Source: Nitratireductor aquimarinus (GTDB lineage Bacteria; Pseudomonadota; Alphaproteobacteria; Rhizobiales; Rhizobiaceae). From it: a stretch of 64,000 nt of DNA. Positions 1 to 64,000 of the stretch are shown here, piece after piece. The translations under genes and the position numbers were made by a program. The DNA lies in NCBI RefSeq assembly GCF_017255295.1, contig NZ_JAFKDE010000004.1, positions 310,001 through 374,000 of the forward strand, in the 5' to 3' direction. The notes under the pieces were generated by a model. The model worked only from the letters and a program-made list of their open reading frames with translations. It ran no database searches and was not told where the DNA came from. Numbering within the stretch: position 1 is the first letter of the stretch; each line of letters starts with the position of its first letter.

Positions 1-127
1 CACGATCCGCGAGAACATCAGCCCGGCCATCGCCGCCGCAGCCTTCCTGTTCATTGTCGGCACCATCGCGCTCGCCATCATCGCATTGCTTGTGCGCCGG
101 CAGATCGCCGCGCGACGGGGCGGCTAA
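1..127 (+). CDS. C-terminal end of an ABC transporter permease, PotC-like (5' truncated by window)
   Basis: Only the last 41 codons are inside the window. The frame is open from base 2 and closes with TAA at 125-127. The visible tail contains ENISPAIAA, then one hydrophobic helix and a short basic end (RRQIAARRGG). This is how the last membrane span of PotC-type permeases of polyamine-family importers usually looks. A terminator-like hairpin follows at 160-193, so this is probably the last gene of an operon lying to the left. Substrate unknown; the assignment rests on a short stretch. Confidence 0.7.
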   Translation, partial: TIRENISPAIAAAAFLFIVGTIALAIIALLVRRQIAARRGG

Positions 128-159
128 CCCCCGCAAACCAGCGCTTTCCAGCCCAAAAG

Positions 160-193
160 CAGCCCGCAGCCGCATCCGGTTGCGGGCTGTTTT
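160..193 (+). terminator. Rho-independent terminator
   Basis: Left arm 160-171 (CAGCCCGCAGCC) pairs with 178-189 (GGTTGCGGGCTG) over 12 bp with one G-T wobble and a six-base loop. TTTT follows at 190-193. It lies 33 bases behind the stop codon of the truncated permease gene and separates that operon from the LIV-type operon. Confidence 0.85.
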
Positions 194-210
194 CACTCAG
201 CAAAACAGGC

Positions 211-230
211 TTATGTTTTTAAGTTATAAT
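211..230 (+). promoter_or_regulatory. Possible LysR-type box (TTAT-N11-ATAA) overlapping a TATAAT -10 element
   Basis: TTAT at 211-214 and ATAA at 226-229 form an interrupted inverted repeat with exactly 11 bases between the arms, the classical T-N11-A layout of LysR-family boxes. TATAAT at 225-230 overlaps the right arm and would suit a -10 element; no good -35 is visible. It lies about 80 bases before the livM-like start. A LysR gene sits at the far end of this operon (7904-8797) and is a candidate regulator, by inference only. Confidence 0.35.
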
Positions 231-308
231 TGAGTCTGAAATTGCGATAGGACAGCGCACCTCCTGCGCTATAGGGTCGCGGAAAGCGTTCCCTATTGAG
301 GTCCAACA

Positions 309-1316
309 GTGACAGATCAAATTCAGGAGACGCGGGAGGGTACAGGTGTGCCGATGTCCGCGCCCCAAGGAAATACTGAAAAATCAAGCCATATCAAATT
401 CTTGATATGGGGCATTGTGGTCGCGGCCATTGTCGCCGTCTTTTTGCCGGCTCCATTGTTCGCCAGCAATCTCTCCTTCCTCTTCTACATGATGCTGTGG
501 ATCACCATGGCGACGTCGTTCAATTTCGTCGCTGGCCTGGCCGGATATATGCCTTTTGGTTATGTGGCGTTCTACGGCATCGGCGCTTACGCCACCGGCG
601 TTCTGTACAAAACCTTCGGCCTGCCCATTCCCGTGGCGCTTGCCGGTGCGGCGCTGGCCGGTGTCACCATCGGTCTTCTGGTCGCGCCCACGCTGCGGCT
701 CAAGGGCGTTTATTTCGGCATTGTCAGCCTCGCGCTCGCCATGGCCATGAAGCTCGTGATCTCGCTCATGCCGAGCGACATCACCGGCGGCAGCCTCGGC
801 CTTATCCTTTCGGCTGCAAACGATCCCGTGGCCGCCTATTACGCCATGTTCGTGGTGCTGATGGGCGCTCTGGCAGCCGGCACCTGGCTTACCATGTCGC
901 GCCTCGGCACGGCGCTGCGCGCCATCCGCGATGACAGCGAGGCCGCAGAGGTGGTCGGCGTCAACGTGGTGGGCACCCGCCTAAAGGCCTGGATCATGGC
1001 CACCATGTTCCCTGCCCTCGTGGGCGGCGTCGAGGCCTGGTACACCAATGCCATCGACCTCGATTCCTCCTTCAACCTGCTGGTGACGGCAAAGAGCATC
1101 GTCTACGCCATGGCCGGCGGCCTCGGCTTCCTGGTCGGCCCGATCATCGGCGCATCCACGCTCTACGGCATCGACCAGCTGATCTGGCGACATTTCCCGA
1201 CCCTCAACCTGCTCATTCTCGGCGTGGTCATCATCGCACTGATGCTGCTCCTGCCGCGTGGCATCGTCGGGGCCTTCGCCCAGCGCTTCTCGCGCTTCCG
1301 GCGCTTCATTCCGTAA
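309..1316 (+). CDS. livM: Branched-chain/hydrophobic amino acid ABC transporter permease, LivM family
   Basis: 335 aa inner-membrane permease of a LIV-type (HAAT) importer. An N-terminal hydrophilic leader of about 30 residues precedes several hydrophobic spans. The family-typical stretch FNFVAGLAGYMPFG lies near residue 70 and a conserved cytoplasmic EAA-like loop (RAIRDDSEAAEVVGVNV) near residue 205. I chose the GTG start at 309 because GAGG lies about 8 bases upstream (297-300); an ATG at 354 is the alternative. It is first in a tightly spaced operon livM-livH-livG-livF-binding protein-amidase-deacylase. The linked amidase and D-aminoacylase suggest an amidated or N-acylated amino acid as substrate rather than plain leucine; that is inference. 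Confidence 0.93.
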   Translation: MTDQIQETREGTGVPMSAPQGNTEKSSHIKFLIWGIVVAAIVAVFLPAPLFASNLSFLFYMMLWITMATSFNFVAGLAGYMPFGYVAFYGIGAYATGVLYKTFGLPIPVALAGAALAGVTIGLLVAPTLRLKGVYFGIVSLALAMAMKLVISLMPSDITGGSLGLILSAANDPVAAYYAMFVVLMGALAAGTWLTMSRLGTALRAIRDDSEAAEVVGVNVVGTRLKAWIMATMFPALVGGVEAWYTNAIDLDSSFNLLVTAKSIVYAMAGGLGFLVGPIIGASTLYGIDQLIWRHFPTLNLLILGVVIIALMLLLPRGIVGAFAQRFSRFRRFIP

Positions 1317-1338
1317 GACGTACAGGATTGAAACAAAG

Positions 1339-2220
1339 ATGAACGAACTTCTGCTTCAAGGCCTCGTCAACGGCATCGTCGTCGGGCTGATCTACGCGCT
1401 GATCGGCGTCAGCCTCAACGTGATCTTCGGCGTCCTGCGCGTCGTCAACTTCGCCCATGGCGAATTCATCGTGCTGGGTGCCTATGGCGCCTATTTCGCC
1501 CAGGCCTGGCTCGGCCTGTCTCCGCTGCTCGCGATGCCGCTGATCTTTATCGTCTTCGGCATGATGGGCTACGGCCTCTATTTCGTGCTGGTGAAGCGTC
1601 TTGCGCGCTCCAACGATCCCGAGCACGCCTCGCTTCTGGTCATGTTCGGCCTGTCGCTCGTGCTGGGGGCGCTCATGCTGCTCGCCTTCGAGGCGGATGC
1701 ACGCTCGCTCAACTTCACGCTCGACCCGCCCTTCCTGATGTTCGGCAACATCATCCTGCCGACCACCAAGCTGCTTGGCCTTGCGGTTGCGGTCGTGGTC
1801 ACCGGTGCGCTGGCGTTCTTCCTCTACCGCACGCTGCCGGGCAAGGCGTTGCGCGCCATCATCATGAACCGTGACGCGATCCAGATCGTCGGCGTGGACC
1901 TGAACCACCTTTCGGCCCTGACCTTCGGTCTCGGCCTTGGTCTGGCGGGCATCACCGGCATCCTCGTGTCGATGATCTTCCCCTCCTTCTCTCCCTTCAT
2001 CGGCCAGGACTACACCCTGATCGGCTTCATCGTGATCGTTCTGGGCGGCCTCGGCCATCCAATCGGCGCAGTCGCCGGCGGCATCTTGTTCGGCCTCGCC
2101 GAGCAGACGGCCATGGTGTTCTTCAGCGGAACCGTGGCGATGCTCCTCGGCTTCGTGCTCCTGATCGCCGTCATTCTCATTCGCCCCGCCGGCCTGTTCG
2201 GCGTGCAGAACTCGCGGTGA
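1339..2220 (+). CDS. livH: Branched-chain/hydrophobic amino acid ABC transporter permease, LivH family
   Basis: 293 aa membrane protein, the second permease of the LIV-type importer. The sequence begins MNELLLQGLVNGIVVGLIYA and contains the LivH hallmark VVNFAHGEFIVLGAYGAYF near residue 40 and the loop LRAIIMNRDAIQIVGVDL near residue 175. The frame is open upstream into livM, but the ATG at 1339 gives the family-typical N-terminus. It follows livM by 22 bases and precedes livG by 4 bases, so the genes are almost certainly co-transcribed and probably translationally coupled. Length is normal for LivH (about 290 aa). Confidence 0.94.
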   Translation: MNELLLQGLVNGIVVGLIYALIGVSLNVIFGVLRVVNFAHGEFIVLGAYGAYFAQAWLGLSPLLAMPLIFIVFGMMGYGLYFVLVKRLARSNDPEHASLLVMFGLSLVLGALMLLAFEADARSLNFTLDPPFLMFGNIILPTTKLLGLAVAVVVTGALAFFLYRTLPGKALRAIIMNRDAIQIVGVDLNHLSALTFGLGLGLAGITGILVSMIFPSFSPFIGQDYTLIGFIVIVLGGLGHPIGAVAGGILFGLAEQTAMVFFSGTVAMLLGFVLLIAVILIRPAGLFGVQNSR

Positions 2221-2224
2221 CGTC

Positions 2225-2932
2225 ATGTTGAAAGTCGACAAGCTCGTAAAGAAATTCGGTGGCATGACGGCGCTCGACGGCGTCAGCCTCACCCTCCCCG
2301 ACCGGTCGATCCTTGGCGTTCTGGGCATGAACGGCTCCGGCAAGACCACGATGCTCAACTGCATCAACGGTCTCTATGACGCGACCGCCGGTGAAATCAC
2401 GCTCGATGGCGTCAGCCTCATCGGCAAGGCCCCGCATGCGGTCTTCTCCGAAGGCGTGGGCCGCACCTTCCAGGTGCCGCGCATCTTCCCGCAGATGTCG
2501 CTCCTGGAAAATCTCTCGGTCGCACTCCTCAACAAGGGGATGAGCAACGCCGAGATCGCCGAAATCAGCGCCTACTGGCTGCAAAAGGTGGAGCTCTACC
2601 GACTGCGCCACAACTATGCGGAAGAGCTTTCCGGCGGCCAGCAGAAGCTTCTGGAACTCGCCCGCATCATGGTGGCCAATCCGAAGCTGGTGCTGCTAGA
2701 CGAGCCGTTCGCGGGCGTCAATCCGAGCCTCGCACTGCTGCTCATCAACATCATCCGCGAAATGCCGAAGGAGCTGGGCTGTTCGGTGCTTCTCGTCAGC
2801 CACGACCTCACCTCCGTCTACGAACTGTCCGACAACATTCTGGTCATGCATGAAGGCCGTGTCCTCGCTGAGGGCGACGCCGAAGCGATCCAGAAGAATC
2901 CGGACGTCATCGAAGCATACCTGGGAGCCTGA
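2225..2932 (+). CDS. livG: LIV-type ABC transporter ATP-binding protein, LivG family
   Basis: 235 aa cytoplasmic ATPase that would power the LIV-type importer. Walker A is GMNGSGKTT near residue 36, the signature is LSGGQQKLLELAR near residue 137, Walker B is LVLLDEPFAGV near residue 157, and the H-loop histidine is in LLVSHDL near residue 196. The E-P-F-A-G-V-N-P sequence after Walker B is typical of LivG rather than LivF. It starts 4 bases behind livH and ends 2 bases before livF. All catalytic motifs are intact. Confidence 0.95.
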   Translation: MLKVDKLVKKFGGMTALDGVSLTLPDRSILGVLGMNGSGKTTMLNCINGLYDATAGEITLDGVSLIGKAPHAVFSEGVGRTFQVPRIFPQMSLLENLSVALLNKGMSNAEIAEISAYWLQKVELYRLRHNYAEELSGGQQKLLELARIMVANPKLVLLDEPFAGVNPSLALLLINIIREMPKELGCSVLLVSHDLTSVYELSDNILVMHEGRVLAEGDAEAIQKNPDVIEAYLGA

Positions 2933-2934
2933 CC

Positions 2935-3678
2935 ATGCATGGCGTTGAACTGAGCATGGAGAACATCTCCGTCGCCTATAACGGAGACATCACGGTTCTC
3001 AAGGAAGTGGCATTGCGGGCAAAGCCCGGCGAGGTCACCGGCATTATCGGGCCGAACGGCGCGGGCAAGTCGACCGTGCTGAAGACCATCTTCGGCCTTC
3101 TGTCCACCAAGACCGGCACCATCACCATGGGCGGTCGCGACATCACCAATCTGAAGGCGTTCCAGCGCGCACTCGAAGGCGTGTCCTTCGTGCCGCAGAA
3201 CCGCAGCGCCTTTGCGGGCCTGTCGGTCTACGACAATCTGCTTCTGGGTTGCTGGCCCTTCCGCAAGGACAAGGCCCGCATCGAACGCGCCATCGACGGG
3301 ATTTTCGAGCGGTTCCCGATCCTCAAGGAAAAGCGCTCGACACTCGCCGGCTCCATGAGCGGCGGCCAGCAGCGCTTTCTGGAAATCGCCCGCGCGCTCG
3401 TCACCGAGCCGAAGGTGATCCTGCTCGATGAGCCCACGGCCATGATCGCGCCAAAGATCTCCAAGGACATCTACGCGCTCACCCGCGATCTCGCAGACCA
3501 GGGCGCCACCATCATTCTGGTGGACCAGAACGTGCGCCAGTGCGCCACGATTTCGGACCGCCTCTACATTCTGGAGCTTGGCCGCAACAAGGCGGAAGGC
3601 ACCAGGGAGGATTTCGCCACCGACGGCCAGCTCAAGGAAATGGTCGCCGAGTGGATGAACTACAAGATCGACGTGTGA
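2935..3678 (+). CDS. livF: LIV-type ABC transporter ATP-binding protein, LivF family
   Basis: 247 aa second ATPase of the importer. Walker A GPNGAGKST is near residue 40, the signature MSGGQQRFLEIAR near residue 139, and Walker B VILLDEPTAMI near residue 161. The usual LivF signature is LSGG; here Leu is replaced by Met, which should not impair function. In the switch region the usual LivF His is replaced: the sequence is IILVDQNV, and Gln at this place is common in LivF proteins. It sits between livG and the binding-protein gene, which starts 38 bases downstream. Confidence 0.94.
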   Translation: MHGVELSMENISVAYNGDITVLKEVALRAKPGEVTGIIGPNGAGKSTVLKTIFGLLSTKTGTITMGGRDITNLKAFQRALEGVSFVPQNRSAFAGLSVYDNLLLGCWPFRKDKARIERAIDGIFERFPILKEKRSTLAGSMSGGQQRFLEIARALVTEPKVILLDEPTAMIAPKISKDIYALTRDLADQGATIILVDQNVRQCATISDRLYILELGRNKAEGTREDFATDGQLKEMVAEWMNYKIDV

Positions 3679-3716
3679 GGCGTCGTTTTTCCAAGATCAA
3701 CAAAAGGGGAATGCCC

Positions 3717-4943
3717 ATGTGGAATATGACCAAACGAAGCTTCATGGCAGGCACGCTGCTTGCCTGCTTTGCGCTGCCGGTCACCGGCCAGGCGCAGGAA
3801 AAGATCCGGATCGGCATGACGGTTTCGTCGTCCGGCAACTTCGCGCTCGCCTCGCAGTCGGGTGTGCGCGGCGTGGAAATCTGGGTCGATGAAGTCAACG
3901 CCAATGGCGGCCTGGAAGTGAATGGCGAGAAGCGCCTCGTCGAGCTCGTCAAGCGCGACGACCGCTCCGACAAGCAGATGGTGGCGCGCGTCTATGAAGA
4001 CCTGATCGCCAATGAGAATGTCGACGTCCTGATGGCCCCGTTCGGCTCCACCCTGACGGCAGCCGCCGCCACGGTGACCGAACGTCTCGGCAAGTTCATG
4101 GTCATCTGGTCCGCGGCCTCCGATGCGCTGTATGACCAGGGCTTCAAGAACATCGTCTCGGCAACCCAGATGCCGGTGTCGCGCATGCCGTCGGCCGGTC
4201 TCGAAGCCGCCGCAGCACTTGGCAACAAGAAGGTCGCCATCGTCAATGTGGACGAGCCCTTCCCGGCCGGTCTCGCCGATGGCGCGGAAGCGATTGCCGA
4301 AAAGCTCGGCATGGAAGTGGTCCTGAAGGAAGACTATCCGAAAGGCACGAAGGATTTCAGCCTGCTCCTGCAGAAGGCGCGCGCGGCTGGCGCCGACGTG
4401 TTCTTCCCCACCAGCTATGAGGGCGATCTGATCTCCATGGTGCGGCAGATGCACCAGATGAACGTGAACTTCCCGTTCTCGTTCATGGTCTACGCCTCGA
4501 CGCCGCAGTTCATCGAGATCGGCGACGATGCGCAGTACATCTACAGCCACACCAACTTCCACCCGACCATCAACTGGGAGGTCAATGCCGGCCTCGACCG
4601 TGAAGGCTTCCTGGCAGCTTACGAAAAGCTCTTCCCGGACGTCTCCTATGAGCCGGACTTCCAGACCGTTCTCGCCTATGGCGCCGCCGTCATCGCCGGC
4701 GAAATCATCGAGAACGCAGACAGCTTCGACGCCGCCGACATGAAGAAGGCGGCCATGGAACTCAGCGACAACCTGACGGTCCTCGCCGGTCCTTACGCGA
4801 TCGACGAAACCGGCAAGCAGCTGAAAATGCCTTTCCCGGTCGTGCAGTTGCAGCCGGGCAAGGGGCTCGTGACCGTGTGGCCTGAAGAAGTCGCCGTTGC
4901 CGAGCCTGTGTACCCGATCCCCGGTTGGGATCAACGCGACTAG
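3717..4943 (+). CDS. LIV-type ABC transporter substrate-binding protein (periplasmic)
   Basis: 408 aa. The first 28 residues are a signal peptide: basic MTKRSF, hydrophobic core, then QAQE at the likely cleavage site. The mature part starts KIRIGMTVSSSGNFALAS, the usual beginning of type-1 periplasmic binding proteins (Peripla_BP_6/LivK family). The ATG at 3717 is preferred over 3711 because AAAAGGGGA (3701-3709) is then correctly spaced. The mature protein is longer than LivK and resembles binding proteins for amides or aromatic acids as much as those for branched-chain amino acids, so ligand identity is open. Cotranscription with amidase and deacylase genes supports an amidated or acylated amino-acid ligand. 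Confidence 0.92.
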   Translation: MWNMTKRSFMAGTLLACFALPVTGQAQEKIRIGMTVSSSGNFALASQSGVRGVEIWVDEVNANGGLEVNGEKRLVELVKRDDRSDKQMVARVYEDLIANENVDVLMAPFGSTLTAAAATVTERLGKFMVIWSAASDALYDQGFKNIVSATQMPVSRMPSAGLEAAAALGNKKVAIVNVDEPFPAGLADGAEAIAEKLGMEVVLKEDYPKGTKDFSLLLQKARAAGADVFFPTSYEGDLISMVRQMHQMNVNFPFSFMVYASTPQFIEIGDDAQYIYSHTNFHPTINWEVNAGLDREGFLAAYEKLFPDVSYEPDFQTVLAYGAAVIAGEIIENADSFDAADMKKAAMELSDNLTVLAGPYAIDETGKQLKMPFPVVQLQPGKGLVTVWPEEVAVAEPVYPIPGWDQRD

Positions 4944-5011
4944 CCAACTTGCGCCCGGCTTCCGAAACGTCTCCCTCGGGGTCGGGCGCATTTTCTCAAG
5001 AAAAGAATATC

Positions 5012-6412
5012 ATGGATCCGTCATTCGCGTCCCTCGCGGACCTCTCGAAAGCGCTGAGCGAAGGCTCGCTCACGTCCAGCACCATCACCCGGCATTTCCT
5101 GGAGCGCATCGCCAGGCATGACAAGGCTCTCGGCGCCTTCGTGCATGTCGATGCCGAGCGGGCAATGTCCATGGCGGAGGGGCTCGACAAGCTGCGCGCG
5201 TCTGGCGTGGTCTACGGCCCCCTTCACGGCCTGCCAATTGCCGTGAAGGACCTGGTCGACTGGCAGGACGAAACCTGTACGGTGGGCAGCGCCGCCTGGA
5301 AAGACCGGCGCTCAACCAGCGACGCCACCGTCATGCGCAAACTGCTTGCCGCCGGCATGATTCCGATCGGACGCGCAGCAATGGTCGAATTCGCATTCGG
5401 AGGCTGGGGCACGAATCCGATATGCGGAACACCGCGCAACCCCTGGGACATGCAGACACATCGCATTCCCGGAGGCTCCTCCAGCGGCTCGGGCGTGGCC
5501 GTGGCCGCCGGCCTTGCGCCGGCGGCCATCGGCAGCGACACGGGCGGCTCCGTGCGCATTCCCGCCGCGCTCAACGGCATTGTGGGCCTGAAACCCACCT
5601 ATGGACGGATCAGCCTGAAAGGCTGTTTCCCGCTTTCCAGTACACTCGATTCCATCGGCCCGATGACGCGCACCGTCGCCGACGCGGCCCTTCTGCTCGA
5701 CGCGCTTTGCGGACCGGACGCCAGCGACCCGGCCACCCGTCTTGCACCGGCGCTGAAGCCGGGCGCATGGCAGGGCCTGCGCACGCAGGGCATGCGTGTC
5801 GCGGTCATGCGCGAAGAGGATTTCCCGATCCCGCTCGATGCCGAAAGCCAGGCCGCTTACGATCAGGCAAAGGAAGCGCTCATCAGCCTCGGCGTGACGC
5901 TGGTTCCCGCCGACCTGCCCTTCGCCTTCAACGAGCTGACGGAGAGCAACGGCCGCATCATCGCCGCCGAAGCCTATGCGGTTCACCGCGATTACATCCA
6001 CGACGAGAGCGTTCCCATCGGCCCCTATGTGCGCCAGCGCGTGCTCGCCGGAGCCAATGTCAGCGCCAACGACTATATCGAGACGCTCGCCGGCCACAGG
6101 CGCATGAAGGCGGTCTATGCCGATTTCATGAAGCCGTTCGACGCGCTGCTCACGCCGACGGTGCCCTTCCCCGCCATCCCCGTCTCGGAGGTGGATGAAA
6201 CTGCGGTTCCGATGGCCGCCTATGGCCGCCCGGCAAACTATGTCGGCGCATGCGGCCTGGCGCTGCCGGCAGGCTTCACCGAAACGGGCCTGCCGCTCTC
6301 GGTGCAGCTCATGGGCGCAGCCTTCGCGGAGGAGCCGCTGCTTGCGCTCGGCGCAGCGCTTGAACAGCGCATCTCGACAACAGACCGGCTGCCGGACCTC
6401 ACGGCAGGCTGA
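5012..6412 (+). CDS. Amidase signature family amidase
   Basis: 466 aa cytoplasmic hydrolase that splits carboxamides to acid and ammonia or amine. The full catalytic triad of the amidase-signature family is visible: Lys79 (LPIAVKD), cis-Ser156 (PGGSSSGSG) and nucleophile Ser180 (SDTGGS). Spacing of 24 residues between the two serines is family-typical. The frame runs upstream into the binding-protein gene; I chose ATG 5012 because it gives a normal N-terminus after a 68-base gap. It lies in the LIV-type operon directly before an N-acyl-D-amino-acid deacylase, so the imported compound is probably hydrolysed here. Specific substrate not deducible. Confidence 0.92.
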   Translation: MDPSFASLADLSKALSEGSLTSSTITRHFLERIARHDKALGAFVHVDAERAMSMAEGLDKLRASGVVYGPLHGLPIAVKDLVDWQDETCTVGSAAWKDRRSTSDATVMRKLLAAGMIPIGRAAMVEFAFGGWGTNPICGTPRNPWDMQTHRIPGGSSSGSGVAVAAGLAPAAIGSDTGGSVRIPAALNGIVGLKPTYGRISLKGCFPLSSTLDSIGPMTRTVADAALLLDALCGPDASDPATRLAPALKPGAWQGLRTQGMRVAVMREEDFPIPLDAESQAAYDQAKEALISLGVTLVPADLPFAFNELTESNGRIIAAEAYAVHRDYIHDESVPIGPYVRQRVLAGANVSANDYIETLAGHRRMKAVYADFMKPFDALLTPTVPFPAIPVSEVDETAVPMAAYGRPANYVGACGLALPAGFTETGLPLSVQLMGAAFAEEPLLALGAALEQRISTTDRLPDLTAG

Positions 6413-6439
6413 CTCTCTACGGACAGCAAGGAGTTTCCG

Positions 6440-7888
6440 ATGACGCAATCCACCTGCGACACGCTTTTGACAAACGCTTTGCTGTTCGATGGCCTGGGGG
6501 GGCAACCGACCCGCGGCGGCGTGGCACTCTGCAATGGCCGCATCGCCGCGGTCGGCGACGTTTCCGGCTGGCAGGCAAAAGAGACAATCGACCTCGACGG
6601 CCTCAGCCTCGCACCCGGCTTCATCGACGTTCACACCCATGACGATCTCGCTGTCCTGAACGACAGCGCGATGGAGCCCAAGATCACGCAGGGCGTGACC
6701 AGCGTGATCGTCGGCAATTGCGGCATCAGCCTCGCGCCATACGCAAAGCCCGCCGAACTGGTCCCACCGCTCGGCCTTCTCGGCACGGCGGAAGACTATC
6801 GTTTCGGTTCCTTTGCCGCCTACCGCAAGGCGGTGGATGCAGCCGGCGTCGCCGTCAATGTGGCCGCCCTTGCCGGCCATGGCACGCTGCGCGCCATGAC
6901 GCTCGAAGACACGGATGCGCCCGCCTCCGAAGGCCAGATCGTGGCCATGCGCCTCCTGCTCGAAGAAGCGCTGGAGGCAGGCGTTCTGGGCCTCAGCACC
7001 GGCCTTGCCTATCCGGTCGCCCGCCACGCACCGACCGATGAGGTCGTGGCGCTCTCACAGACACTCGCCGCCTTCCCCGGCGCGCTCTACGTCACCCATA
7101 TGCGCGATGAACGCGACCGGGTGGAAGAATCCGTCGGCGAGACGATTGCCATCGGTCGGCGCGCCGGCGTCCCGGTGGTGATCTCGCACCACAAATGCAT
7201 CGGCCGCCACAATTACGGGCGATCGAAGAAAACACTGTCAATGATCGACAGCGCGCTTCGCCATCAGGACATCGCCATGGATGTCTATCCCTATGAGGCA
7301 AGCTCGACCGTGCTCCTGCCGGAGCTGACCCGTCATGCGGAGCGCATTCTGGTCATCGATTCCGCCGCCCATCCCGAGTTCAACGGGCTGGAGCTTTCCA
7401 AAGTCGCGGAGAAAATGGGTTGCGATCAGGAAGAAGCGGCCCGCAGGCTTTCGCCCGCACGCGGCATCTATTTCCAGATGTCGCCGGAAGACATCAACCG
7501 CATCATGCAGCACCCGCGCACCATGATCGGCTCCGACGGCATCCCCGGCCCGCAGGCCCATCCGCGCCTCTGGGGCACCTTCCCCCGCGTGCTTGGCCGC
7601 TATGTGCGCGAAGATGGCGTGCTGCCGCTGGAAGAAGCCATCCGCAAGATGACCTCACTGCCCGCCCAGATCTTCGGTTTCGCCCGGCGCGGAAGGCTGC
7701 AGGAAGGCTTCCACGCCGATCTCGTCGCCTTCGATGCCGACACGGTTCTGGATCTTGCCGATTACGACACGCCAGACCGCCCGTCGGCCGGCATCGAGCA
7801 TGTGTTCGTCAATGGCGTCGCGGTGCTCGCCAATGGCGCGGTCACCGGCGCGCGCGGCGGGCGTTTCGTGGCGCGTGGCGAGGCCTGA
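6440..7888 (+). CDS. N-acyl-D-amino-acid deacylase (D-aminoacylase family amidohydrolase)
   Basis: 482 aa amidohydrolase of the D-aminoacylase family, predicted to remove N-acyl groups from D-amino acids. It has the metal motif His65-x-His67 (FIDVHTHDD), the conserved Cys94 in VGNCGIS that bridges metal in characterised D-aminoacylases, downstream SHHKCIG and DVYPYEA histidine/acid segments, and the late IGSDG aspartate. The C-terminal part returns to the small beta domain (VFVNG). SD AAGGAG sits at 6428-6433. It ends the LIV-type operon, 15 bases from the stop of the convergent LysR gene. A second member of this family is at 57392-58987. Confidence 0.9.
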   Translation: MTQSTCDTLLTNALLFDGLGGQPTRGGVALCNGRIAAVGDVSGWQAKETIDLDGLSLAPGFIDVHTHDDLAVLNDSAMEPKITQGVTSVIVGNCGISLAPYAKPAELVPPLGLLGTAEDYRFGSFAAYRKAVDAAGVAVNVAALAGHGTLRAMTLEDTDAPASEGQIVAMRLLLEEALEAGVLGLSTGLAYPVARHAPTDEVVALSQTLAAFPGALYVTHMRDERDRVEESVGETIAIGRRAGVPVVISHHKCIGRHNYGRSKKTLSMIDSALRHQDIAMDVYPYEASSTVLLPELTRHAERILVIDSAAHPEFNGLELSKVAEKMGCDQEEAARRLSPARGIYFQMSPEDINRIMQHPRTMIGSDGIPGPQAHPRLWGTFPRVLGRYVREDGVLPLEEAIRKMTSLPAQIFGFARRGRLQEGFHADLVAFDADTVLDLADYDTPDRPSAGIEHVFVNGVAVLANGAVTGARGGRFVARGEA

Positions 7889-7903
7889 CCGGCAGGAAGA
7901 GCG

Positions 7904-8797
7904 TCACCCTTCCCGGTGCAGTTCCTGGCAGGCCGATTTCAGAATCCTGATGAACATTTCCTCGGCGTTGGAGATCGCACGGTTCTCCGACGTCAGCGCC
8001 GTGATCGAGAATTGCAGGTTGGGCACCAGCGGGCGCAGCCGCACGCCGCGCGTGTAGCGCGCTGAAAACTCGTCCACGATGGCGCAGCCCACGCCCTGGC
8101 TGACACAGGCCGCCGCCACCGAATAGGTGTGCACCGAAATCCGCGGCTCATAGGGCAGGCCCTCCTCGTCGAAGGCCGCCTTCAGGAACACGCCCACGGG
8201 CGATTCCTTCTCAAGCCCGACAAAGGACTGCATGTCGATCTCGCTCAGATGCACCGGCGAAGGATCGAACGGCCTGGCGGGATCATCCGTCTCCAGATAG
8301 GTCAGGCTCATCGTGCCCACCGTGGTGGAGCTGATGCCCGGCGTCTCAACGATGTTGAAGGCCACCGCCAGATCGAGATCGAGCGCATGAAGGCGCTTCA
8401 AAAGCACGTCATAGTGATGGGTGAACAGCTCGATCTTGAAGCCTTCCCAGTGACGGGGCAGGTTCGACATCACTTTCGGCGCAAGCCCCACGCCAAGACT
8501 CGGCAGAAAGCCCACCCGCAGCACATCGTCGGGATTGCGCCCCAGATTGCGCGCGAGCGTCCGGAAACGCTCCAGCGCGCCATGCACATCCACGGCCTCG
8601 GCAAACAGAAGCTCCGCCTCGCGCGTCGGCACAAGCCGCTGCTTCACGCGATCGAACAGCTTGAAGCCGAGAAGCGATTCCGCGTGCTTCAGCGTCCGGC
8701 TGAGCGCCGGCTGCGAGACATTCAGCCTTTCAGCCGCAGCATTGATCGACCCGGCCAGACGGATCGCGTGAAAAACCTCTATGTGCCGTAGATTCAT
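7904..8797 (-). CDS. LysR-family transcriptional regulator
   Basis: 297 aa. The N-terminal winged HTH reads MNLRHIEVFHAIRLAGSINA, then LNVSQPALSRTLKHAE; the C-terminal part is a LysR substrate-binding domain. An in-frame ATG ten codons upstream (8827) is possible, but the start at 8797 matches the usual LysR N-terminus; neither has a strong SD. It is convergent to the LIV/amidase/deacylase operon with only 15 bases between the stop codons, a tight pairing that makes it a plausible regulator of that operon (see the T-N11-A box at 211-230). Inducer unknown. Confidence 0.9.
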   Translation of the reverse strand: MNLRHIEVFHAIRLAGSINAAAERLNVSQPALSRTLKHAESLLGFKLFDRVKQRLVPTREAELLFAEAVDVHGALERFRTLARNLGRNPDDVLRVGFLPSLGVGLAPKVMSNLPRHWEGFKIELFTHHYDVLLKRLHALDLDLAVAFNIVETPGISSTTVGTMSLTYLETDDPARPFDPSPVHLSEIDMQSFVGLEKESPVGVFLKAAFDEEGLPYEPRISVHTYSVAAACVSQGVGCAIVDEFSARYTRGVRLRPLVPNLQFSITALTSENRAISNAEEMFIRILKSACQELHREG

Positions 8798-8979
8798 TAA
8801 GCCCGATTTGCTTCTGCGTGTTCCCATCCGCAGTCTTGTGGCTGCGCTTGCCGGTAATCATACACGCTCGCCGGAATGCCATGCACAAAAACTTTCCGGC
8901 GCAAAAGAATTCATAAACAACTTTAGGTCACACATTGGTCCCGAGTGTATTTGTATTCAACCGGGGCGCGTAATTGTCC

Positions 8980-10089
8980 GTGAGTGAAATCCGTCCATTG
9001 GAGCGTGATGACATTTCCGCCATTGCGGAGATGTTCCAGCGCATATTGCGCAAGGGACACGGCCCCGCGCCGCTTGGCGCGCGCGAATATCTCGAGACAC
9101 TCTTTCTCGACCCGCCCTACCACGACGACGACATCCATTCACTTGTGCATCTTCGCGAAGACGGCACGGTCAATGGTTTCATGGGCGTGCTTCCCATGCC
9201 CTTCGTCTATCAGGGCAAAACCCTGAAGAGCGCCATCGGCGGCAGCTTCATGGTGGATGGTCACGAACAGGATCCCTATGCCGGCGCGCGCCTTCTACGC
9301 GCCTTCCAGTCCGGCCCGCAGGATCTCTCACTGACCGAAACCGCCAATGATGTTTCCACGACCATGTGGCGCAAGCTGCGCGGCACGATCCTGCCGGATT
9401 ACAGTCTCGAATGGCTGCGCATCCTGCGCCCGGCCGGCTTCATCGCCGCCATGGCCGCGTCCGCCTTCGCGCCTGCCGCCATCGCAAAACCGCTCGCACG
9501 GCCCTTCGACGCCCTGCTGCGGCGCCGGGGCGCACCGCCCCAATGGACCCATGTGTCGGATGCGGAATTTGCGGGCAAGACACTTGCCACCGAGGACGCC
9601 GATGCGGCTGAAACGGTGTCGCTGTTCCAGCAATTCGTCTCCGCCTTCGCCCTGCATCCTCAATGGACGGAGAGCGCGCTTCAACGCATGGTGCATGAAT
9701 CGCAGCGCAAGGCGGATTACGGCGCGATGGTGCGCCGCAAGGTGCTCTCGCGCGGCGGCAAGCCGGTCGGCCTGTTCCTCTATTACGGCGATGCGGGCGG
9801 CATCGGGCGCGTGATCCAGATCCTGTCTCTGCCCGGTCAGGAAGGCCCGGTCATCGACGCAATGCTGGCGGACGCGACCGAACGCGGGCTGGTGGCTCTG
9901 CGGGGGCGCGGACAGCCTACCCTGATCAACGCCATGCTCGGTCGCCGCTTCGCATTCATCCATGCGTCCTCCAGCATTGTTCATGCGAAAGACAAGACGC
10001 TGCTCGAACCGTTCATCAAGGGGCAGGCTTTTTTCAACGGCTTTGCGGGAGAATCTTGGACGCGGCTTCTTGGGGACCGTTTCGATTAA
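8980..10089 (+). CDS. GNAT-like acyltransferase family protein
   Basis: About 369 aa with start GTG 8980 (TTG 8974 possible; SD GGGGCG at 8963-8968). The N-terminal half reads like a GNAT N-acetyltransferase: SEIRPLERDDISAIAEMF, a beta-strand region ending NGFMGVLPMPFVYQGK, then SFMVDGHEQDPYAGARLLR, which would be the acetyl-CoA pyrophosphate loop region. The second half has a further GNAT-like segment (KPVGLFLYYGDAGGIGRVIQI), so it may be a tandem GNAT fold. It heads a same-strand series with AsnB, ACP, acyl ligase and NAD-synthase-like genes, separated from asnB by 135 bases with a repeat element. Role probably acyl or acetyl transfer in that pathway. Confidence 0.75.
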   Translation: MSEIRPLERDDISAIAEMFQRILRKGHGPAPLGAREYLETLFLDPPYHDDDIHSLVHLREDGTVNGFMGVLPMPFVYQGKTLKSAIGGSFMVDGHEQDPYAGARLLRAFQSGPQDLSLTETANDVSTTMWRKLRGTILPDYSLEWLRILRPAGFIAAMAASAFAPAAIAKPLARPFDALLRRRGAPPQWTHVSDAEFAGKTLATEDADAAETVSLFQQFVSAFALHPQWTESALQRMVHESQRKADYGAMVRRKVLSRGGKPVGLFLYYGDAGGIGRVIQILSLPGQEGPVIDAMLADATERGLVALRGRGQPTLINAMLGRRFAFIHASSSIVHAKDKTLLEPFIKGQAFFNGFAGESWTRLLGDRFD

Positions 10090-10090
10090 A

Positions 10091-10134
10091 GCAATTCCAG
10101 GAAAAATGGGCACCGGTTTTCCGTCCGGAATTGC
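10091..10134. repeat. Palindromic intergenic repeat of a type common in Hyphomicrobiales
   Basis: GCAATTCC at 10091-10098 pairs with GGAATTGC at 10127-10134, and inner GGAAAA pairs with TTTTCC, giving an imperfect hairpin. From memory, the sequence with GGTTTTCCGTCCGGAATTGC at its right side is a widely dispersed intergenic element in Brucella, Mesorhizobium and relatives. It sits between the GNAT-like gene and asnB. Function unknown; it could act as transcript attenuator or mRNA stabiliser. Confidence 0.7.
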
Positions 10135-10224
10135 GGAAAAGCAAAAAACTGGAGCGCTTTCGCGATTCAACGAAAAGCTGCGAAAGCGGAACCGGGCCAA
10201 ATGGCCCGCAGGGGTGGTTTGTAA

Positions 10225-12171
10225 ATGTGCGGAATAGCGGGTTATTGCGGAGCGGGTCTTCACCCGCAGGAAGCTGAAAGGCTTCTTGCGGCCATGTCCG
10301 CCACAATCGCCCATCGCGGTCCGGACGAAGCCGGCATCCACGTGACAGAAGATGTGGGCCTTGCCCATCGCCGTCTTTCCATTGTCGATCTGGCGGACGG
10401 CCAGCAGCCCATGACGAGTGCCGACGGGCAGCTCCACATCACCTATAATGGCGAGATCTTCAATCACGTCGAACTGCGCCGGGACCTTGAAAGCCGTGGT
10501 CATCGCCTTCGCACGTCAAGCGACACCGAAGTCATACTGCACCTCTACGAGGCGTTCGGGCCAGATTGCGTTGAGCAACTCAATGGCGATTTCGCCTTCG
10601 CGATCCATGATGCGCGCCGCAAGCGCCTTTTCCTCGCCCGCGACCGCATGGGCGTGCGCCCGCTTTACTACACATGGCGTCAGGGCCGGTTCCATTTCGC
10701 GTCCGAGATCAAGGCGCTCCTTACCGTTCCCGGCATGGAGGCGCGGCTCGACCCCTTCGCGCTCGGCCAGATTTTTACGCTCTGGGCTCCCATTCCACCG
10801 CGCACAGCGTTTGAAGGCGTCAGCGAACTGCCGCCGGCGCACTGGATGATCGTCGAGAATGGCGCGGCCCGCACGCAACGCTACTGGGATCTGAATTTCT
10901 CCGATGTCCGGCACGACCGTACCGGGGCAGAGCTGGCGGAGGAGACCCGTGCGCTTCTGGAAGACGCAACGCGCATTCGTCTGCGCGCCGATGTGGAGGT
11001 GGGAACCTACCTGTCGGGCGGGCTCGATTCCTCCATCATCGCCGCACTCGCCAAGCGCATGGCGCCCGCCGGCCTGACCAGTTTCGCCGTCACCTTTTCC
11101 GATCCTGCCTTCGACGAAAGCGCATTCCAGAACGAGATGGTGCGTGCGCTCGGCACGGAGCATCACACTGTCGATTGCGACATGGACGAGATCGCCACCG
11201 TGTTTCCGCAGGTCATCCGCCACACGGAGCAGCCGATCCTGCGCACCGGTCCCGCACCACTCTACCGGCTGTCCGGTCTGGTGCGCTCGAAAGGCATCAA
11301 GGCGGTCCTTTCCGGCGAAGGAGCAGACGAGGTCTTTGCCGGTTACGACATTTTCAAGGAGGCGCGCATCCGGCGCTTCTGCGCGCGCCAGCCCGGTTCG
11401 CAATTGCGGCCGCACCTGTTCCGCCGCATCTACCCCTATCTCTCCAATCTGAAGCGCCAGACACCGGATTATCTCGCCGCCTTTTTCGGCGTTGCCGGCG
11501 ACGATCTGAACGATCCACTGTTCTCGCATCGTCCCCGCATGCGCAGCACCGCCGGTACGAAGCTCTTCTTCTCCGATGCACTGAAGACAACGCTCGGCGA
11601 TTATGACGCGGCAGACGAACTCGCAGCCACACTGCCCGACGCCTTCAGTGAATGGCACCCGCTGCATCAGGCACAGTATCTGGAAACCCGCTTTCTCCTG
11701 CCCGGCTACATTCTCTCCAGCCAGGGCGACCGCATGGCGATGGCGCACGGGATCGAAACACGCTTCCCCTTCCTCGACCACCGGCTGGTCATGCATGCCG
11801 CGCAGATACCGGCAAGCATCAAGCTCAGAGGGCTCAGGGAGAAGCATCTTCTGCGCGAGGCAATGCGCGATGTCGTGCCGCCACAGATCGCCGACCGGCC
11901 CAAACAGCCCTATCGCGCGCCAGAGGCCAGCGCCTTCACCGATCACGCGCAGGCCTATGTGGAAGAAGCATTCGAGAAATCGGCGCTGGAAGAAAACGGA
12001 AACTTCCACGTTGAAAAAACAGCCAGATTGTATAAAAAAAGCCGGCTAAATAGTTTCACCGGTTTTCGAGACAACGCAGCATTCGTCGGCATTCTGTCGA
12101 CACAGCTTTGGTCCCAGCAGTTCGCCAGGCCGGTTCGGATAACGGATCAACCTCTGGCGGTTCGTGCCTGA
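10225..12171 (+). CDS. asnB: Asparagine synthase (glutamine-hydrolysing) family amidotransferase
   Basis: 648 aa, two domains. The N-terminal class II glutaminase starts MCGIAGYCG, so Cys2 becomes the nucleophile after Met removal; it also has the typical HRRLSIVDL and YNGEIFNH segments. The C-terminal ATP-pyrophosphatase domain has the PP-loop SGGLDSS near residue 264 and SGEGADE further on. Such enzymes adenylate a carboxylate and pass on ammonia; besides asparagine the family makes many amides in polysaccharide and natural-product pathways. Neighbourhood with a free-standing ACP, an acyl ligase and a second PP-loop enzyme suggests a pathway-specific amidation, not housekeeping asparagine synthesis. 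That is inference. Confidence 0.93.
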   Translation: MCGIAGYCGAGLHPQEAERLLAAMSATIAHRGPDEAGIHVTEDVGLAHRRLSIVDLADGQQPMTSADGQLHITYNGEIFNHVELRRDLESRGHRLRTSSDTEVILHLYEAFGPDCVEQLNGDFAFAIHDARRKRLFLARDRMGVRPLYYTWRQGRFHFASEIKALLTVPGMEARLDPFALGQIFTLWAPIPPRTAFEGVSELPPAHWMIVENGAARTQRYWDLNFSDVRHDRTGAELAEETRALLEDATRIRLRADVEVGTYLSGGLDSSIIAALAKRMAPAGLTSFAVTFSDPAFDESAFQNEMVRALGTEHHTVDCDMDEIATVFPQVIRHTEQPILRTGPAPLYRLSGLVRSKGIKAVLSGEGADEVFAGYDIFKEARIRRFCARQPGSQLRPHLFRRIYPYLSNLKRQTPDYLAAFFGVAGDDLNDPLFSHRPRMRSTAGTKLFFSDALKTTLGDYDAADELAATLPDAFSEWHPLHQAQYLETRFLLPGYILSSQGDRMAMAHGIETRFPFLDHRLVMHAAQIPASIKLRGLREKHLLREAMRDVVPPQIADRPKQPYRAPEASAFTDHAQAYVEEAFEKSALEENGNFHVEKTARLYKKSRLNSFTGFRDNAAFVGILSTQLWSQQFARPVRITDQPLAVRA

Positions 12172-12188
12172 CCGTGAAAGGAAGCACC

Positions 12189-12467
12189 ATGCCCCAGTCC
12201 ATCAATGCCGATATCCGCGCCTTCATTATCGAGAACTTCCTGTTCGGCGATGAAGCAGACGCCCCGGAAGACGATGTATCTCTGATCGAGAACGACATTG
12301 TCGATTCCACCGGCATTCTGGAGATGGTCTCGTTTCTCGAGGAGCACTTCGCCATCGATGTCGCCGACCCGGAGATCGTGCCGGAAAACTTCGACACGAT
12401 TGCCCGCTTAAGCGCCTTTGTCGCGGGCAAGAAGAAGGCCAGGGAGACCGCGCCAGCCGGCGCATAG
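12189..12467 (+). CDS. Acyl carrier protein
   Basis: 92 aa acidic protein. The start at 12189 has a strong SD (AAAGGAAG at 12177-12184); the longer upstream frame is not needed. Ser40 in NDIVDSTGILEMV is the expected phosphopantetheine site: it follows Asp and precedes a helix-II-like stretch (ILEMVSFLEEHF) as in other carrier proteins, although the canonical DSL is DST here. The end is Lys/Ala-rich (GKKKARE). It is placed between asnB and the AMP-dependent ligase, which would load its substrate onto this carrier. It is distinct in sequence from a fatty-acid AcpP, so it is probably dedicated to this cluster. Confidence 0.92.
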   Translation: MPQSINADIRAFIIENFLFGDEADAPEDDVSLIENDIVDSTGILEMVSFLEEHFAIDVADPEIVPENFDTIARLSAFVAGKKKARETAPAGA

Positions 12468-12477
12468 GAGCGACGCA

Positions 12478-14037
12478 ATGCGCGTTGAGACCTTACTGAA
12501 AGACCGTGCAGGGCTTGCCCCCTCCGCCACTGCGCTTGTCACGGGACCGGACCGGTTAAGCTACGCCGATTTCGACCGTCTGGCCGACCGTCTGGCCGGG
12601 GCCTTATGCGCCCACGGGGTCGAGCCCGGCGACCGGGTTGCGCTTTGCATGGACAATTGCCGGGAGATGGCCATCGCCATCTTTGCCGGTCTCAGGGCCG
12701 GCGCGACGGTCGTTCCGGTCAACCCCGGCGTCAGGGCCGAGGGCCTCGCCCAGATCTTAATGGACTGCACGCCAAAAGCCCTCATTCATGAGGCCAGGCA
12801 TGGCGGCCTCGTGAACGAGGCGATTGCTGCGGCGGGCCACACGCCCCTTTCCATCGTCGCCCGGACGGACATCGTCACCCGGACGGACAGGGCCACGCTC
12901 AGCGACGCGATTGCCTTCGACACCTGCCTCGATTTAGAGGCGCCCTTACCCGCCCGGCAGGAAAACGACCGGGATCTCGCCTTTCTGATCTACACCTCCG
13001 GCTCATCCGGCAGGCCGAAGGGCGTGATGATGAGCCACCGCAATGTCGATGCGGCAGCGGCGATGATCGCCGATTATCTGGAAAACGACGACAGGGACGT
13101 GGTGCTTTCCGCACTGCCGCTTTCCTTCACCTACGGGCTGTATCAGCTTCTCGTAGCCGTGCGCAGCGGCGCGACGCTCGTTCTGGAAAAGAGCTTCGCC
13201 TTCCCCCACGCGGTTCTGGAAAAGGCGCATGCCGAAGGCGTTACCGGGTTTCCCCTCGTGCCAACCATGGCGGCCATGCTCGCCACGCTCGAAGGGCTCA
13301 CGCCCGACCGGCTACCGCCGCTGCGCTACATCACCAATGCCGCGGCCCACCTGCCGCCCGCCCACATTCAGGCGCTGCGCGCCCTTTTCCCGGCAGCGCG
13401 CATCTACTCCATGTACGGTCTCACCGAATGCGCGCGGGCAAGCTTCCTTGCACCGGAAGAGCTCGACCGTCATCCCACCTCCGTCGGCAAGGCCCTGCCG
13501 GGCACCGAGGCCCTTGTCGTCGATGAAGACGGCAACGAAGCCGAGGCGGACGTCACGGGCGAACTCGTCATCCGCGGACCGCATGTCATGCAGGGCTACT
13601 GGAACAATCCGGAAGCAACCGCGCTTGCGCTGCGCAATGCGCCCGATGGCAGCGGCAGGAGGCTCCACACGGGCGACCTCTTCAAACGCGATGCGGAAGG
13701 CTTCCTCCATTTCGTCGGCCGCCGGGACGAGGTGGTGAAGATCCGCGGCGAAAAGGTTTCGCCCAGACAGGTGGACGCCGTTCTGGCCGCCTGTCCCGGC
13801 GTGCGCGAGGCGCTTTCCTTCACCACGCCCGACCCCGTCTTCGGCCACCGGCTCAACGCGCTGATCGTCGCCGACGATCCCGGCCTCACCGGACGCATGC
13901 TCGCCCGGCACTGCAAACACCGCTTACCGGACACGATGGTCCCGAAGTCATTCATTTTCCAGGCGGAACTGCCGAAAACGGCAAACGGAAAACCCAGCCG
14001 CCGCCTCGCCGCCATGGAGGCCCTGAAAGCATCATGA
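12478..14037 (+). CDS. AMP-forming acyl-CoA/acyl-ACP ligase
   Basis: 519 aa ANL-superfamily adenylating enzyme. The P-loop YTSGSSGRPKG is at residues 172-182, followed by a YGLTECARASF A5-like motif, GELVIRGPHVMQGYW, HTGDLF and GRRDEVVKIRGEKVSP; the catalytic C-terminal Lys is in PKTANGKPSRR. The ATG at 12478 lies behind AGGAG (12467-12471) just after the ACP stop, so an alternative start inside the ACP gene is unlikely. It would activate a carboxylic acid as acyl-AMP and hand it to CoA or, given the adjacent ACP, to the carrier. Substrate not predictable. It overlaps the next gene by ATGA. Confidence 0.92.
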   Translation: MRVETLLKDRAGLAPSATALVTGPDRLSYADFDRLADRLAGALCAHGVEPGDRVALCMDNCREMAIAIFAGLRAGATVVPVNPGVRAEGLAQILMDCTPKALIHEARHGGLVNEAIAAAGHTPLSIVARTDIVTRTDRATLSDAIAFDTCLDLEAPLPARQENDRDLAFLIYTSGSSGRPKGVMMSHRNVDAAAAMIADYLENDDRDVVLSALPLSFTYGLYQLLVAVRSGATLVLEKSFAFPHAVLEKAHAEGVTGFPLVPTMAAMLATLEGLTPDRLPPLRYITNAAAHLPPAHIQALRALFPAARIYSMYGLTECARASFLAPEELDRHPTSVGKALPGTEALVVDEDGNEAEADVTGELVIRGPHVMQGYWNNPEATALALRNAPDGSGRRLHTGDLFKRDAEGFLHFVGRRDEVVKIRGEKVSPRQVDAVLAACPGVREALSFTTPDPVFGHRLNALIVADDPGLTGRMLARHCKHRLPDTMVPKSFIFQAELPKTANGKPSRRLAAMEALKAS

Positions 14038-15026
14038 ACGACATGAACATCAGCTTTTCCATCGACGATCTGAAGATCGATCCCGCCGCTGAAGCCCAGC
14101 GCATCGTCACGGCGCTGCGCAGCCAGCTGCGCAGCAGACTGCGCAAGCGGGGATTAGTGCTCGGCCTGTCCGGCGGCATCGATTCCAGCGTCTGCGCGGC
14201 CCTTGCCGCCCGTGCGCTCGGGCCAGACCGCGTCTTCTGCCTGTTCATGCCGGAATATGATTCCGATCCGGAGAGCCTGCGGCTCGGCCAGGAAGTCGCA
14301 ACGACGTTCGGTCTCTCCAGCGTGATCGAGGATATCGGCCCGTCGCTCGCCGCCATGGGCTGCTATGAGCGCCGCGACGCCTTCATTCGCCAGGTCGTGC
14401 CGGACTATGGCGCAGGCTGGTCGATGAAGATCGCCATCGCCAATGCGCTCACCACCAAGGCCTACAACATCTCCTATCTGGTGGTGCGGCGGCCCGACGG
14501 CACGGTCGAGAAGCACCGGCTCCCGCCAGAAGTCTATCTCGGCATCGTCGCCGCCACCAACATGAAGCAGCGCACCCGCAAACAGCTCGAATATTACCAT
14601 GCCGACCGGCTGAACTATGCGGTCATCGGCACGCCCAACCGGCTGGAATATGATCAGGGTTTCTTCGTGAAGAATGGCGATGGCGCAGCCGATGTGAAGC
14701 CCATTGCCCACCTCTACAAGTCGCAGGTCTACCAGCTCGCGAAATATCTCGGCGTACCCGCCGAAATCCGCCGTCGCATGCCGACGACAGACACCTATTC
14801 GCTCGCCCAGTCACAGGAGGAGTTCTATTTCGCGCTCCCCTATCGCGAGATGGATCTGTGCCTCTACGGGCTCGACCACGCCATTCCGGCCAAGAAGGTC
14901 GCCTGCGCCACCGGCCTCAGCGAGCGGCAGGTGGGGCTTGTGTGGCGCGACATTGCCGCAAAACGCAAGGTCGCCCACTATCTGCACCTGCCCCCGCAGT
15001 TGGTCGAGGAGATCGACGCCCCCTGA
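14034..15026 (+). CDS. nadE: NAD(+) synthase-like PP-loop amidating enzyme (ammonia-dependent type, no glutaminase)
   Basis: 330 aa. The PP-loop SGGIDSS is at 46-52. Further family motifs are AATNMKQRTRK, AVIGTPNRLEYDQGFF, KNGDGAADVKPIAHLYKSQV and TTDTYSLAQSQEEFYF, matching the ATP and deamido-NAD binding parts of NadE. It lacks the N-terminal nitrilase/glutaminase domain of Gln-dependent NAD synthases and has an insertion around residues 148-165. Position as last gene of the ACP/AsnB/ligase cluster, with translational coupling to the ligase (ATGA), argues for a repurposed amidation or adenylation step rather than NAD synthesis. It abuts the convergent ocd gene with no base between the stop codons. 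Confidence 0.85.
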   Translation: MNDMNISFSIDDLKIDPAAEAQRIVTALRSQLRSRLRKRGLVLGLSGGIDSSVCAALAARALGPDRVFCLFMPEYDSDPESLRLGQEVATTFGLSSVIEDIGPSLAAMGCYERRDAFIRQVVPDYGAGWSMKIAIANALTTKAYNISYLVVRRPDGTVEKHRLPPEVYLGIVAATNMKQRTRKQLEYYHADRLNYAVIGTPNRLEYDQGFFVKNGDGAADVKPIAHLYKSQVYQLAKYLGVPAEIRRRMPTTDTYSLAQSQEEFYFALPYREMDLCLYGLDHAIPAKKVACATGLSERQVGLVWRDIAAKRKVAHYLHLPPQLVEEIDAP

Positions 15027-16112
15027 TCAGCCAGCCTTTTTGGCCGCGAGCAGCGAAGAGCCGGGGAAACGCAGAAGCATGCCGAAGAGATCGCGCGGTT
15101 CATCGGGGTCGGCCAGAAGGTCGAGTTCGATGAAGTGATCGGTCTCGCGCACGCGGTCATAAACATAGCGCAGCGCCGAGAAATCCTCCGTCGCGAAACC
15201 GACGGAATCGAACAGCGTGATCTGGCGCGGCTCGCGACGCCCCTTCACCTTTCCGGCAATCACCTGCCACAGCTCTTCCACCGGGTGATCCTCCGCAAGC
15301 TGCTGGATCTCGCCCTCAATGCGCGTCTGCGGCGGATACTCCACGAAAATGTCGGAGCGGGTGAGAATGTCGCGATGCAGCTCGGTCTTGCCGGGGCAGT
15401 CGCCGCCCACCGCGTTGATGTGCACGCCGGAGCCAACCATGTTGTCGGTCAGGATCGTCGCATATTGCTTGTCGGCGGTCGCGGTGGTGATGATGTCCGC
15501 GCCTTCCACGGCCTCTTCCGGCGTCTTGCAGGCGGTCAGCTCGAAACCCAGCCCTGAGAGATTGCGCAGGCACTTTTCCGTCGCGCCGCCATCAACGTCA
15601 TAGAGCCGCAGCCGGTCGACGCCGAGTGCCGCCTTGAAGGCCATCGCCTGAAACTCGGACTGCGCGCCATTGCCGATAAGCGCCATGGTGCGCGAGCCCT
15701 CAGGCGCAAGATACTTCGCCGCCAGAGCAGATGTCGCCGCCGTGCGCAGCGCCGTCAGGATCGTCATTTCGGTGATCAAAAGCGGATAGCCATTGCCCAC
15801 ATCGGCATAGACGCCGAATGCCGTCACCGTCTGCCGTCCCTCGCGGGTGTTCTTGGGATGACCGTTCACATATTTGAAGCCGTAATGCTTGCCGTCGCTC
15901 GTCGGCATCAGCTCGATCACGCCTTCGCGGCTGTGCGCGGCCACACGCGGCGTCTTGTCGAAATCCTCCCAGCGGAGAAAATCTTCCTCAATGTAATTCG
16001 TCAGCTCCGCCAGAAAGCGTTCCACGCCGATTTCCAGCACCAGCTCCATCATGTGATGCACACTGACGAAGGGAACGAGGTTCAGCTTGTCGATCGAAGG
16101 GGTGTAGGTCAT
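15027..16112 (-). CDS. ocd: Ornithine cyclodeaminase
   Basis: 361 aa NAD-dependent enzyme of the ornithine cyclodeaminase/mu-crystallin family, converting L-ornithine to L-proline and ammonia. The Rossmann segment is MALIGNGAQSEFQAMAF, with HPKNTREGRQTVTAFGVYAD (substrate region, Lys/Arg) before it and NAVGGDCPGKTELHRDIL after it. The length of about 360 aa and the N-terminal extension match true ornithine cyclodeaminases such as the Agrobacterium Ti-plasmid enzyme rather than the shorter alanine dehydrogenase-like members. ATG 16112 is preferred: AGGAG lies 9 bases ahead; a TTG at 16118 is in frame. It starts 2 bases behind the arginase stop, forming an arginine-to-proline operon. Confidence 0.93.
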   Translation of the reverse strand: MTYTPSIDKLNLVPFVSVHHMMELVLEIGVERFLAELTNYIEEDFLRWEDFDKTPRVAAHSREGVIELMPTSDGKHYGFKYVNGHPKNTREGRQTVTAFGVYADVGNGYPLLITEMTILTALRTAATSALAAKYLAPEGSRTMALIGNGAQSEFQAMAFKAALGVDRLRLYDVDGGATEKCLRNLSGLGFELTACKTPEEAVEGADIITTATADKQYATILTDNMVGSGVHINAVGGDCPGKTELHRDILTRSDIFVEYPPQTRIEGEIQQLAEDHPVEELWQVIAGKVKGRREPRQITLFDSVGFATEDFSALRYVYDRVRETDHFIELDLLADPDEPRDLFGMLLRFPGSSLLAAKKAG

Positions 16113-16114
16113 CG

Positions 16115-17035
16115 TCAATGGCTCCTGGTAGGCCGATCCATGATGCGCCGGCCAAGCAGACTGGCTGTGAGGTCGACAAGCAGGGTCGCCGTGCGACCGC
16201 GCTCATCGAGGAAAGGGTTGAGTTCCACGAGGTCGAGGCTGGTGACGAGACCGCTGTCGTGCAGCATCTCCATCGCCAGATGGGCCTCGCGGAAGGTTGC
16301 GCCACCGGGCACGGTGGTGCCCACCGCCGGCGCAATGGCGGGATCGAGAAAGTCCACGTCGAGGCTCACATGCAGGCGTCCGCCCTCGGCGGCCACCCGC
16401 TCCAGAAAGGCACGCAGCAGCGGCGCAATCCCATGCTCATCGATGGCGCGCATGTCATGAACGGTCACGCCCGCCCCGCGCAGCGCGGTGTGCTCCGCCG
16501 GGTCCACGCTGCGCAGCCCAAGGGTGCAGATGCGGGTGGGATCGATGGGTGTGTGAAGGCGCGGAAAGAAGCCGTCAAAACCCGCCTGCCCGCTGGCATA
16601 GGCGAGCGGCACGCCATGCAGATTGCCGCTGGCGGTGGTGTCGAGCGTGTGGAAATCCGGATGCGCATCGAGCCAGAGAACGAAAAGCGGCCTGTCGGCC
16701 TCCGCCGCCCGGCGCGCCATCCCGGCAAGGGTGCCAGCCGCCATGCTGTGATCGCCGCCAAGAAAGATCGGCATGCCGTCTTCGCCTGCGGCGTAAGAGG
16801 CCTCGCTGATCGCATCCGTCCAGGCGACGATCTCCGGCAGCGCCTTCAGCGCGGGGTTGCCATGCGGCTTCACATTCTGCGGTTTTGGAACAACGGTTCC
16901 GAGATCGGAAACCTGATGGCCGAGCTCGCCAAGCGCCGCCACGAGACCGGCCGTGCGCAAGGCGCTCGGTCCCATTTCGCAACCCATGCGCCCGGCGCCA
17001 TCCTGCACCGGAATACCCAAGATCTTGCAATGCAT
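16115..17035 (-). CDS. rocF: Arginase
   Basis: 306 aa manganese enzyme hydrolysing L-arginine to ornithine and urea. All three metal motifs are visible: FLGGDHSMAAG, LWLDAHPDFH and SLDVDFLDP, and the N-terminal GIPVQDGAGRMGCEMGP suits the arginase subgroup of ureohydrolases. Start chosen at ATG 17035 because it gives a normal arginase N-terminus; an in-frame ATG at 17065 has a better GGGG upstream and cannot be excluded. It is the first gene of the arginase-ocd operon, divergent from the Lrp regulator. Confidence 0.93.
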   Translation of the reverse strand: MHCKILGIPVQDGAGRMGCEMGPSALRTAGLVAALGELGHQVSDLGTVVPKPQNVKPHGNPALKALPEIVAWTDAISEASYAAGEDGMPIFLGGDHSMAAGTLAGMARRAAEADRPLFVLWLDAHPDFHTLDTTASGNLHGVPLAYASGQAGFDGFFPRLHTPIDPTRICTLGLRSVDPAEHTALRGAGVTVHDMRAIDEHGIAPLLRAFLERVAAEGGRLHVSLDVDFLDPAIAPAVGTTVPGGATFREAHLAMEMLHDSGLVTSLDLVELNPFLDERGRTATLLVDLTASLLGRRIMDRPTRSH

Positions 17036-17130
17036 AGCGCCACCGACCCATCGAACAGTTCCCATTATTCGACCCCGGATCGTCGGCAGAATGAACAAAC
17101 CAAATTGCCAAAAATTTCATAAGCATTTAT

Positions 17131-17159
17131 CATTTTGCTAATTATGGATTTCATTTTGC
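17131..17159. promoter_or_regulatory. Direct repeats CATTTTGC spaced 21 bp in the arginase/lrp divergent region
   Basis: CATTTTGC occurs at 17131-17138 and again at 17152-17159, exactly 21 bp (two helical turns) apart, in an AT-rich island of an otherwise GC-rich region. The second copy lies just 7-14 bases before the lrp start codon, where an SD would be expected but none is seen. Phased AT-rich sites are what an Lrp/AsnC octamer would use; autoregulation and control of arginase are plausible. Confidence 0.4.
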
Positions 17160-17165
17160 ACAATC

Positions 17166-17603
17166 ATGGATGAACTCGACGAACGCCTGATCACCCTTCT
17201 GCGCCATGATGCGCGCCGCAGCATCTCGGATCTGGCGATGGATCTGGGCGTGTCGCGCGCCACGGTGCGCGCCCGTATGGAGCGGCTGGAAAAGGCCGGT
17301 CACATTGTCGGATACACGGTCATCCTGCGGGCCGACACGGTGGAAGCGCCGGTGCGCGGCATCACCATGGTGGAGATCGAAGGGCGCTCCGCCGACCGGG
17401 TGATCCACGCGCTTGAGGGTTTTCCGGAAGTTTCCGCCGTTCACACCACCAATGGCCGCTGGGACATCGTGGTGGAGCTCGGCGCGTCCACACTGACCGA
17501 TCTCGACGCGGTGCTGCGCCGCATTCGCCTCATTCCCGGCATCATGAACAGCGAAACAAGTCTGCTTCTGGCCACCCCCCACAGCACCCGCGCGCGGCTG
17601 TGA
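17166..17603 (+). CDS. Lrp/AsnC-family transcriptional regulator of the arginine operon
   Basis: 145 aa. The N-terminal HTH (LDERLITLLRHDARRSISDL, then LGVSRATVRARMERLEKAGH) is followed by the C-terminal RAM/AsnC effector domain (ITMVEIEGRSADRVIHALEG, VSAVHTTNGRWDIVVEL). It is transcribed divergently from arginase-ocd, the usual arrangement for Lrp-type activators of arginine catabolism. No Shine-Dalgarno is visible before ATG 17166. The ligand is probably arginine or ornithine; not demonstrable from sequence. Confidence 0.93.
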   Translation: MDELDERLITLLRHDARRSISDLAMDLGVSRATVRARMERLEKAGHIVGYTVILRADTVEAPVRGITMVEIEGRSADRVIHALEGFPEVSAVHTTNGRWDIVVELGASTLTDLDAVLRRIRLIPGIMNSETSLLLATPHSTRARL

Positions 17604-17634
17604 TCGAGCACCTGCCTGCACCTGTCCGCACCGG

Positions 17635-17664
17635 GCTTATTCTGGCTTATTCGGGCTTATTCTG
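17635..17664. repeat. Short tandem repeat, three copies of a 10-mer
   Basis: Units GCTTATTCTG (17635-17644), GCTTATTCGG (17645-17654) and GCTTATTCTG (17655-17664) lie head to tail between the lrp gene and the oxidoreductase gene at 17730. A weaker 10-bp periodicity (CACCTGCCTG/CACCTGTCCG) precedes it at about 17609-17630. No coding function. Confidence 0.8.
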
Positions 17665-17729
17665 GCGTTAACCCGGCAAAGCTAACCTGCACTCCCCTGC
17701 CCCTTTCCAGAACCGGCGAGCAAGCGACG

Positions 17730-18797
17730 ATGCATTCAAGACCCTCAGAAACAATCCGCTGGGGCATCGTCGGCGCCGGCGTCATGGCCGAGCAGTTCGC
17801 CAGCGATCTGGCACTGACGGAAAAAGCCGCACTCACCGCCGTTTCCTCCCGCACGCCTGAAAAGGCCGCAGCCTTTGCCGCGCGGCATGGCAATGTCACG
17901 GCGCATGCCGCTTACCAGGCGCTTCTTGGCGACCCTTCAGTGGACGCGGTCTACATCGCCACCCCCAATGACACGCATTTCGAAATCGCCCGCGCCGCCA
18001 TCGAGAGCGGCAAGGCGGTTCTGGTCGAGAAGCCGCTGGTGACCACCAGCCGGGATGCCGCCCGGTTGGCGACACTTGCCTCGGAGCGCGGTGTCTTTCT
18101 GATGGAGGCCATGTGGACGCGCTTCCTGCCGGCCATCGCCAAAACCAGGGCGCTGATCGGGGAAGGCGCAATTGGCGAGGTCACGCGCCTGCGCGGCAGC
18201 CTCGCCTTCCACCACCCTTACGATCCCGAAAGCCGCTTTTATTCCAGAGCCCATGGCGGCGGGGCCATGCTCGATCTCGGCATTTACGGCATCTCGCTCG
18301 CCCGCTTCCTGATGGGCGAGCCGCTGGAAGTTGATGGCGAATGGCGACAGGCCCCAAGCGGCGTCGACAAATCCGCATCGGTGACGCTTCTGTTCGACCG
18401 GGATGTCGAAGCGCACCTCTCCTGCTCCTTCGAGCATGAGGGCGACAACTGCTTCATCATCGAGGGCAGCGACGGGGCGCTGGTTTTGCAGCCCCCCTTC
18501 ATTGCCGCAAACGCCGTCCTGCATTGCCGCAACCGGCTTGCAGCCCGCCTTGCCGCCTTTCCCGGCCAGTCGGCCCTGTCCCGCGCCATTCGCAAATTCG
18601 CGCGAGGCGCGCCATTGCCGGGCATCCACCGGCACGCTTTTCCCCGCGCGGGATACGGGCTTCAGTATGAAATCGCGGCGGTCGGCGACGCTCTCCGCGC
18701 CGGCCATACACATGACCGGCGCAGCGCCCCGCTCGACACGGCGCGCACTCTGGAAATCATCGAAACGGTTCTTGCCGAGCAAAACCGGAAGGGTTGA
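17730..18797 (+). CDS. Gfo/Idh/MocA-family NAD(P)-dependent oxidoreductase
   Basis: 355 aa. The N-terminal Rossmann fold has WGIVGAGVMAEQFASDL (Gly-x-Gly-x-x-Ala variant). Then come the family hallmark VLVEKPLVTTSRDA (EKP motif, residues 95-97) and the C-terminal domain with HGGGAMLDLGIYGISLAR, resembling dihydrodiol or glucose-fructose oxidoreductase members. Sugar or polyol dehydrogenase activity is the family norm; substrate unknown. It stands alone: lrp ends 126 bases upstream and the next gene is convergent 7 bases away. A GAGCAAGCGACG stretch precedes ATG 17730 but no strong SD is present. Confidence 0.9.
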   Translation: MHSRPSETIRWGIVGAGVMAEQFASDLALTEKAALTAVSSRTPEKAAAFAARHGNVTAHAAYQALLGDPSVDAVYIATPNDTHFEIARAAIESGKAVLVEKPLVTTSRDAARLATLASERGVFLMEAMWTRFLPAIAKTRALIGEGAIGEVTRLRGSLAFHHPYDPESRFYSRAHGGGAMLDLGIYGISLARFLMGEPLEVDGEWRQAPSGVDKSASVTLLFDRDVEAHLSCSFEHEGDNCFIIEGSDGALVLQPPFIAANAVLHCRNRLAARLAAFPGQSALSRAIRKFARGAPLPGIHRHAFPRAGYGLQYEIAAVGDALRAGHTHDRRSAPLDTARTLEIIETVLAEQNRKG

Positions 18798-18804
18798 GGA
18801 CCGC

Positions 18805-19971
18805 TCAGTCCTTCTGCGCCTCCGGCTTGAACGCAAAATGCGTTTTCGGCGTGTAATCATGCTCGCCGGCGCTCAGCGCCAGAACGAGCTCGGTCAGGTG
18901 CAGGGCCACCTTTCCTGAATAGAAGGGCATGCTGCCGCCAGAGAGCGCCTTCGCCTGCTCTGCAACGCCCCGGGCAAAATCGATCCGCGAGGGATAGGCA
19001 GGCAGGGCCTTGCCATCCTTCGGCGCGGTGCTCGCAACGCGCCGGCCGGGCGTGATGCGCAAAGGCAGGGTGCGCCCGATGCGGTTTTCGATCCCGTCAA
19101 GAACCTTCTGCAAAAGGCTGCGCTCACGCCCCGGCGCTGAAAGATGGATTGCGGAATTGTCGTCCCACAGGTCGCGCAGGATCATGCTTCCACGGTCGCC
19201 AAGCACGGTGAGCGAGCGGTCGCGCGGTGCTGCCAGCCCACAGGTGATCCGTGCCTTGACCCCGCTCTCGAAGGTCATGATGCCCACGGAGAAATCCGGG
19301 GCCAGCGCCTCGCCTTCAAGCTCCGGCCCCTTTTCGGCAAAGCAGAGGGCGGATGACGCCGACATATGCACAACGGGGCCGAACAGACCGACCAGCCAGC
19401 TCATTGCATAGCCGGCATGCTCCAGCGTGCACCCAACCTTGAACTCCTCGGCGCCCGGCCAGCGCGCGCCAGAGCGGCTGCGCCAGCTTCGCCAGTCGGC
19501 GCGAAACACGGGACCGTCTTCCATCTCGGCATAGACCAGCCGGGGCGCGCCAATGTCACCGCGCGCCAGGATCTGCGAGAATGTCCGGTAGGCCGAGCTC
19601 AACCCGTTGGCGGGCGCAGTGCAGAGAATGAGGCCGCGCTTTTCGGCCAGCGCTGCAAGCTCCATGGCCTCATCCAGCGACATCGCCAGCGGCTTCTCGC
19701 AATACACATGCTTCCCCGCTTCAAGACAGGCGCGGTTGATCTCGTAATGGCTTTCCGTGCTCGTCAGATTGACGACAATCGCAACATCAGGATCGCTCAG
19801 AAGTGCGGGCTGATCCTCATAGGCGCGCACACCATGAAAGGCGCAAAAGCGCTCCAGCCGCTCAGCCTTGCGGTCCCAAACACCGGCAAGTTCAAGCCCG
19901 GGGTGGTTGGCCAGCGTGGTCATATAGTAATCGGCAACAAAACCGGTGCCGATGAATGCGATTTTTGTCAT
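18805..19971 (-). CDS. Gfo/Idh/MocA-family oxidoreductase
   Basis: 388 aa. The Rossmann motif is IAFIGTGFVADYY at the N-terminus, the EKP motif (VYCEKPLAMSLDEAM) is near residue 93, and the C-terminal domain contains GCTLEHAGYAMSWLVGLFG. The residues between EKP and this motif (EDGPVFRADWRSWRSRSG) differ from the neighbouring oxidoreductase, so the two are not recent duplicates. The C-terminus FARGVAEQAKAL is typical of members acting on sugar moieties in surface-polysaccharide gene sets. Convergent with the 17730-18797 gene and followed upstream by the GH5 gene on the same strand (63 bases apart). Confidence 0.9.
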   Translation of the reverse strand: MTKIAFIGTGFVADYYMTTLANHPGLELAGVWDRKAERLERFCAFHGVRAYEDQPALLSDPDVAIVVNLTSTESHYEINRACLEAGKHVYCEKPLAMSLDEAMELAALAEKRGLILCTAPANGLSSAYRTFSQILARGDIGAPRLVYAEMEDGPVFRADWRSWRSRSGARWPGAEEFKVGCTLEHAGYAMSWLVGLFGPVVHMSASSALCFAEKGPELEGEALAPDFSVGIMTFESGVKARITCGLAAPRDRSLTVLGDRGSMILRDLWDDNSAIHLSAPGRERSLLQKVLDGIENRIGRTLPLRITPGRRVASTAPKDGKALPAYPSRIDFARGVAEQAKALSGGSMPFYSGKVALHLTELVLALSAGEHDYTPKTHFAFKPEAQKD

Positions 19972-20033
19972 GGGAGCGCCTCAATTTGAGACGGCTTACA
20001 ATTACCCGCCTAAGTTTTCCAGAGGACGCCAGT

Positions 20034-21284
20034 CTAGTTTTCCAACTCCCCGATCATGCGCAGCACATCATCTTCTGCCCGATGTCCGCCGAATTCTTCA
20101 ACAATTCCAAAGGCTCCACCATAGCCCCAGATAGACCAGGAAAAGCCACGCTCCTCGGCCTGCGCGATCATGTCACGCATATAGGCCGCTCTCCATTCGG
20201 CGGGCATCACATCCGGGTTCTGATATTCCTGACGGATCATCCCGAACTCACCGAGAATGATGTTCGCAGGATCGACGCCATACTTCGCCGCCCAGTCGGC
20301 AACGATGTTGAAGGGGGCCGCCATTTCGGCTTCCAGTTCCTCCTTCGTGTCGACACCGGCGATCAGCTCGTCCAGATAGGCCAGCATGCCGGCGCGGCGC
20401 AGGAATGGCGCGTCGTTGCGAATGCGTTCGCGCGCCTTCTCAATGGCTTCGGCCAGTGCTTCCGGGTGCGCATGCGGCGGATAGGGAACGCGCGTCACAT
20501 AGCGGATGAAATCGCCGGCCCACAGCGCCCCCTGCGAGGTCAGGACAAACGGCGCATAGGAGTGAAAGCCCCAGAGAATGTTGTCGTCGGGAATGGTGTT
20601 CGGGTTGAGCGCGGCAAGCCCTTCCGCCGTTCCCCAGCACGCGCCGGACAGTATCAGCGTCGTGCGTGGAGCCGACGAGCGCGCAGCGGCAAAGAGCCTG
20701 CCCAGCTGCTCGTCCCAGGCAGCGCCTTCCGCGCCCTCGCAGCCCGTCACCGGCTCGTTCAGAAGCTCGAATGCAACCATGGCCGGATCTTCTGCGGCGA
20801 GTGTCCGCCCCATCTCGCGCACCAGGTCCAGATAGCGCTCGAACAGGGCCTCGTCGCGCAGGATCTCCTCAACGCCTGCAAAGCGGTCCGCGCCGCGCGG
20901 AATGGGATGCAGATCGACGATGACCTTGAGGCCCGCCGCATTGATCGCGCGCGCGCCTTCGAGAACGGAAGCAAACAGCCTGTCGCGGAAGCCAGCCGAT
21001 TTCGGCGACAGGAACGGGATCGGATCGACCGGCATGCGCACGAAGTCGAAACCCGTCTCCTTCAGAAGCGCCAGATCTTCGGCATCGATCTTGCGACGCC
21101 ATTCGGGATAAGGCAGGAGCACGTCGTCCCGCGTCCACTCCGCTTCATCGGGCCATGTGTCCCAGATGTCGAGGTTGACGCCACGGGCAGGCGCAAACGT
21201 CGCCGCCTCAAGCGGTCCCGCGAAACAGGCCAGAAGGCCGGCAGCCGCAAGAAAGCCCCTGAACCGCATTGTTCTGCCCACCAT
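20034..21284 (-). CDS. Secreted glycoside hydrolase family 5-like (cellulase fold) protein
   Basis: 416 aa. An N-terminal signal peptide (basic MRFRG, hydrophobic core, cleavage near EAATF) indicates export. The TIM-barrel motifs of clan GH-A are present: FVRMPVDP near residue 83, acid/base Glu177 in ELLNEP, HSY near 241 and nucleophile Glu346 in ILGEFG. The start at 21284 has GGGGAG 9 bases upstream. It would cleave beta-glycosidic bonds in a glucan, mannan or the cell's own exopolysaccharide. Trp-rich loops (WDTWPDEAEW) near the N-terminus could form the substrate cleft. No carbohydrate-binding module seen. Confidence 0.88.
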   Translation of the reverse strand: MVGRTMRFRGFLAAAGLLACFAGPLEAATFAPARGVNLDIWDTWPDEAEWTRDDVLLPYPEWRRKIDAEDLALLKETGFDFVRMPVDPIPFLSPKSAGFRDRLFASVLEGARAINAAGLKVIVDLHPIPRGADRFAGVEEILRDEALFERYLDLVREMGRTLAAEDPAMVAFELLNEPVTGCEGAEGAAWDEQLGRLFAAARSSAPRTTLILSGACWGTAEGLAALNPNTIPDDNILWGFHSYAPFVLTSQGALWAGDFIRYVTRVPYPPHAHPEALAEAIEKARERIRNDAPFLRRAGMLAYLDELIAGVDTKEELEAEMAAPFNIVADWAAKYGVDPANIILGEFGMIRQEYQNPDVMPAEWRAAYMRDMIAQAEERGFSWSIWGYGGAFGIVEEFGGHRAEDDVLRMIGELEN

Positions 21285-21440
21285 GGCGGCGCTCCCCTCT
21301 CCGATCCTTCCGAGCGCGCATCAGCGCCCACGGCATACCAGTGGGTATCAGCCCCGGATTAACGAAATATAGCGATTTGCTTGCATACGGTGCACGCGCC
21401 GGTTGCGACCGGCAAAAGGCATTTGCGCAAGGGAAAGATG

Positions 21441-22217
21441 ATGACGGTGACTGACCAATGGCGGCCTGAAACGGCAGCCGGGGGATTTACGCGCGATGAC
21501 GAAGACATCGCTTTCTACACGCGCATCAACGCCCTTGTCCGCCCGGACATGGTGCTGGTCGACCTCGGTGCGGGACGCGGTTCGCGCTTCGATGAAGGCA
21601 CCTCTCCCTTCCGCAAAGATTTCTGCAATTTCCAGGGCAAGGTGAAGCACGTGATCGGCCTCGACGTCGATCCGGTGGTCATGGAACACCCGCATCTGGA
21701 CGAGGCGCATGTGATCGAGCCGGGCGGCAGGCTGCCGCTGGCGGATTCGAGTGTCGACATCATCGTGTGCGAATGGGTGATCGAGCATGTCGAGCATCCG
21801 CAGGAATTCGCCGACGAGATCCACCGGGTGCTGAAGCCCGGCGGCTGGTTCTGCGCCCTGACGCCAAACAGCTATGGCTATGTGGGCATCTCGAACCGCA
21901 TCATCCCCGACAGCGTGAAAGACCGGCTGATGCGCCTTGTCTGGCCGGAGCGGCCGCATGAGGACGTGTTCCCCACCTTCTACCGCATGAACACGATGGG
22001 CAGTGTCCGTCGCGCCTTCGGCGAGGAGAAGTGGACGCATCACGGCTACACGGCCAATGGCACGCCGCGCTACCACGGCAACACCGCAATCGGCTTTGCT
22101 GCCGTCGCCTTCTTTCAGGCGATCATGCCGCCGCCGATGCGGACCAATCTTCTGGTGTTTTCGCAAAAGCGTCCAGACGCCGCATCAGCGCGCGCAGAGA
22201 CTGCAAAGGCAGCCTGA
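21441..22217 (+). CDS. Class I SAM-dependent methyltransferase
   Basis: 258 aa. Motif I is VLVDLGAGRGSRFDEG near residue 35, the acidic residue after strand 2 is in VIGLDVDPVV, and motif IV-like IIVCEWVIEHVEHPQEF and the post-motif HRVLKPGGWFCALTPN give a Methyltransf_11 fold. ATG 21441 is preferred (AAGGG 7 bases upstream); ATG 21438 is the neighbour alternative. The rest carries FYRMNTMGSVRRAFGE and a hydrophobic C-terminal stretch, reminiscent of methyltransferases near surface glycan genes. Substrate unknown; single-gene unit. Confidence 0.9.
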   Translation: MTVTDQWRPETAAGGFTRDDEDIAFYTRINALVRPDMVLVDLGAGRGSRFDEGTSPFRKDFCNFQGKVKHVIGLDVDPVVMEHPHLDEAHVIEPGGRLPLADSSVDIIVCEWVIEHVEHPQEFADEIHRVLKPGGWFCALTPNSYGYVGISNRIIPDSVKDRLMRLVWPERPHEDVFPTFYRMNTMGSVRRAFGEEKWTHHGYTANGTPRYHGNTAIGFAAVAFFQAIMPPPMRTNLLVFSQKRPDAASARAETAKAA

Positions 22218-22290
22218 AATTCCGGAAATTTCGCCCCAAATTTCGTCATTCCGGGCAAAATTTCCGAAAAAATCACCGAATGAAAGAATT

Positions 22291-22312
22291 CGGGCGGCCA
22301 GTGGGCCGCCCG
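22291..22312. terminator. Hairpin terminator between convergent methyltransferase and ftsZ2 genes
   Basis: CGGGCGGCC (22291-22299) pairs perfectly with GGCCGCCCG (22304-22312) across loop AGTG. On the minus strand it is followed by AATTCTTTC, a weak U-rich tail, 7 bases behind the ftsZ2 stop codon; on the plus strand it lies 74 bases behind the methyltransferase stop. Probably a shared terminator, better for ftsZ2. Confidence 0.65.
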
Positions 22313-22318
22313 TCAAAA

Positions 22319-23344
22319 TCAGTGGATCGCCTGCGCCCGGAAGTCACCCGGCTGGCCGCCATTGGCGGCATCCTGTTCGGCCTGACTGGCAAGCCCGGCG
22401 GCAACCACCGAAACACGGAACGTGCCTTCCAGCTTGTCGTCAAAGATCGCGCCGACGATGATCTCGGCGTCGTCGCCGACCTCTTCGCGGATGCGGGTCG
22501 CGGCTTCGTCGACCTCGAACAGCGTCATGTCGCGGCCGCCGGAGATCGAGACCAGAACGCCGCGGGCGCCCTTCATGTTGGCCTCGTCCAGAAGCGGGTT
22601 GGCGATGGCGGCTTCAGCAGCCTTCATCGCGCGTGCGTCGCCCGTTGCCTCGCCCGTGCCCATCATCGCGCGGCCCATGTCACGCATGACGGAGCGGACG
22701 TCGGCGAAGTCGAGGTTGATCAGGCCTTCCTTGACGATCAGATCCGTGATGCAGCGCACGCCCGAATAGAGAACCTTGTCGGCCAGCTCGAACGCCTCGG
22801 CAAACGTGGTCTTGGCGTCGGCAATGCGGAACAGGTTCTGGTTGGGAATGACGATGACCGTATCGGCGGCCTGACGCAGAAGTTCGATGCCCTGCTCGGC
22901 AATGGCCATGCGGCGATTGCCCTCGAAGGTGAACGGCTTCGTGACGACAGCCACGGTCAGGATGCCGGCATTGCGCGCGGCAGCGGCGATGACCGGCGCT
23001 GCACCCGTGCCGGTGCCGCCGCCCATGCCGGCGGTGACGAAGCACATATGGGTGCCCGACAGATGATCCATGATCTCGTCGATGGTCTCTTCGGCAGCAG
23101 CCTGACCGATCTCCGGCAGCGAGCCCGCGCCGAGACCCTCGGTCGAATTCGCGCCCAGCTGGATCAGCCGTTCGGCCTTGGACATGGTCAGCGCCTGCGC
23201 ATCGGTGTTGGCGCCGATGAAGTCCACGCCCTGCAGATTGTGCGCGATCATGTTGTTGACGGCATTGCCGCCACCGCCGCCGACACCGATGATGGTGATC
23301 TTGGGGCGCATTTCAGAAATTTCGGGCTTCTTCTCGTCCGTCAT
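22319..23344 (-). CDS. ftsZ2: Cell division protein FtsZ, short FtsZ2-type paralogue
   Basis: 341 aa tubulin-like GTPase. The sequence has [14 protein letters not shown] for the nucleotide, tubulin signature GGGTGTG at 108-114, and the T7 loop NLDFADV with Asn210, Asp212 and Asp215 intact, so GTP hydrolysis should work. The protein ends about 20 residues after the globular domain (VVAAGL): the long linker and the C-terminal conserved peptide that binds FtsA are missing. This matches the short FtsZ2 of Sinorhizobium and relatives (about 344 aa), known there to be dispensable. I prefer ATG 23344 over the in-frame 23437 because the extra 31 residues are unconserved. An extended hairpin lies in the leader (23412-23481). 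Confidence 0.93.
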
Positions 23345-23411
23345 TGGGCCTTGGTCCTTCCTGGGGGCAAGCGGCGACAGCGAATCGCTCCGCCCGCGCG
23401 TCCGCCTGAAG

Positions 23412-23481
23412 GAATCAGAGTGCGCCGGCTTGTTCAAGTGTGCGCTACGCCCTGAACACCCGGAGTTTACAGCTCTGATTC
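23412..23481. promoter_or_regulatory. Nested inverted repeat upstream of ftsZ2
   Basis: GAATCAGAG (23412-23420) is the exact reverse complement of CTCTGATTC (23473-23481). Inside lie CCGG/CCGG and TGTTCA (23431-23436)/TGAACA (23453-23458). Together they can fold a long imperfect hairpin about 68-137 bases before the ftsZ2 start and 37 bases behind the stop of gpgS. It could terminate the glucosylglycerate operon or structure the ftsZ2 leader. Confidence 0.5.
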
Positions 23482-23518
23482 AAATGTGATGACGGCCTGT
23501 AACGCTTTCAATGGCGGC

Positions 23519-24730
23519 TCACGCATTATCCGCCTCGACACCCTCACGCAGCGTCCTCAAGACATCCGGGTCCGCCGACTGGACGCGGCTCCAGTTGGGG
23601 ATGAAGGGCGTCTCCATGGGATGCTCGAGAAAGGTATGGCCCGCCTCGACGATGTTCGCGGCAAAAAGCTCCACAGCCTTTTCCTCCCTGTGTCGGTCCA
23701 CATGGAGCCCGTTCATCACCGCGTCGTTGTAGTAGCGCTCGATCAGGTCGAGCGCGAGGCGGTAATAGGTGGCTTTCAGGGTGCGGAAATGCTCCTGGCT
23801 GAAGACGACGCCATCGGTGGCGAGCTTGCGGAAGATCGCCTTGGAAATGTCGATGGACATGCGCGAGAGACCGCGTGCGGCATCCTCCGCCGAAAGCGGC
23901 TGGTGCTTGTGGTCGTAACCGTCGCAGATATCCACCTGGCAAACCGCATGGCGGCCGAGATTGCGCCATGCCTCGGACAGGACACCGATCTCCAGCCCCC
24001 AGTCGGAGGGGATGCGGATATCCGGCAGAATGGAGGTGCGCATGGCGAATTCACCGGCCAGCGGGTAGCGGAACGCCTGCAGGTATTCGACATAGTCGCT
24101 GTGCCCGAAGGTGCGCTGAAGGGCGAGCAGCAGCGGCGCAATGAGGAGCCGGCTCACGCGGCCATTGAGCTTTCCGTCCGCAACGCGCGGATAGTAGCCC
24201 TTGCAGAACTGATAGGGGAAGGACGGATTGGCCAGCGGATAGACCAGCCGCATCAGCATTTCGCGCGTGTAGGTGATGATGTCGCAATCATGCAGGGCCA
24301 CCACATCGCTGTCCTGGCAGGCAAGCGTATAGCCCATGCAGTACCAGACATTGCGCCCCTTTCCAGGCTCCTCGGGCGCAAGCCCGAGAGCGGCGAGACG
24401 CTTCTGGACCGCCTTCAGGCGCGGCCCGTCATTCCAGAGGATCGAATGGCGCTGCGGCAGCCGGGCGAAATATTCCTGCGCGAAATGGAACTGCTCTTCA
24501 CTGGCGCGGTCGAGGCCGATGACGATGTGATTGATGTAATCAACCTCACAGAGTTCATCGACGATCCGCCCCAGCGCCGGCGCTTCAAGCTCGGAGAAGA
24601 GCGACGGCAGGATGAGTGTGATCCTTCGCCGTTCGGCGAAGAGCCTGAGCTGGCGTTCCATCTCTTCCGGCGTGGTCGTGCCGAGATTGTGCAGCGTGGC
24701 CACGGTGCCGCTCTGCTGGAAATCCGACAT
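23519..24730 (-). CDS. gpgS: Glucosyl-3-phosphoglycerate synthase (GT81-like glycosyltransferase)
   Basis: 403 aa GT-A fold glycosyltransferase expected to move glucose from an NDP-glucose to 3-phosphoglycerate. The metal motif Asp148-Cys-Asp150 is in VVALHDCDIITY. Family-specific stretches are FCKGYYPRVADGKLNGRVS, then LAPLLL-like hydrophobics, FRYPLAGEFAMR and IPSDWGLEIGVLSE. An N-terminal extension of about 35 residues precedes the fold. It is the last gene of a three-gene operon with a matching phosphatase (24742-25539) and a GH13 glucosylglycerate phosphorylase candidate. The whole set points to glucosylglycerate, a compatible solute made under salt or nitrogen stress. Donor nucleotide not deducible. 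Confidence 0.85.
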   Translation of the reverse strand: MSDFQQSGTVATLHNLGTTTPEEMERQLRLFAERRRITLILPSLFSELEAPALGRIVDELCEVDYINHIVIGLDRASEEQFHFAQEYFARLPQRHSILWNDGPRLKAVQKRLAALGLAPEEPGKGRNVWYCMGYTLACQDSDVVALHDCDIITYTREMLMRLVYPLANPSFPYQFCKGYYPRVADGKLNGRVSRLLIAPLLLALQRTFGHSDYVEYLQAFRYPLAGEFAMRTSILPDIRIPSDWGLEIGVLSEAWRNLGRHAVCQVDICDGYDHKHQPLSAEDAARGLSRMSIDISKAIFRKLATDGVVFSQEHFRTLKATYYRLALDLIERYYNDAVMNGLHVDRHREEKAVELFAANIVEAGHTFLEHPMETPFIPNWSRVQSADPDVLRTLREGVEADNA

Positions 24731-24741
24731 GGCGCTCCTCC

Positions 24742-25539
24742 CTATTCCGGTGCGTTCAACAGTGCGAGGATTTCCTCGTTCCAGCCTTCAGGTCCGGGAA
24801 GCCTTGCCCATCGTATCACCCCACCCTCTACCGGTGCGAACGGGGCGAGACCGGCATGGGCCGGATTGGGTATGACAATCCCGATATCGACGCTCTGCAG
24901 CATGGCGACATCATTGGGCGCATCGCCCAGCGCTACGCTGACCAGAGCTTCGTCTTCCGTGCGGTAGCGGGCAACAAGTTCGTCCACCCGCGCGCCCTTC
25001 GTTCCGCCGAAGGAGAGCGTGGCAAAGCGCCCGCCCTTTTGAACGGTGACGCCGTTCTCCTTCAACGCGGCACAGAAATCTGCGTAGCCCTCTTCCGTGC
25101 CGTTCCAGAGACCGGGTTCCGAAAAAGCGCGCTGTTTCGCGCGCGCGGCAGCCTCCATACTCAGGCCGGTGCGGGCCGCAACCTCTTCTGCGCTCCAGTC
25201 GGAAAAGCCGGTGAAATGCCGGCGCAATTCTGATGGAAGCGCATCCAGCGTGCGCATGAGGCGTTGATGTCCGGACGCCACGGGCTCGTCACCAGCCTCG
25301 TGCTCCGGCGGCAGAATGCCAGCGCCGTTTTCCACGATTGCAGGACAGTCGGAAAAGCCGGCCGCCTGCCGGATCGGCGCGACCTCGGCTGCGGTCTTGC
25401 TGGATGCAAGGATGAGGCGGTGCCCTTCGGCCCGCAACCGCGCAAGCGCCGGGCGGGCTGCATCGAAATCATAGGTCTCGTGGTCGAGCAGCGTTCCGTC
25501 CAGATCGCTGAAGACGATGAAGGACCGCCGGGCGCTCAT
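24742..25539 (-). CDS. HAD-superfamily glucosyl/mannosyl-3-phosphoglycerate phosphatase
   Basis: 265 aa Cof-type HAD phosphatase. Motif I is FSDLDGTLLDHET (Asp12, Asp14), motif II LILASSKTAAEV, and motif III/IV ALGDAPNDVAML near residue 210. The order DLDGTLLDHETYDF followed by SSKTAAEV and the VENGAG stretch is characteristic of mannosyl-3-phosphoglycerate phosphatases (MPGP family). It would remove phosphate from glucosyl-3-phosphoglycerate to give glucosylglycerate. It overlaps the upstream GH13 gene by ATGA and is followed 11 bases later by gpgS, so synthesis and dephosphorylation are co-expressed. Confidence 0.88.
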   Translation of the reverse strand: MSARRSFIVFSDLDGTLLDHETYDFDAARPALARLRAEGHRLILASSKTAAEVAPIRQAAGFSDCPAIVENGAGILPPEHEAGDEPVASGHQRLMRTLDALPSELRRHFTGFSDWSAEEVAARTGLSMEAAARAKQRAFSEPGLWNGTEEGYADFCAALKENGVTVQKGGRFATLSFGGTKGARVDELVARYRTEDEALVSVALGDAPNDVAMLQSVDIGIVIPNPAHAGLAPFAPVEGGVIRWARLPGPEGWNEEILALLNAPE

Positions 25540-27317
25540 GAGACCTGCCGCCGGTTGGAGATCCAGCGCGTCTGGTAGGGGGCAAAGGCGATATCGCCGG
25601 CAAGCTGCGCCACCGGATCGCCGGTCAGGAGATCGTGCCAGTCATCGCCCTCGATCAGGTTCAACGTCATGGACGGCACGTTGCGCTCCTCATTGGTGAG
25701 ATTGGAAATGGCAAAAATGCTCTGCGAGCGGTCGAGGCTCTGCCGCCAGAAGCCGAAGAAGGCGTCGCCGAGCTGAAGGGTGAACTGGGTGGCGTTGGGA
25801 TGGAAGGCCGGCTGCGCGGAGCGCACACACACCATGGCCCTGAGGCGCGAAAGGACACGCGCCGGTAAGGTCTGCGGATCGTCCAACTGCTCCCGTAACG
25901 CGGCATAGTCGAGTCGTCTGCGGTTGATCGCACGGTTGTAACCAAGCTTCTCGACCCCGTCATAATCGTTGCGGGTGGCGAGCAGCGCATGAATGTAGAA
26001 GGCTGGAACGCCCTCAAGCCCCATAACAATCGCCTGGCTGCATAAGAAGCGCTCGAGCTGGTGATCGTCGACGCCCTGATGTGTGCCGGCAAACGCGTCG
26101 AACAGCGCCACGTTCAATTCGTAGGGGCGCTCGCCATCCGGCCTTGCGTAATAGGATACGCGACCGCCAAAGCCCTGCACCGTTTCGATGACCCGTGCGA
26201 TCTCGTCTTGCGGGATCAGCCCCTCTGCCGGGCGCAGGCCGATGCCGTCATGCGAGGCGGAGAAATTGAAATAGGTGCAGCCGAGCTGGGCCGGTGGCAT
26301 GGCCATCTGCCAGGCGTTCAGATATTTCGACGTGCCGCCCAGAAGCGCATGCAAAAGAAGCGGCGGCAGCGCGAAGTTGTAAATCATGTGCGCTTCGTTG
26401 CGATTGCCGAAATAGCTGAGATTCTCGACATTCGGGACGTTGGTCTCGGTGATGAGAACGATCGGCTCTTCGCGGTAATCGCACAGGAGACGGATCAGCC
26501 GGATGATCTCGTGCGTCTGGCGCAGATGGATGCAGGGCGTGCCGACCTCCTTCCAGAGAAAGGCCACCGCATCGAGGCGGATGGTGCGCACGCCATGCTC
26601 GATATGCCCGCGTATGATGTCGAGAAACTCCAGCAGGACACGCGGATTGGCAAAGTCGAAATCCACCTGATCGTGACTGAACGTGCACCAGACATAACGG
26701 CTGCCGCTTTCGGTCCTGAATTCACGCAGCAGCGGATGCGTGCGCGGCCGCACCACAGCGCTCAGGTCGTCGTCGGGGCTTGCTTCCTTGAAAAAGCCGT
26801 TCCACGGCTCGTGGCCCTGAAGAAAATCGGAAAACATGCGGGCCTGGCTCGAACAGTGGTTCATCACCAGATCGGACATGAGGCGGAAATGCCCGGCGAT
26901 GCGGGCGATGTCCGCCCAGTCGCCCAGCTGGCTGTTCACCTGACGATAATCCGTGACGGCAAATCCATCGTCGGAGGTGAAAGGGAAGAAGGGCAGGATG
27001 TGAATGCCGGTGAAGACGCCCGCCAGATAACGGTCGGAGAAATCGTGGAGCAGATCGAGCGGCTTGTGCTCGCCATCGACAAGCGTGTTGCCATAGGTGA
27101 TGACGTAGTTGTCCTTCTCGCTCCACAGTGCGTTTGCGGGAAGACGGCCGCGCCTGCGCGGCGCACTGGCCGCGCCGAAGAAAGCCCTTTCGGCGCTGGT
27201 TGCCAGTTCGGCGGGATCGTGATCCGGATAGATGGAGGCGAGAAGCTGGCGCAGACCGTTTCGCAGTCTGGCGGGCGCGGCCGCCCGGGGCTGGCGCGCT
27301 GCTTCTCTCACAGTCAT
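25536..27317 (-). CDS. GH13 subfamily 18 sucrose-phosphorylase-like enzyme, probable glucosylglycerate phosphorylase
   Basis: 593 aa alpha-amylase-superfamily phosphorylase. The N-terminal region (HILPFFPFTSDDGFAVTDYR, then LMSDLVMNHCS) is typical of subfamily 18. The nucleophile Asp249 is in RTIRLDAVAFLWKE, the acid/base Glu291 in LITETNVP, and the transition-state Asp in SASHDGIGLRP. True sucrose phosphorylases are about 500 aa; the extra about 60 N-terminal residues and the neighbours gpgS and phosphatase make glucosylglycerate the likely substrate, as for E. coli YcjM. It is first in the operon; the start at 27317 is divergent from a LysR gene. The reaction is reversible phosphorolysis to glucose 1-phosphate and glycerate. 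Confidence 0.85.
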   Translation of the reverse strand: MTVREAARQPRAAAPARLRNGLRQLLASIYPDHDPAELATSAERAFFGAASAPRRRGRLPANALWSEKDNYVITYGNTLVDGEHKPLDLLHDFSDRYLAGVFTGIHILPFFPFTSDDGFAVTDYRQVNSQLGDWADIARIAGHFRLMSDLVMNHCSSQARMFSDFLQGHEPWNGFFKEASPDDDLSAVVRPRTHPLLREFRTESGSRYVWCTFSHDQVDFDFANPRVLLEFLDIIRGHIEHGVRTIRLDAVAFLWKEVGTPCIHLRQTHEIIRLIRLLCDYREEPIVLITETNVPNVENLSYFGNRNEAHMIYNFALPPLLLHALLGGTSKYLNAWQMAMPPAQLGCTYFNFSASHDGIGLRPAEGLIPQDEIARVIETVQGFGGRVSYYARPDGERPYELNVALFDAFAGTHQGVDDHQLERFLCSQAIVMGLEGVPAFYIHALLATRNDYDGVEKLGYNRAINRRRLDYAALREQLDDPQTLPARVLSRLRAMVCVRSAQPAFHPNATQFTLQLGDAFFGFWRQSLDRSQSIFAISNLTNEERNVPSMTLNLIEGDDWHDLLTGDPVAQLAGDIAFAPYQTRWISNRRQVS

Positions 27318-27331
27318 GGGCTGAACCGGCC

Positions 27332-27348
27332 ATGTTGCATTGCAGCAT
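27332..27348. promoter_or_regulatory. Candidate operator palindrome between GH13 gene and divergent LysR gene
   Basis: ATGTTGC (27332-27338) and GCAGCAT (27342-27348) are reverse complements with one mismatch, separated by ATT. The site lies 15-31 bases before the GH13 start and 96 before the LysR start. It would suit a dimeric repressor or a LysR regulator; low certainty. Confidence 0.3.
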
Positions 27349-27443
27349 GATGACGCGGGACGGCGACGATGACAAGAGGCCGCACGGGAACCGACTGCAA
27401 TTGCGGATGCGTCACCGGCTGAAGCCGTTTATAGAATGGCCTC

Positions 27444-28364
27444 ATGCGCATTCTCGATATCAAGACATTCGTGGCGCTCGCCCGCAACCGGCATTTCGGC
27501 CGCACGGCGGAAGAGCTGAACACGACACAGCCGGCGATTTCGAGCCGGCTTGCGGCCATTGAGGCCGAACTGGAAAGCCGGCTGATCAACCGCGGGGATG
27601 GCAGCTTTGCGCTGACCGCCGATGGCGAGCGCGTGCTCCAGAGTTTTGAGGCGATCCTTGGCGATATCGACCAGTTGCGGGGCACGCTTCAGGGCGACGC
27701 CGTGCCGGCGCTGGAGCCGCTGCGGATCGGGGCAATCGATTCCGTGTCATCCACCTGGATGCCGCATCTGATCGACTCGCTGCACCGGAGCTTTCCGAAC
27801 CTGAAGATCGAACTGACGGTCGACGGCACGAAACATCTCGTTCAGGGCATGACCAAGGGCGAGTTCGACGTGATCTTCTCGCTGCACCCGGTGCTGGATG
27901 ACGGTTTCCGAAGCTTCACTTCCTGCGTGCTGCAGATGGTGTGGGCGGGTTCGCCCAAGCTGATCGACCCGAACAGGACCTATAGTGTGGCGGAGCTGGC
28001 GAGCCTGCCGATCATCAGCTTTCCGAAGAATTCGCCGCCCTACCAGATGATCGCGCCCTATTTTCACGACGAGCAGGCGCTGGCCTCGAAGCTGACCACC
28101 TGCAACTCGCTCTATGCAATCATCAACCTGATCATTGACGGGTTCGGCGTGGGCGCGATCCCTGCCGTGACCATCAGGCGCGAGTTGAGCATGGGGCTCC
28201 TGCATCAGGTGCAGGTGTCGAAGCGCTTTCCTCCCATGCACATCGTGGCCAGCTATCAGGCCTCGACCCATCAGGACTTCATCCGCAAGGTCATCAGCCA
28301 GGCGCGTATCAGCGCCGCGCGGTTCTGCGCCAGTGTGGAACCGGACATGGCCTGGATCGACTGA
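27444..28364 (+). CDS. LysR-family transcriptional regulator
   Basis: 306 aa. The HTH is MRILDIKTFVALARNRHFGRTA followed by TTQPAISSRLAAIEAELESR, and the C-terminal domain is a LysR effector domain (LRIGAIDSVSSTWMPHLIDSL). Position divergent from the glucosylglycerate operon suggests it controls that operon; control of the convergent aldehyde dehydrogenase operon is less likely. The start ATG 27444 has no SD; a TATAGA at 27430-27435 lies so close that a leaderless transcript is conceivable. Inducer unknown. Confidence 0.9.
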   Translation: MRILDIKTFVALARNRHFGRTAEELNTTQPAISSRLAAIEAELESRLINRGDGSFALTADGERVLQSFEAILGDIDQLRGTLQGDAVPALEPLRIGAIDSVSSTWMPHLIDSLHRSFPNLKIELTVDGTKHLVQGMTKGEFDVIFSLHPVLDDGFRSFTSCVLQMVWAGSPKLIDPNRTYSVAELASLPIISFPKNSPPYQMIAPYFHDEQALASKLTTCNSLYAIINLIIDGFGVGAIPAVTIRRELSMGLLHQVQVSKRFPPMHIVASYQASTHQDFIRKVISQARISAARFCASVEPDMAWID

Positions 28365-28380
28365 TCCCGGCAGGAAACAC

Positions 28381-28410
28381 AAAAAGCCCGGCATCGCTGC
28401 CGGGCTTTTT
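28381..28410. terminator. Bidirectional rho-independent terminator
   Basis: A perfect 13-bp stem: AAAAAGCCCGGCA (28381-28393) against TGCCGGGCTTTTT (28398-28410), loop TCGC. The flanking A-run and T-run make it functional on both strands. It lies between the convergent LysR gene (stop 28364) and the aldehyde dehydrogenase gene (stop 28431). Confidence 0.95.
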
Positions 28411-28430
28411 CATATCCGTGCCGTTGCGAC

Positions 28431-29861
28431 TCAGGCCACCATGATGTGGCGGGCCTGCGTGTATTCCAGCAGCGACTGCATGGAGAGATCCGAGCCATAG
28501 CCGGAGTTCTTCATGCCGCCATGCGGCATCTCGGTGGCGAAGACGCCATGGGTGTTGACCCAGGTGACGCCGTATTCGAGATCGTTGGCAAGACGCAGCG
28601 CGGCGCCGGTGTCACGCGACCAGACCGACGAGGCAAGGCCGTATTCCGAAGCGTTCGCCCAGCTCAGCGCCGTGTCCGGTTCATCGAACTCGGTGAGCGT
28701 GACGACGGGGCCGAACACCTCTTTCTGCACGATCTCGGCGCCGATGGGCGCACGCACCAGCGTCGGCTCGTGGAAGAAGCCTGCGCCATCCGGCTTGTTG
28801 CCGCCAGCGACGATGTCCGCACCCGATGCGCGGGCGCGCTCGACGAAGCCGGCAACGCGCTCCTGCTGGGCGGCGCTGATCAACGGGCCGAACTCAACAT
28901 CCTCACGCTCCGGCGCGCCGTAAACGAGGCTGCCGATCATGGCGGACAGCTTGTCCGTCAGTTCATCGGCAATCGCCTTGTCAGCGAAGACGCGGCAGGC
29001 TGCGGTGCAGTCCTGACCGGCATTGTAGAAGCTGGCCTCGCGCATCGTGTCGACAACGCTGTCGAGATCGGCGTCCTTCATCACAATGACCGGGGCCTTG
29101 CCGCCAAGCTCGAGATGGGTGCGCTTGATCTGCTCGCCGGCAGCCGCCTTGAGGATGGCGCGACCGGTGCGCACATCGCCGGTCAGCGAGATCATGCGCA
29201 CGAGCGGATGGGTGATGAGCGGCTGGCCGACATCCGGGCCGTTGCCGCAGATGACATTGACGACGCCGGCGGGCAGAACCTCGTTGAGGATCGCGGCCAG
29301 ACGCAGAAGGCTGAGCGGCGTGTTTTCCGATGGCTTGATGACCACGGTGTTGCCCGCGCCGATGGCCGGGGCAAGCTTCCATGCGGCCATGAGCAGCGGA
29401 TAGTTCCACGGCGCGATGGACGCGATGACGCCAAGCGGATCACGGCGCAGCATGCTTGTCATGGTGTGGGCGCGATAACCGTCTGCGGCGACGCCCGGCA
29501 TGTTGCGCACGGCGGTCGCATAGAAGCGGAAGACGTCGGCCACATTGGCGAGTTCGCCGGCCTCGACGAAGCGGCGCGGCTTGCCGGCGTTCAGCGATTC
29601 AACCTCGGCGAGACGGGCTGCGTTTTCCTCGATCTTGTCGGCGACGGCCCACAGCATGCGGCTGCGTTCCTTCGGCGTCGTGCGGCGCCAGCGCTGGAAC
29701 GCGCGGTAGGCGGACTGCACGGCGGTGTCGATCTGGCCTGCGCTGGCCGAGGCGACACGGGCGAGCTCGGTCCCGCGTGCGGGATCGAATGCGGTTTCCT
29801 CCGCGCCCTCACCGGCGACGAACTCACCATCGATGAAAAGACGTGTTTCAAGGCTGCTCAT
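28431..29861 (-). CDS. Aminobutyraldehyde dehydrogenase (ALDH superfamily)
   Basis: 476 aa NAD(P)-dependent aldehyde dehydrogenase. Catalytic Cys285 is in [11 protein letters not shown] and the general base Glu251 in LELGGKAPV; the oxyanion Asn is in [11 protein letters not shown]. The Asp before the catalytic Cys (QDC) and the N-terminal pattern fit the gamma-aminobutyraldehyde dehydrogenase group (PatD/YdcW), which oxidises 4-aminobutanal from putrescine breakdown to GABA. I start at 29861: GGAG six bases upstream lies inside a possible earlier ATG at 29873. It ends the polyamine importer/PuuD operon, consistent with putrescine catabolism. Confidence 0.9.
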
Positions 29862-29939
29862 GCGTGTCTCCATTCGCTCAAGGGCGATCGGTTTTCAAAA
29901 CTGTATGTGAATGCGTCCGGCAGAACGCGGCCGAAGCCG

Positions 29940-30992
29940 CTATTCCCCTTCGGACAGAACGCGCAGGCGCGCCGGATCGATGGCGAGGCCAACCGTCTCG
30001 CCGCGCTCGAAATCGAGATCGTGCGGGGCCAGAACGCGGATTTCTTCCTTGCCGATCTGGATCACGTAGCGATTGCGCGCGCCAAGATAGACGCGGGTGC
30101 GCACCTTGCCCTCGATGACGCCCTCGCCCTTCGGCTTGATGGCCACATCTTCCTGACGCAGTGCGACGACGGCCGGACCTCGGCGCGTTTCGTCCTTGCC
30201 GACCGGCAGGGTCTGCCCGTCGGCAAGTGTTGCCACCGGCCCGCCAGCTTCTTCGGTAATGTTGGCCGACACGAGGTTGGCCGCACCAAGGAAGCTCGAA
30301 GCGTAGCCGGTGGCGGGTTGGGCGTAGATCTCGCGGGGAGCCCCCTCCTGTTCGATCTTGCCCTTGTTCAGAAGAATGATGCGGTCCGAGAGGCTGAGCG
30401 CCTCTTCCTGATCGTGCGTGACGAACAGGGTGGTGAGGCCGAGACGCTTGTGGATCTCGATGAGCTCGACCTGCATGTCTTCGCGAAGCCGCGCGTCGAG
30501 GTTGGACAGCGGCTCGTCGAGAAGCAGGATCTGCGGACGCGAGACGATGGCGCGGGCGAGCGCCACGCGCTGCTGCTGGCCACCGGAGAGCTGGTTGGGC
30601 CGGCGGTCGGCCAGATGGCCGAGCTGCACGGTCTCCAGCGCATCGCGCACCTTGTCGCGCTGCTCGTCAAGCGTGCCGATGCGGCGCATGCGCAGCGGGA
30701 AGCGGACATTCTCGGCAACGCTCAGATGCGGCAGAAGCGCGTAGGACTGGAACATCATCGCGATGTCGCGCTTCTCGGGCGGCAGGTCGGTGACGTCGCG
30801 CCCGCCGATCTCGACAGTGCCGGAAGTGACGCTTTCGAGACCCGCAACGATGCGCAGAAGCGTGGTCTTGCCGCAGCCGGAGGAGCCCAGAAGGCTGACG
30901 AACTCGCCGGATGCGATATCGATGGAGATGCCGTGAAGAACCTCGACCGGGCCGAAGGATTTCTTGATGGCGTTGAGACGGACTTCAGCCAT
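29940..30992 (-). CDS. Polyamine-type ABC transporter ATP-binding protein (PotA-like)
   Basis: 350 aa. The ATPase domain has Walker [10 protein letters not shown] near residue 36, signature [13 protein letters not shown] near 135, Walker [13 protein letters not shown] near 155 and H-loop [11 protein letters not shown]-terminal TOBE domain of about 110 residues follows ([20 protein letters not shown]). This layout is standard for the spermidine/putrescine family (CUT1/POPT). It begins 3 bases behind the PotC-like permease gene. All catalytic residues are intact. Confidence 0.94.
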
Positions 30993-30995
30993 GGA

Positions 30996-31799
30996 TCAGG
31001 TGCTCGCGAAACGGTGCAGGCCAAGCATCCGGTCGATCACGAAGATCAGAAGGACGGTCAGGCCGATCATGATGGAGGAAACGGCAGCCACCGACGGGTC
31101 GGGGCTGAACTCGAGCTGGCCGTAGATCTGCACGGGCAGCGTGGTCATGCCGGGCTTGCGCAGGAACAGCGCCAGAACGGCCTCATCGAAGGAGATGTTG
31201 AAGGCGAAAAAGGTGCCTGCCGCAAGGCCGGGAAGGCACTGCGGAAGAACCACCAGCCGAAGCCGCTGGAAACGGCTCGCGCCCATGGTCTGCGCCGCTT
31301 CCTCGAGGAAGGGATTGGATTCCGACAGGACCGCCAGCGTGGTGCGGATGACATAGGGCGTGGTGATGATCGTGTGGCTGACCCACAGGGTGAGCACCGA
31401 CACCGGCCCGAAGATCGCGCTCCACAGCATCAGCATGCCGATGGCGTAGATGATGGTGGGCAGAACCAGCGGCGACAGAAACAGCGTCGAAAGCAGGCCC
31501 GAGAAGGGCAGCTTGCGCCGGTGGAGCGCGATGGCCGCCGCACCGCCCACGAGACAGGAGGTGACGGTGACCAGAAGCGCCACCTGGATGCTGATCCAGG
31601 CCGCATTGAGATAGGCGTCGGACGACAGGACCGCCTCGTACCAGCGCAGCGAGAAGCCCGTTGGCGGGAACGAGATGAACTGGCTTTCCGAAACGGACAC
31701 ACCAACGATCACGACCAGCGGGGCGAGAAGGAAGATGCCCGTCAGGACGACGAAGGCGACAGCGCCGATGCGCAGCGGAGTGGAAACGGCTCTAACCAT
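30996..31799 (-). CDS. Polyamine-type ABC transporter permease (PotC-like)
   Basis: 267 aa inner-membrane permease with about six spans. The cytoplasmic EAA loop reads LEEAAQTMGASRFQRLRLVVLP. The N-terminal span (IGAVAFVVLTGIFLLAPLVV) and the periplasmic FPPTGFSLRWYE motif are typical of PotC. Start ATG 31799 overlaps the preceding permease by 8 bases and has GGGG upstream; the longer frame to 31823 is unlikely. It pairs with the PotB-like permease to form the channel. Confidence 0.93.
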   Translation of the reverse strand: MVRAVSTPLRIGAVAFVVLTGIFLLAPLVVIVGVSVSESQFISFPPTGFSLRWYEAVLSSDAYLNAAWISIQVALLVTVTSCLVGGAAAIALHRRKLPFSGLLSTLFLSPLVLPTIIYAIGMLMLWSAIFGPVSVLTLWVSHTIITTPYVIRTTLAVLSESNPFLEEAAQTMGASRFQRLRLVVLPQCLPGLAAGTFFAFNISFDEAVLALFLRKPGMTTLPVQIYGQLEFSPDPSVAAVSSIMIGLTVLLIFVIDRMLGLHRFAST

Positions 31800-32613
31800 T
31801 GGAGCGCCCCGAAAGTCTGGCATAGGGCATCAGGAGAACGATGATGCCGAGGAACAGGATGACAGCCTGGGCTGCGGCGAAGGGCCAGTCGAGCGTCTGC
31901 GTGACCGAACGGTAGATGGACGCGGCCAGAACCTGAATGCGGGCGCCGCCCAGAAGGTTCGGCGTGACGAACGAACTTGCCGAAAGCGTGAAAACCAGGA
32001 GCGAACCGGCGACGATGCCCGGCACCGAAAGCGGCAGGACGACCGTGCGCAGGGTCTTCAGGAAGGAACAGCCCATGGTGCGCGCCGCCTCTTCAAGCCG
32101 GCTGTCGATGCGGGTGATGACGCCGAGGATCGACAGGGTCATGAAGGGCAGAAGCACCTGCACCATGCCGATGACGATGGCGGTCTCGGTCTGCATCAGG
32201 CTGAAATTGCGCCCGACGAGGCCAAGGTCACGGAGGACCTCGGGCACGAGGCCGCTGCGGCTCAGAAGCACCATCCAGCCGAAGGTACGCACAACAACGG
32301 AGGTCATCAGCGGCAGGATCACCATGATGACCAGCCAGAGCCGCAGCTTCGGGCTGACATGCGCCATGATATAGGCCATCGGGAAACCGATCAGCGCGCA
32401 GATGAGCGTGATGATCGCCGACAGGCGCACGGTGCGCCACAGCACATTGAGATAATAGGGGTCGCTCAGGAAGCGGGTGAAATGGGCCAGGGTCAGCCCG
32501 TTCTCGCCCGAGACAGACAGCATCAGCATCTGTGCAATCGGCACGAAGAAGGCGAGCACCAGGAGCAAGAGGCCCGGCAGGATCAGAAGCGAGTTTTCCG
32601 CGCGGTCTGTCAT
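31792..32613 (-). CDS. Polyamine-type ABC transporter permease (PotB-like)
   Basis: 273 aa permease with an N-terminal membrane anchor (LLILPGLLLLVLAFFVPI) and the EAA loop LEEAARTMGCSFLKTLRTVVLP near residue 185. TPNLLGGARIQVLA near the C-terminus matches PotB. ATG 32613 has AAGGA about 6 bases upstream; an earlier in-frame start at 32637 lacks one. It is separated from the binding-protein gene by 145 bases containing 12-bp repeats. Confidence 0.93.
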   Translation of the reverse strand: MTDRAENSLLILPGLLLLVLAFFVPIAQMLMLSVSGENGLTLAHFTRFLSDPYYLNVLWRTVRLSAIITLICALIGFPMAYIMAHVSPKLRLWLVIMVILPLMTSVVVRTFGWMVLLSRSGLVPEVLRDLGLVGRNFSLMQTETAIVIGMVQVLLPFMTLSILGVITRIDSRLEEAARTMGCSFLKTLRTVVLPLSVPGIVAGSLLVFTLSASSFVTPNLLGGARIQVLAASIYRSVTQTLDWPFAAAQAVILFLGIIVLLMPYARLSGRSNG

Positions 32614-32736
32614 GGTCGTCCTTGTTTCAGCTTGCATTGGACCGGTGAAGGCCCAGCGGGTTTGGCCGCGCGAATGTGCAGGCGCAAGGCGCGGCGCCGC
32701 AAGGGGATGCGACGCCGCAATTCAAGGTTTCGCCTT

Positions 32737-32766
32737 GGCGGGCGCCTTAGCGGGCGCCTTAACGGG
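32737..32766. repeat. 12-bp GC-rich tandem repeat spanning the stop codon of the binding-protein gene
   Basis: GGCGGGCGCCTT (32737-32748) and AGCGGGCGCCTT (32749-32760) are tandem, followed by a partial third copy AACGGG. On the minus strand the gene stop TAA (32761-32759) falls at the junction, and the next repeat unit carries a second in-frame TAA 12 bases later. The unit length is a multiple of three, so copy-number change would not shift a frame. Confidence 0.7.
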
Positions 32767-33793
32767 CGATGGTGCGGTTCCAGGCGTCGACCCAGGCCGA
32801 ACGGTTGGCCTCGATCTTGACCGGGTCAAAACGGATGAGACCCTTCACGCCCTCTTCGCCATAGGCGACGTCGGCGGCGACTTCACCGGCAAGCTCGGTC
32901 TTCGCGTTGGTCGGCGAGTAGCGCAGCTTCTCTGCGAAGCAGGCCTGCGCCTCCGGCGAGATCGACATGTCGATCAGCTGGACGGCGAGATCCTGGTTCG
33001 GACGGCCTGCTACGAGGTTTGCCGTGATGAAGCTTGCCGGCGTGCCTTCTGCACCCTGGGTGAAGGCGGTCGGCAGACCGGCCTTGCGCAGCGTGTAGGC
33101 GTAATCGGAAGCGTAGGCCGCGATCCAGGCGTCGTTCTGGGCAAACTCCTGCTGGATTTCCGGCGAGGTGGAAACAACGATTGCGCCATTTTCGAGCAGC
33201 TTGGTGACTGCATCGAGACCCGGCTGAATGTTGTCGAGATCGCCACCATTGACCTGGTTGATCATGAGGAAGCCGAGCATGCCGTAACCGTTGGAAATGT
33301 CGGTCAGGACGATGTGGTCGGCATAGGCCTCGTTGGAAAGATCCTTCCAGGCAGTCGGCTTGGGATCGGCAGCTTCGTCGTTGTAGAGAAGGCCGATCGC
33401 AGCGATCGAGTAGGCCGGACCTTCACCCTTGGCGAGGTTGGCGCGCGCGAAGTCATAGACATCGGCGGCGTTGGTCAGCTTGGCTTCGTCGATGGGCGAC
33501 AGGAGGCCTTCTTCGGCAGCCACGATTTCCTGACCACCGGAGAAGTGGATGACATCGAACTGCGGAGCGTTCTTCTGCGCGCGAAGCTGGGCGAAAGCGT
33601 CGGCGGAATAGGCCGTCACCACGCGCACCTGAGCGCCGGTCTTTTTCTCGAACGGGGTGAGAATGCATTCACGATGCGCTTCTTCGTAAGCACCGCCGAA
33701 GGAGTTGATCGTGAGCGTTTCGGCCTGGGCAAGCGCCGTGCCTGCCATCAGAGCGCCAACGCCGGCGACCGTGATCTTGGAAATCGTCTTCAT
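32759..33793 (-). CDS. Polyamine-type ABC transporter substrate-binding protein (PotD/PotF-like, periplasmic)
   Basis: 344 aa. A signal peptide (MKTISKITVAGVGALMAG, ALAQAE cleavage) precedes the mature domain starting ETLTINSFGGAYEEAHRE, the usual opening of extracellular solute-binding family 1/PotD proteins. It contains VIHFSGGQEIVAAEEGLLSP and ISNGYGMLGFLMI, with conserved aromatic and acidic residues for amine binding. The operon also encodes a PuuD-like hydrolase and aminobutyraldehyde dehydrogenase, which supports putrescine or a gamma-glutamylated polyamine as ligand. It has its own hairpin upstream (33838-33865), which may help raise its transcript level relative to the other genes. 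Confidence 0.92.
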   Translation of the reverse strand: MKTISKITVAGVGALMAGTALAQAETLTINSFGGAYEEAHRECILTPFEKKTGAQVRVVTAYSADAFAQLRAQKNAPQFDVIHFSGGQEIVAAEEGLLSPIDEAKLTNAADVYDFARANLAKGEGPAYSIAAIGLLYNDEAADPKPTAWKDLSNEAYADHIVLTDISNGYGMLGFLMINQVNGGDLDNIQPGLDAVTKLLENGAIVVSTSPEIQQEFAQNDAWIAAYASDYAYTLRKAGLPTAFTQGAEGTPASFITANLVAGRPNQDLAVQLIDMSISPEAQACFAEKLRYSPTNAKTELAGEVAADVAYGEEGVKGLIRFDPVKIEANRSAWVDAWNRTIAR

Positions 33794-33837
33794 GGCTGTT
33801 CCCTTGCTGTCTTTATGTTTGATCTTCTGGAAATTGG

Positions 33838-33865
33838 GCAGCCGGCCCCGAGAAGGGCCGGCTGC
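33838..33865 (-). other. Intercistronic stem-loop between DUF3830 gene and binding-protein gene
   Basis: GCAGCCGGCCC (33838-33848) and GGGCCGGCTGC (33855-33865) are perfect reverse complements with a six-base loop. No T-run follows on the minus strand (CCAATTTCC), so it is more likely a processing or mRNA-stabilising hairpin ahead of the binding-protein cistron than a terminator. Confidence 0.6.
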
Positions 33866-33872
33866 CGGATCA

Positions 33873-34349
33873 TCAAACGATGCGGCCGATCTCGACCGTC
33901 TTCAGGCCTTCCTTGCGGATCAGGCGGCACTGCTCGGCGATTGCGTCGAGCCCTTCGGACATGTTTCCGAAGTAGGTGCACGGGATCCAGCCGGTCGGGC
34001 CGAACGTGCGGCCACCAACACCGTAGAACATGCCGATCTCCCAGAACTCGTCCGGATCGATCTTGAAGAAGTTCTTCGGCTGATAGAACCAAAGCATATC
34101 ACCAGGCTCCGGGAGAACCGTCTGGTTTTCCGGCGGCAGGCTGGTCGGATCGAAGTTGCGGGCCTCTTCCGGCAGACCCATCATGATTTCCGGGCCGGAG
34201 AAGATGGCATGGCTGGCAGGAACCTGAATCGGCTTCTCCAGTGCACCCCAGATCGCTTCGCAGGTCTTGGGCGCGGTATCCCAATAAAGAGAAATGATAC
34301 CCTTTACGTCTGCCTCGACGAATTTCAGATAGATATTCTTGTCAGTCAT
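33873..34349 (-). CDS. DUF3830 family protein (cyclophilin-like fold)
   Basis: 158 aa cytoplasmic protein without signal peptide or membrane span. The stretch TVLPEPGDMLWFYQPKNFFK, then FYGVGGRTFGPTGWIPCTYFG, and an N-terminal KNIYLKFVEADVKGIISLYWDTAPKTCEAIW match what I know of the DUF3830 family, which is predicted to have a cyclophilin-like barrel and is often found beside ABC importers for amines. ATG 34349 is chosen over 34376, which would add nine unconserved residues. Biochemical function unknown. It lies between the PuuD-like gene and the binding protein. Confidence 0.8.
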   Translation of the reverse strand: MTDKNIYLKFVEADVKGIISLYWDTAPKTCEAIWGALEKPIQVPASHAIFSGPEIMMGLPEEARNFDPTSLPPENQTVLPEPGDMLWFYQPKNFFKIDPDEFWEIGMFYGVGGRTFGPTGWIPCTYFGNMSEGLDAIAEQCRLIRKEGLKTVEIGRIV

Positions 34350-34464
34350 GAACCTAAACCCGTTTGTTACGCCCATATTTCAAGGCAAGGCCGGGTGCAT
34401 GTCCAATCGCAATGCGGAATTCTGCCTATAAAGAAATTTTATCGCCAGTCAGATCAGAGCGCGC

Positions 34465-35223
34465 TTACGCCTGTGACAATCCCGCCGCACGACGCGCTGC
34501 CTCTCCGACGTAACGCCAAAACGCCAGGTCATGCGGCCGTTTTTCCGCTTCCCACTCGGGATGCCACTGCACGGCGAAGACCGGAGCCTTTGTCCCGGCG
34601 GCTGCGACTGCCTCGACAACACCATCATGTGAACGAACGGCGGCGGAAAGCCCCTCGCCCAGCTCACCAATGCGCTGATAGTGAACGCTGTTGATCTTCA
34701 GGGGACCGGAGACGGCGAGCGCCTTCTCATAGGCCGCACCCGGAACCACCTCGGCGTCATGCCCATAGGCGAACATGGCATCGAGATCGACGCCATCGGG
34801 CGCATGGTGCGAGAACTCCGGCGTGCCGGCATCACGCTCGTCGACAAGCGTGCCGCCAAAAGCGACATTGATTTCCTGAAGGCCACGGCAGATGCCGAAC
34901 AGCGGCGTGCCGCCTTCTACCGCTGCATCGATGAGACGCGCGGTTGCGCTGTCACGCGCTGCATCCAGCATGCCGCGCTGCGCATGGGGCGAGCGATAGC
35001 GTGCGGGCGAGATGTTGGAATTGCTGCCAGTCAGAAGCAGGGCATCCATTCTGGGCAGGAGTGCTGCAACATCATCCGCATCGAGATTGCTGGGAAGGAT
35101 GAGAGGCAGCGCGTCCGCGTGCTGCCGCACGGCGTTCAGGTAACGCTCCTTGACGATCTGGGCATTCTCTCCCTCCACCGCGCGGGTGCAGGCGATGATG
35201 CCGATGACAGGCAAAGCGGACAT
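34465..35223 (-). CDS. puuD: Gamma-glutamyl-gamma-aminobutyrate hydrolase family (PuuD-like class I glutamine amidotransferase)
   Basis: 252 aa class I glutamine-amidotransferase-like hydrolase. Nucleophile Cys is in FGICRGLQEIN, and the His/Glu of the triad are in VQWHPEWEAE. The N-terminal VIGIIACTRAVEG fits the peptidase C26/PuuD family. PuuD hydrolyses gamma-glutamyl-GABA in the Puu putrescine pathway. It is the first gene of the operon with AAAGGAAG upstream of ATG 35223 and a palindrome at 35319-35344 in its promoter region. No glutamate-putrescine ligase (PuuA) or oxidase (PuuB) gene is in the window, so the true substrate remains uncertain. Confidence 0.88.
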   Translation of the reverse strand: MSALPVIGIIACTRAVEGENAQIVKERYLNAVRQHADALPLILPSNLDADDVAALLPRMDALLLTGSNSNISPARYRSPHAQRGMLDAARDSATARLIDAAVEGGTPLFGICRGLQEINVAFGGTLVDERDAGTPEFSHHAPDGVDLDAMFAYGHDAEVVPGAAYEKALAVSGPLKINSVHYQRIGELGEGLSAAVRSHDGVVEAVAAAGTKAPVFAVQWHPEWEAEKRPHDLAFWRYVGEAARRAAGLSQA

Positions 35224-35318
35224 GAATTTCTTCCTTTCGGGAACTGGAAAACGGCAAATAGCGGCGAGGCTCATAACGCCCCGGACAACGCTACGAGAAT
35301 AAGACAGCCGCGAAAAGC

Positions 35319-35344
35319 TTCTGGACCAAACGACCAGTCCAGAA
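35319..35344 (-). promoter_or_regulatory. Candidate operator upstream of the polyamine operon
   Basis: TTCTGGAC (35319-35326) and GTCCAGAA (35337-35344) are perfect 8-bp arms with a 10-base spacer. On the minus strand the centre contains two TGGTC units (TGGTCGTTTGGTC). It lies 96-121 bases before the puuD start in the gap to the phosphoribosyltransferase gene. The layout suits a dimeric GntR- or IclR-type repressor; the regulator itself is not in the adjacent genes. Confidence 0.5.
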
Positions 35345-35357
35345 ATAAATCAACCCG

Positions 35358-36083
35358 CTATTCGGTCGCAGCCGGTTGTTCCGGCAGCCACCCGCCTTCG
35401 GGCGTTGGCGCAAGGGCCGGCGTTTCGAACACACCGACAACGCGGTCGCAGATGCCATCGCTCTCGGCCGAAAGCGCCTCGCGCCAGCGGCGCGTCTGCA
35501 ACATGGCCGCACCGACGGCGACGGGCTCGATGTTGCACAGTTTGAGGAGTTTCAGACCGGCGAGAATAGAGCTGCCGGTGCTGATGACATCATCCACCAG
35601 AAGCACGCGGCGCCCCTCTATGAGGGGCAGCATGCGGGGGTCCACATAAAGGCGCTTCTGCTGATCGGGGCTGGTGACGGAGCGCAGCGGAACCGAGCGC
35701 TCTTCCTCGTACCAGAACTTGCGCGACGTGCTGAGCGGCACATAGCGGCTGTGACCGAGCGCGCGGGCGACCTGCGAGGCGAGCGTCAGGCCCAGCGTCG
35801 GCAGACCGACGACAACATCCGGTCTGAAGGCGGACGCCTTTTCAGCGAGCGCCTTCGCCAGCGCGTCGGAGACGGAGAAGCTCGCCTGGTTGACGATCAG
35901 CGAAGCCAGCGCCCGCTCCCCGCCTGAAAGAACGCGGATCGGGAGGCCGAGCTGACGCCCATCGGGCAGCTCTGCGGGGAAGAACCCCTTATGGCCGCCG
36001 CGCGGGGCGCGCTCGTAGGTTCCTGCCGGTTCGAGCTCCTGCCAGAATGCCTGGGGATCGATCTGGAAATCGGAATGCGTCAT
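35358..36083 (-). CDS. Phosphoribosyltransferase family protein
   Basis: 241 aa. The PRPP-binding loop is RVLLVDDVISTGSSILAGL near residue 160; an upstream VVVGLPTLGLTLASQVARALG region and a KFWYEEE segment suit an adenine/orotate PRTase-like fold. It is a stand-alone PRTase without an obvious fused domain, so it may salvage a purine or act as a regulator. The promoter lies in the 145-base gap to the divergent M20 gene. Unrelated in sequence to the flanking polyamine and amidohydrolase genes; the nearby purine-salvage operon (37585-45126) is a possible partner. Confidence 0.88.
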   Translation of the reverse strand: MTHSDFQIDPQAFWQELEPAGTYERAPRGGHKGFFPAELPDGRQLGLPIRVLSGGERALASLIVNQASFSVSDALAKALAEKASAFRPDVVVGLPTLGLTLASQVARALGHSRYVPLSTSRKFWYEEERSVPLRSVTSPDQQKRLYVDPRMLPLIEGRRVLLVDDVISTGSSILAGLKLLKLCNIEPVAVGAAMLQTRRWREALSAESDGICDRVVGVFETPALAPTPEGGWLPEQPAATE

Positions 36084-36228
36084 TGTCTGCCGAAAGGCCC
36101 CGCGTTAAGAATGAGCTGTTTTCACCTGGATTTCTGTTCCCGGACAGAGCGTATATCTCCACGCCGGCCGCCTTGTTGCGGAAGGCACCTTTTATCCGGG
36201 CAGACGCATAAATGGAAAGGGCGTATTG

Positions 36229-37398
36229 ATGGCTGTTAACGAGGATGTTCGCGCGGAGATGGATTTTCTCGTCGCATTGCGGCGCGATCTGCACGCACAT
36301 CCCGAGCTGGGCTTCGAGGAAGAGCGGACCAGCCAGATTGTCGCCGAGCATCTGACAGAGACCGGCATGAAGGTGCATCGCGGCCTTGGCGGCACCGGCG
36401 TGGTGGGCACGCTGACGGTGGGCAATGGCCCGCGCACGATCGGCCTGCGCGCGGACATGGACGCGCTCGCCATGCCCGAAACCGCCGACCGCCCCTACAA
36501 ATCGACCGTGCCCGGCAAGATGCATGCCTGCGGGCATGACGGACACACGACGCTGCTTCTGGGCGCGGCGCGCGAACTGGCGCGGACACGCAATTTCTCC
36601 GGCACGGTGCACTTCATCTTTCAGCCGGCGGAAGAAGGCCGTGGTGGCGCAAAGCGCATGGTGGAAGACGGCCTGTTCGAGATGTTTCCCTGCGATGCGG
36701 TCTATGGCCTGCACAACATGCCCGGCCTCGACACCGACGAGATGGCCGTGGTGGCCGGCCCGCAGCTTGCCTCCTCCGACAGCTGGCAGGTGCGTTTTCG
36801 CGGCGTCGGCACCCATGGCGCAAAACCGCATCTGGGCAAGGACCCGGTGACGGCGGGCGGACATTTTCTCGCAAGCCTGCAGACGATTGTCGGCCGCGTG
36901 GTGGACCCGTTGCAGCCAGCCGTGGTGAGCGCCTGCTCGGTGCAGGCGGGCGATCCCAATGCGCTCAACGTGATCCCCGATTTCATCGACATCGCAGGAA
37001 CCGCCCGCGCCTACACGCCGCGTGTGCGCGACCAGCTTGAAGAAGAGATCGGCCGACTGGCGAATGGTGTTGCTGCGATGTTCGGCATCGAGGCGGAATA
37101 CCGCTTCATCCGCCGCATTCCGCCCGTGGTGAACAATGCGGATGCGACGGCGCGTGCGCTGGCGGCGGCGCAGGCCGTGTGCGGCGACAAGGTGCGCACC
37201 GACTTTCCGCCTTCGACGGCGGGCGACGACTTCGCCTTCTTCTCGCAAGACGTGCCGGGGGCTTATGTGTGGCTCGGCAATGGACCGGCAGTTGATGGCG
37301 CGCTGCACCACAACACGGCTTATGACTTCAATGACGGGGCAATCGGCACCGGCGTGAAGTTCTGGACGACGCTGGTGGAGCAGGAACTGGCTGCCTGA
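36229..37398 (+). CDS. M20-family amidohydrolase (hippurate hydrolase/N-acyl-amino-acid deacylase type)
   Basis: 389 aa zinc/manganese hydrolase. Metal ligands appear in MHACGHDGHT, in the FQPAEEGRGGAKRM pair of glutamates and in GLHNMPG; the late His is in ALHHNTAYDFND. The lid domain is SWQVRFRGVGTHGAKPHLGK. The family cleaves N-acyl groups from amino acids, often hippurate or indole-acetyl conjugates. ATG 36229 has GGAAAGGG (36214-36221) 7 bases upstream; a TTG at 36226 is less likely. It is a single-gene unit divergent from the phosphoribosyltransferase and followed by repeats. Confidence 0.92.
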   Translation: MAVNEDVRAEMDFLVALRRDLHAHPELGFEEERTSQIVAEHLTETGMKVHRGLGGTGVVGTLTVGNGPRTIGLRADMDALAMPETADRPYKSTVPGKMHACGHDGHTTLLLGAARELARTRNFSGTVHFIFQPAEEGRGGAKRMVEDGLFEMFPCDAVYGLHNMPGLDTDEMAVVAGPQLASSDSWQVRFRGVGTHGAKPHLGKDPVTAGGHFLASLQTIVGRVVDPLQPAVVSACSVQAGDPNALNVIPDFIDIAGTARAYTPRVRDQLEEEIGRLANGVAAMFGIEAEYRFIRRIPPVVNNADATARALAAAQAVCGDKVRTDFPPSTAGDDFAFFSQDVPGAYVWLGNGPAVDGALHHNTAYDFNDGAIGTGVKFWTTLVEQELAA

Positions 37399-37403
37399 TT
37401 TTT

Positions 37404-37427
37404 GATGTGGGGCGCGCGCCCCACATC
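37404..37427. repeat. Perfect 24-bp palindrome behind the M20 gene
   Basis: The 24 bases 37404-37427 equal their own reverse complement (arms GATGTGGGGCGC and GCGCCCCACATC). They start 5 bases after the stop codon of the M20 amidohydrolase gene. It can form a strong hairpin but has no T-run, so it may be part of the repeat cluster that follows rather than a terminator. Confidence 0.75.
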
Positions 37428-37439
37428 CGCCTGCCGGCA

Positions 37440-37465
37440 CCTTCTCCCCGCCTGCGGGGAGAAGG
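37440..37465. repeat. Rhizobial-type palindromic element, copy 1
   Basis: CCTTCTCCCCG (37440-37450) faces CGGGGAGAAGG (37455-37465) across CCTG, an 11-bp perfect stem. The core CTTCTCCCCG/CGGGGAGAAG is, from memory, one of the most frequent intergenic repeats in Mesorhizobium, Rhizobium and Brucella. A second copy follows at 37516-37541. Confidence 0.8.
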
Positions 37466-37515
37466 AAAGCGCGGATTTTCTCTCGCTCAAAAACCAAGAT
37501 GCGGCTTCTATGCCC

Positions 37516-37541
37516 CCTTCTCCCCGTTCACGGGGAGAAGG
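37516..37541. repeat. Rhizobial-type palindromic element, copy 2
   Basis: CCTTCTCCCCG (37516-37526) and CGGGGAGAAGG (37531-37541) with loop TTCA, same stem as copy 1 in the same orientation. The usual flank GTGAGGATGAGGGGC follows on the right. Two copies 76 bases apart fill the gap between the convergent M20 and adenine deaminase genes. Confidence 0.8.
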
Positions 37542-37584
37542 TGAGGATGAGGGGCGAGCGCCGACCTGAAAACTGAGACCGGGC

Positions 37585-39363
37585 CTACTCCAGAATTTCG
37601 AGAACCGGCGTTTCCAGAACGGCGGGGCGGGCGTTGTCGGCAATGCCAAGATCGGTCTGGTGCGGGCCGGCATTGCAGGCGAGCGTCGCGCCGAAACAGG
37701 CCTTGAACACCAGATAGGGCGGCTCCCAGTCGACAATGCCGTCCATGGCCGAGCGCAGGGCCGCAAAGCCCGCTGCCACATCGGCCAGCGGCTCATCGGA
37801 AACGAGACCCGACAGGGGCAGCGCCAGAGAGGCGACGATGCGACCGCCCTGCGCAACGGCCATGCCGCCGCCAGCCTCGATCACCCAGTTGGCCGCTGCC
37901 GCCACATCTTCCTCATTGCCGCCGAAGACCGTGACGTTGTGGCTGTCATGGGAAACCGTGGTGCAGAACGCGCCACGCCACGCCCCCCAGCCGGTGAGAT
38001 AGCCCACACGGGGAATGGCCGGCGCGCGGCCATGACGGTGGATGACGCTGATCAGCGTCGCGCCCTCGGGCGGCACGACGAAGCCATCGCGCACCGTTGT
38101 TTCGGCCTCGCCCCACTCGGTGAAGCGGGGCCGGTGAATCGTGGCGACGCGGACACGCTCCCCTTCCGCCCGGACGCGAAAATCATCGGGCGTGAAGGCG
38201 GGGCATTTGATCGAGCCTTTGAGCGGCGCGGTGGAATGCGCCTTCACCGGGGCGGTCAAAGCGCCATCGCGCGCGACCACAACGCCATTGGCGATGACGG
38301 CGGCGGCGCGGAAATTCTCCAGATCGTCAAACAGCGCGATGTCGGCGCGGCGACCGGCGGCGACAAGGCCAAGATCGGGGCGCGCGAGCCGGTGCGCGGC
38401 ATTGAGCGTTGCGGCCTGAATGGCCCAGCTCGCCGGCATGCCGTAGCGCACCAGACGGCGCACCACATCGTCAAGCCCGCCCTCGTTCAGAAGCGAGTCG
38501 GGAAACACGTCGTCGGTGCACAGCGTGACCGTGGAAGGCAGCCGCCCGAGCGCGTTCAGCGCTTCGACGAATTCCGGCAGGAGATGATCGTGCGAGCCGC
38601 GCATCTCGATGGCGAGGCCGGCGCGCAGCTTGGCCATCAGATCATCGCCGGAGACGAGTTCGTGATCGGAGCTGACGCCGGCGGCCATGAAGGCGTTGAG
38701 GTCTGCGCCTGCGAGGCTGCGGGCATGGCCGAAAACGGGCTTGCCGCTTTCAAGGCCGGCCTGCACCACATCGCGCATGGGCGCGGTGCGGTCGATGACG
38801 CCGCGCATGTTCATGACCTCGGCAACGCCGCCAATGCCAGGACGCGCCAGCATGTCGGCAAGCTCGACTCCGCCGAAATCGGCAGCGGACATTTCAAGCC
38901 CCGGTGCTGCGGGAACGCAGGACGGCGCGAGCACGATCATGCGCAGCGGCAGACCGGCTGCCGCCTCCAGCGCCCATGAAACGCCGTCGAGCCCGTGCAC
39001 ATTGGCGAATTCGTGCGGGTCCCACTGAACGGTGGTGACGCCGCGCGGCAGGACAGCCTGCGCATAGGCGGCCGGCGTGATCATGGAGCTTTCCACATGC
39101 ATGTGCATGTCGATCAGGCCGGGCGTGATGGTGAGCCCTTCCGCCTCGATGATTTCGGCTGCGTCTTCGCGCGCGCCCCGTTCGTGGACGCTGGCGATGA
39201 GCGCGCCGACAATGCCGATATCGGCGGGGCGCAGTTCGCCGGTCACCGCATCGAGTAGCGTGCCGCCGCGAATGAGAAGATCAAACGGCGCATCGCCGCG
39301 TGCGGCTGCAACGGCGCGGTCGCGCAGGGCGGCATTGTCGAGATCGCGGGGTTCGACGGTCAT
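37585..39363 (-). CDS. ade: Adenine deaminase
   Basis: 592 aa amidohydrolase converting adenine to hypoxanthine and ammonia. Metal motif ITPGLIDMHMHVESSM, then VQWDPHEFANVHG, GHARSLAG and SSDHELVSG are all standard Ade signatures, and the C-terminal adenine-deaminase domain (FCTTVSHDSHNVTVFGGNEE) is complete. ATG 39363 overlaps the nucleoside hydrolase stop by ATGA; the longer in-frame start 39435 would add unconserved residues. Together with the nucleoside hydrolase it makes a purine nucleoside-to-hypoxanthine route fed by the operon's ABC importer. Confidence 0.95.
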   Translation of the reverse strand: MTVEPRDLDNAALRDRAVAAARGDAPFDLLIRGGTLLDAVTGELRPADIGIVGALIASVHERGAREDAAEIIEAEGLTITPGLIDMHMHVESSMITPAAYAQAVLPRGVTTVQWDPHEFANVHGLDGVSWALEAAAGLPLRMIVLAPSCVPAAPGLEMSAADFGGVELADMLARPGIGGVAEVMNMRGVIDRTAPMRDVVQAGLESGKPVFGHARSLAGADLNAFMAAGVSSDHELVSGDDLMAKLRAGLAIEMRGSHDHLLPEFVEALNALGRLPSTVTLCTDDVFPDSLLNEGGLDDVVRRLVRYGMPASWAIQAATLNAAHRLARPDLGLVAAGRRADIALFDDLENFRAAAVIANGVVVARDGALTAPVKAHSTAPLKGSIKCPAFTPDDFRVRAEGERVRVATIHRPRFTEWGEAETTVRDGFVVPPEGATLISVIHRHGRAPAIPRVGYLTGWGAWRGAFCTTVSHDSHNVTVFGGNEEDVAAAANWVIEAGGGMAVAQGGRIVASLALPLSGLVSDEPLADVAAGFAALRSAMDGIVDWEPPYLVFKACFGATLACNAGPHQTDLGIADNARPAVLETPVLEILE

Positions 39364-40277
39364 GAGCGGGCAGCCTCCACAAGGGCATCGAGCGCCAGCG
39401 CGCGAACGCGGGCGGCATCGGCGCGCATGCCCCACAGGGCGTTGGGTTTCACATGCGGGCGCTGGTCGACAATGGTGCGGCCGCGCGTGTGCGCGCCGGC
39501 AAGCTCCATCGTCACCTCCGCTTCTTCGAAGACGAAGGCGTCAGGCGCGACAAAGGCGGCGGCGGCGGTGGGATCGTAAAGCGCCATGGCGGGACGGCCG
39601 CGCGTGAGCGCGATGTCGACATAAGCGCCCAGAAGATCGGCCAGAATGTCGCCACGCTGCGTGCCGGTGGCGCGCACGACATCGACATCTTCGGGACCGA
39701 CGAGTACCTGGCGGCACAGGTCGAGATCGGCGACGCGCAGCGAAATGCCGCTTGCCAGAACGATGGCGACGGCCTCGGGATCAGCGAAGGCGTTGAACTC
39801 GGCGGACGCCGTGTGATTGCCGCGCGTTGCGCCGCCGCCCATCCAGGTCACGCTGTCGATCTTTGAAAGCAGATCCGGGCGGGCGAGCGACAGGATCGCG
39901 ATGTTGGTGAGCGGCCCGAGCGCCAGGATCTCGCCCGGCGCATCAAGCCCTTCAAGCCATGCGGTCAGGGCCGCAAGCGCATCGGTGCGCGGCAGCGCCT
40001 CGGCTTGAGGAAGGCTGCGCCCACGGGTGGGAATGCCGGTGGGGCCGAGAACATGGGCGGGTGTTTCCACCCCGCCCAGGATCGCCCGTTCCGCGCCGGT
40101 GTGGATCGGGAACCGCCAGCCCAGCAGCGATGCGGCTCCGGCGGCATTGGCGCGCACCGCATCCATCGGCGCGTTGCCGAACACCAGCGAGACGCCAGCG
40201 ACCGGCTTCGACGAGGCGGCGACCATCATCACCGCCAGAATGTCGTCGAAGCCCATATCCGTGTCGATCCAGACCAA
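39360..40277 (-). CDS. Inosine-uridine-preferring nucleoside hydrolase family protein
   Basis: 305 aa. The calcium-binding N-terminal cluster reads IDTDMGFDD (Asp5, Asp7, Asp11, Asp12 when TTG 40277 is the start); the family usually has DTDPG, so Met replaces Pro. Other family motifs are LALGPLTNIAIL, WMGGGATRGNHTASAEFNAFADPEA and VDIALTRGRPAM. TTG 40277 is preferred because AAAGGGAG (40293-40286) is then 8 bases upstream; a GTG at 40286 would overlap that SD. It hydrolyses the N-glycosidic bond of nucleosides. Neighbours are the importer ATPase (upstream) and adenine deaminase (ATGA overlap), so adenosine is a likely substrate. Confidence 0.9.
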   Translation of the reverse strand: MVWIDTDMGFDDILAVMMVAASSKPVAGVSLVFGNAPMDAVRANAAGAASLLGWRFPIHTGAERAILGGVETPAHVLGPTGIPTRGRSLPQAEALPRTDALAALTAWLEGLDAPGEILALGPLTNIAILSLARPDLLSKIDSVTWMGGGATRGNHTASAEFNAFADPEAVAIVLASGISLRVADLDLCRQVLVGPEDVDVVRATGTQRGDILADLLGAYVDIALTRGRPAMALYDPTAAAAFVAPDAFVFEEAEVTMELAGAHTRGRTIVDQRPHVKPNALWGMRADAARVRALALDALVEAARS

Positions 40278-40293
40278 GGCGGACACTCCCTTT

Positions 40294-41319
40294 CTACATG
40301 CGTTCGAGAACGGCAGCGCGTTCCGGCGGCAGGTCGAAGGCGACCCTGCTGCCCGGCTCGAAAGCGGGTGCGGCGGCATCCATCTCGGCCTTGATGGGGC
40401 CGAGCGGGCTCTTCAGAAGGTATTCGCGCGAGCCGCCGGCAAAGGCAGCGCCAAGCACCTCGCCCTCAAAGCGCCCCTCGCCGAGGGTCACCATGTTGGG
40501 ACGCCAGGCGAGACCGGACGCGCCGGCGGCGGGCTTTGCGGAAAGCTGCATCGCGCCGGCTTCGGTGCGAATGCCGTCACCTTCCACCGGGAAGATGTTC
40601 TCGAAGCCGACAAAGTCCGCGACGAAGCGGGACTGCGGCCGGTTGTAGACATCCTCGGGCGAACCGACCTGCTCGATTGCGCCTTCCTTCATGACGACGA
40701 TGCGGTCGGCCAGCGCCAGCGCCTCGTTCTGGTCATGCGTGACGAAGACCATGGTGACGCCGCTCTCGCGCTGAACACGCTGCAGCTCGGTGCGCATTTC
40801 CAGACGCAGGCGCGCATCAAGGTTGGACAGCGGCTCATCGAGCAGCAGAACCTTGGGCTCCATGACCAGCGAGCGGGCAAGCGCAACGCGCTGCTGCTGA
40901 CCGCCTGAGAGTTCCGCCGGCTTGCGGCTGTGGAACTTGGAAAGTCCGACCATGGCGAGGCCGGCCTCGACCCGCTGGTTGATCTCCACCGTGGGAAGCT
41001 TTTTCAGGCGCAGGCCGAAGGCGACGTTCTCGAACACGGTCAGGTGCGGGAACAGCGCGTAGGACTGGAACACCAGACCGACATGACGCTTGTTGGCCGG
41101 CACATAGGTGATGTCCGCGCCATCCAGCGTGATCTTGCCGGACGCCGGACGCAGAAGGCCGGTGATGGCGCGCATGGTGGTGGTCTTGCCGCAACCGGAG
41201 GGGCCGAGCAGTGCAATCAGCTCGCCCTTGCGGATGGACAGGTTGAGGCTTTCGACCGCGACGGTCTTGCCGTAGGCGAGCGTCAGATTGCTCAGATCGA
41301 GATAGGTTTCATCAGACAT
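40294..41319 (-). CDS. ABC transporter ATP-binding protein (PotA-like) of the purine-salvage operon
   Basis: 341 aa. Walker A GPSGCGKTT near residue 40, signature [13 protein letters not shown] near 137, Walker [13 protein letters not shown] near 158, H-loop FVTHDQNEA. A TOBE domain follows, with FVGFENIFPVEGDG and YLLKSPLGPIKAEMD. ATG 41319 overlaps the permease gene by 8 bases. By sequence it belongs to the polyamine/iron family of ATPases, yet it is cotranscribed with nucleoside hydrolase and adenine deaminase genes. Confidence 0.94.
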   Translation of the reverse strand: MSDETYLDLSNLTLAYGKTVAVESLNLSIRKGELIALLGPSGCGKTTTMRAITGLLRPASGKITLDGADITYVPANKRHVGLVFQSYALFPHLTVFENVAFGLRLKKLPTVEINQRVEAGLAMVGLSKFHSRKPAELSGGQQQRVALARSLVMEPKVLLLDEPLSNLDARLRLEMRTELQRVQRESGVTMVFVTHDQNEALALADRIVVMKEGAIEQVGSPEDVYNRPQSRFVADFVGFENIFPVEGDGIRTEAGAMQLSAKPAAGASGLAWRPNMVTLGEGRFEGEVLGAAFAGGSREYLLKSPLGPIKAEMDAAAPAFEPGSRVAFDLPPERAAVLERM

Positions 41320-42091
41320 AGCGGGAGAACCCCAGGAAACGTTCCGCGAGGAAAACGATGGAAATGGAGAGGAAGGCGAGCAGCGCGGCAAGAGCGGCCA
41401 CCGACGGATCATAGGTGATTTCCATGTACCAGATCATGTCGATGGGCAGCGTGCGCACGCCCGGTCCTGAAAGGAAGAGCGACACCGGCACCTGATTGAA
41501 GCTGGTGACAAAGCCCAGAATGAAGGCCGCCAGAATGCCGCTCTGAATGTTGGGCAGCACGATCCGGAAGAAAGTGGCGACCCGCGAAGAGCCGAGGATG
41601 ACCGCAGCCTCCTCGATGTCGCTGCGCAGATTGTCGAGCGAGGCCGAAACCACGCGTACCGCATAGGGCAGGATCAGCGCCGTGTGGGCGATGAACAGCG
41701 CCACGCCGACGCTGACATCAAGCGGGATCACCAGATAGCGCAGGAGCGCCAGACCGACGATGATGCCCGGCACGATGATCGGCGCGGAGACGATGGTGCG
41801 GATGGTCTCGCCGAAAGGCAGACGATAGCGCGAGGCGGCATAGGCCACCGGCACGCCAAGCACGAGTGCAGCGAGCGTGCCGAAGATGGCGAGGAACATG
41901 GAAAGCGCGAAGCTTGCCCTGAAACTCTCCACCTCGAACACTTTCATCACCCATTTGAGCGACAGGCCCTGCGGCGGGAAGGCGAGCGTTTCGCCGCCCG
42001 AAAGGGCCGCCGCGACGATGATGACGAACGGCCCGAGCAGGAAGATGAGGACGAGCGTCAGCGTGACGTAGGACAGAAGGCGGGAGGTCAT
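41312..42091 (-). CDS. ABC transporter permease (PotC-like) of the purine-salvage operon
   Basis: 259 aa, about six membrane spans. EAA loop IEEAAVILGSSRVATFFRIVLP near residue 158; the N-terminal span LTLVLIFLLGPFVIIVAAAL and the FPPQGLSLKWVMKVF motif match PotC-like permeases. ATGA overlap with the preceding PotB-like permease (42088-42091) shows translational coupling. Ligand specificity of the importer is set by the binding protein. Confidence 0.93.
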   Translation of the reverse strand: MTSRLLSYVTLTLVLIFLLGPFVIIVAAALSGGETLAFPPQGLSLKWVMKVFEVESFRASFALSMFLAIFGTLAALVLGVPVAYAASRYRLPFGETIRTIVSAPIIVPGIIVGLALLRYLVIPLDVSVGVALFIAHTALILPYAVRVVSASLDNLRSDIEEAAVILGSSRVATFFRIVLPNIQSGILAAFILGFVTSFNQVPVSLFLSGPGVRTLPIDMIWYMEITYDPSVAALAALLAFLSISIVFLAERFLGFSRYV

Positions 42092-42915
42092 CGCTTGTTC
42101 CTCGCGGTGGCCAGGCGTTTCAGAAGCAGGTTGGCGGAAAAGCTCATGACCATGAGGATCATGGCGATGATGCTTGCCGAGGCGAAGTCATTGGCGACGG
42201 TGACGCGCTGATAGAGCAGCGTTTCCAGCATCAGCACCTTGGAGCCACCGAGAATGGCGGGGGTGATGTAGGCGGTGAGCGAGCCGGTGAAGACCAGCGT
42301 GCCGCCGATGACGAGCCCTTCCTTGGTGAGCGGAAGGATAACCTTGACGAAGACCTGCAGCCAGTTTGCCCCCAGAACGCGCGCGGCGGGCACGGCATCC
42401 TTGGGCATGTTTTCCAGCGCACTGATGAGCGACAGGATCATGAGCGGCAGGAAGAGCTGCAGAAGACCGATGAAGACGGCCGTCTCGGTGAACAGGAACC
42501 GGATGGGCGTGTCGGAAAGACCGAGCCAGACAATGGTTTCGTTGACGAAGCCGGTGCGGCCCAGAATGACGATCCAGGCATAGGTGCGGGCGACGGGCGA
42601 AATCATCAGCGGCATGACGACGAGGCCGATCATGCGGCCACGCGCGGTGGGCGGCAGCGTGACGATGGAATAGGCCGTGGCATAGCCGATGACCGCCGAC
42701 ACGGCAGTCACGATCGCGCCGAGCTTCAGCGTGCGCCAGAAGACGGTGCGGTTCAGGTCGCTTTCAAAGAAGCTGGCATAGGACGCCAGGGTCCAGCTTC
42801 CCTCGGCGCGAAAGCCCTCGGAAAGCAGGATGCCCACGGGAACGAGAAAAACGATCGCCGCGAAGACCGCCGCAGGCAACGCCAGCGCCAGTCCTTCCAT
42901 CCGATTCTGAAACAT
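42088..42915 (-). CDS. ABC transporter permease (PotB-like) of the purine-salvage operon
   Basis: 275 aa. N-terminal span LALALPAAVFAAIVFLVPVG; internal PVARTYAWIVILGRTGFVN motif; cytoplasmic loop PAARVLGANWLQVFVKVILP; late TPAILGGSKVLMLETLLYQ. These are PotB-type features. It begins 73 bases behind the binding-protein gene and overlaps the next permease. Confidence 0.93.
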   Translation of the reverse strand: MFQNRMEGLALALPAAVFAAIVFLVPVGILLSEGFRAEGSWTLASYASFFESDLNRTVFWRTLKLGAIVTAVSAVIGYATAYSIVTLPPTARGRMIGLVVMPLMISPVARTYAWIVILGRTGFVNETIVWLGLSDTPIRFLFTETAVFIGLLQLFLPLMILSLISALENMPKDAVPAARVLGANWLQVFVKVILPLTKEGLVIGGTLVFTGSLTAYITPAILGGSKVLMLETLLYQRVTVANDFASASIIAMILMVMSFSANLLLKRLATARNKR

Positions 42916-42988
42916 GTGTTGGAACCTTGTGTTGGGTTCAGGGGCGGGTCCTCCACCCGCCCCCGGACCATCGCATCAGCGTATCGGC

Positions 42989-44011
42989 TTACTGGCCGAT
43001 CTGAGCATTCCACTCCGAGAGCCAGGTCTCGCGGTTGTCGAGGATGACAGCCGGGTCGAGCAGCTGAAGGCTCTCAACGGTCTCGGCGCCATAGGTGAGG
43101 TTTTCGGCGATCTCCTCGGAGACCTTCACTTCCGAATTGGCGGGGCTGTCCACCAGCGCCTCGGCAAGCTTGGTCTGGACCTCGGTGGAGAGCCAGAAAT
43201 CCATGAACTCATAGGCGAGATCTTCGTTCTTCGCGCCCTTGGTCAGGATCATGACGTTCATGCCGCCGGTCTGGCCTTCCTTCGGGGTGGCCCAGGCCAT
43301 GTCGAAGCCCATCTTGGCGTATGCGCCCCAGGCAAAACGGCCAATGGGTGCTGCCAGGATCTCTTCCTGCTGCATGAGCTGTGCGACCTGCGAGGAACGC
43401 TCGTAGAAGGTGACGATGTCGTCCTTGTTCTTGGCGACTTCGGCAATGGCGGCCTTCAGGTCTGCGGAATCGTCACCGATGGCCTTGCCGACCATGTAGA
43501 GCGCGGGCGGACCCTGATTGGTGCTGACATTCGGGAACGCAACGCGGCCCTTCAGCTTGTCCTGGAACAGGTCGGCCCAGCTTTCAATCGTCACCTCGTC
43601 GGCGCGGTAGGCGATGGAGGTGGCGTAGAAGGTGTAGCCGACAGCCAGATTGTCGCCGAGCGGGTCCTTGGCGATGTCATAGAGCTTGTCGTAGTTCGAC
43701 AGGCGGCTGACGTCGATGGACTGGGAGATGCCCTTGCGCGATGCCGAAAGCGCGTCGTGCGTGGACATGACGGCCATGTCGATTTCCGGATCGTCCTTGC
43801 GGGCTTCCAGCTTTGCCAGACGCTCCACGGAGTTGCCGGTCTCGACCACCAGTTCACAGCCGCACTGGGCCTCGAACGGATCGTAGACGATCTCCTTGAA
43901 GGCGTCCTGGGCGAAACCATAGACGGAGATGACGAGGGTCTTGTCGGCTGCCTGTGCTGCGCCGCTGAGTGCGGCCAGCGCGACGCCGGAGGCCATGAGT
44001 TTCTTGAACAT
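42989..44011 (-). CDS. ABC transporter substrate-binding protein of the purine-salvage operon (periplasmic)
   Basis: 340 aa. Signal peptide MFKKLMASGVALAALSG with AQAAD cleavage. The mature protein begins KTLVISVYGFAQDAFKEIVYDPFE, an extracellular solute-binding family 1 opening related to PotD and iron-binding proteins. A Cys pair in EAQCGCELVVE near residue 50 is unusual for the family and could form a disulfide or bind something. Ligand unknown; the operon (nucleoside hydrolase, adenine deaminase) suggests a purine nucleoside or base, which would be an atypical ligand for this family. Confidence 0.9.
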   Translation of the reverse strand: MFKKLMASGVALAALSGAAQAADKTLVISVYGFAQDAFKEIVYDPFEAQCGCELVVETGNSVERLAKLEARKDDPEIDMAVMSTHDALSASRKGISQSIDVSRLSNYDKLYDIAKDPLGDNLAVGYTFYATSIAYRADEVTIESWADLFQDKLKGRVAFPNVSTNQGPPALYMVGKAIGDDSADLKAAIAEVAKNKDDIVTFYERSSQVAQLMQQEEILAAPIGRFAWGAYAKMGFDMAWATPKEGQTGGMNVMILTKGAKNEDLAYEFMDFWLSTEVQTKLAEALVDSPANSEVKVSEEIAENLTYGAETVESLQLLDPAVILDNRETWLSEWNAQIGQ

Positions 44012-44043
44012 GTCTAATCGCTTCCTTCTCTGGTGGTGCTTTT

Positions 44044-45126
44044 CTAGACGGGGTCCGTGGCGGATGATGACGCAGGCCAGCGATGGACCGACGTCCTGTC
44101 GCCAGGAGCGGCCCGACCCAACACCGGGCCGCTTGACTGGCGTATGATGAGCTCCATCGGGATGGAACTCTGGCCCTTAAGGGCCGGCAGATCGGACGAC
44201 GCATCGCGGGCGCCGCCTTGGTCGATCTGGGAAATGAGGTCGGCAATGGCGATCTCGGCAATGCGCTCCATATCCATGCGCATGGTGGTGAGGCTCGGCG
44301 CAATGACGCCGGCCCAGATGAGATCGTCAAAACCGGTGACGCTGACATCGTCGGGAATGGAGACGCCGCCCTGCTGCAGCTCGGTGATTGCGCGCAGGGC
44401 ATGAAGATCGGACACGGCGGCGAAGGCCGTAACGCCCTCCTCCACCAGACCCACAAGCCCGAGCGGGCAGCCGGAACCATGGCTGCGCTCCATTTCGCCG
44501 ATCCAGATCAGGCGGGCTTCGCCCTTGCCGGCGAAGGCTTCGCGAATGCCGGCAATGCGGTCGTTCTGAACGTTGGAATCGGAATGAAGGCCGATGATCG
44601 CCACGGAGCGGTGGCCGAGCTCCAGCAGGTGCCGGCCCATTTCGAGGCCGCCATTGCGGTGATCTGCGGCGACCGTGTTGCCCGGCGTGGAAGGGGAATC
44701 GATGACCGCAACGGGACGGCCAATATCGGCAATGCAGGTGCCGTGGCGCGGGACGACGACGATGCCATCCGCGCCGCGCTCGATCAGCCGGTTGATGGCG
44801 CGGGACTGGGCTTCGATATCGCCGCGACTGTCGCCGATGAGAACGCCATAGCCGGCCTCGGAGGCGGCGTGCTCGATGGCCTGCGCGAACTGGGGAAAGA
44901 GCGGGTGACCGATATCGGCCAGAACGAGGCCAAGCACATGGCTGCGCCCGGTGCTCAGCGCCCGGCCTGCGAGGCTGGGCACATAGCCCAGCTCTTTTGC
45001 CTTTTCGCGGATCGCCCGGCCGAGCTCCTTCGACACGCGGCCCTTTCCGGACATCGCGTTTGAAACGGTCGCAACCGATACGCCAAGAGCTTTGGCAATA
45101 TCGGATAGATTGGCGCGAGAAGCCAT
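44044..45126 (-). CDS. LacI-family transcriptional regulator of the purine-salvage operon
   Basis: 360 aa. The N-terminal HTH SRANLSDIAKALGVSVATVS with hinge helix (GYVPSLAGRALSTGRS) is followed by a ribose-binding-like effector domain (VLGLVLADIGHPLFPQFAQA, ending TTMRMDMERIAEIAI). ATG 45126 matches the family; a TTG at 45141 is also in frame. The gene is first in the operon, 32 bases before the binding-protein gene, so it likely regulates itself and the importer through the operator candidate at 45149-45160. Effector probably a purine base or nucleoside. The C-terminus is long (about 20 extra residues, GDRTSVHRWPASSSATDPV). Confidence 0.92.
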   Translation of the reverse strand: MASRANLSDIAKALGVSVATVSNAMSGKGRVSKELGRAIREKAKELGYVPSLAGRALSTGRSHVLGLVLADIGHPLFPQFAQAIEHAASEAGYGVLIGDSRGDIEAQSRAINRLIERGADGIVVVPRHGTCIADIGRPVAVIDSPSTPGNTVAADHRNGGLEMGRHLLELGHRSVAIIGLHSDSNVQNDRIAGIREAFAGKGEARLIWIGEMERSHGSGCPLGLVGLVEEGVTAFAAVSDLHALRAITELQQGGVSIPDDVSVTGFDDLIWAGVIAPSLTTMRMDMERIAEIAIADLISQIDQGGARDASSDLPALKGQSSIPMELIIRQSSGPVLGRAAPGDRTSVHRWPASSSATDPV

Positions 45127-45148
45127 CAAAGCCCGATTCAAATGAAGG

Positions 45149-45160
45149 TTAAGCGTTTAA
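45149..45160. promoter_or_regulatory. LacI-type operator candidate
   Basis: TTAAGCGTTTAA matches its reverse complement at 10 of 12 bases and has the central CG step typical of LacI/PurR operators. It lies 23-34 bases upstream of the lacI-like start codon, where it would block the operon promoter. Confidence 0.55.
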
Positions 45161-45215
45161 GCATTATGCCCGGCAAGAACCATCATGTCGAATCGGATTT
45201 TGAAAATCCCCAGAA

Positions 45216-45251
45216 ATAGCGGTCAGGACATATCAATATCATGACCGCTAT
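45216..45251 (-). terminator. Hairpin behind copA, probable terminator
   Basis: ATAGCGGTCA (45216-45225) is the exact reverse complement of TGACCGCTAT (45242-45251); the loop is 16 bases and itself contains ATATCAATAT. On the minus strand it starts 5 bases behind the copA stop codon and is followed by TTTCTGGGGATTTTC. It separates copA from the LacI-headed operon. Confidence 0.6.
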
Positions 45252-45256
45252 GGCGA

Positions 45257-47800
45257 TCAGGCGGACGCCGTGACCGCCCTCGCCTCGCCGACCTGCGCTC
45301 CCTCCTGCCCGGCGGACCGGGCAGGAAGCGGCGCCTGAAAGCGCTTGAGGCGCAGGGCATTGCCCAGCACGAAGACACTGGAGAGCGCCATCGCACCGGC
45401 AGCGAGCATGGGCGACAGGAGCGTGCCCGTGGCCGGATAGAGGACGCCGGCAGCAACCGGAATGAGACTCACATTGTAGGCGAAGGCCCAGAACAGGTTC
45501 TGCCTGATGTTGGTCATGGTCGCCTGCGAGAGGCCGATTGCATTGGCAACACCGGTCACATCGCCCGCCATGAGAACCACGTCGGCGCTTTCGATGGCGA
45601 CATCCGTTCCGGTGCCGATGGCGATGCCGACATCGGCTTCTGCCAGTGCAGGAGCATCGTTGATGCCGTCACCGACGAAGGAGACCGGACCTGCCAGACT
45701 GCGCAGGCGCTTGAGCGCCTCGACCTTGCCCTCGGGAAGAACCTCCGCCTCGACCCGGTCGATGCCCAGCTTTGCGGCAATGGCTTCGGCGGTGTGGCGG
45801 TTGTCGCCGGTGATCATGGCCACTTCGAGCCCCAGCGCATGCAGTGCAGCGATGGCACGCGGCGTTGATTCCTTGACCGGATCGGCAACGGCAACCACGG
45901 CGGCAAGCCGGCCATCGACCGCCGCATAAAGCGGCGTCTTGGCGTCGGTTGCGAGCCTGTCGGCATCGGCGGATGCGCTGCCGATCTCGACACCCTGCTG
46001 GCGCATGTAGCGGTCCGCACCGATGTGGAGTTTGCGGCCGTCAACGGTGGCTGCAATGCCGAAGCCCGGAACCGCATCGAACGCGGCGACCGGCTTGAGG
46101 GTGAGCCCTTCGGCGCGCGCGGCCTCGACGATGGCCTCGGCCACCGGATGTTCGGACATGGCTTCCGCCGATGCGACGAGCGAAAGGATATCGGCGCGCT
46201 CGAACCCATTCTGCATCACGAAATCGGTGAGTGCGGGGCGACCGAGCGTCAGCGTGCCGGTCTTGTCGAAGGCGACGACACTTGTGTTGCGCAGGCTCTG
46301 CAGCGCCTCGCCATTGCGGAACAGAACGCCGAGCTGTGCAGCGCGGCCGGTGCCGACCATGATGGAGGTGGGCGTGGCGAGCCCCATGGCGCACGGGCAG
46401 GCGATGATGAGCACCGCGACCGCGTTGACCAGCGCGAAGGCGAATGCGGGATCGGGACCGAACACCATCCACACGACGAAGGTGAGTGCGGCGGCAAGCA
46501 TCACGGCCGGCACAAACCAGGCCGTGACCCGGTCGACCACCGCCTGAATGGGCAGCTTGGCCCCTTGCGCGTTTTCGACCATGCGGATGATCTGCGCCAG
46601 CACCGTGTCGGAGCCGACCTTGGTGGCGCGGTAGACGAAGCTGCCGGTCTTGTTGATCGTTCCGCCGATCACCTCGTCGCCTTCGGCCTTGGAGACAGGC
46701 ACCGGCTCGCCGGAGATCATGGCTTCATCGACATAGGAAGAACCGCTTTCGACCAGACCGTCGACCGGCACCTTGTCGCCGGGGCGCACCTGAAGCCGGT
46801 CGCCCACAACCACGTCCTCAAGCGGCAGCTCGACAAAGGCATCGTCGCGGAGAACACGCGCGCTCTTGGCGCGCAGGCCCATCAGCCGCTTGATGGCCTC
46901 GCCGGTGCGGCCCTTGGCGCGCGCCTCCAGAAGCCGGCCGAGCAGGATGAGCGTGACGATGACGGCGGACGCCTCGAAATAGACGTTGACCGTGCCGGAC
47001 GGGAGAACGCCGGGCGCGAAAGTGGCCACGACCGAATAGGCCCAGGCGGCGGTGGAACCGAGCATGACAAGCGAGTTCATGTCCGGCGCAAAGCGCATCA
47101 GCGCGGGGAAGCCCTTGCGATAAAAGCGCAGGCCCGGCCCGAACTGCACGATGGTCGCCAGCACGAAATAGAGGAGGTAAAGCGTCTTGCGGTCGGCGAT
47201 CCCCATCAGCCATGCATGCATGCCCGGGATGAAATGGCTGCCCATCTCGAGAATGAAGATCGGAAGGGTGAAGATTGCAGCCAGCGTGAAATCGCGCTTG
47301 AGCGAGCGAAACTCGGCGGCCTTGGCCTCCTCATGCGCATCACGGGCGGCAGCGCCATCGGAACGGGCAACCGGCGTGTAACCGGACTTGCGGATCGCCT
47401 CTTCAACGCCGCGGCGCGCTTCATCGTTCAGAAGTTCGACGGATGCGCCTTCGGTGGCGAGGTTCACCGCGACCTTTGAAACGCCGGGCACGGCGGCAAT
47501 CGCCTGCTCCACACGCCGCACGCAGGATGCGCAGGTCATGCCCTCGATGCCGATATCGAGATGGCTCTCCGGCACGCCATAGCCGGCACGTTCCACCGCA
47601 CTGACGATGCTGGAAAAATCAACGCCGGGCTGCACCGCCACATCGGCCGTCTCGGTCGCCAGATTGACCGAGGCGCTTTCAACGCCATCGACGGCAGCAA
47701 TCGCCTTTTCCGCGCGTTTGACGCAGGAAGCACAGCTCAGCCCCTCGATGCGGAAGCGTTTTACATTGGCCGAAGACGTGCCGGCAGGAAGGGTATTCAT
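45257..47800 (-). CDS. copA: Copper(I)-exporting P1B-type ATPase CopA
   Basis: 847 aa inner-membrane ATPase. Two N-terminal heavy-metal-associated domains carry CxxC at Cys23/Cys26 (GLSCASC) and Cys90/Cys93 (GMTCASC). Membrane Cys-Pro-Cys at 469-471 ([14 protein letters not shown]), phosphorylated Asp513 in DKTGTLT, the SEHPVAEAI histidine-proline motif and [16 protein letters not shown] in the hinge are intact. The CPC motif plus late NVSLIP and [15 protein letters not shown] with Met/Ser pairs indicate Cu+ (P1B-1) transport. ATG 47800 is chosen: AGGG lies 8 bases upstream. A CueR-type promoter is directly upstream. Confidence 0.96.
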
Positions 47801-47836
47801 CGCTTTCACCCTGAATGACTATTGTTCAGGATTGCG

Positions 47837-47867
47837 CTTCTAAACCTTCCAGTCAATGGAAGGTCAA
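47837..47867 (-). promoter_or_regulatory. CueR-type copper-responsive promoter of copA
   Basis: On the minus strand, -35 TTGACC (47867-47862) and -10 TAGAAG (47842-47837) are separated by 19 bp, the over-long spacing typical of MerR-family activated promoters. The spacer region carries the perfect inverted repeat ACCTTCCA-N5-TGGAAGGT (47844-47864), the classical CueR box. The ATG of copA follows 37 bases after the -10. The cueR gene itself is not in this window. Confidence 0.9.
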
Positions 47868-47876
47868 GCGAGAAAA

Positions 47877-48101
47877 TCACTGCATCTTGTCGGAGCCGGA
47901 AAAGGCGCTCAGGAGCAGGCGCAGATACTGCACTTCCGGGTGGTTCGGCAGCCGCCGGTCGATCTCGGCAAGCTGGCGGCGCGCCGCATATTCGATATCG
48001 GCATGGGGCGGGAGGCTCAAAAGCCACTCCATGAAAGCGCGCTGCTGCGCGGGGATCGAACCCGCGCGCAACAGCTTCATTCTGGTTGCGTCATACGCCA
48101 T
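47877..48101 (-). CDS. Small conserved-looking hypothetical protein downstream of nrdB
   Basis: 74 aa, basic to neutral, no signal or membrane segment. It begins MAYDATRMKLLRAGSIPAQQ; predicted mostly helical with an LPPHADIEYAARRQLAEID segment. The start at 48101 is 3 bases behind the nrdB stop, so it is the third cistron of nrdA-nrdB; a TTG at 48104 is the alternative. The stop lies 10 bases before the CueR promoter of copA. I do not recognise the family. Cotranscription suggests a link to ribonucleotide reductase or merely a local gene. Confidence 0.65.
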   Translation of the reverse strand: MAYDATRMKLLRAGSIPAQQRAFMEWLLSLPPHADIEYAARRQLAEIDRRLPNHPEVQYLRLLLSAFSGSDKMQ

Positions 48102-48104
48102 CAA

Positions 48105-49220
48105 TCAGTCCCAGCTCAGCGCGCCGCCGTTCTGATATTCGATGACGCGGGTCTCGAAGAAGTTCTTCTCCTTCTTCAGATCCATCGCCTCGCTCATCCA
48201 CGGGAACGGGTTTTCGGTTTCGGCGAAGACCGGAGCCAGGCCAAGCTGGGCGCAGCGGCGGTTTGCGATGAAGTGCATGTACTGTTCGCACAGCGCCGCG
48301 TTGAGACCGAGAAAGCCGCGCGGCATCGTATCCCGCCCGTAGGATGCTTCCAGTTCGGCGGCATGCGCGATCATGCCCCGCACCTCGTCCTGAAAGGCGG
48401 GCGTCCAAAGATGCGGGTTCTCGATGCGGATCTGGTTGATGACGTCGATGCCGAAGTTCAGATGGATCGATTCATCGCGCAGGATGTATTGATACTGCTC
48501 GGCGATGCCGACCATCTTGTTGCGGCGGCCAAGCGACAGGATCTGTGCGAAGCCGGTGTAGAACCACATGCCCTCGAAGATGACATAGAAGGCCACGAGG
48601 TCACGCAGGAACGCCTGATCGGCCTCCGGCTTGCCGGTCCTGAATTCGGGATCGTCCAGATGCTGCGTGAAGTCGAGCGCCCATGCCGCCTTGTCGGTGA
48701 TGGAGGGCACTTCGCGATACATGTTGAACAGCTCGCCCTCGTCCAGCGACAGGCTTTCCACGATGTACTGGAAAGTGTGCGTGTGGATCGCCTCCTCGAA
48801 GGCCTGACGCAGCAGATATTGCCGGCATTCGGGATTGGTGAGGTGCCGGTAGATCGCCAGAACGATGTTGTTGGCGACAAGGGATTCGGAGGCGGCGAAG
48901 AATCCGAGATTGCGCTTGATCATGCGCCGCTCGTCTTCGGTCAGGCCATCGCGCGACTTCCAGAGCGCAATGTCGGCCTGCATGGAGACCTCGGTGGGCA
49001 TCCAGTGATTGTTGCAGCCGGCGAGATATTTCTCCCAGGCCCAGCGATATTTGAGCGGCAGGAGCTGGTTGACGTCGGCACGGGCGTTGATCATGCGCTT
49101 GTCATCCACCGAGACGCGGGCCGCCCCGCGCTCGATCTCGCCGAGGCCCGTGGCGTCGGCCTCGTCAGCGGCAGGGTTCGCGGCAGTGGCGGGCTGCGAT
49201 TGTTCGTTCCAGTTCAGCAT
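48105..49220 (-). CDS. nrdB: Ribonucleotide reductase small subunit NrdB, class Ic (Mn/Fe) type
   Basis: 371 aa ferritin-fold subunit that supplies the oxidising cofactor to NrdA. The metal ligands are Glu112 (AASESL), Glu143 and His146 (EEAIHTHTF), Glu216 (IFEGMW), Glu250 and His253 (RDESIH). Where class Ia enzymes have the radical Tyr there is Phe150, and where they have Asp as first ligand there is Glu112. Spacing of all seven positions equals that of the Chlamydia trachomatis class Ic enzyme (Glu89, Glu120, His123, Phe127, Glu193, Glu227, His230; recalled) with a constant offset of 23. Tyr152 corresponds to the electron-transfer Tyr129 there. Cofactor therefore probably Mn(IV)/Fe(III). 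It sits 129 bases behind nrdA. Confidence 0.93.
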
Positions 49221-49255
49221 TTTTTTGGCTTCCGATTGGGTTTGGGCGCTACGTA

Positions 49256-49320
49256 CCCACCTTCGTCCTTCGACAGGCTCAGGATGAAGGTGGGGGGCTC
49301 AGGCTCACGATGAGGGTTGG
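49256..49320. repeat. Intergenic repeat between nrdA and nrdB with CTTCGACAGGCTCAGGATGA core
   Basis: The core with CTTCGACAGGCTCAGGATGA (49267-49286) is, from memory, a repeat seen in many alphaproteobacterial intergenic regions. A degenerate second half (GGGGGCTCAGGCTCACGATGAGG) follows up to about 49316. It fills the unusually long gap between nrdA and nrdB and may form a processing hairpin between the two cistrons. Confidence 0.6.
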
Positions 49321-49349
49321 GGCGCGGAGCGGGAGATGCGAAGGCCGGG

Positions 49350-52229
49350 CTACTGGCAGGCTTCGCACTCGGGATCGTCGATGGCGCAGGCCCTGCCCCA
49401 TGCGGCGTTCGGATCGATGGCGATGGGCGCGGCGGAAACGCTCGTGGCGGAGACGGCGTTGAGTTTGCCGTCGGTTCCCTTGAGCGTGGATTTCTCCACA
49501 TGGGTGGCCGAGCGCGAGCGCAGGTAATAGGTCGTCTTCAGACCCTTCCGCCACGCCAGCCGGTAGAGTTCGTCCAGCTTCTTGCCACTCGGATTGGCGA
49601 TGTACAGATTGAGCGACTGGGCCTGATCGATCCATTTCTGGCGGCGCGAGGCGGCCTCGATCAGCCAGGCGGGTGCGATCTCGAACGCGGTCGCATAGAG
49701 CGCCTTCAGATCATCCGGCACGCGGTCGATCTGACCGACGGACCCATCGAAATATTTGAGGTCCGACATCATGACCTCATCCCACAGACCGCGCTCTTTC
49801 AGATCGTGAATCAGCGCCGCATTCACCACGGTGAAATCGCCCGACATGTTCGATTTGACGAACAGGTTCTGGTAGGCGGGCTCGATGGACTGGGACACGC
49901 CGCAGATATTGGAGATGGTGGCGGTGGGCGCGATGGCCATGCAGTTGGAATTGCGCATGCCGGTTTTCTTCACCCGCTTGCGCAGGCTCTCCCAGTCAAG
50001 CGTTGCCGCACTGTCCATCTCGACGCCCGGCCGCGCCTCTTCCAGAAGCCGGATGGAATCGATCGGCAGAACGCCCTTCGACCAGAGCGAACCGTCGAAG
50101 CTGGCATAGCGCCCGCGCTCGGCGGCAAGTTCCACCGAAGCGGCAATCGCATGATAGCCGATTGCCTCCATGCTCATATCGGCAAAGGCCACCGCCTGTT
50201 CACTCTGATAGGGAATGCGCAGCTTTTGCAGGGCATCCTGAAAGCCCATCAGGCCGAGACCGACCGGGCGATGGCGCAGATTGGAATGGCGCGCCTCGGG
50301 AATGGTGTAGAAATTGATGTCGATGACATTGTCGAGCATGCGCATGGCGGTGCCGACCGTGCGCGCCAGCCGCGCCAGATCGAGCGCGCCATCGGCAATG
50401 TGATTGACGAGGTTCACCGAACCCAGATTGCAGACGGCCACCTCGTCCCTGGACGTATTGAGCGTGATTTCCGTGCACAGATTGGATGAGTGAACGACGC
50501 CGACATGGCCCTGCGGCGAACGGATGTTGCACGGGTCCTTGAAGGTGACCCAGGGATGCCCGGTCTCGAACAGCATGGTGAGCATGCGCCGCCACAGATC
50601 GACCGCGCGCACGGTTTTGAAGACACGCAGTTCACCGGCTTCCGCCTTTGCCTCATAGGCCTCGTAGGCAGCGCGAAACGCCTTGCCATAAAGGTCGTGC
50701 AGGTCGGGCGTCTCGTCAGGCGAAAACAGCGTCCACGAACCGTCCGCCTCGACGCGTTCCATGAACAGGTCCGGCACCCAGTTGGCCGTGTTCATGTCGT
50801 GCGTGCGGCGGCGGTCGTCGCCGGTGTTCTTGCGCAGATCGAGGAACTCCTCGATATCGATGTGCCAGCTCTCCAGATAGGCGCAGACGGCGCCCTTGCG
50901 CTTGCCGCCCTGATTGACGGCGATGGCCGTGTCATTGGCGACCTTGAGGAACGGCACGACGCCCTGGCTCTCGCCATTGGTGCCCTTGATATGCGCGCCG
51001 AGACCGCGCACCGGCGTCCAGTCATTGCCGAGACCGCCGGAATATTTGGCAAGCAGCGCATTGTCCTTCACCGCCTTGAAGATGCCGTCGAGATCGTCGG
51101 CCACCGTGGTGAGGAAGCAGGAAGAAAGCTGCGGGCGCAGCGTGCCGGAATTGAACAGGGTGGGCGTGGAGGCCATGAAGTCGAAGGACGACAGAAGGTC
51201 ATAGAACTCGATGGCGCGCGCCTCGCGGTCGATCTCGCGCACGGCAAGCCCCATGGCGACACGCATGAAGAACGCCTGCGGCAACTCGAAACGAATGCCC
51301 CCGGCATGCAGGAAATAGCGGTCGTAGAGCGTCTGGAGGCCAAGGAACTGGAAGTTCAGATCACGCTCGGGCCTGAGCGCCGCGCCAAGGCGCGCCAGAT
51401 CGAAACGGGCAAGCTCGGGGTCGATGAGCTCGCTGGCAATGCCGCTCGCGATAAAGTCAGGGAAATAGCTTGCATAGCGCTCCGCCATTTCGGCCTGCGT
51501 CGCCTGCTCGGGCCTGCCGGCCACAAAGGTAAGCGCCTCGCGCCGCAGCCTGTCGAGCAGAAGACGCGCGGAGACGAACGCATAGTCAGGCTCCTGCTCC
51601 ACCAGTGTGCGGGCGGCAAGGATGGGCGCAAGCGACAGCTCGTCCTGACGGATGCCGTCATAGAGATTGCGGCGGGTTTCCGTGAGGATCGGTTCGGCGG
51701 AAACGGTCTTGAGGCCGGCACAGGCTTCTTCGACGATTGCGGCAAGCCGCGCCTCGTCCAGCGGAACCAGCGTTCCGTCATCCGCCGTCATCTGCAGGGC
51801 GGATTGCGGGGCTTCCACACTGGCCGTCCCGGCGGCGCGTTCGCGGGCGCGCTCCTCGCGATAGAGCACATAGGCGCGGGCAACCCGATGATGCTCGCCG
51901 CGCATGAGGGCGAGTTCCACCTGATCCTGAATTTCCTCGATGTGGAACAGACGGTCCGCATCGGCCCGGCGCGTGAGCGCGGACACGACCTGTTCCGCCA
52001 GCTCTTCGACAATTTCATGGACGCGGCGCGAGCCAGCGGCGGTGGAACCCTCAACCGCCAGAAACGCCTTGGTCAGCGCCACCGCGATCTTTGCCGGATC
52101 GAACGGTGTTACACCGCCACTACGGCGGATGACGCGATACCCCGGTTCAAGAGATGTAGTTTCGGTGTTTGTGATGGAATGCGGAACCGTGGCGGTGCCG
52201 TTGGTGTGTTGTGCTTCAGTCGCCGGCAT
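49350..52229 (-). CDS. nrdA: Ribonucleoside-diphosphate reductase large subunit NrdA
   Basis: 959 aa catalytic subunit that reduces NDPs to dNDPs. Two ATP-cone-like segments open the protein (YRVIRRSGGVTPFDPAKI, then MTADDGTLVPLDEARLAAIV). Next come the active-site Cys in LSSCFLTTVADD, the radical Cys in SSNLCTEITLN, the second redox Cys in VAVCNLGSVNL, the MNTANWVPDLFM and ISNICGVSQSIEP segments and the C-terminal redox tail DPECEACQ. Start ATG 52229 is preceded by GGGGG; an in-frame start at 52283 lies inside the structured leader and is rejected. The gene is under a cobalamin riboswitch (52340-52525) and partners with the class Ic NrdB. Two cones suggest dual allosteric control by ATP/dATP. 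Confidence 0.96.
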   Translation of the reverse strand: MPATEAQHTNGTATVPHSITNTETTSLEPGYRVIRRSGGVTPFDPAKIAVALTKAFLAVEGSTAAGSRRVHEIVEELAEQVVSALTRRADADRLFHIEEIQDQVELALMRGEHHRVARAYVLYREERARERAAGTASVEAPQSALQMTADDGTLVPLDEARLAAIVEEACAGLKTVSAEPILTETRRNLYDGIRQDELSLAPILAARTLVEQEPDYAFVSARLLLDRLRREALTFVAGRPEQATQAEMAERYASYFPDFIASGIASELIDPELARFDLARLGAALRPERDLNFQFLGLQTLYDRYFLHAGGIRFELPQAFFMRVAMGLAVREIDREARAIEFYDLLSSFDFMASTPTLFNSGTLRPQLSSCFLTTVADDLDGIFKAVKDNALLAKYSGGLGNDWTPVRGLGAHIKGTNGESQGVVPFLKVANDTAIAVNQGGKRKGAVCAYLESWHIDIEEFLDLRKNTGDDRRRTHDMNTANWVPDLFMERVEADGSWTLFSPDETPDLHDLYGKAFRAAYEAYEAKAEAGELRVFKTVRAVDLWRRMLTMLFETGHPWVTFKDPCNIRSPQGHVGVVHSSNLCTEITLNTSRDEVAVCNLGSVNLVNHIADGALDLARLARTVGTAMRMLDNVIDINFYTIPEARHSNLRHRPVGLGLMGFQDALQKLRIPYQSEQAVAFADMSMEAIGYHAIAASVELAAERGRYASFDGSLWSKGVLPIDSIRLLEEARPGVEMDSAATLDWESLRKRVKKTGMRNSNCMAIAPTATISNICGVSQSIEPAYQNLFVKSNMSGDFTVVNAALIHDLKERGLWDEVMMSDLKYFDGSVGQIDRVPDDLKALYATAFEIAPAWLIEAASRRQKWIDQAQSLNLYIANPSGKKLDELYRLAWRKGLKTTYYLRSRSATHVEKSTLKGTDGKLNAVSATSVSAAPIAIDPNAAWGRACAIDDPECEACQ

Positions 52230-52234
52230 GTAGA

Positions 52235-52257
52235 CCCCCGTGGCGGTTGGACGGGGG
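52235..52257 (-). promoter_or_regulatory. RBS-masking hairpin in front of nrdA (probable riboswitch expression platform)
   Basis: On the minus strand CCCCCGT (52257-52251) pairs with ACGGGGG (52241-52235), and GGGGG is the apparent Shine-Dalgarno 5 bases before the nrdA ATG at 52229. Formation of this stem would hide the ribosome site, so the cobalamin riboswitch upstream probably acts on translation initiation. No T-rich terminator is seen between the aptamer and the start codon. Confidence 0.6.
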
Positions 52258-52339
52258 CGCGGAGACATGCGGCGCGACGGCATTGCCGTAGCGACACACG
52301 CACCACCGGGACACCCCGCCCGTGGACGTTTATTTCGTC

Positions 52340-52525
52340 ATGGCAGGTCTCCTGGCTCGCAGGTCATCACCGCTTTCCGGCCTTCCCGATGCGCTGGGGC
52401 ATCAGTGACACAGAGTGAAAGCGGCTCGCTGCTTACAGTTGCGGGGGCAGCGCCGGCCTTGCCCAGAGGCGCACCGGCTTCCCTTTTCACTTCCGATCCC
52501 GCAGGGAATCGAAAGAACCATAACC
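52340..52525 (-). ncRNA. Cobalamin (adenosylcobalamin-class) riboswitch upstream of nrdAB
   Basis: Read on the minus strand, the conserved elements occur in order: GGTTCTTTC near 52519, AAGGGAAGCCGGTG, GGCGCTGCCCCCGCAACTGT (B12 box core), a GTCACTG near 52410, CGGGAAGGCCGG, a GATGACC and the terminal GAGCCAGGAGACCTGCC ending at 52342. These match the cobalamin riboswitch consensus nearly base for base. It ends 113 bases before the nrdA start codon. High B12 would reduce expression of this B12-independent ribonucleotide reductase, as known for nrdAB in Streptomyces. Confidence 0.95.
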
Positions 52526-52554
52526 CCTACAGTTGGTATCTTCTGGATATATGA

Positions 52555-52567
52555 AGTCAATATATTG
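52555..52567 (-). promoter_or_regulatory. Possible NrdR box overlapping the nrdA promoter
   Basis: On the minus strand AACAATATATTGACTT contains the perfect palindrome CAATATATTG (52567-52558) and resembles the NrdR consensus ACACWATATWTTGTGT. TTGACT (52560-52555) overlaps it and would serve as -35; TACCAA about 16 bases on is a poor -10. NrdR boxes usually occur in pairs and I see only a weak second candidate (CATATAT, 13 bp away). The rest of 52526-52627 shows nothing else. Confidence 0.4.
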
Positions 52568-52627
52568 TTTCCGGGGAAAGCAGAAACAAACTGCTGGATT
52601 ATTCGCAACGCCGCTTTGGGCATGGCT

Positions 52628-52873
52628 CTACGGCGCGCGTGTGATCTCCTCCAGAACGGAAAAAATCCGTTCATCGTCGCATTGAGCAACGTTGAAACGC
52701 AGGAACCCGCAGGCCGAGCCTGACAGGCTGAAGGCGTTTCCTGGCGCGAGCACCACGTCCCTCTCAAGCGCATGGCGGGCAAGCGTGGCCGCATCCGGCC
52801 CGTCGGTCACTGCCGCCATCATTCTGTGCGTGGCAGGCGCCAGATTTTCCGCCGGGCGCTCGGGCGCACCGGC
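52628..52873 (-). pseudogene. C-terminal remnant of a MocR/PdxR-type (GntR HTH plus aminotransferase) regulator
   Basis: An in-frame piece reads DAATLARHALERDVVLAPGN, then AFSLSGSACGFLRFNVAQ and DDERIFSVLEEI before the stop. This is the end of the fold-type I aminotransferase domain found in MocR regulators. The usual upstream parts (lysine site, HTH) are missing: the frame begins after TGA near 52874-52876, only about 15 bases behind the ABC ATPase stop. There is no plausible start with SD apart from ATG 52822, which would give only 64 residues. It looks like a deletion relic; the intact regulator might once have controlled the neighbouring importer. Confidence 0.75.
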
Positions 52874-52890
52874 GGCAGTTGGTCAAGATC

Positions 52891-53661
52891 TCAGGCGAAG
52901 CTCGACGTCTTGAGGAATTCGGCAAGGCGTTCGGTCTGCGGCTTCAGGAACATCACCTTCGGATCCCCCTCCTCGCCGATTACCCCCTGGTTCATGAAGA
53001 TGACGCGGGAGGAAACCTCGAAAGCGAAGCGCATTTCGTGGGTGACCAGAAGCATGCTCATGCCATCGGCAGCCAGATCCTTGATCACCTGCAGCACTTC
53101 GCCCACCAGTTCGGGATCTAGCGCAGACGTTACCTCATCAAAGAGCATGAGGCGCGGGTTCATGGCGATGGCGCGGGCGATGGCCACGCGCTGCTGCTGA
53201 CCGCCGGACAGCTGGCCGGGGTAGTGATCCGCGCGCTGGCCGAGACCGACGCGCTCGAGCCATTTCTCCGCGACGCTGCGCGCCTCGTCGCGCGCCATCT
53301 TCTTCACCTTGATCAGGCCGAGCATGACATTGGATGCTGCGGTCATGTGCGGGAACAGGTTGAACTGCTGGAAGGCCATGCCCGTCAGCGCGCGCTGGCG
53401 GGCGATTTCCTTCTCGCTCTTGCGAACGCGCACGCCGTTGCGCTCTTCATAGCCGATGGGTTCGCCATCGATGAGGATGCGGCCGCCCTGAAAATCCTCC
53501 AGCATGTTGATGCAGCGCAGCATGGTTGTCTTGCCGGAGCCCGACGAACCGATGATCGAGATCACCTCGCCCTGCTGCATGGTGCAGTCGACGCCCTTGA
53601 GCACCTCCACCGAACCGTAGCGCTTGCGCAGGGCCTGAATTTCAAGAAGGTTCTTCGTCAT
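52891..53661 (-). CDS. Polar amino acid ABC transporter ATP-binding protein (GlnQ/HisP family)
   Basis: 256 aa. Walker [10 protein letters not shown] near residue 39, a characteristic insertion [21 protein letters not shown]-loop [14 protein letters not shown], signature [13 protein letters not shown] near 149, Walker [15 protein letters not shown] near 170 and LVTHEMRFA. The [11 protein letters not shown] and THEM motifs identify the amino-acid importer family. It is the last gene of SBP-permease-permease-ATPase (52891-55926). Confidence 0.95.
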
Positions 53662-53672
53662 GTCGGGTACTC

Positions 53673-54338
53673 TCAGGATGGAACAGACACCTTGCGCTCG
53701 ACATATTTACCGAAGCGCTCGATGGCGTAATTGATGGCGAAGTAGAGAAGGCCGGCCAGGAAATAGAACTCCAGGCTCATGAAATTGCGGGAGATGATCT
53801 CCTGCGTGCGGAGCAGAAGCTCGGCCACGCCGATGACGGACAGAAGCGTGGACGCCTTGACCATCTCCGCAGCCGTGTTCACCCAGGTGGGCAGCATCTG
53901 GCGCAGCGCCTGCGGCCACAGAACCGAAGTGAAGGTCTGGCTGAAGGTGAGGCCGATGGCCTTGGCCGCTTCTGTCTGCCCGGGCGGAATGGCCTGCAGC
54001 GCGCCGCGCACGATTTCACCCACATGCGAGGAGCAGAAGACCGCCAGCGCAAACACACCCGCCTGAAACGCGTTCAGCTCAATGCCGATCGTGGACAGGA
54101 TGTAGAAGCTGGCGAGCACCAGAACGAGCACGGGCGTGCCACGGATGAAATCCGTATAGGCGCGGACGACAAACCGCAGCGGCCTGTTTCCATAGGTCAG
54201 CGCAAGCCCGACCAGAACGCCCAGCACGGAGCCCAGGGCGATGGCCAGAAGCGAGATTGAAACGGTCAGGCCAAGGCCGCGCAGGATCACGAAACGGGCA
54301 AGCCAGACCTGATCGAGAAATGCGAGAAACTCGTTCAT
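53673..54338 (-). CDS. Polar amino acid ABC transporter permease
   Basis: 221 aa inner-membrane protein of the HisMQ/GlnP type. N-terminal span [42 protein letters not shown] (conserved EAA-like loop for the ATPase) near residue 110, and [20 protein letters not shown]. It follows the other permease by 4 bases and precedes the ATPase gene by 11. The pair of permeases would form a heterodimeric channel. Confidence 0.94.
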
Positions 54339-54342
54339 CGGC

Positions 54343-55005
54343 TTACCTCGAAATCACAAGACGGCGCTCGACCATGCGCATAAGCGCGGCCAGCACCGTG
54401 CAGGTGGCGACATAGAGACAGGAAGCGACGATCCAGGTCTCGACCACACGGAAGGTTTCGACATTGATCTTGCGCGCCTCGAAGGTGAGTTCCGGCACGG
54501 CGATGGCTGCGGCCAGAGACGTGTCCTTGAAAAGCGAGATCAGCGTGGATGAAAGCGACGGCAGCACGTTTCTGAACATCAGCGGTATGACGATGGATGT
54601 GCGGATCTGCATCGGCGTCAGACCGATGGCGAGGCCCGCCTCCTTCAGACCGTTGGGGATGGACAGAAGGCCCGCGCGAAACACCTCCGCCAGATAGGCG
54701 CCGGAATAGATGGCGAGCGTTGCCACGAAGCTCTCGATCTTGCCCAGACGGACACCCATCTGCGGCAGCGCGAAATAGGAAAACAGGATCAGAACGAGAA
54801 TCGGCAGATTGCGGATCACCGTGACGTAAAGCGCTGCCGGACGGCGCGCCCAGCCGCTTTTGGAGATGAGGCCAAAGGCGGTTACGAGGCCGATGACGGC
54901 GCCGATCAGGATCGCGCCAATCGCCAGTTCAAGGCTGAGCAGCAGCCCCCAGAGAAGCTGATCGAAGCTGCGCCAGACGGCGGAAAAATTGAGTGTATAG
55001 CCCAT
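54343..55005 (-). CDS. Polar amino acid ABC transporter permease
   Basis: 220 aa HisQ/GlnP-type permease. Motifs are LLWGLLLSLELAIGAILIG near the N-terminus, YVTVIRNLPILVLILFSYF, EVFRAGLLSIPNGLKEAGLA (ATPase-contact loop) and PSLSSTLISLFKDTSLAAAI. The KDTSL motif is highly typical. It is 75 bases downstream of the binding-protein gene. Confidence 0.94.
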   Translation of the reverse strand: MGYTLNFSAVWRSFDQLLWGLLLSLELAIGAILIGAVIGLVTAFGLISKSGWARRPAALYVTVIRNLPILVLILFSYFALPQMGVRLGKIESFVATLAIYSGAYLAEVFRAGLLSIPNGLKEAGLAIGLTPMQIRTSIVIPLMFRNVLPSLSSTLISLFKDTSLAAAIAVPELTFEARKINVETFRVVETWIVASCLYVATCTVLAALMRMVERRLVISR

Positions 55006-55080
55006 ATCGGGTCCCAGCCATGCAGGAAGGCCGGCGGATGACGCACCCGGTCACCCGCCGCCCTCATGCAGATGCGATGC

Positions 55081-55926
55081 TTACTTGTATTCGACCGGGA
55101 AGCCGATCTGCGGCGGCTGCAGATCCTTGCCGAACCAGGTCTTGAAAGAGTCCGCATAGAAGTTGAACTCAACGCCCGTCATCGCCTCATGCAGGGCGGT
55201 GTTGACGAAGTTGAGCCAGTCCTGATCGCCGCGCGCGACGGCGCAGGAATAGGACTGCGGGTTCCAGCCATAACCGGCATCGCGGTAACGGTCGGGGTTC
55301 TGCGTCATGTACCAGGCAAGCGACGACTGGTCGGTGGCGACGGCGTCAGAGCGGCCGGATTCCAGCGCCTGATAGATGAGATCGACGGACTCATACTGGT
55401 CGACGCTCGCCTCGGGCAGAGCCGCGTGCACCATGTCTTCCGCGTAGACATTCTGCAGAACGGACACGGTGACGGAGGAACCGGCCTCCTTGAGCGCCTC
55501 GTAATCCGCATAATCACCATCGGCCTTCAGCATGAGGCCAACGCCCTCGCGGTAATACGGGATGGTGAAGGCAACCTGCTGGGCGCGCTCACCGGTGACG
55601 GTCATGAACTGGCAGGTGACATCGACCTTGCCGGTGGTGATGTTCGGAATACGCGCATCCGAGGACTGCGTCACATATTCGATTTTGTCGGGATCACCGA
55701 ACAGCGACTTGGCGATGATGCGGCCCATGTCGACATCGAAGCCCTGAAGCTTGTCGTCGACACTCTTGAAGTGCCAGGGCGCGTTGGTGCTGCCGGTGCC
55801 AAGAACGAGGTGACCGCGTTCCAGAACCTCGTCGAGCTTGCTCTTGTCCTGCGCGACCGCCGGTGCGGCCGCGACCATCATTGCGGTGGTGAGCAGAAGC
55901 GCATGTGCGCGAAACGGAATAGCCAT
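55081..55926 (-). CDS. Polar amino acid ABC transporter substrate-binding protein (SBP_bac_3, periplasmic)
   Basis: 281 aa. Signal peptide (FRAHALLLTTAMMVAAAPAV, cleavage near VAQDKS). The mature part begins KLDEVLERGHLVLGTGSTNAP and continues GFDVDMGRIIAKSLFGD, DARIPNITTGKVDV and ATDQSSLAWYM, the family-3 pattern for polar amino-acid binding. Position in an operon stretch with D-aminoacylase, aspartoacylase-like and D-serine dehydratase-like genes suggests that the ligand is an N-acylated or D-configured amino acid. A 32-bp imperfect palindrome lies at 55958-55989 in its promoter. Confidence 0.93.
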   Translation of the reverse strand: MAIPFRAHALLLTTAMMVAAAPAVAQDKSKLDEVLERGHLVLGTGSTNAPWHFKSVDDKLQGFDVDMGRIIAKSLFGDPDKIEYVTQSSDARIPNITTGKVDVTCQFMTVTGERAQQVAFTIPYYREGVGLMLKADGDYADYEALKEAGSSVTVSVLQNVYAEDMVHAALPEASVDQYESVDLIYQALESGRSDAVATDQSSLAWYMTQNPDRYRDAGYGWNPQSYSCAVARGDQDWLNFVNTALHEAMTGVEFNFYADSFKTWFGKDLQPPQIGFPVEYK

Positions 55927-55957
55927 GCTGAGTTCCCCTTTCCCAAATTTGTCAGTT

Positions 55958-55989
55958 CCACTATTATGGACACATATCCATATTAGTGG
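55958..55989. promoter_or_regulatory. Operator candidate: imperfect palindrome before the amino-acid importer
   Basis: CCACTATTATGGA (55958-55970) and TCCATATTAGTGG (55977-55989) are reverse complements with a single mismatch, separated by CACATA. The site is AT-rich against a GC-rich surround and lies 32-63 bases before the start codon of the binding-protein gene. Arms of 13 bp point to a dimeric regulator, likely a repressor covering the promoter. No regulator gene is directly adjacent except the MocR remnant at the far end of the operon. Confidence 0.6.
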
Positions 55990-56147
55990 ATTTCCACATC
56001 AAGCCGTATAGCCGGCTTGTTGTCAAGGAATGCCGTCAGCGCTTTTTTGAAACTGCACAGGCCCGGGCAATGCGGAAAACCCGCATGCCAGCGGGCGCCG
56101 CGCACAGACATGTGGCGGCGTCTGACACCTCGCGAAATGGCGCTGTC

Positions 56148-57332
56148 TTACGCCAGGCGGTCGGTGGCGGTGCGCACCCAGTCGAGGCGCTTTTCCGGGA
56201 TCAGGCCGTAATTGTAGAAATTCACACCATCAGCACCGGCGGCGATGGCGGCCTGCGCCCGCTCGGCAAGGTCGTCGCCGTTTTCCATCTCCGGGTAGAA
56301 GACGCGCAGCCCGACGCCCAGGAATTTTTCTGGTCCGACGATGCCACGCGCTTTTTCGAATAGCGCACTCACGGCCTGCGGCTCCATGCAGTAGCAGCAG
56401 AGGATCACGCCATCGCAGGCCCCTGCCGCTTCTTCCAGTTCGACACCGCCCAGCCATCCGTCGGCAAGGTCGATCAGGACCACCCTTGTTTCAGGATGTG
56501 CAGCCTCACGGATCTCGGCAATCAGCGACGTGACCGGCTCGCTGCGCCAGGCAAGGTAGGCGCGCAGGTCTTCATGAGCGTTGAACGCATCGAGGCCCGC
56601 TTCCGGGAAATCCGGGAACTGCTTTTCGGGAATTTCACGCGCGCACATTTCTGCGATGAAGCGGCCAACCGTCTCGCGCGCGCCCTTTGCATTGACGCCA
56701 GCCGCCCCGGCACGCGCCATGCAATGGTCGCAGAAGCAGAGCGACAGGAGGAAATCATCCTCCGCATTGAGGCCGACGCCGTCCTTCTCGTGGTGATATT
56801 CGTGCGCGAACCCCATGAAGTTGGGGCTTTCGAGCTCGATCATGTCCGGCCGGTAGCGGGTGCTCACATCCTGAACGAGCGTGGTGACATAGGCGCGGGC
56901 AGCCGGGCTGGACGGGCAGAGATTGTAATAGTTCGGATTGCCGAACGCGTTGCGGGTCACGTGGTCTGGATGCTCCATGCCCAGACGCGTGTTGTGCAGG
57001 CAGACGGTCCAGCAGGAGACTTTCATGCCGGTCTGTGCGCGCGCGTCTGTGAGCACCTTCAGCATGTCGCCACGCTCGGCAACATTGCGCGCCTTGAGCG
57101 GCTTGATCTCCCGATCCGCCCAGAGCGCTTCGTCCGGCTCGAAATAGACCGTTCCATCCTCGGGGAAATAGGCTTTCTGATGCGGGCTGCGCGGCTGGAG
57201 AAAGCGACCGGCGTGATAGGACGTGGCGAGGCTGACCGTGTTGAGCCCGGCGCGGTCGCGCAGATCGGCGACAAGCCGCTCCAGCCCCTGATCCTGAACA
57301 TCCCAGGGGTAAGTCCACATCGACAGATGCAT
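56148..57332 (-). CDS. Uncharacterised TIM-barrel-like protein (glycosidase-like fold)
   Basis: 394 aa, no signal peptide. Start ATG 57332 is set by AAAGGAG 8 bases upstream. The sequence opens MHLSMWTYPWDVQDQGLE, has LNTVSLATSYHAGRFLQP, VSCWTVCLHNTRLG, NLCPSSPAARAYV, DMIELESPNFMGFAHEYHH and CFCDHCMARAG, and ends ADGVNFYNYGLIPEKRLDWV. Repeating strand-helix pattern and conserved aromatic/acidic ends of strands fit a (beta/alpha)8 barrel; the Cys-x-Cys-x-x-Cys cluster CFCDHC could bind a metal. I do not recognise a named family. It is cotranscribed with a D-aminoacylase gene 59 bases upstream. Confidence 0.8.
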   Translation of the reverse strand: MHLSMWTYPWDVQDQGLERLVADLRDRAGLNTVSLATSYHAGRFLQPRSPHQKAYFPEDGTVYFEPDEALWADREIKPLKARNVAERGDMLKVLTDARAQTGMKVSCWTVCLHNTRLGMEHPDHVTRNAFGNPNYYNLCPSSPAARAYVTTLVQDVSTRYRPDMIELESPNFMGFAHEYHHEKDGVGLNAEDDFLLSLCFCDHCMARAGAAGVNAKGARETVGRFIAEMCAREIPEKQFPDFPEAGLDAFNAHEDLRAYLAWRSEPVTSLIAEIREAAHPETRVVLIDLADGWLGGVELEEAAGACDGVILCCYCMEPQAVSALFEKARGIVGPEKFLGVGLRVFYPEMENGDDLAERAQAAIAAGADGVNFYNYGLIPEKRLDWVRTATDRLA

Positions 57333-57391
57333 GGCGGGCACTCCTTTGAAATCAAACATTATCGGGCCGCCGGGGGCGGCCGCGGAATTGG

Positions 57392-58987
57392 CTAGAGAAC
57401 GCGACCAGGACGCGCGCCCGTCTCGCGGCCATCCTCGATGACCATGCCCCCATTGACGAACAGGTGGCTGACACCGGAGGGCAGTTGCGAAGAATCGTCG
57501 AAGGTCGCGCGGTCTGTGATGCTCTCCTCGAAGAGCACGACATCGCCGGCCATGCCGGGGCGCAGAAGCCCGCGATCCGTGAGCGAAAAGCGCTGCGCGG
57601 CCATGGACGTCATGCGGCGCACGGCATCTTCCAGCGAGAACCAGTTCTGGTCGCGGACAAGCGGCCCGGCGATGCGCGGAAAGGTGCCGAAGGCGCGCGG
57701 ATGCGGCTTGGAGCCCGGTCGCGGAAGCCCATCGGACCCGGCCATGTAGAGGCGGTTGCAACAGGCGGCGTGCAAATCTTCTTCTGCAAGCTGGAACAGG
57801 ATGATGCCGGTCTGGCCGTCATCTTCTTCGATGAAGCGCAGCATGAGATCGAACGGATCAACAGCCAGTTTCGCTGCCGCGGCCTGCATGTCGAGCCCTT
57901 CAAGATGCTTGAGCGCATCAACGCCCACGGCGGAGAGACGAACATTCTCCCAGCCGATGAGCGACACCTTGCTCTGGCCGGGGAATTCCGGGCCACCCTC
58001 GCTGACCCAGCGGCGCAGGAGCGCCTGCTGGGCGGGATCGGCCAGACGCCGGCGCAGCCCGGCAAGCCCGCCTTCCATGACAGCGGCGGGCAGGAGCTGG
58101 AGTATCCATGTGCTGCCGGCGGGATAGGGATACATGTCGAAGCTGACATCGATGCCGTCCCGGCGCATCGTCTCCAGAAGCGCGATGGCATCGGGAATGC
58201 GGCCCCAATTGGGACGGCCGGCAGACTGAAGATGCGAGAGCAGGCCTGCTGCACCTGACGCCCCAAGCACACGCCCGAACTCTTCGGTGGCGTCGATCAG
58301 CCCTGCCTCATAGGAACGGATATGCGCGGCGAGCACCCGACCGTGACGCCCGACGACACGCCCGAGCGTAATCAGCTCCGCCTCGTCGGCAAAGGCGCTT
58401 GGCGGATAGACAAGGCCGAGCGACAGGCCTGCGGCGCCCTGCACAAGCTGGGCTTCCAGAAGGTCGCACATGGCCTGCGTTTCTTCCGGCGTGGCCGGGC
58501 GGTCGTCATGCCCCATGACGGCAAGGCGAAGTGCGGCATGCCCTACGAGCGACACGAGATTGAGCGCGATGCCAGCGCCCTCTGCCCCGCACAGTGCGTG
58601 ACGGTAGCCATCGAGATCGGCGAAGATTTCTTCATGCGCCGTTTCGCCGAGAAGGCCGGAAAAGTGCCGGCGCAGATCCTCGTGGGATCCGGGCGTGGCG
58701 GGATACAGCGAGAAAGAACAGTTTCCGACAACAATGCTGGTGACGCCCTGAAACGCCTTTTCCGGACGTCCGCGTTCGCGCAGGAAGATCAGGTCATCAT
58801 GACAATGCGCATCGATGAAGCCGGGTGCGGCGTAGCGCTCTTCGGCATCCACCACATGCGCGCCGGAAACGGGCAGATCGCGCCCGATGCGGGCGATGCG
58901 CCCGCCGGATAAGAGAATATCGCCGCGATACCAGGGCGCACCGGTTCCATCGACGATGCGCGCCCCGCGGATGAGCGTGTCGGTCAT
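57392..58987 (-). CDS. N-acyl-D-amino-acid deacylase (D-aminoacylase family amidohydrolase)
   Basis: 531 aa. His61-x-His63 is in FIDAHCHDDL, Cys90 in IVVGNCSFSLYP, later metal histidines in LLSHLQSAGRPN and DVSFDMYPYPAG, and the conserved Asp in MAGSDGLPRPGSKPHPRAFG. This family splits N-acyl-D-amino acids, such as N-acetyl-D-amino acids. It is longer than the enzyme at 6440-7888 (482 aa) and clearly a different paralogue. Neighbours include aspartoacylase-like and D-serine dehydratase-like genes, so the cluster is built for acylated D-amino acids. Confidence 0.9.
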   Translation of the reverse strand: MTDTLIRGARIVDGTGAPWYRGDILLSGGRIARIGRDLPVSGAHVVDAEERYAAPGFIDAHCHDDLIFLRERGRPEKAFQGVTSIVVGNCSFSLYPATPGSHEDLRRHFSGLLGETAHEEIFADLDGYRHALCGAEGAGIALNLVSLVGHAALRLAVMGHDDRPATPEETQAMCDLLEAQLVQGAAGLSLGLVYPPSAFADEAELITLGRVVGRHGRVLAAHIRSYEAGLIDATEEFGRVLGASGAAGLLSHLQSAGRPNWGRIPDAIALLETMRRDGIDVSFDMYPYPAGSTWILQLLPAAVMEGGLAGLRRRLADPAQQALLRRWVSEGGPEFPGQSKVSLIGWENVRLSAVGVDALKHLEGLDMQAAAAKLAVDPFDLMLRFIEEDDGQTGIILFQLAEEDLHAACCNRLYMAGSDGLPRPGSKPHPRAFGTFPRIAGPLVRDQNWFSLEDAVRRMTSMAAQRFSLTDRGLLRPGMAGDVVLFEESITDRATFDDSSQLPSGVSHLFVNGGMVIEDGRETGARPGRVL

Positions 58988-58997
58988 TCAGATCCTC

Positions 58998-60011
58998 TCA
59001 GGCTTCAATCGGCTCGGCCACTTGTATCAGGCAATCGCCGGACTGGCTGTCGCAATGAAGGCGATGCGAGATGACGATGCCACCCTCGGCGAAGTGCAGT
59101 GCTTCCTCGGGTGCGTCGATGCGTTCAAGATCGTGATACCAGCCGGCGAGATCGCCAGCGGCAACGCGGTCGCCCAGACGGGCGGCGGGCTCGAACCAGC
59201 CGCGCCGGGTGGCGTAGATGCCCTGGCTGTGGCGCGACAGCGAAAGGAGCTGGAGCGGCGGAGCCTTGTCATCAAGCGCGGCGGAGAGCACCGGTGCGGA
59301 CACGATGCCCAGCGCAACAAGCAGGCGATCGATTGCGCCCGCCGTGAAGGCCATGCTGTCGGGCGTGACCGTGCCGCCGCCACCAAACTCGCCGGAAAGA
59401 CCGATTGCGCCAGCGCGGCCCGCAGCGCCCATCGAGGTCGGCGCTGTCGGCCCATTGTCGGCGATGAAGGCGTGGGCGGCGCCCATCTGGCGCATGAGAT
59501 CAAGCGTGCGCTCGAAGCGCGCCGGATCCGCCTGCCGCTCGATCAGCGTGCAGGGCAAATGCGCCATGGAGGTGCCGCCGGAATGAAGGTCGAGCACCAC
59601 ATCGTGGCGCGGGAACAGCTCATGTTCCAGAAAATGGGCGATGCGCTCGGTTGGCGTTCCGGCAGGGTTGCCGGGAAAGGCGCGGTTGAGATTTCCGCCA
59701 TCGAAGGGGGAGCAGCGGCGGGCCGTCATGACTGCCGGCTGGTTCACGATCGGCAGGACCGTGACCGTTCCGCTGATGTCGAGCGTCTTCAGGCGGCGCA
59801 TGAGCCGGGCAAGCTGAAGTTCGCCCTCATACTCGTCGCCGTGATTGCCCGCCATCAAAAGGAGGCTCGGCCCCTCGCCATTGCGGACCCGCAGCCAGGG
59901 GATGCGGATCTGGTAATAGGGCGACCGGTCCACCGAATAGGGAATTGCCAGGAAGCCGGACTGAACGCCCCCGGCCTCGAAATCAATGGAATGAACAATG
60001 CCCGTATGCAT
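58998..60011 (-). CDS. Succinylglutamate desuccinylase/aspartoacylase family deacylase
   Basis: 337 aa zinc hydrolase of the M14-like AstE/AspA superfamily. Zinc ligands are in LMAGNHGDEYEGE (His and Glu) and in VVLDLHSGGTSMAH; the NLNRAFPGNPAG Arg region would bind the substrate carboxylate; GEFGGGGTV carries the catalytic Glu. N-acetyl-diaminobutyrate deacetylase DoeB of ectoine degradation belongs here, but no other ectoine gene is nearby, so the substrate is more likely an N-acylated amino acid. Start ATG 60011. It lies 10 bases ahead of the D-aminoacylase gene. Confidence 0.87.
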   Translation of the reverse strand: MHTGIVHSIDFEAGGVQSGFLAIPYSVDRSPYYQIRIPWLRVRNGEGPSLLLMAGNHGDEYEGELQLARLMRRLKTLDISGTVTVLPIVNQPAVMTARRCSPFDGGNLNRAFPGNPAGTPTERIAHFLEHELFPRHDVVLDLHSGGTSMAHLPCTLIERQADPARFERTLDLMRQMGAAHAFIADNGPTAPTSMGAAGRAGAIGLSGEFGGGGTVTPDSMAFTAGAIDRLLVALGIVSAPVLSAALDDKAPPLQLLSLSRHSQGIYATRRGWFEPAARLGDRVAAGDLAGWYHDLERIDAPEEALHFAEGGIVISHRLHCDSQSGDCLIQVAEPIEA

Positions 60012-60065
60012 GGCAGAACTCCGGTCGCCAGAAGAAGAGCCGGTGCGCGGGGCACCGGCCAGGTG

Positions 60066-60410
60066 TCAGACTGCGGCAATAGCCGTCATTTCGACGCGCA
60101 GGTCCGGATCGGCAAGGCGCGCCTCGACGCAGGCGCGGGCCGGCGGGTTCTCCGGGTCGATCCAGGCATCATAGACGCTGTTCATCGCGTCGAAATCGAT
60201 GATGGCCGGCAGGAAGACGTTGACGGCCACGAGCTTGGAGCGGTCGGTTCCGGCTTCGGCCAGGAGCGCGTCGATCTTGCGCAGAACATCTGCCGTCTGA
60301 TCCTCGATGCTCGCCTTGCGGTCATCGGGAACCTGCCCCGCAATGTGGACGAGACCGCCATAGACGACGGCCTGGCTCATTCGGGAACCCTTCTGGTAGC
60401 GCATGATCAT
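60066..60410 (-). CDS. RidA family protein (reactive enamine/imine deaminase)
   Basis: 114 aa. It is homologous to RidA/YjgF: SQAVVYGGLVHIAGQVPDD, DQTADVLRKIDALLAEAGTD, VNVFLPAIIDFDAMNSVYDA and the terminal Arg-containing PARACVEARLADPDLRVEM, with the catalytic Arg in the RACVE stretch. RidA proteins hydrolyse 2-aminoacrylate and related imines made by PLP-dependent dehydratases; the PLP enzyme directly upstream (60463-61776) would produce such intermediates. I choose ATG 60410, 52 bases behind the stop of that gene. Confidence 0.92.
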   Translation of the reverse strand: MIMRYQKGSRMSQAVVYGGLVHIAGQVPDDRKASIEDQTADVLRKIDALLAEAGTDRSKLVAVNVFLPAIIDFDAMNSVYDAWIDPENPPARACVEARLADPDLRVEMTAIAAV

Positions 60411-60462
60411 TTTCCAAAATTCCTTTTGCTTGGGTAGGGGGTGGGGTGGGGTTGGAACAGTT

Positions 60463-61776
60463 TCAGCCGAAGCTGGTGAGATAGGCCGAGACAACGCGAT
60501 GATCGTCGTCCAGACCGTAGAGGATCGCGTGCCGGTCGAGGCAGGTGCAGGGGTGCGAGATGCCGAACTCCACCACATCGCCGACATGCAGATCGACGCC
60601 ATCGCCCAGTGAGACGAAGGCATGCTGATCGTTCAACGCAGTGACGCGAACCGTCTTAGAAAGAGCGGTGCGCACGCCATCACGATAGAACGCCAGTGGG
60701 CGCGGCAGGCCCTGATCGGCTGCCACATCGCGCAGACCCATGCCGCAAACGGCAAGCCCCGGCTCCGGCCTCGAAAGAACCTCGGCCCAGACACGAAGCG
60801 CGGGGCGGAACCCGGTGGCCGCCGAAACCGCTTTTCCGCCGATCACGAAACCAGACCGGTTGTCGAGGCCGGTGAGACCGCGCTCATAGATGCCGTGATC
60901 ATGAAAGAAGATCGCGCCGCTGCGCAAAACCAGAACCGCGTTTTGATCTGCGGCGACCACCGCCTTCAGACCGCGAACCACCATGTCGAAATAAACCGAG
61001 CCGCCGGCGGTGACGATCATCGGACGCTCCGGCCCAAGCCGCTGGCGCAGCGCAGAGAAAAGCGTTGCCGTGCGTTCGACCAGAGCAGAAATGCGCAGCG
61101 CCGTCTCAGCCGCATCGGGCGTTGCGGCTGCACCTTCGTAAGCCGCGACGCCGGCGAGCCGGAAAGTGTCGGTCTCGCGTTCGAGAATGGCCTCGGCGAG
61201 CTGTAACGCGGCTTCACCGGAGCGGAGCCCGCCACGGGCAGCGCCCAGCTCGACCAGAAGTCCGAGCGGCGGCAGATCCGTGGAAGAAGACCAGGCGGAA
61301 GCGAGCGCCTCCATCATCTCGCGTGAATCGACGAAGATCGAGAGATCGGCATCGGGATAGGCGGAGACCAGGCGGGCAAGCCGTCTCGCTGCCGCCGGGC
61401 CACCGATCTCGTTTGCGAGGATCAGGCGGCGGAAGCCCGCGCGCAGCATGACGGAAGCCTGACGAATGTCGGCCACTGTGACGCCCCATGCCCCGGCCTC
61501 GACGAGACGGGCGGCGATGGCCGGCGACATCGGCGTCTTGGCGTGTGGTGCGATCTCGACGCCCTGCTCGCGCACATAGGTCATCATCAGATCGACATTG
61601 TTGGCGAACGCCGTTTCATCGAGCGAGATCAATGGCAGGGACATGGCGCCATCAAAGGGCTTCCACCCCTGATCGCCAATGGCGCCGAGGCCAAGGGCTG
61701 CATGGCCTGCGGGAAAACCGCGAACGCGGTCATCGATGACGGGATCGCTCGCAGTGGTGAGCGTGGCGTCAGACAT
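60463..61776 (-). CDS. D-serine dehydratase/D-threonine aldolase-like PLP enzyme (alanine racemase N-terminal fold)
   Basis: 437 aa. The PLP Lys80 is in IAPHAKTPMSP, and the barrel carries LVELGAARGGLR. The C-terminal zinc ligands of the DSD1 family are visible in FGISHPCTCLDRHA (His and Cys). The N-terminal extension of about 35 residues (residues 1-35) is longer than in D-threonine aldolases. The family acts on beta-hydroxy D-amino acids such as D-serine or D-threo-3-hydroxyaspartate. ATG 61776 has AGGA 8 bases upstream and overlaps the amidohydrolase stop by 8 bases. The adjacent RidA protein fits a dehydratase making enamine products. Confidence 0.9.
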   Translation of the reverse strand: MSDATLTTASDPVIDDRVRGFPAGHAALGLGAIGDQGWKPFDGAMSLPLISLDETAFANNVDLMMTYVREQGVEIAPHAKTPMSPAIAARLVEAGAWGVTVADIRQASVMLRAGFRRLILANEIGGPAAARRLARLVSAYPDADLSIFVDSREMMEALASAWSSSTDLPPLGLLVELGAARGGLRSGEAALQLAEAILERETDTFRLAGVAAYEGAAATPDAAETALRISALVERTATLFSALRQRLGPERPMIVTAGGSVYFDMVVRGLKAVVAADQNAVLVLRSGAIFFHDHGIYERGLTGLDNRSGFVIGGKAVSAATGFRPALRVWAEVLSRPEPGLAVCGMGLRDVAADQGLPRPLAFYRDGVRTALSKTVRVTALNDQHAFVSLGDGVDLHVGDVVEFGISHPCTCLDRHAILYGLDDDHRVVSAYLTSFG

Positions 61777-62725
61777 GGGAAGCATCCTGTGATGTTTGCG
61801 AAGGCGACAGGCCAAGGCGGTAAATGCGGTTCGCCGTCGAGAAGAACAGGGCTTCCTGCTCATCATGCGAATGGCTGGCGGCTGTGGTTCTGAACGCGCC
61901 ATAAAGCGCATCGAAATCCGCGTGCAGACCGGCAACGGGAAAATCACTGGCGAACATGGCGCGCTGCGGCCCGAAACAGGCGATGCAGTGGTCGATCACC
62001 ATGCGCAGACTGTCGACTGTCCAGTGGTGATCATAGGCCACGGGATCGGAGATCTTGATGGCGATGTTGGGCGCACTGGAAAGCTCCGAAAGCCCGTTGC
62101 GCCAAAGCGCCAAGCCTTCCTCGCTGCGGTCAACCGGGCTGCCGCAATGGTTGAGCACGAATTGCGTGTCGGGATGATCGGCGACAAGGCGCGCCGCCTC
62201 CCCCATCTGCCAGGGAAAGAGCATGAGATCGAAGCTGAGGCCGAGTTCGGTGGCGCGCGAAAGCCCCTCGCGCCAGCGCGGGTCGCTCATCATGCCTTCG
62301 CGGGAGGCGAAGCTCTTTGCCGGGTCGGGATGCCAGCTGACGATATCGCGAATGCCGACCACAGCGGGATTTGCAGCCTCGCGCTCCACTAGGCGCTGCG
62401 CATCCGCACCGGCAAGCGGCACGCGCGCCACATAGCGCGCGGCAACGCCAAAACGCCTGTCGAGACTGTCGAGCCAGCGCGTTTCCTCCAGCGGGAAATC
62501 ATCCGACCAGCCGGCCTCGACATGGACGGTGGCGACGATGTTCTGGCGGGCCGCGTCCCACAGATATTCGCCCACGCCATAGTCGCGACGGATCGGCGCG
62601 ATGCTGCCGAACACCATCTCCTCATCAGCGGCTTCAGGCGGCGCAAGCCAGGGGTGCCTGCCAAGCGACAGGTCCCACAGATGGTGGTGCGGGTCGACGA
62701 CCGGACCCGCATAGGCAGAACTCAT
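61769..62725 (-). CDS. Amidohydrolase 2 family protein (metal-dependent TIM-barrel hydrolase)
   Basis: 318 aa. The N-terminal metal motif DPHHHLWDL holds three adjacent histidines, as in the L-fuconolactonase/4-sulfomuconolactonase group. Further ligands are in FVLNHCGSP, and the catalytic Asp in MFASDFPVAGL. Such enzymes hydrolyse lactones or small cyclic amides. It begins with ATG 62725 overlapping the preceding permease stop (ATGA) and overlaps the PLP enzyme by 8 bases. It could open a lactone or cyclic amide before deacylation steps; inference only. Confidence 0.9.
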   Translation of the reverse strand: MSSAYAGPVVDPHHHLWDLSLGRHPWLAPPEAADEEMVFGSIAPIRRDYGVGEYLWDAARQNIVATVHVEAGWSDDFPLEETRWLDSLDRRFGVAARYVARVPLAGADAQRLVEREAANPAVVGIRDIVSWHPDPAKSFASREGMMSDPRWREGLSRATELGLSFDLMLFPWQMGEAARLVADHPDTQFVLNHCGSPVDRSEEGLALWRNGLSELSSAPNIAIKISDPVAYDHHWTVDSLRMVIDHCIACFGPQRAMFASDFPVAGLHADFDALYGAFRTTAASHSHDEQEALFFSTANRIYRLGLSPSQTSQDASHV

Positions 62726-63663
62726 CGTCGCGCCTCACGCCCCGAGATCAGGAGCAGCGCCAGAATGAGCGATCCGAACATGATGGACCGCCAGCCGGGC
62801 GACGCGTTGACCACGGTGATCAGCGCCGTGGTGGTGACGAGAAGGATCGCGCCGGGAATGGTGCCGGCATAGGTGCCGCGCCCGCCCAGAATGGAGGTGC
62901 CCCCCAGAACCACGGCGGCGATGGACGTCAGAAGATAGGGATCGCCGATGCCCACATAGCCCTGACGGTTCATGCCGAGGATCAGGATGCCGGCAAGACC
63001 GGCAAAGAAGCCCGAAAGCGTGAACAGGAGCAGCGTGTTGCGCTTGACGCTGACGCCCGAAAGCTCGGTTGCCAGCGGGTTGGCCCCCAGCGCCAGAAAA
63101 CGCGCGCCGGCCGGCATGCGGTGGATGATGAGCAGCACCACGATCGACACGGCCACCCACAGGAGAACGCCGGCGGGAATGCCGAAGGGCCGCGCCTGGC
63201 CGAGCCAGATGACGGTTGCGTTCGTGACGGAGACGGCGCTGCCGCCGGCGACGATGACCAGCATGCCCTGCAGGAAGGTCGCCATGGCCAGCGTCATGAT
63301 GATGGGCGGCACTCTGAGATAGGCCGCGCCAACGCCATTGAGAAAGCCGATGCTGGACGCGATGCCCAGCGCAAGCACGATGCCCACGAGGCCGGTGGGA
63401 TCGATGTCGGGCGAGATGAGCGGCAGGAGAATGGCCGTGACCGTGATGACCGCGCCGACCGAAAGGTCGATGCCGCCCATCAGGATCACGAGCGTCTGGC
63501 CGGCGGCGACGATGCCGATGACTGCGGAGAGTTCCAGCAGGTAGCGCAGATGGCCGAAGGCTCCGAAGCCACGCAGCGTGAGGCTGGCGACGATCCAGAC
63601 GAGGATCACCAGGATCAGCGTCAGAAGCGGCGGATTGCGGAAGGCCGACTTGAGAGCGTTCAT
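62722..63663 (-). CDS. RbsC-type ABC transporter permease
   Basis: 313 aa permease of the ribose/xylose family. Several spans; the conserved GQTLVILMGGIDLSVGAVI near residue 60, LGANPLATELSGVSVKRN and GGTSILGGRGTYAGTIPGAI are diagnostic. ATG 63663 has GGAGGG 8 bases upstream. It follows a second permease of the same family (63660-64000, truncated) by ATGA overlap. These carbohydrate-family permeases sit in a cluster of amino-acid enzymes, so the ligand may be a sugar-like or amino-acid derivative. Confidence 0.93.
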   Translation of the reverse strand: MNALKSAFRNPPLLTLILVILVWIVASLTLRGFGAFGHLRYLLELSAVIGIVAAGQTLVILMGGIDLSVGAVITVTAILLPLISPDIDPTGLVGIVLALGIASSIGFLNGVGAAYLRVPPIIMTLAMATFLQGMLVIVAGGSAVSVTNATVIWLGQARPFGIPAGVLLWVAVSIVVLLIIHRMPAGARFLALGANPLATELSGVSVKRNTLLLFTLSGFFAGLAGILILGMNRQGYVGIGDPYLLTSIAAVVLGGTSILGGRGTYAGTIPGAILLVTTTALITVVNASPGWRSIMFGSLILALLLISGREARR

Positions 63664-64000
63664 GGCTTTGCCCTCCACTGGCTGGTCAATTGCGGGATCG
63701 CGACGGCGCCGACGATGATGAGGCCCTGCGCCACATATTGAGCGACCGGCGGGAAGCCGAGGAAGAACATGACGTTGATCATGACCGAGAGAAGCAGGCT
63801 GCCGCAGATGACGCCGCGCATCGTGCCCTTGCCGCCGAGAAAGGCGACGCCGCCAAGCACCGCGCCGGCGATGGAGTTGAGCGTGAAGGGCGTGCCGATG
63901 ACCGGATCGCCAGAGCCGGTCTGGGCTGCAACGAAGAGGCCGGCAAGGGCTGCCAGCAGACCCGACAGCGCGAAGGCGAACACCTTGACGCGCTCGACGG
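63660..64000 (-). CDS. RbsC-type ABC transporter permease, C-terminal part (5' end beyond window)
   Basis: The open frame runs from the window edge to TGA at 63660-63662, ending PQLTSQWRAKP, and is overlapped by the start of the next permease. The visible 113 codons include FALSGLLAALAGLFVAAQTG, TLNSIAGAVLGGVAFLGGKG and ICGSLLLSVMINVMFFLG, typical for the last two spans of RbsC-type permeases. The N-terminal spans lie outside the window. It is the partner permease, so the importer genes (ATPase, binding protein) probably lie beyond base 64000. Confidence 0.9.
   Translation of the reverse strand, partial: VERVKVFAFALSGLLAALAGLFVAAQTGSGDPVIGTPFTLNSIAGAVLGGVAFLGGKGTMRGVICGSLLLSVMINVMFFLGFPPVAQYVAQGLIIVGAVAIPQLTSQWRAKP

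Follow-up and report, generated by a model that had tools for sequence, protein, structure and literature searches.

Why should the genes of a ribonucleotide reductase that does not need B12 stand behind a riboswitch for cobalamin, and between which enzymes would such a switch choose? The window analyzed here, a 64-kb stretch of DNA from Nitratireductor aquimarinus, raises this question through an nrdA-nrdB operon in which a sequence-only reading had noticed both a cobalamin riboswitch and a small subunit with the residues of class Ic. In a class Ia small subunit, the radical tyrosine occupies the site that is phenylalanine in class Ic, and the first metal ligand is aspartate in the former and glutamate in the latter. 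We propose, with a probability of roughly 0.86, that the nrdAB leader senses adenosylcobalamin and represses nrdAB when this cofactor is plentiful. Deoxynucleotides would then be made by a B12-dependent class II enzyme, NrdJ. When B12 or cobalt is short, the cell would instead rely on NrdAB, the oxygen-dependent class Ic enzyme whose cofactor is probably Mn/Fe.

RESULTS

Cobalamin riboswitch upstream of nrdA and nrdB

A cmscan search of the whole window gave a single match at the Rfam gathering threshold, a cobalamin riboswitch (RF00174) located 5' of nrdA and nrdB on the minus strand that all three share (Table 1). Since the match spans the full model (positions 1-189), the aptamer is full length, and its score, far above the gathering score of 31.5, rules out a chance match. 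The complete cobalamin riboswitch that the sequence-only reading had placed at 52340-52525 on the minus strand lies inside this match and is thus borne out by the covariance model. TTGAC occurs at most 60 nt 5' of the riboswitch in 15/15 family leaders; a scan of 52200-52700 with the sigma-70 consensus found no promoter.

The L5 and L13 loops are known kissing partners of cobalamin riboswitches, and their complementarity is a feature of the family. In the window, the two loop cores are complementary to each other, with L13 lying in a hairpin 3' of the aptamer; both cores are kept, and L13 (GGGCGGGGTG) is identical, in 80 of 81 leaders.

Table 1. Features of the nrdAB leader and operon in the window, and other cobalamin riboswitches of the same genome
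Feature	Coordinates	Strand	Basis or remark
TTGAC, -35-like element immediately 5' of aptamer	52556..52560	-	sequence pattern
Cobalamin riboswitch aptamer, RF00174, full length	52325..52537	-	cmscan, 126.1 bits, E 2.9e-31
L5 loop core CCCCGC, predicted L13 partner	52441..52446	-	kept in 80/81 leaders
P13 hairpin CCACGGGCGGGGTGTCCCGGTGG	52303..52325	-	sequence reading
L13 loop GCGGGG, complementary to L5	52314..52319	-	pairing read from sequence
Anti-Shine-Dalgarno arm GCCCCCGT	52251..52258	-	8-bp pairing with ACGGGGGT; swap test, 50 representatives
Shine-Dalgarno arm ACGGGGGT, 4 bases 5' of nrdA ATG	52234..52241	-	8-bp pairing with GCCCCCGT
nrdA, class I ribonucleotide reductase large subunit, 959 aa	49350..52229	-	PRK07207 family
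nrdB, small subunit, 371 aa	48105..49220	-	PRK07209 family; Phe150 and Glu112
Other cobalamin riboswitch 1			5' of cobW (Pfam), then cobN-like start (by eye)
Other cobalamin riboswitch 2			5' of hupE-like/cobU-like pair on other strand (by eye)
Other cobalamin riboswitch 3			5' of luciferase-like gene, then btuF-like gene (by eye)
Other cobalamin riboswitch 4			5' of TonB-receptor-like gene (by eye)

The start of nrdA was set at the ATG common to its relatives (52229), which has a G-rich Shine-Dalgarno sequence a few bases 5'; the start of the longest mechanical reading frame, at 52283, falls inside the leader and was rejected in favor of this common start. NrdA contains two ATP-cone matches, and its nearest solved structure by sequence is 5im3. 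The gap of 129 bases between nrdA and nrdB had been read correctly. It holds, at 49256-49294 on the minus strand, a copy of a repeat (CCTGAGCNTGTCGAAGG) that occurs 41 times in the genome and is frequently arranged in inverted pairs; this copy can fold as a hairpin. Directly after the nrdB stop comes a 75-codon frame (47877-48104, minus strand) for a predicted protein, which is 79% identical over 58 residues in the nearest relative (L047) and has weaker relatives in other nrdAB loci. Farther downstream, 45257-47809 on the minus strand encodes a P-type ATPase, of copper type by eye, in which two heavy-metal-associated domains are present.

NrdB as a class Ic small subunit

The class Ic residues previously read from NrdB stand at both diagnostic positions, Phe150 at the site of the radical tyrosine and Glu112 at the first metal ligand. 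By sequence, the nearest solved structures are 6y2n and then 1syy and 4d8f, the last two being Chlamydia R2 structures; the NrdB of Chlamydia trachomatis is the prototype of class Ic. Similarity to C. trachomatis R2 extends over the full length (4.5e-136), and E112, E143, H146, F150, E216, E250, and H253 align with E89, E120, H123, F127, E193, E227, and H230 of 1syy; by the roles of the aligned Chlamydia residues, E143, H146, E216, E250, and H253 are the other ligand positions. By residues and homology, NrdB is assigned to class Ic, and a Mn/Fe cofactor is predicted from the same residues. In its diagnostic Phe and Glu and its full-length similarity, it resembles the C. trachomatis protein, for which we know of no B12 control, nor of any NrdJ in that organism.

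Phe and Glu recur in 80/80 loci from named genomes. The 66 sampled genomes (see below) hold 67 NrdB places, and in 66 of these both residues are again present; the remaining one (G031) has Tyr and Asp. Since the class Ic assignment draws on residues and homology, NrdB could in practice use a metal pair other than Mn/Fe; the constancy of both diagnostic residues among the sampled genomes and the similarity to C. trachomatis R2 make this improbable.

B12-dependent NrdJ in the same genome

A B12-dependent NrdJ had been predicted to lie elsewhere in the genome, and a search found it at C10:81329-83704, in a 1268-residue frame that scored 573 bits against a cut-off of 399.95 and whose C-terminal end, as read from the sequence, is Cys-rich. 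The genome with riboswitch-nrdAB thus also encodes a predicted B12-dependent isozyme, and a Pfam barrel search found NrdA and NrdJ as its only reductase large subunits. Five cobalamin riboswitches are present, one in the nrdA leader and four others (Table 1).

Distribution of riboswitch-nrdAB

A scan of named genomes with NrdB, from which 80 loci of a longer list were kept, led by their titles mostly to organisms of the order Hyphomicrobiales. A riboswitch was found 5' of nrdA in 74 of the 80, its box pattern lying between 3.4 and 4.0 kb upstream of the nrdB motif, and a covariance model trained on 25 of the aptamers recovered the same 74, 23 of which belonged to that training set. The six loci without a riboswitch call comprise five with too little upstream sequence and one, L053 (Aquamicrobium zhengzhouense), without nrdA. 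The latter was considered as an nrdAB operon free of B12 control and rejected, its nrdB copy being preceded by the last 29 residues of nrdA only. It is a second nrdB copy, followed by a cobalamin match of only 40 bits, and the riboswitch-bearing copy of the same genome is L049.

Genome samples were also drawn evenly at the levels of family, order, and class, with N. aquimarinus counted in each, and they overlap partly with the named loci (for example, L048 is G108). NrdB matches were found in 18 of 151 family genomes and 3 of 385 class genomes (E up to 1e-80 in both), and in 47 of 397 order genomes (E up to 1e-90), or about one in eight. The two other Nitratireductor genomes in the sample had no NrdB match. 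Because NrdB is this frequent in the order, and because the riboswitch is present wherever NrdJ is present and the leader can be assessed (56/56; see below), riboswitch-nrdAB is not rare in alphaproteobacteria, nor is it peculiar to N. aquimarinus.

A metE-like gene, for B12-independent methionine synthase, lies near nrdAB in 15 of the 80 named loci (that of L078 was the one checked with Pfam). In 14 of them (L058, L062, L066, L075, L078, L090, L092, L110, L115, L117, L119, L120, L122, and L124), it is on the same strand as, and within about 0.7 kb 3' of, another cobalamin riboswitch. Such a neighborhood of nrdAB and a metE-like gene is a small island of B12 independence.

Joint presence and joint loss of riboswitch and NrdJ

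NrdB, riboswitch, and NrdJ were cross-tabulated over the 66 genomes with an NrdB match. To be counted, a riboswitch had to share the strand of nrdB and precede it by about 3 to 4 kb, the position of the nrdA leader; most order-level genomes were credited with nrdA on the strength of the 3-4 kb that separate the riboswitch from nrdB. Doubtful upstream regions were searched with cmscan, which decided the status of G742, G788, G864, G910, G922, and G933. G074 has its riboswitch 5' of the start of an nrdA piece, with nrdB on a different contig. Four genomes were left out: G613 (first 150 nrdA residues not found, riboswitch present but 3' of nrdB), G867 (nrdB without an adjacent nrdA, one in-frame TAG), G920 (upstream region masked), and G031 (Tyr-type NrdB). 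Among the 62 assessable genomes with Phe-type NrdB, all 56 with NrdJ (split over contigs in G008 and G074) have the riboswitch at the nrdA leader, and none of the six without NrdJ (G044, G076, G829, G855, G880, and G891) has one at nrdA. Fisher's test of riboswitch against NrdJ gives 1.6e-8, a value that ignores the kinship of these related genomes.

In a tree of NrdB, the six NrdJ-less genomes form two groups, both among riboswitch-bearing genomes: G044 with G076 (support 99/86), and the four genomes of genus g499 (93/70), which are joined to the riboswitch-bearing G841 at 97/88. In this tree, 28 of 63 inner branches are open and the bootstrap had not settled; G670, whose residues are F and E, was left out over a mismatch with the script's motif. 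Because the NrdJ-less genomes fall into two groups, we count two independent joint losses, and it is on these that the association of riboswitch and NrdJ rests. The loss in g499 is specific to nrdA, since each of the four genomes keeps one or two other cobalamin riboswitches; one of those in G891 lies on the strand opposite to nrdA at a distance of about 2 kb. G044 and G076, which have small genomes, contain no cobalamin riboswitch at all. The only Tyr-type NrdB (Asp and Tyr), that of G031, occurs with NrdJ and without a riboswitch on its nrd contig.

Among the named loci, NrdJ exceeded its cut-off in 17 of the 18 carriers examined (of the 80). The exception is L060, labelled Erythrobacter tepidarius, with riboswitch-nrdAB and no NrdJ of this NrdJ family. 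Its leader is nearly identical to the Brucella/Falsochrobactrum type, so the record is likely a case of contamination or recent transfer. The nrdAB leader of L057, labelled Acidobacteria, is also nearly of that type, again probably by contamination or transfer.

The patchiness of the operon in the family, including its absence from the two other sampled Nitratireductor genomes, suggests that it may spread as a unit, and the riboswitch might then be a passive passenger copied with the operon, its regulation lost. A passenger would not explain why the riboswitch is absent from all six assessable NrdJ-less genomes, and the L5 and L13 cores have been kept almost throughout the leaders compared; we regard this explanation as very improbable, and favor a riboswitch that still controls nrdAB.

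The nrdA leader in genus g499

What stands upstream of nrdA after the riboswitch is lost was examined in the g499 leaders L156-L159 (G829, G855, G880, and G891). Three of the four share a 16-base invariant block (CGACTCAGATACCGTG) that occurs in those leaders only among the 187 loci compared; the fourth, G829, lacks it and was left out of the three-row comparison, in which 111 of 270 columns are invariant and none of 2000 column shuffles gave so long a run. The three also share an NrdR-box-like motif, ACTATAT, near the place where the aptamer would begin. No Rfam family matched the g499 leaders upstream of nrdA at the gathering threshold. A weak cobalamin aptamer in the NrdJ-less leaders was rejected, as the coding strand upstream of nrdA gave no cobalamin match even when E values up to 10 were admitted, and none above 10 bits with our custom model (R1) with filters off. 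Common ancestry within the genus may explain part of the conservation. That the g499 leader is an aptamer remodelled after the loss of NrdJ to another signal, for example a nucleotide or a metal, is a long shot; such a change would have come about once B12 had ceased to signal whether NrdAB is needed.

Predicted control at the nrdA ribosome-binding site

The last hairpin of the leader can pair the nrdA Shine-Dalgarno sequence with a C-rich arm, as GCCCCCGT/ACGGGGGT in the window, CCCCAA/TTGGGG in Bosea (L077), and GACCCCGG/CCGGGGTT in Nitrobacter (L110). We infer that the aptamer binds its ligand and that binding represses nrdAB, probably by hiding the ribosome-binding site, a step to which folding of the leaders lends modest support. 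With ligand bound, L13 would dock on L5, leaving the anti-Shine-Dalgarno arm free to pair with the Shine-Dalgarno sequence and block translation; with no ligand, L13 may itself pair with that arm and thereby free the ribosome site.

Folding was compared over 79 leaders, G147 and L106 being left out when the script found no start; alignment A1 holds 78 of the 79, without L050. Within the 60 nt upstream of the start, 75/79 contain a helix of 5 bp or more with the Shine-Dalgarno sequence. Against single-sequence shuffles, a weak test, the hairpin beat 95% of shuffles in 4/79, and the window leader folds with a z-score of only -1.3. When arms were swapped among 50 representatives, own pairs averaged -11.9 and swapped pairs -10.9 kcal/mol (0/10000 permutations as low), although 41% of foreign arms equalled or surpassed the own arm in pairing. 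L13 had a lower energy with its own C-rich region than after shuffling in 41 of the 50. In a local folding model that leaves out the aptamer and pseudoknots, blocking L13 lowered the mean openness of the Shine-Dalgarno sequence from 0.17 to 0.06, with a fall of more than 0.1 in 27 leaders and a rise in 1 of the 79; with L13 free, openness was below 0.3 in 59/79, the site being mostly paired in both states, so that this model does not display an ON state. The window leader went from 0.06 (L13 free) to 0.00 (blocked). Together, the swap, L13-fit, and L13-blocking results suggest a model in which B12 makes L13 dock on L5, so that the C-rich arm is released for pairing with the Shine-Dalgarno sequence and translation stops.

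The riboswitch could instead act by terminating transcription. The Streptomyces study by Borovok from 2006 names control of transcription in its title, and in Propionibacterium acnes a large part of nrdAB transcription seems to stop short of the first gene (PMC3848588). On the minus strand of 52200-52700, by contrast, no terminator-like site was found (the one site is on the plus strand, and shuffles average 0.4), only 4/79 leaders have a run of five T anywhere from L13 to the start, and the last hairpin covers the nrdA Shine-Dalgarno sequence. Termination is thus the less favored mechanism, though one to be taken seriously, and control at the ribosome-binding site is preferred.

DISCUSSION

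B12 control of a B12-independent reductase had been cited in the sequence-only reading for Streptomyces alone, where transcription of nrdABS, titled class Ia, is reportedly controlled by a B12 riboswitch. The present operon is like nrdABS in having such a riboswitch 5' of a B12-independent class I reductase, and unlike it, besides belonging to another phylum, in the Phe/Glu residues of class Ic and the predicted ribosome-site hairpin. A further case concerns nrdDG, which encodes a class III reductase. The range of known systems is wider than Streptomyces. In P. acnes, riboswitches precede the B12-independent nrdAB and nrdDG and none precedes nrdRJ, from which the authors conclude that nrdJ then supplies much of the reductase (PMC3848588); the riboswitch on a B12-independent reductase is shared with the present case, while the phylum and the apparent end of transcription before nrdA are not. 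For Bacillus methanolicus, also of another phylum, a predicted cobalamin riboswitch 5' of nrdAB is described, with another 5' of metE (PMC4342826). For the B12-elements of delta-proteobacterial nrdDG, it has been proposed that B12 inhibits the B12-independent reductase where NrdJ exists (PMC545781), a logic shared with ours for a reductase that is here the class I nrdAB. B12 control of B12-independent reductases is thus already known, and the principle is not new.

Individual alphaproteobacterial sites may not be new either; nrdAB sites from this class of bacteria may already be listed in Rodionov's 2003 work. The cobalamin regulons of Sun 2013 include a category "isozymes of B12-dependent enzymes" and 15 Rhizobiales genomes (PMC3766115), and for that reason its tables may well contain such sites. 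Judged from listings and passages, our literature search found no paper that joins a class Ic reductase with a B12 riboswitch. The sequence-only reading likewise gave no case of a class Ic enzyme under B12 control from alphaproteobacteria, where the arrangement is not rare. What is new is the class Ic enzyme under a B12 riboswitch and the loss of this riboswitch together with NrdJ.

Across dozens of genomes, and with two natural losses as controls, the riboswitch is kept where a B12-dependent reductase is present and missing where it is not. Given the class Ic residues of the enzyme that would be repressed, the cell would in effect be choosing between a cobalt and a Mn/Fe cofactor for DNA synthesis. 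Sinorhizobium meliloti belongs to the same order. Its nrdJ is stated to be essential (PMC6759758). Riboswitch-nrdAB would thus offer a ready experimental system for how cells choose metals for DNA synthesis.
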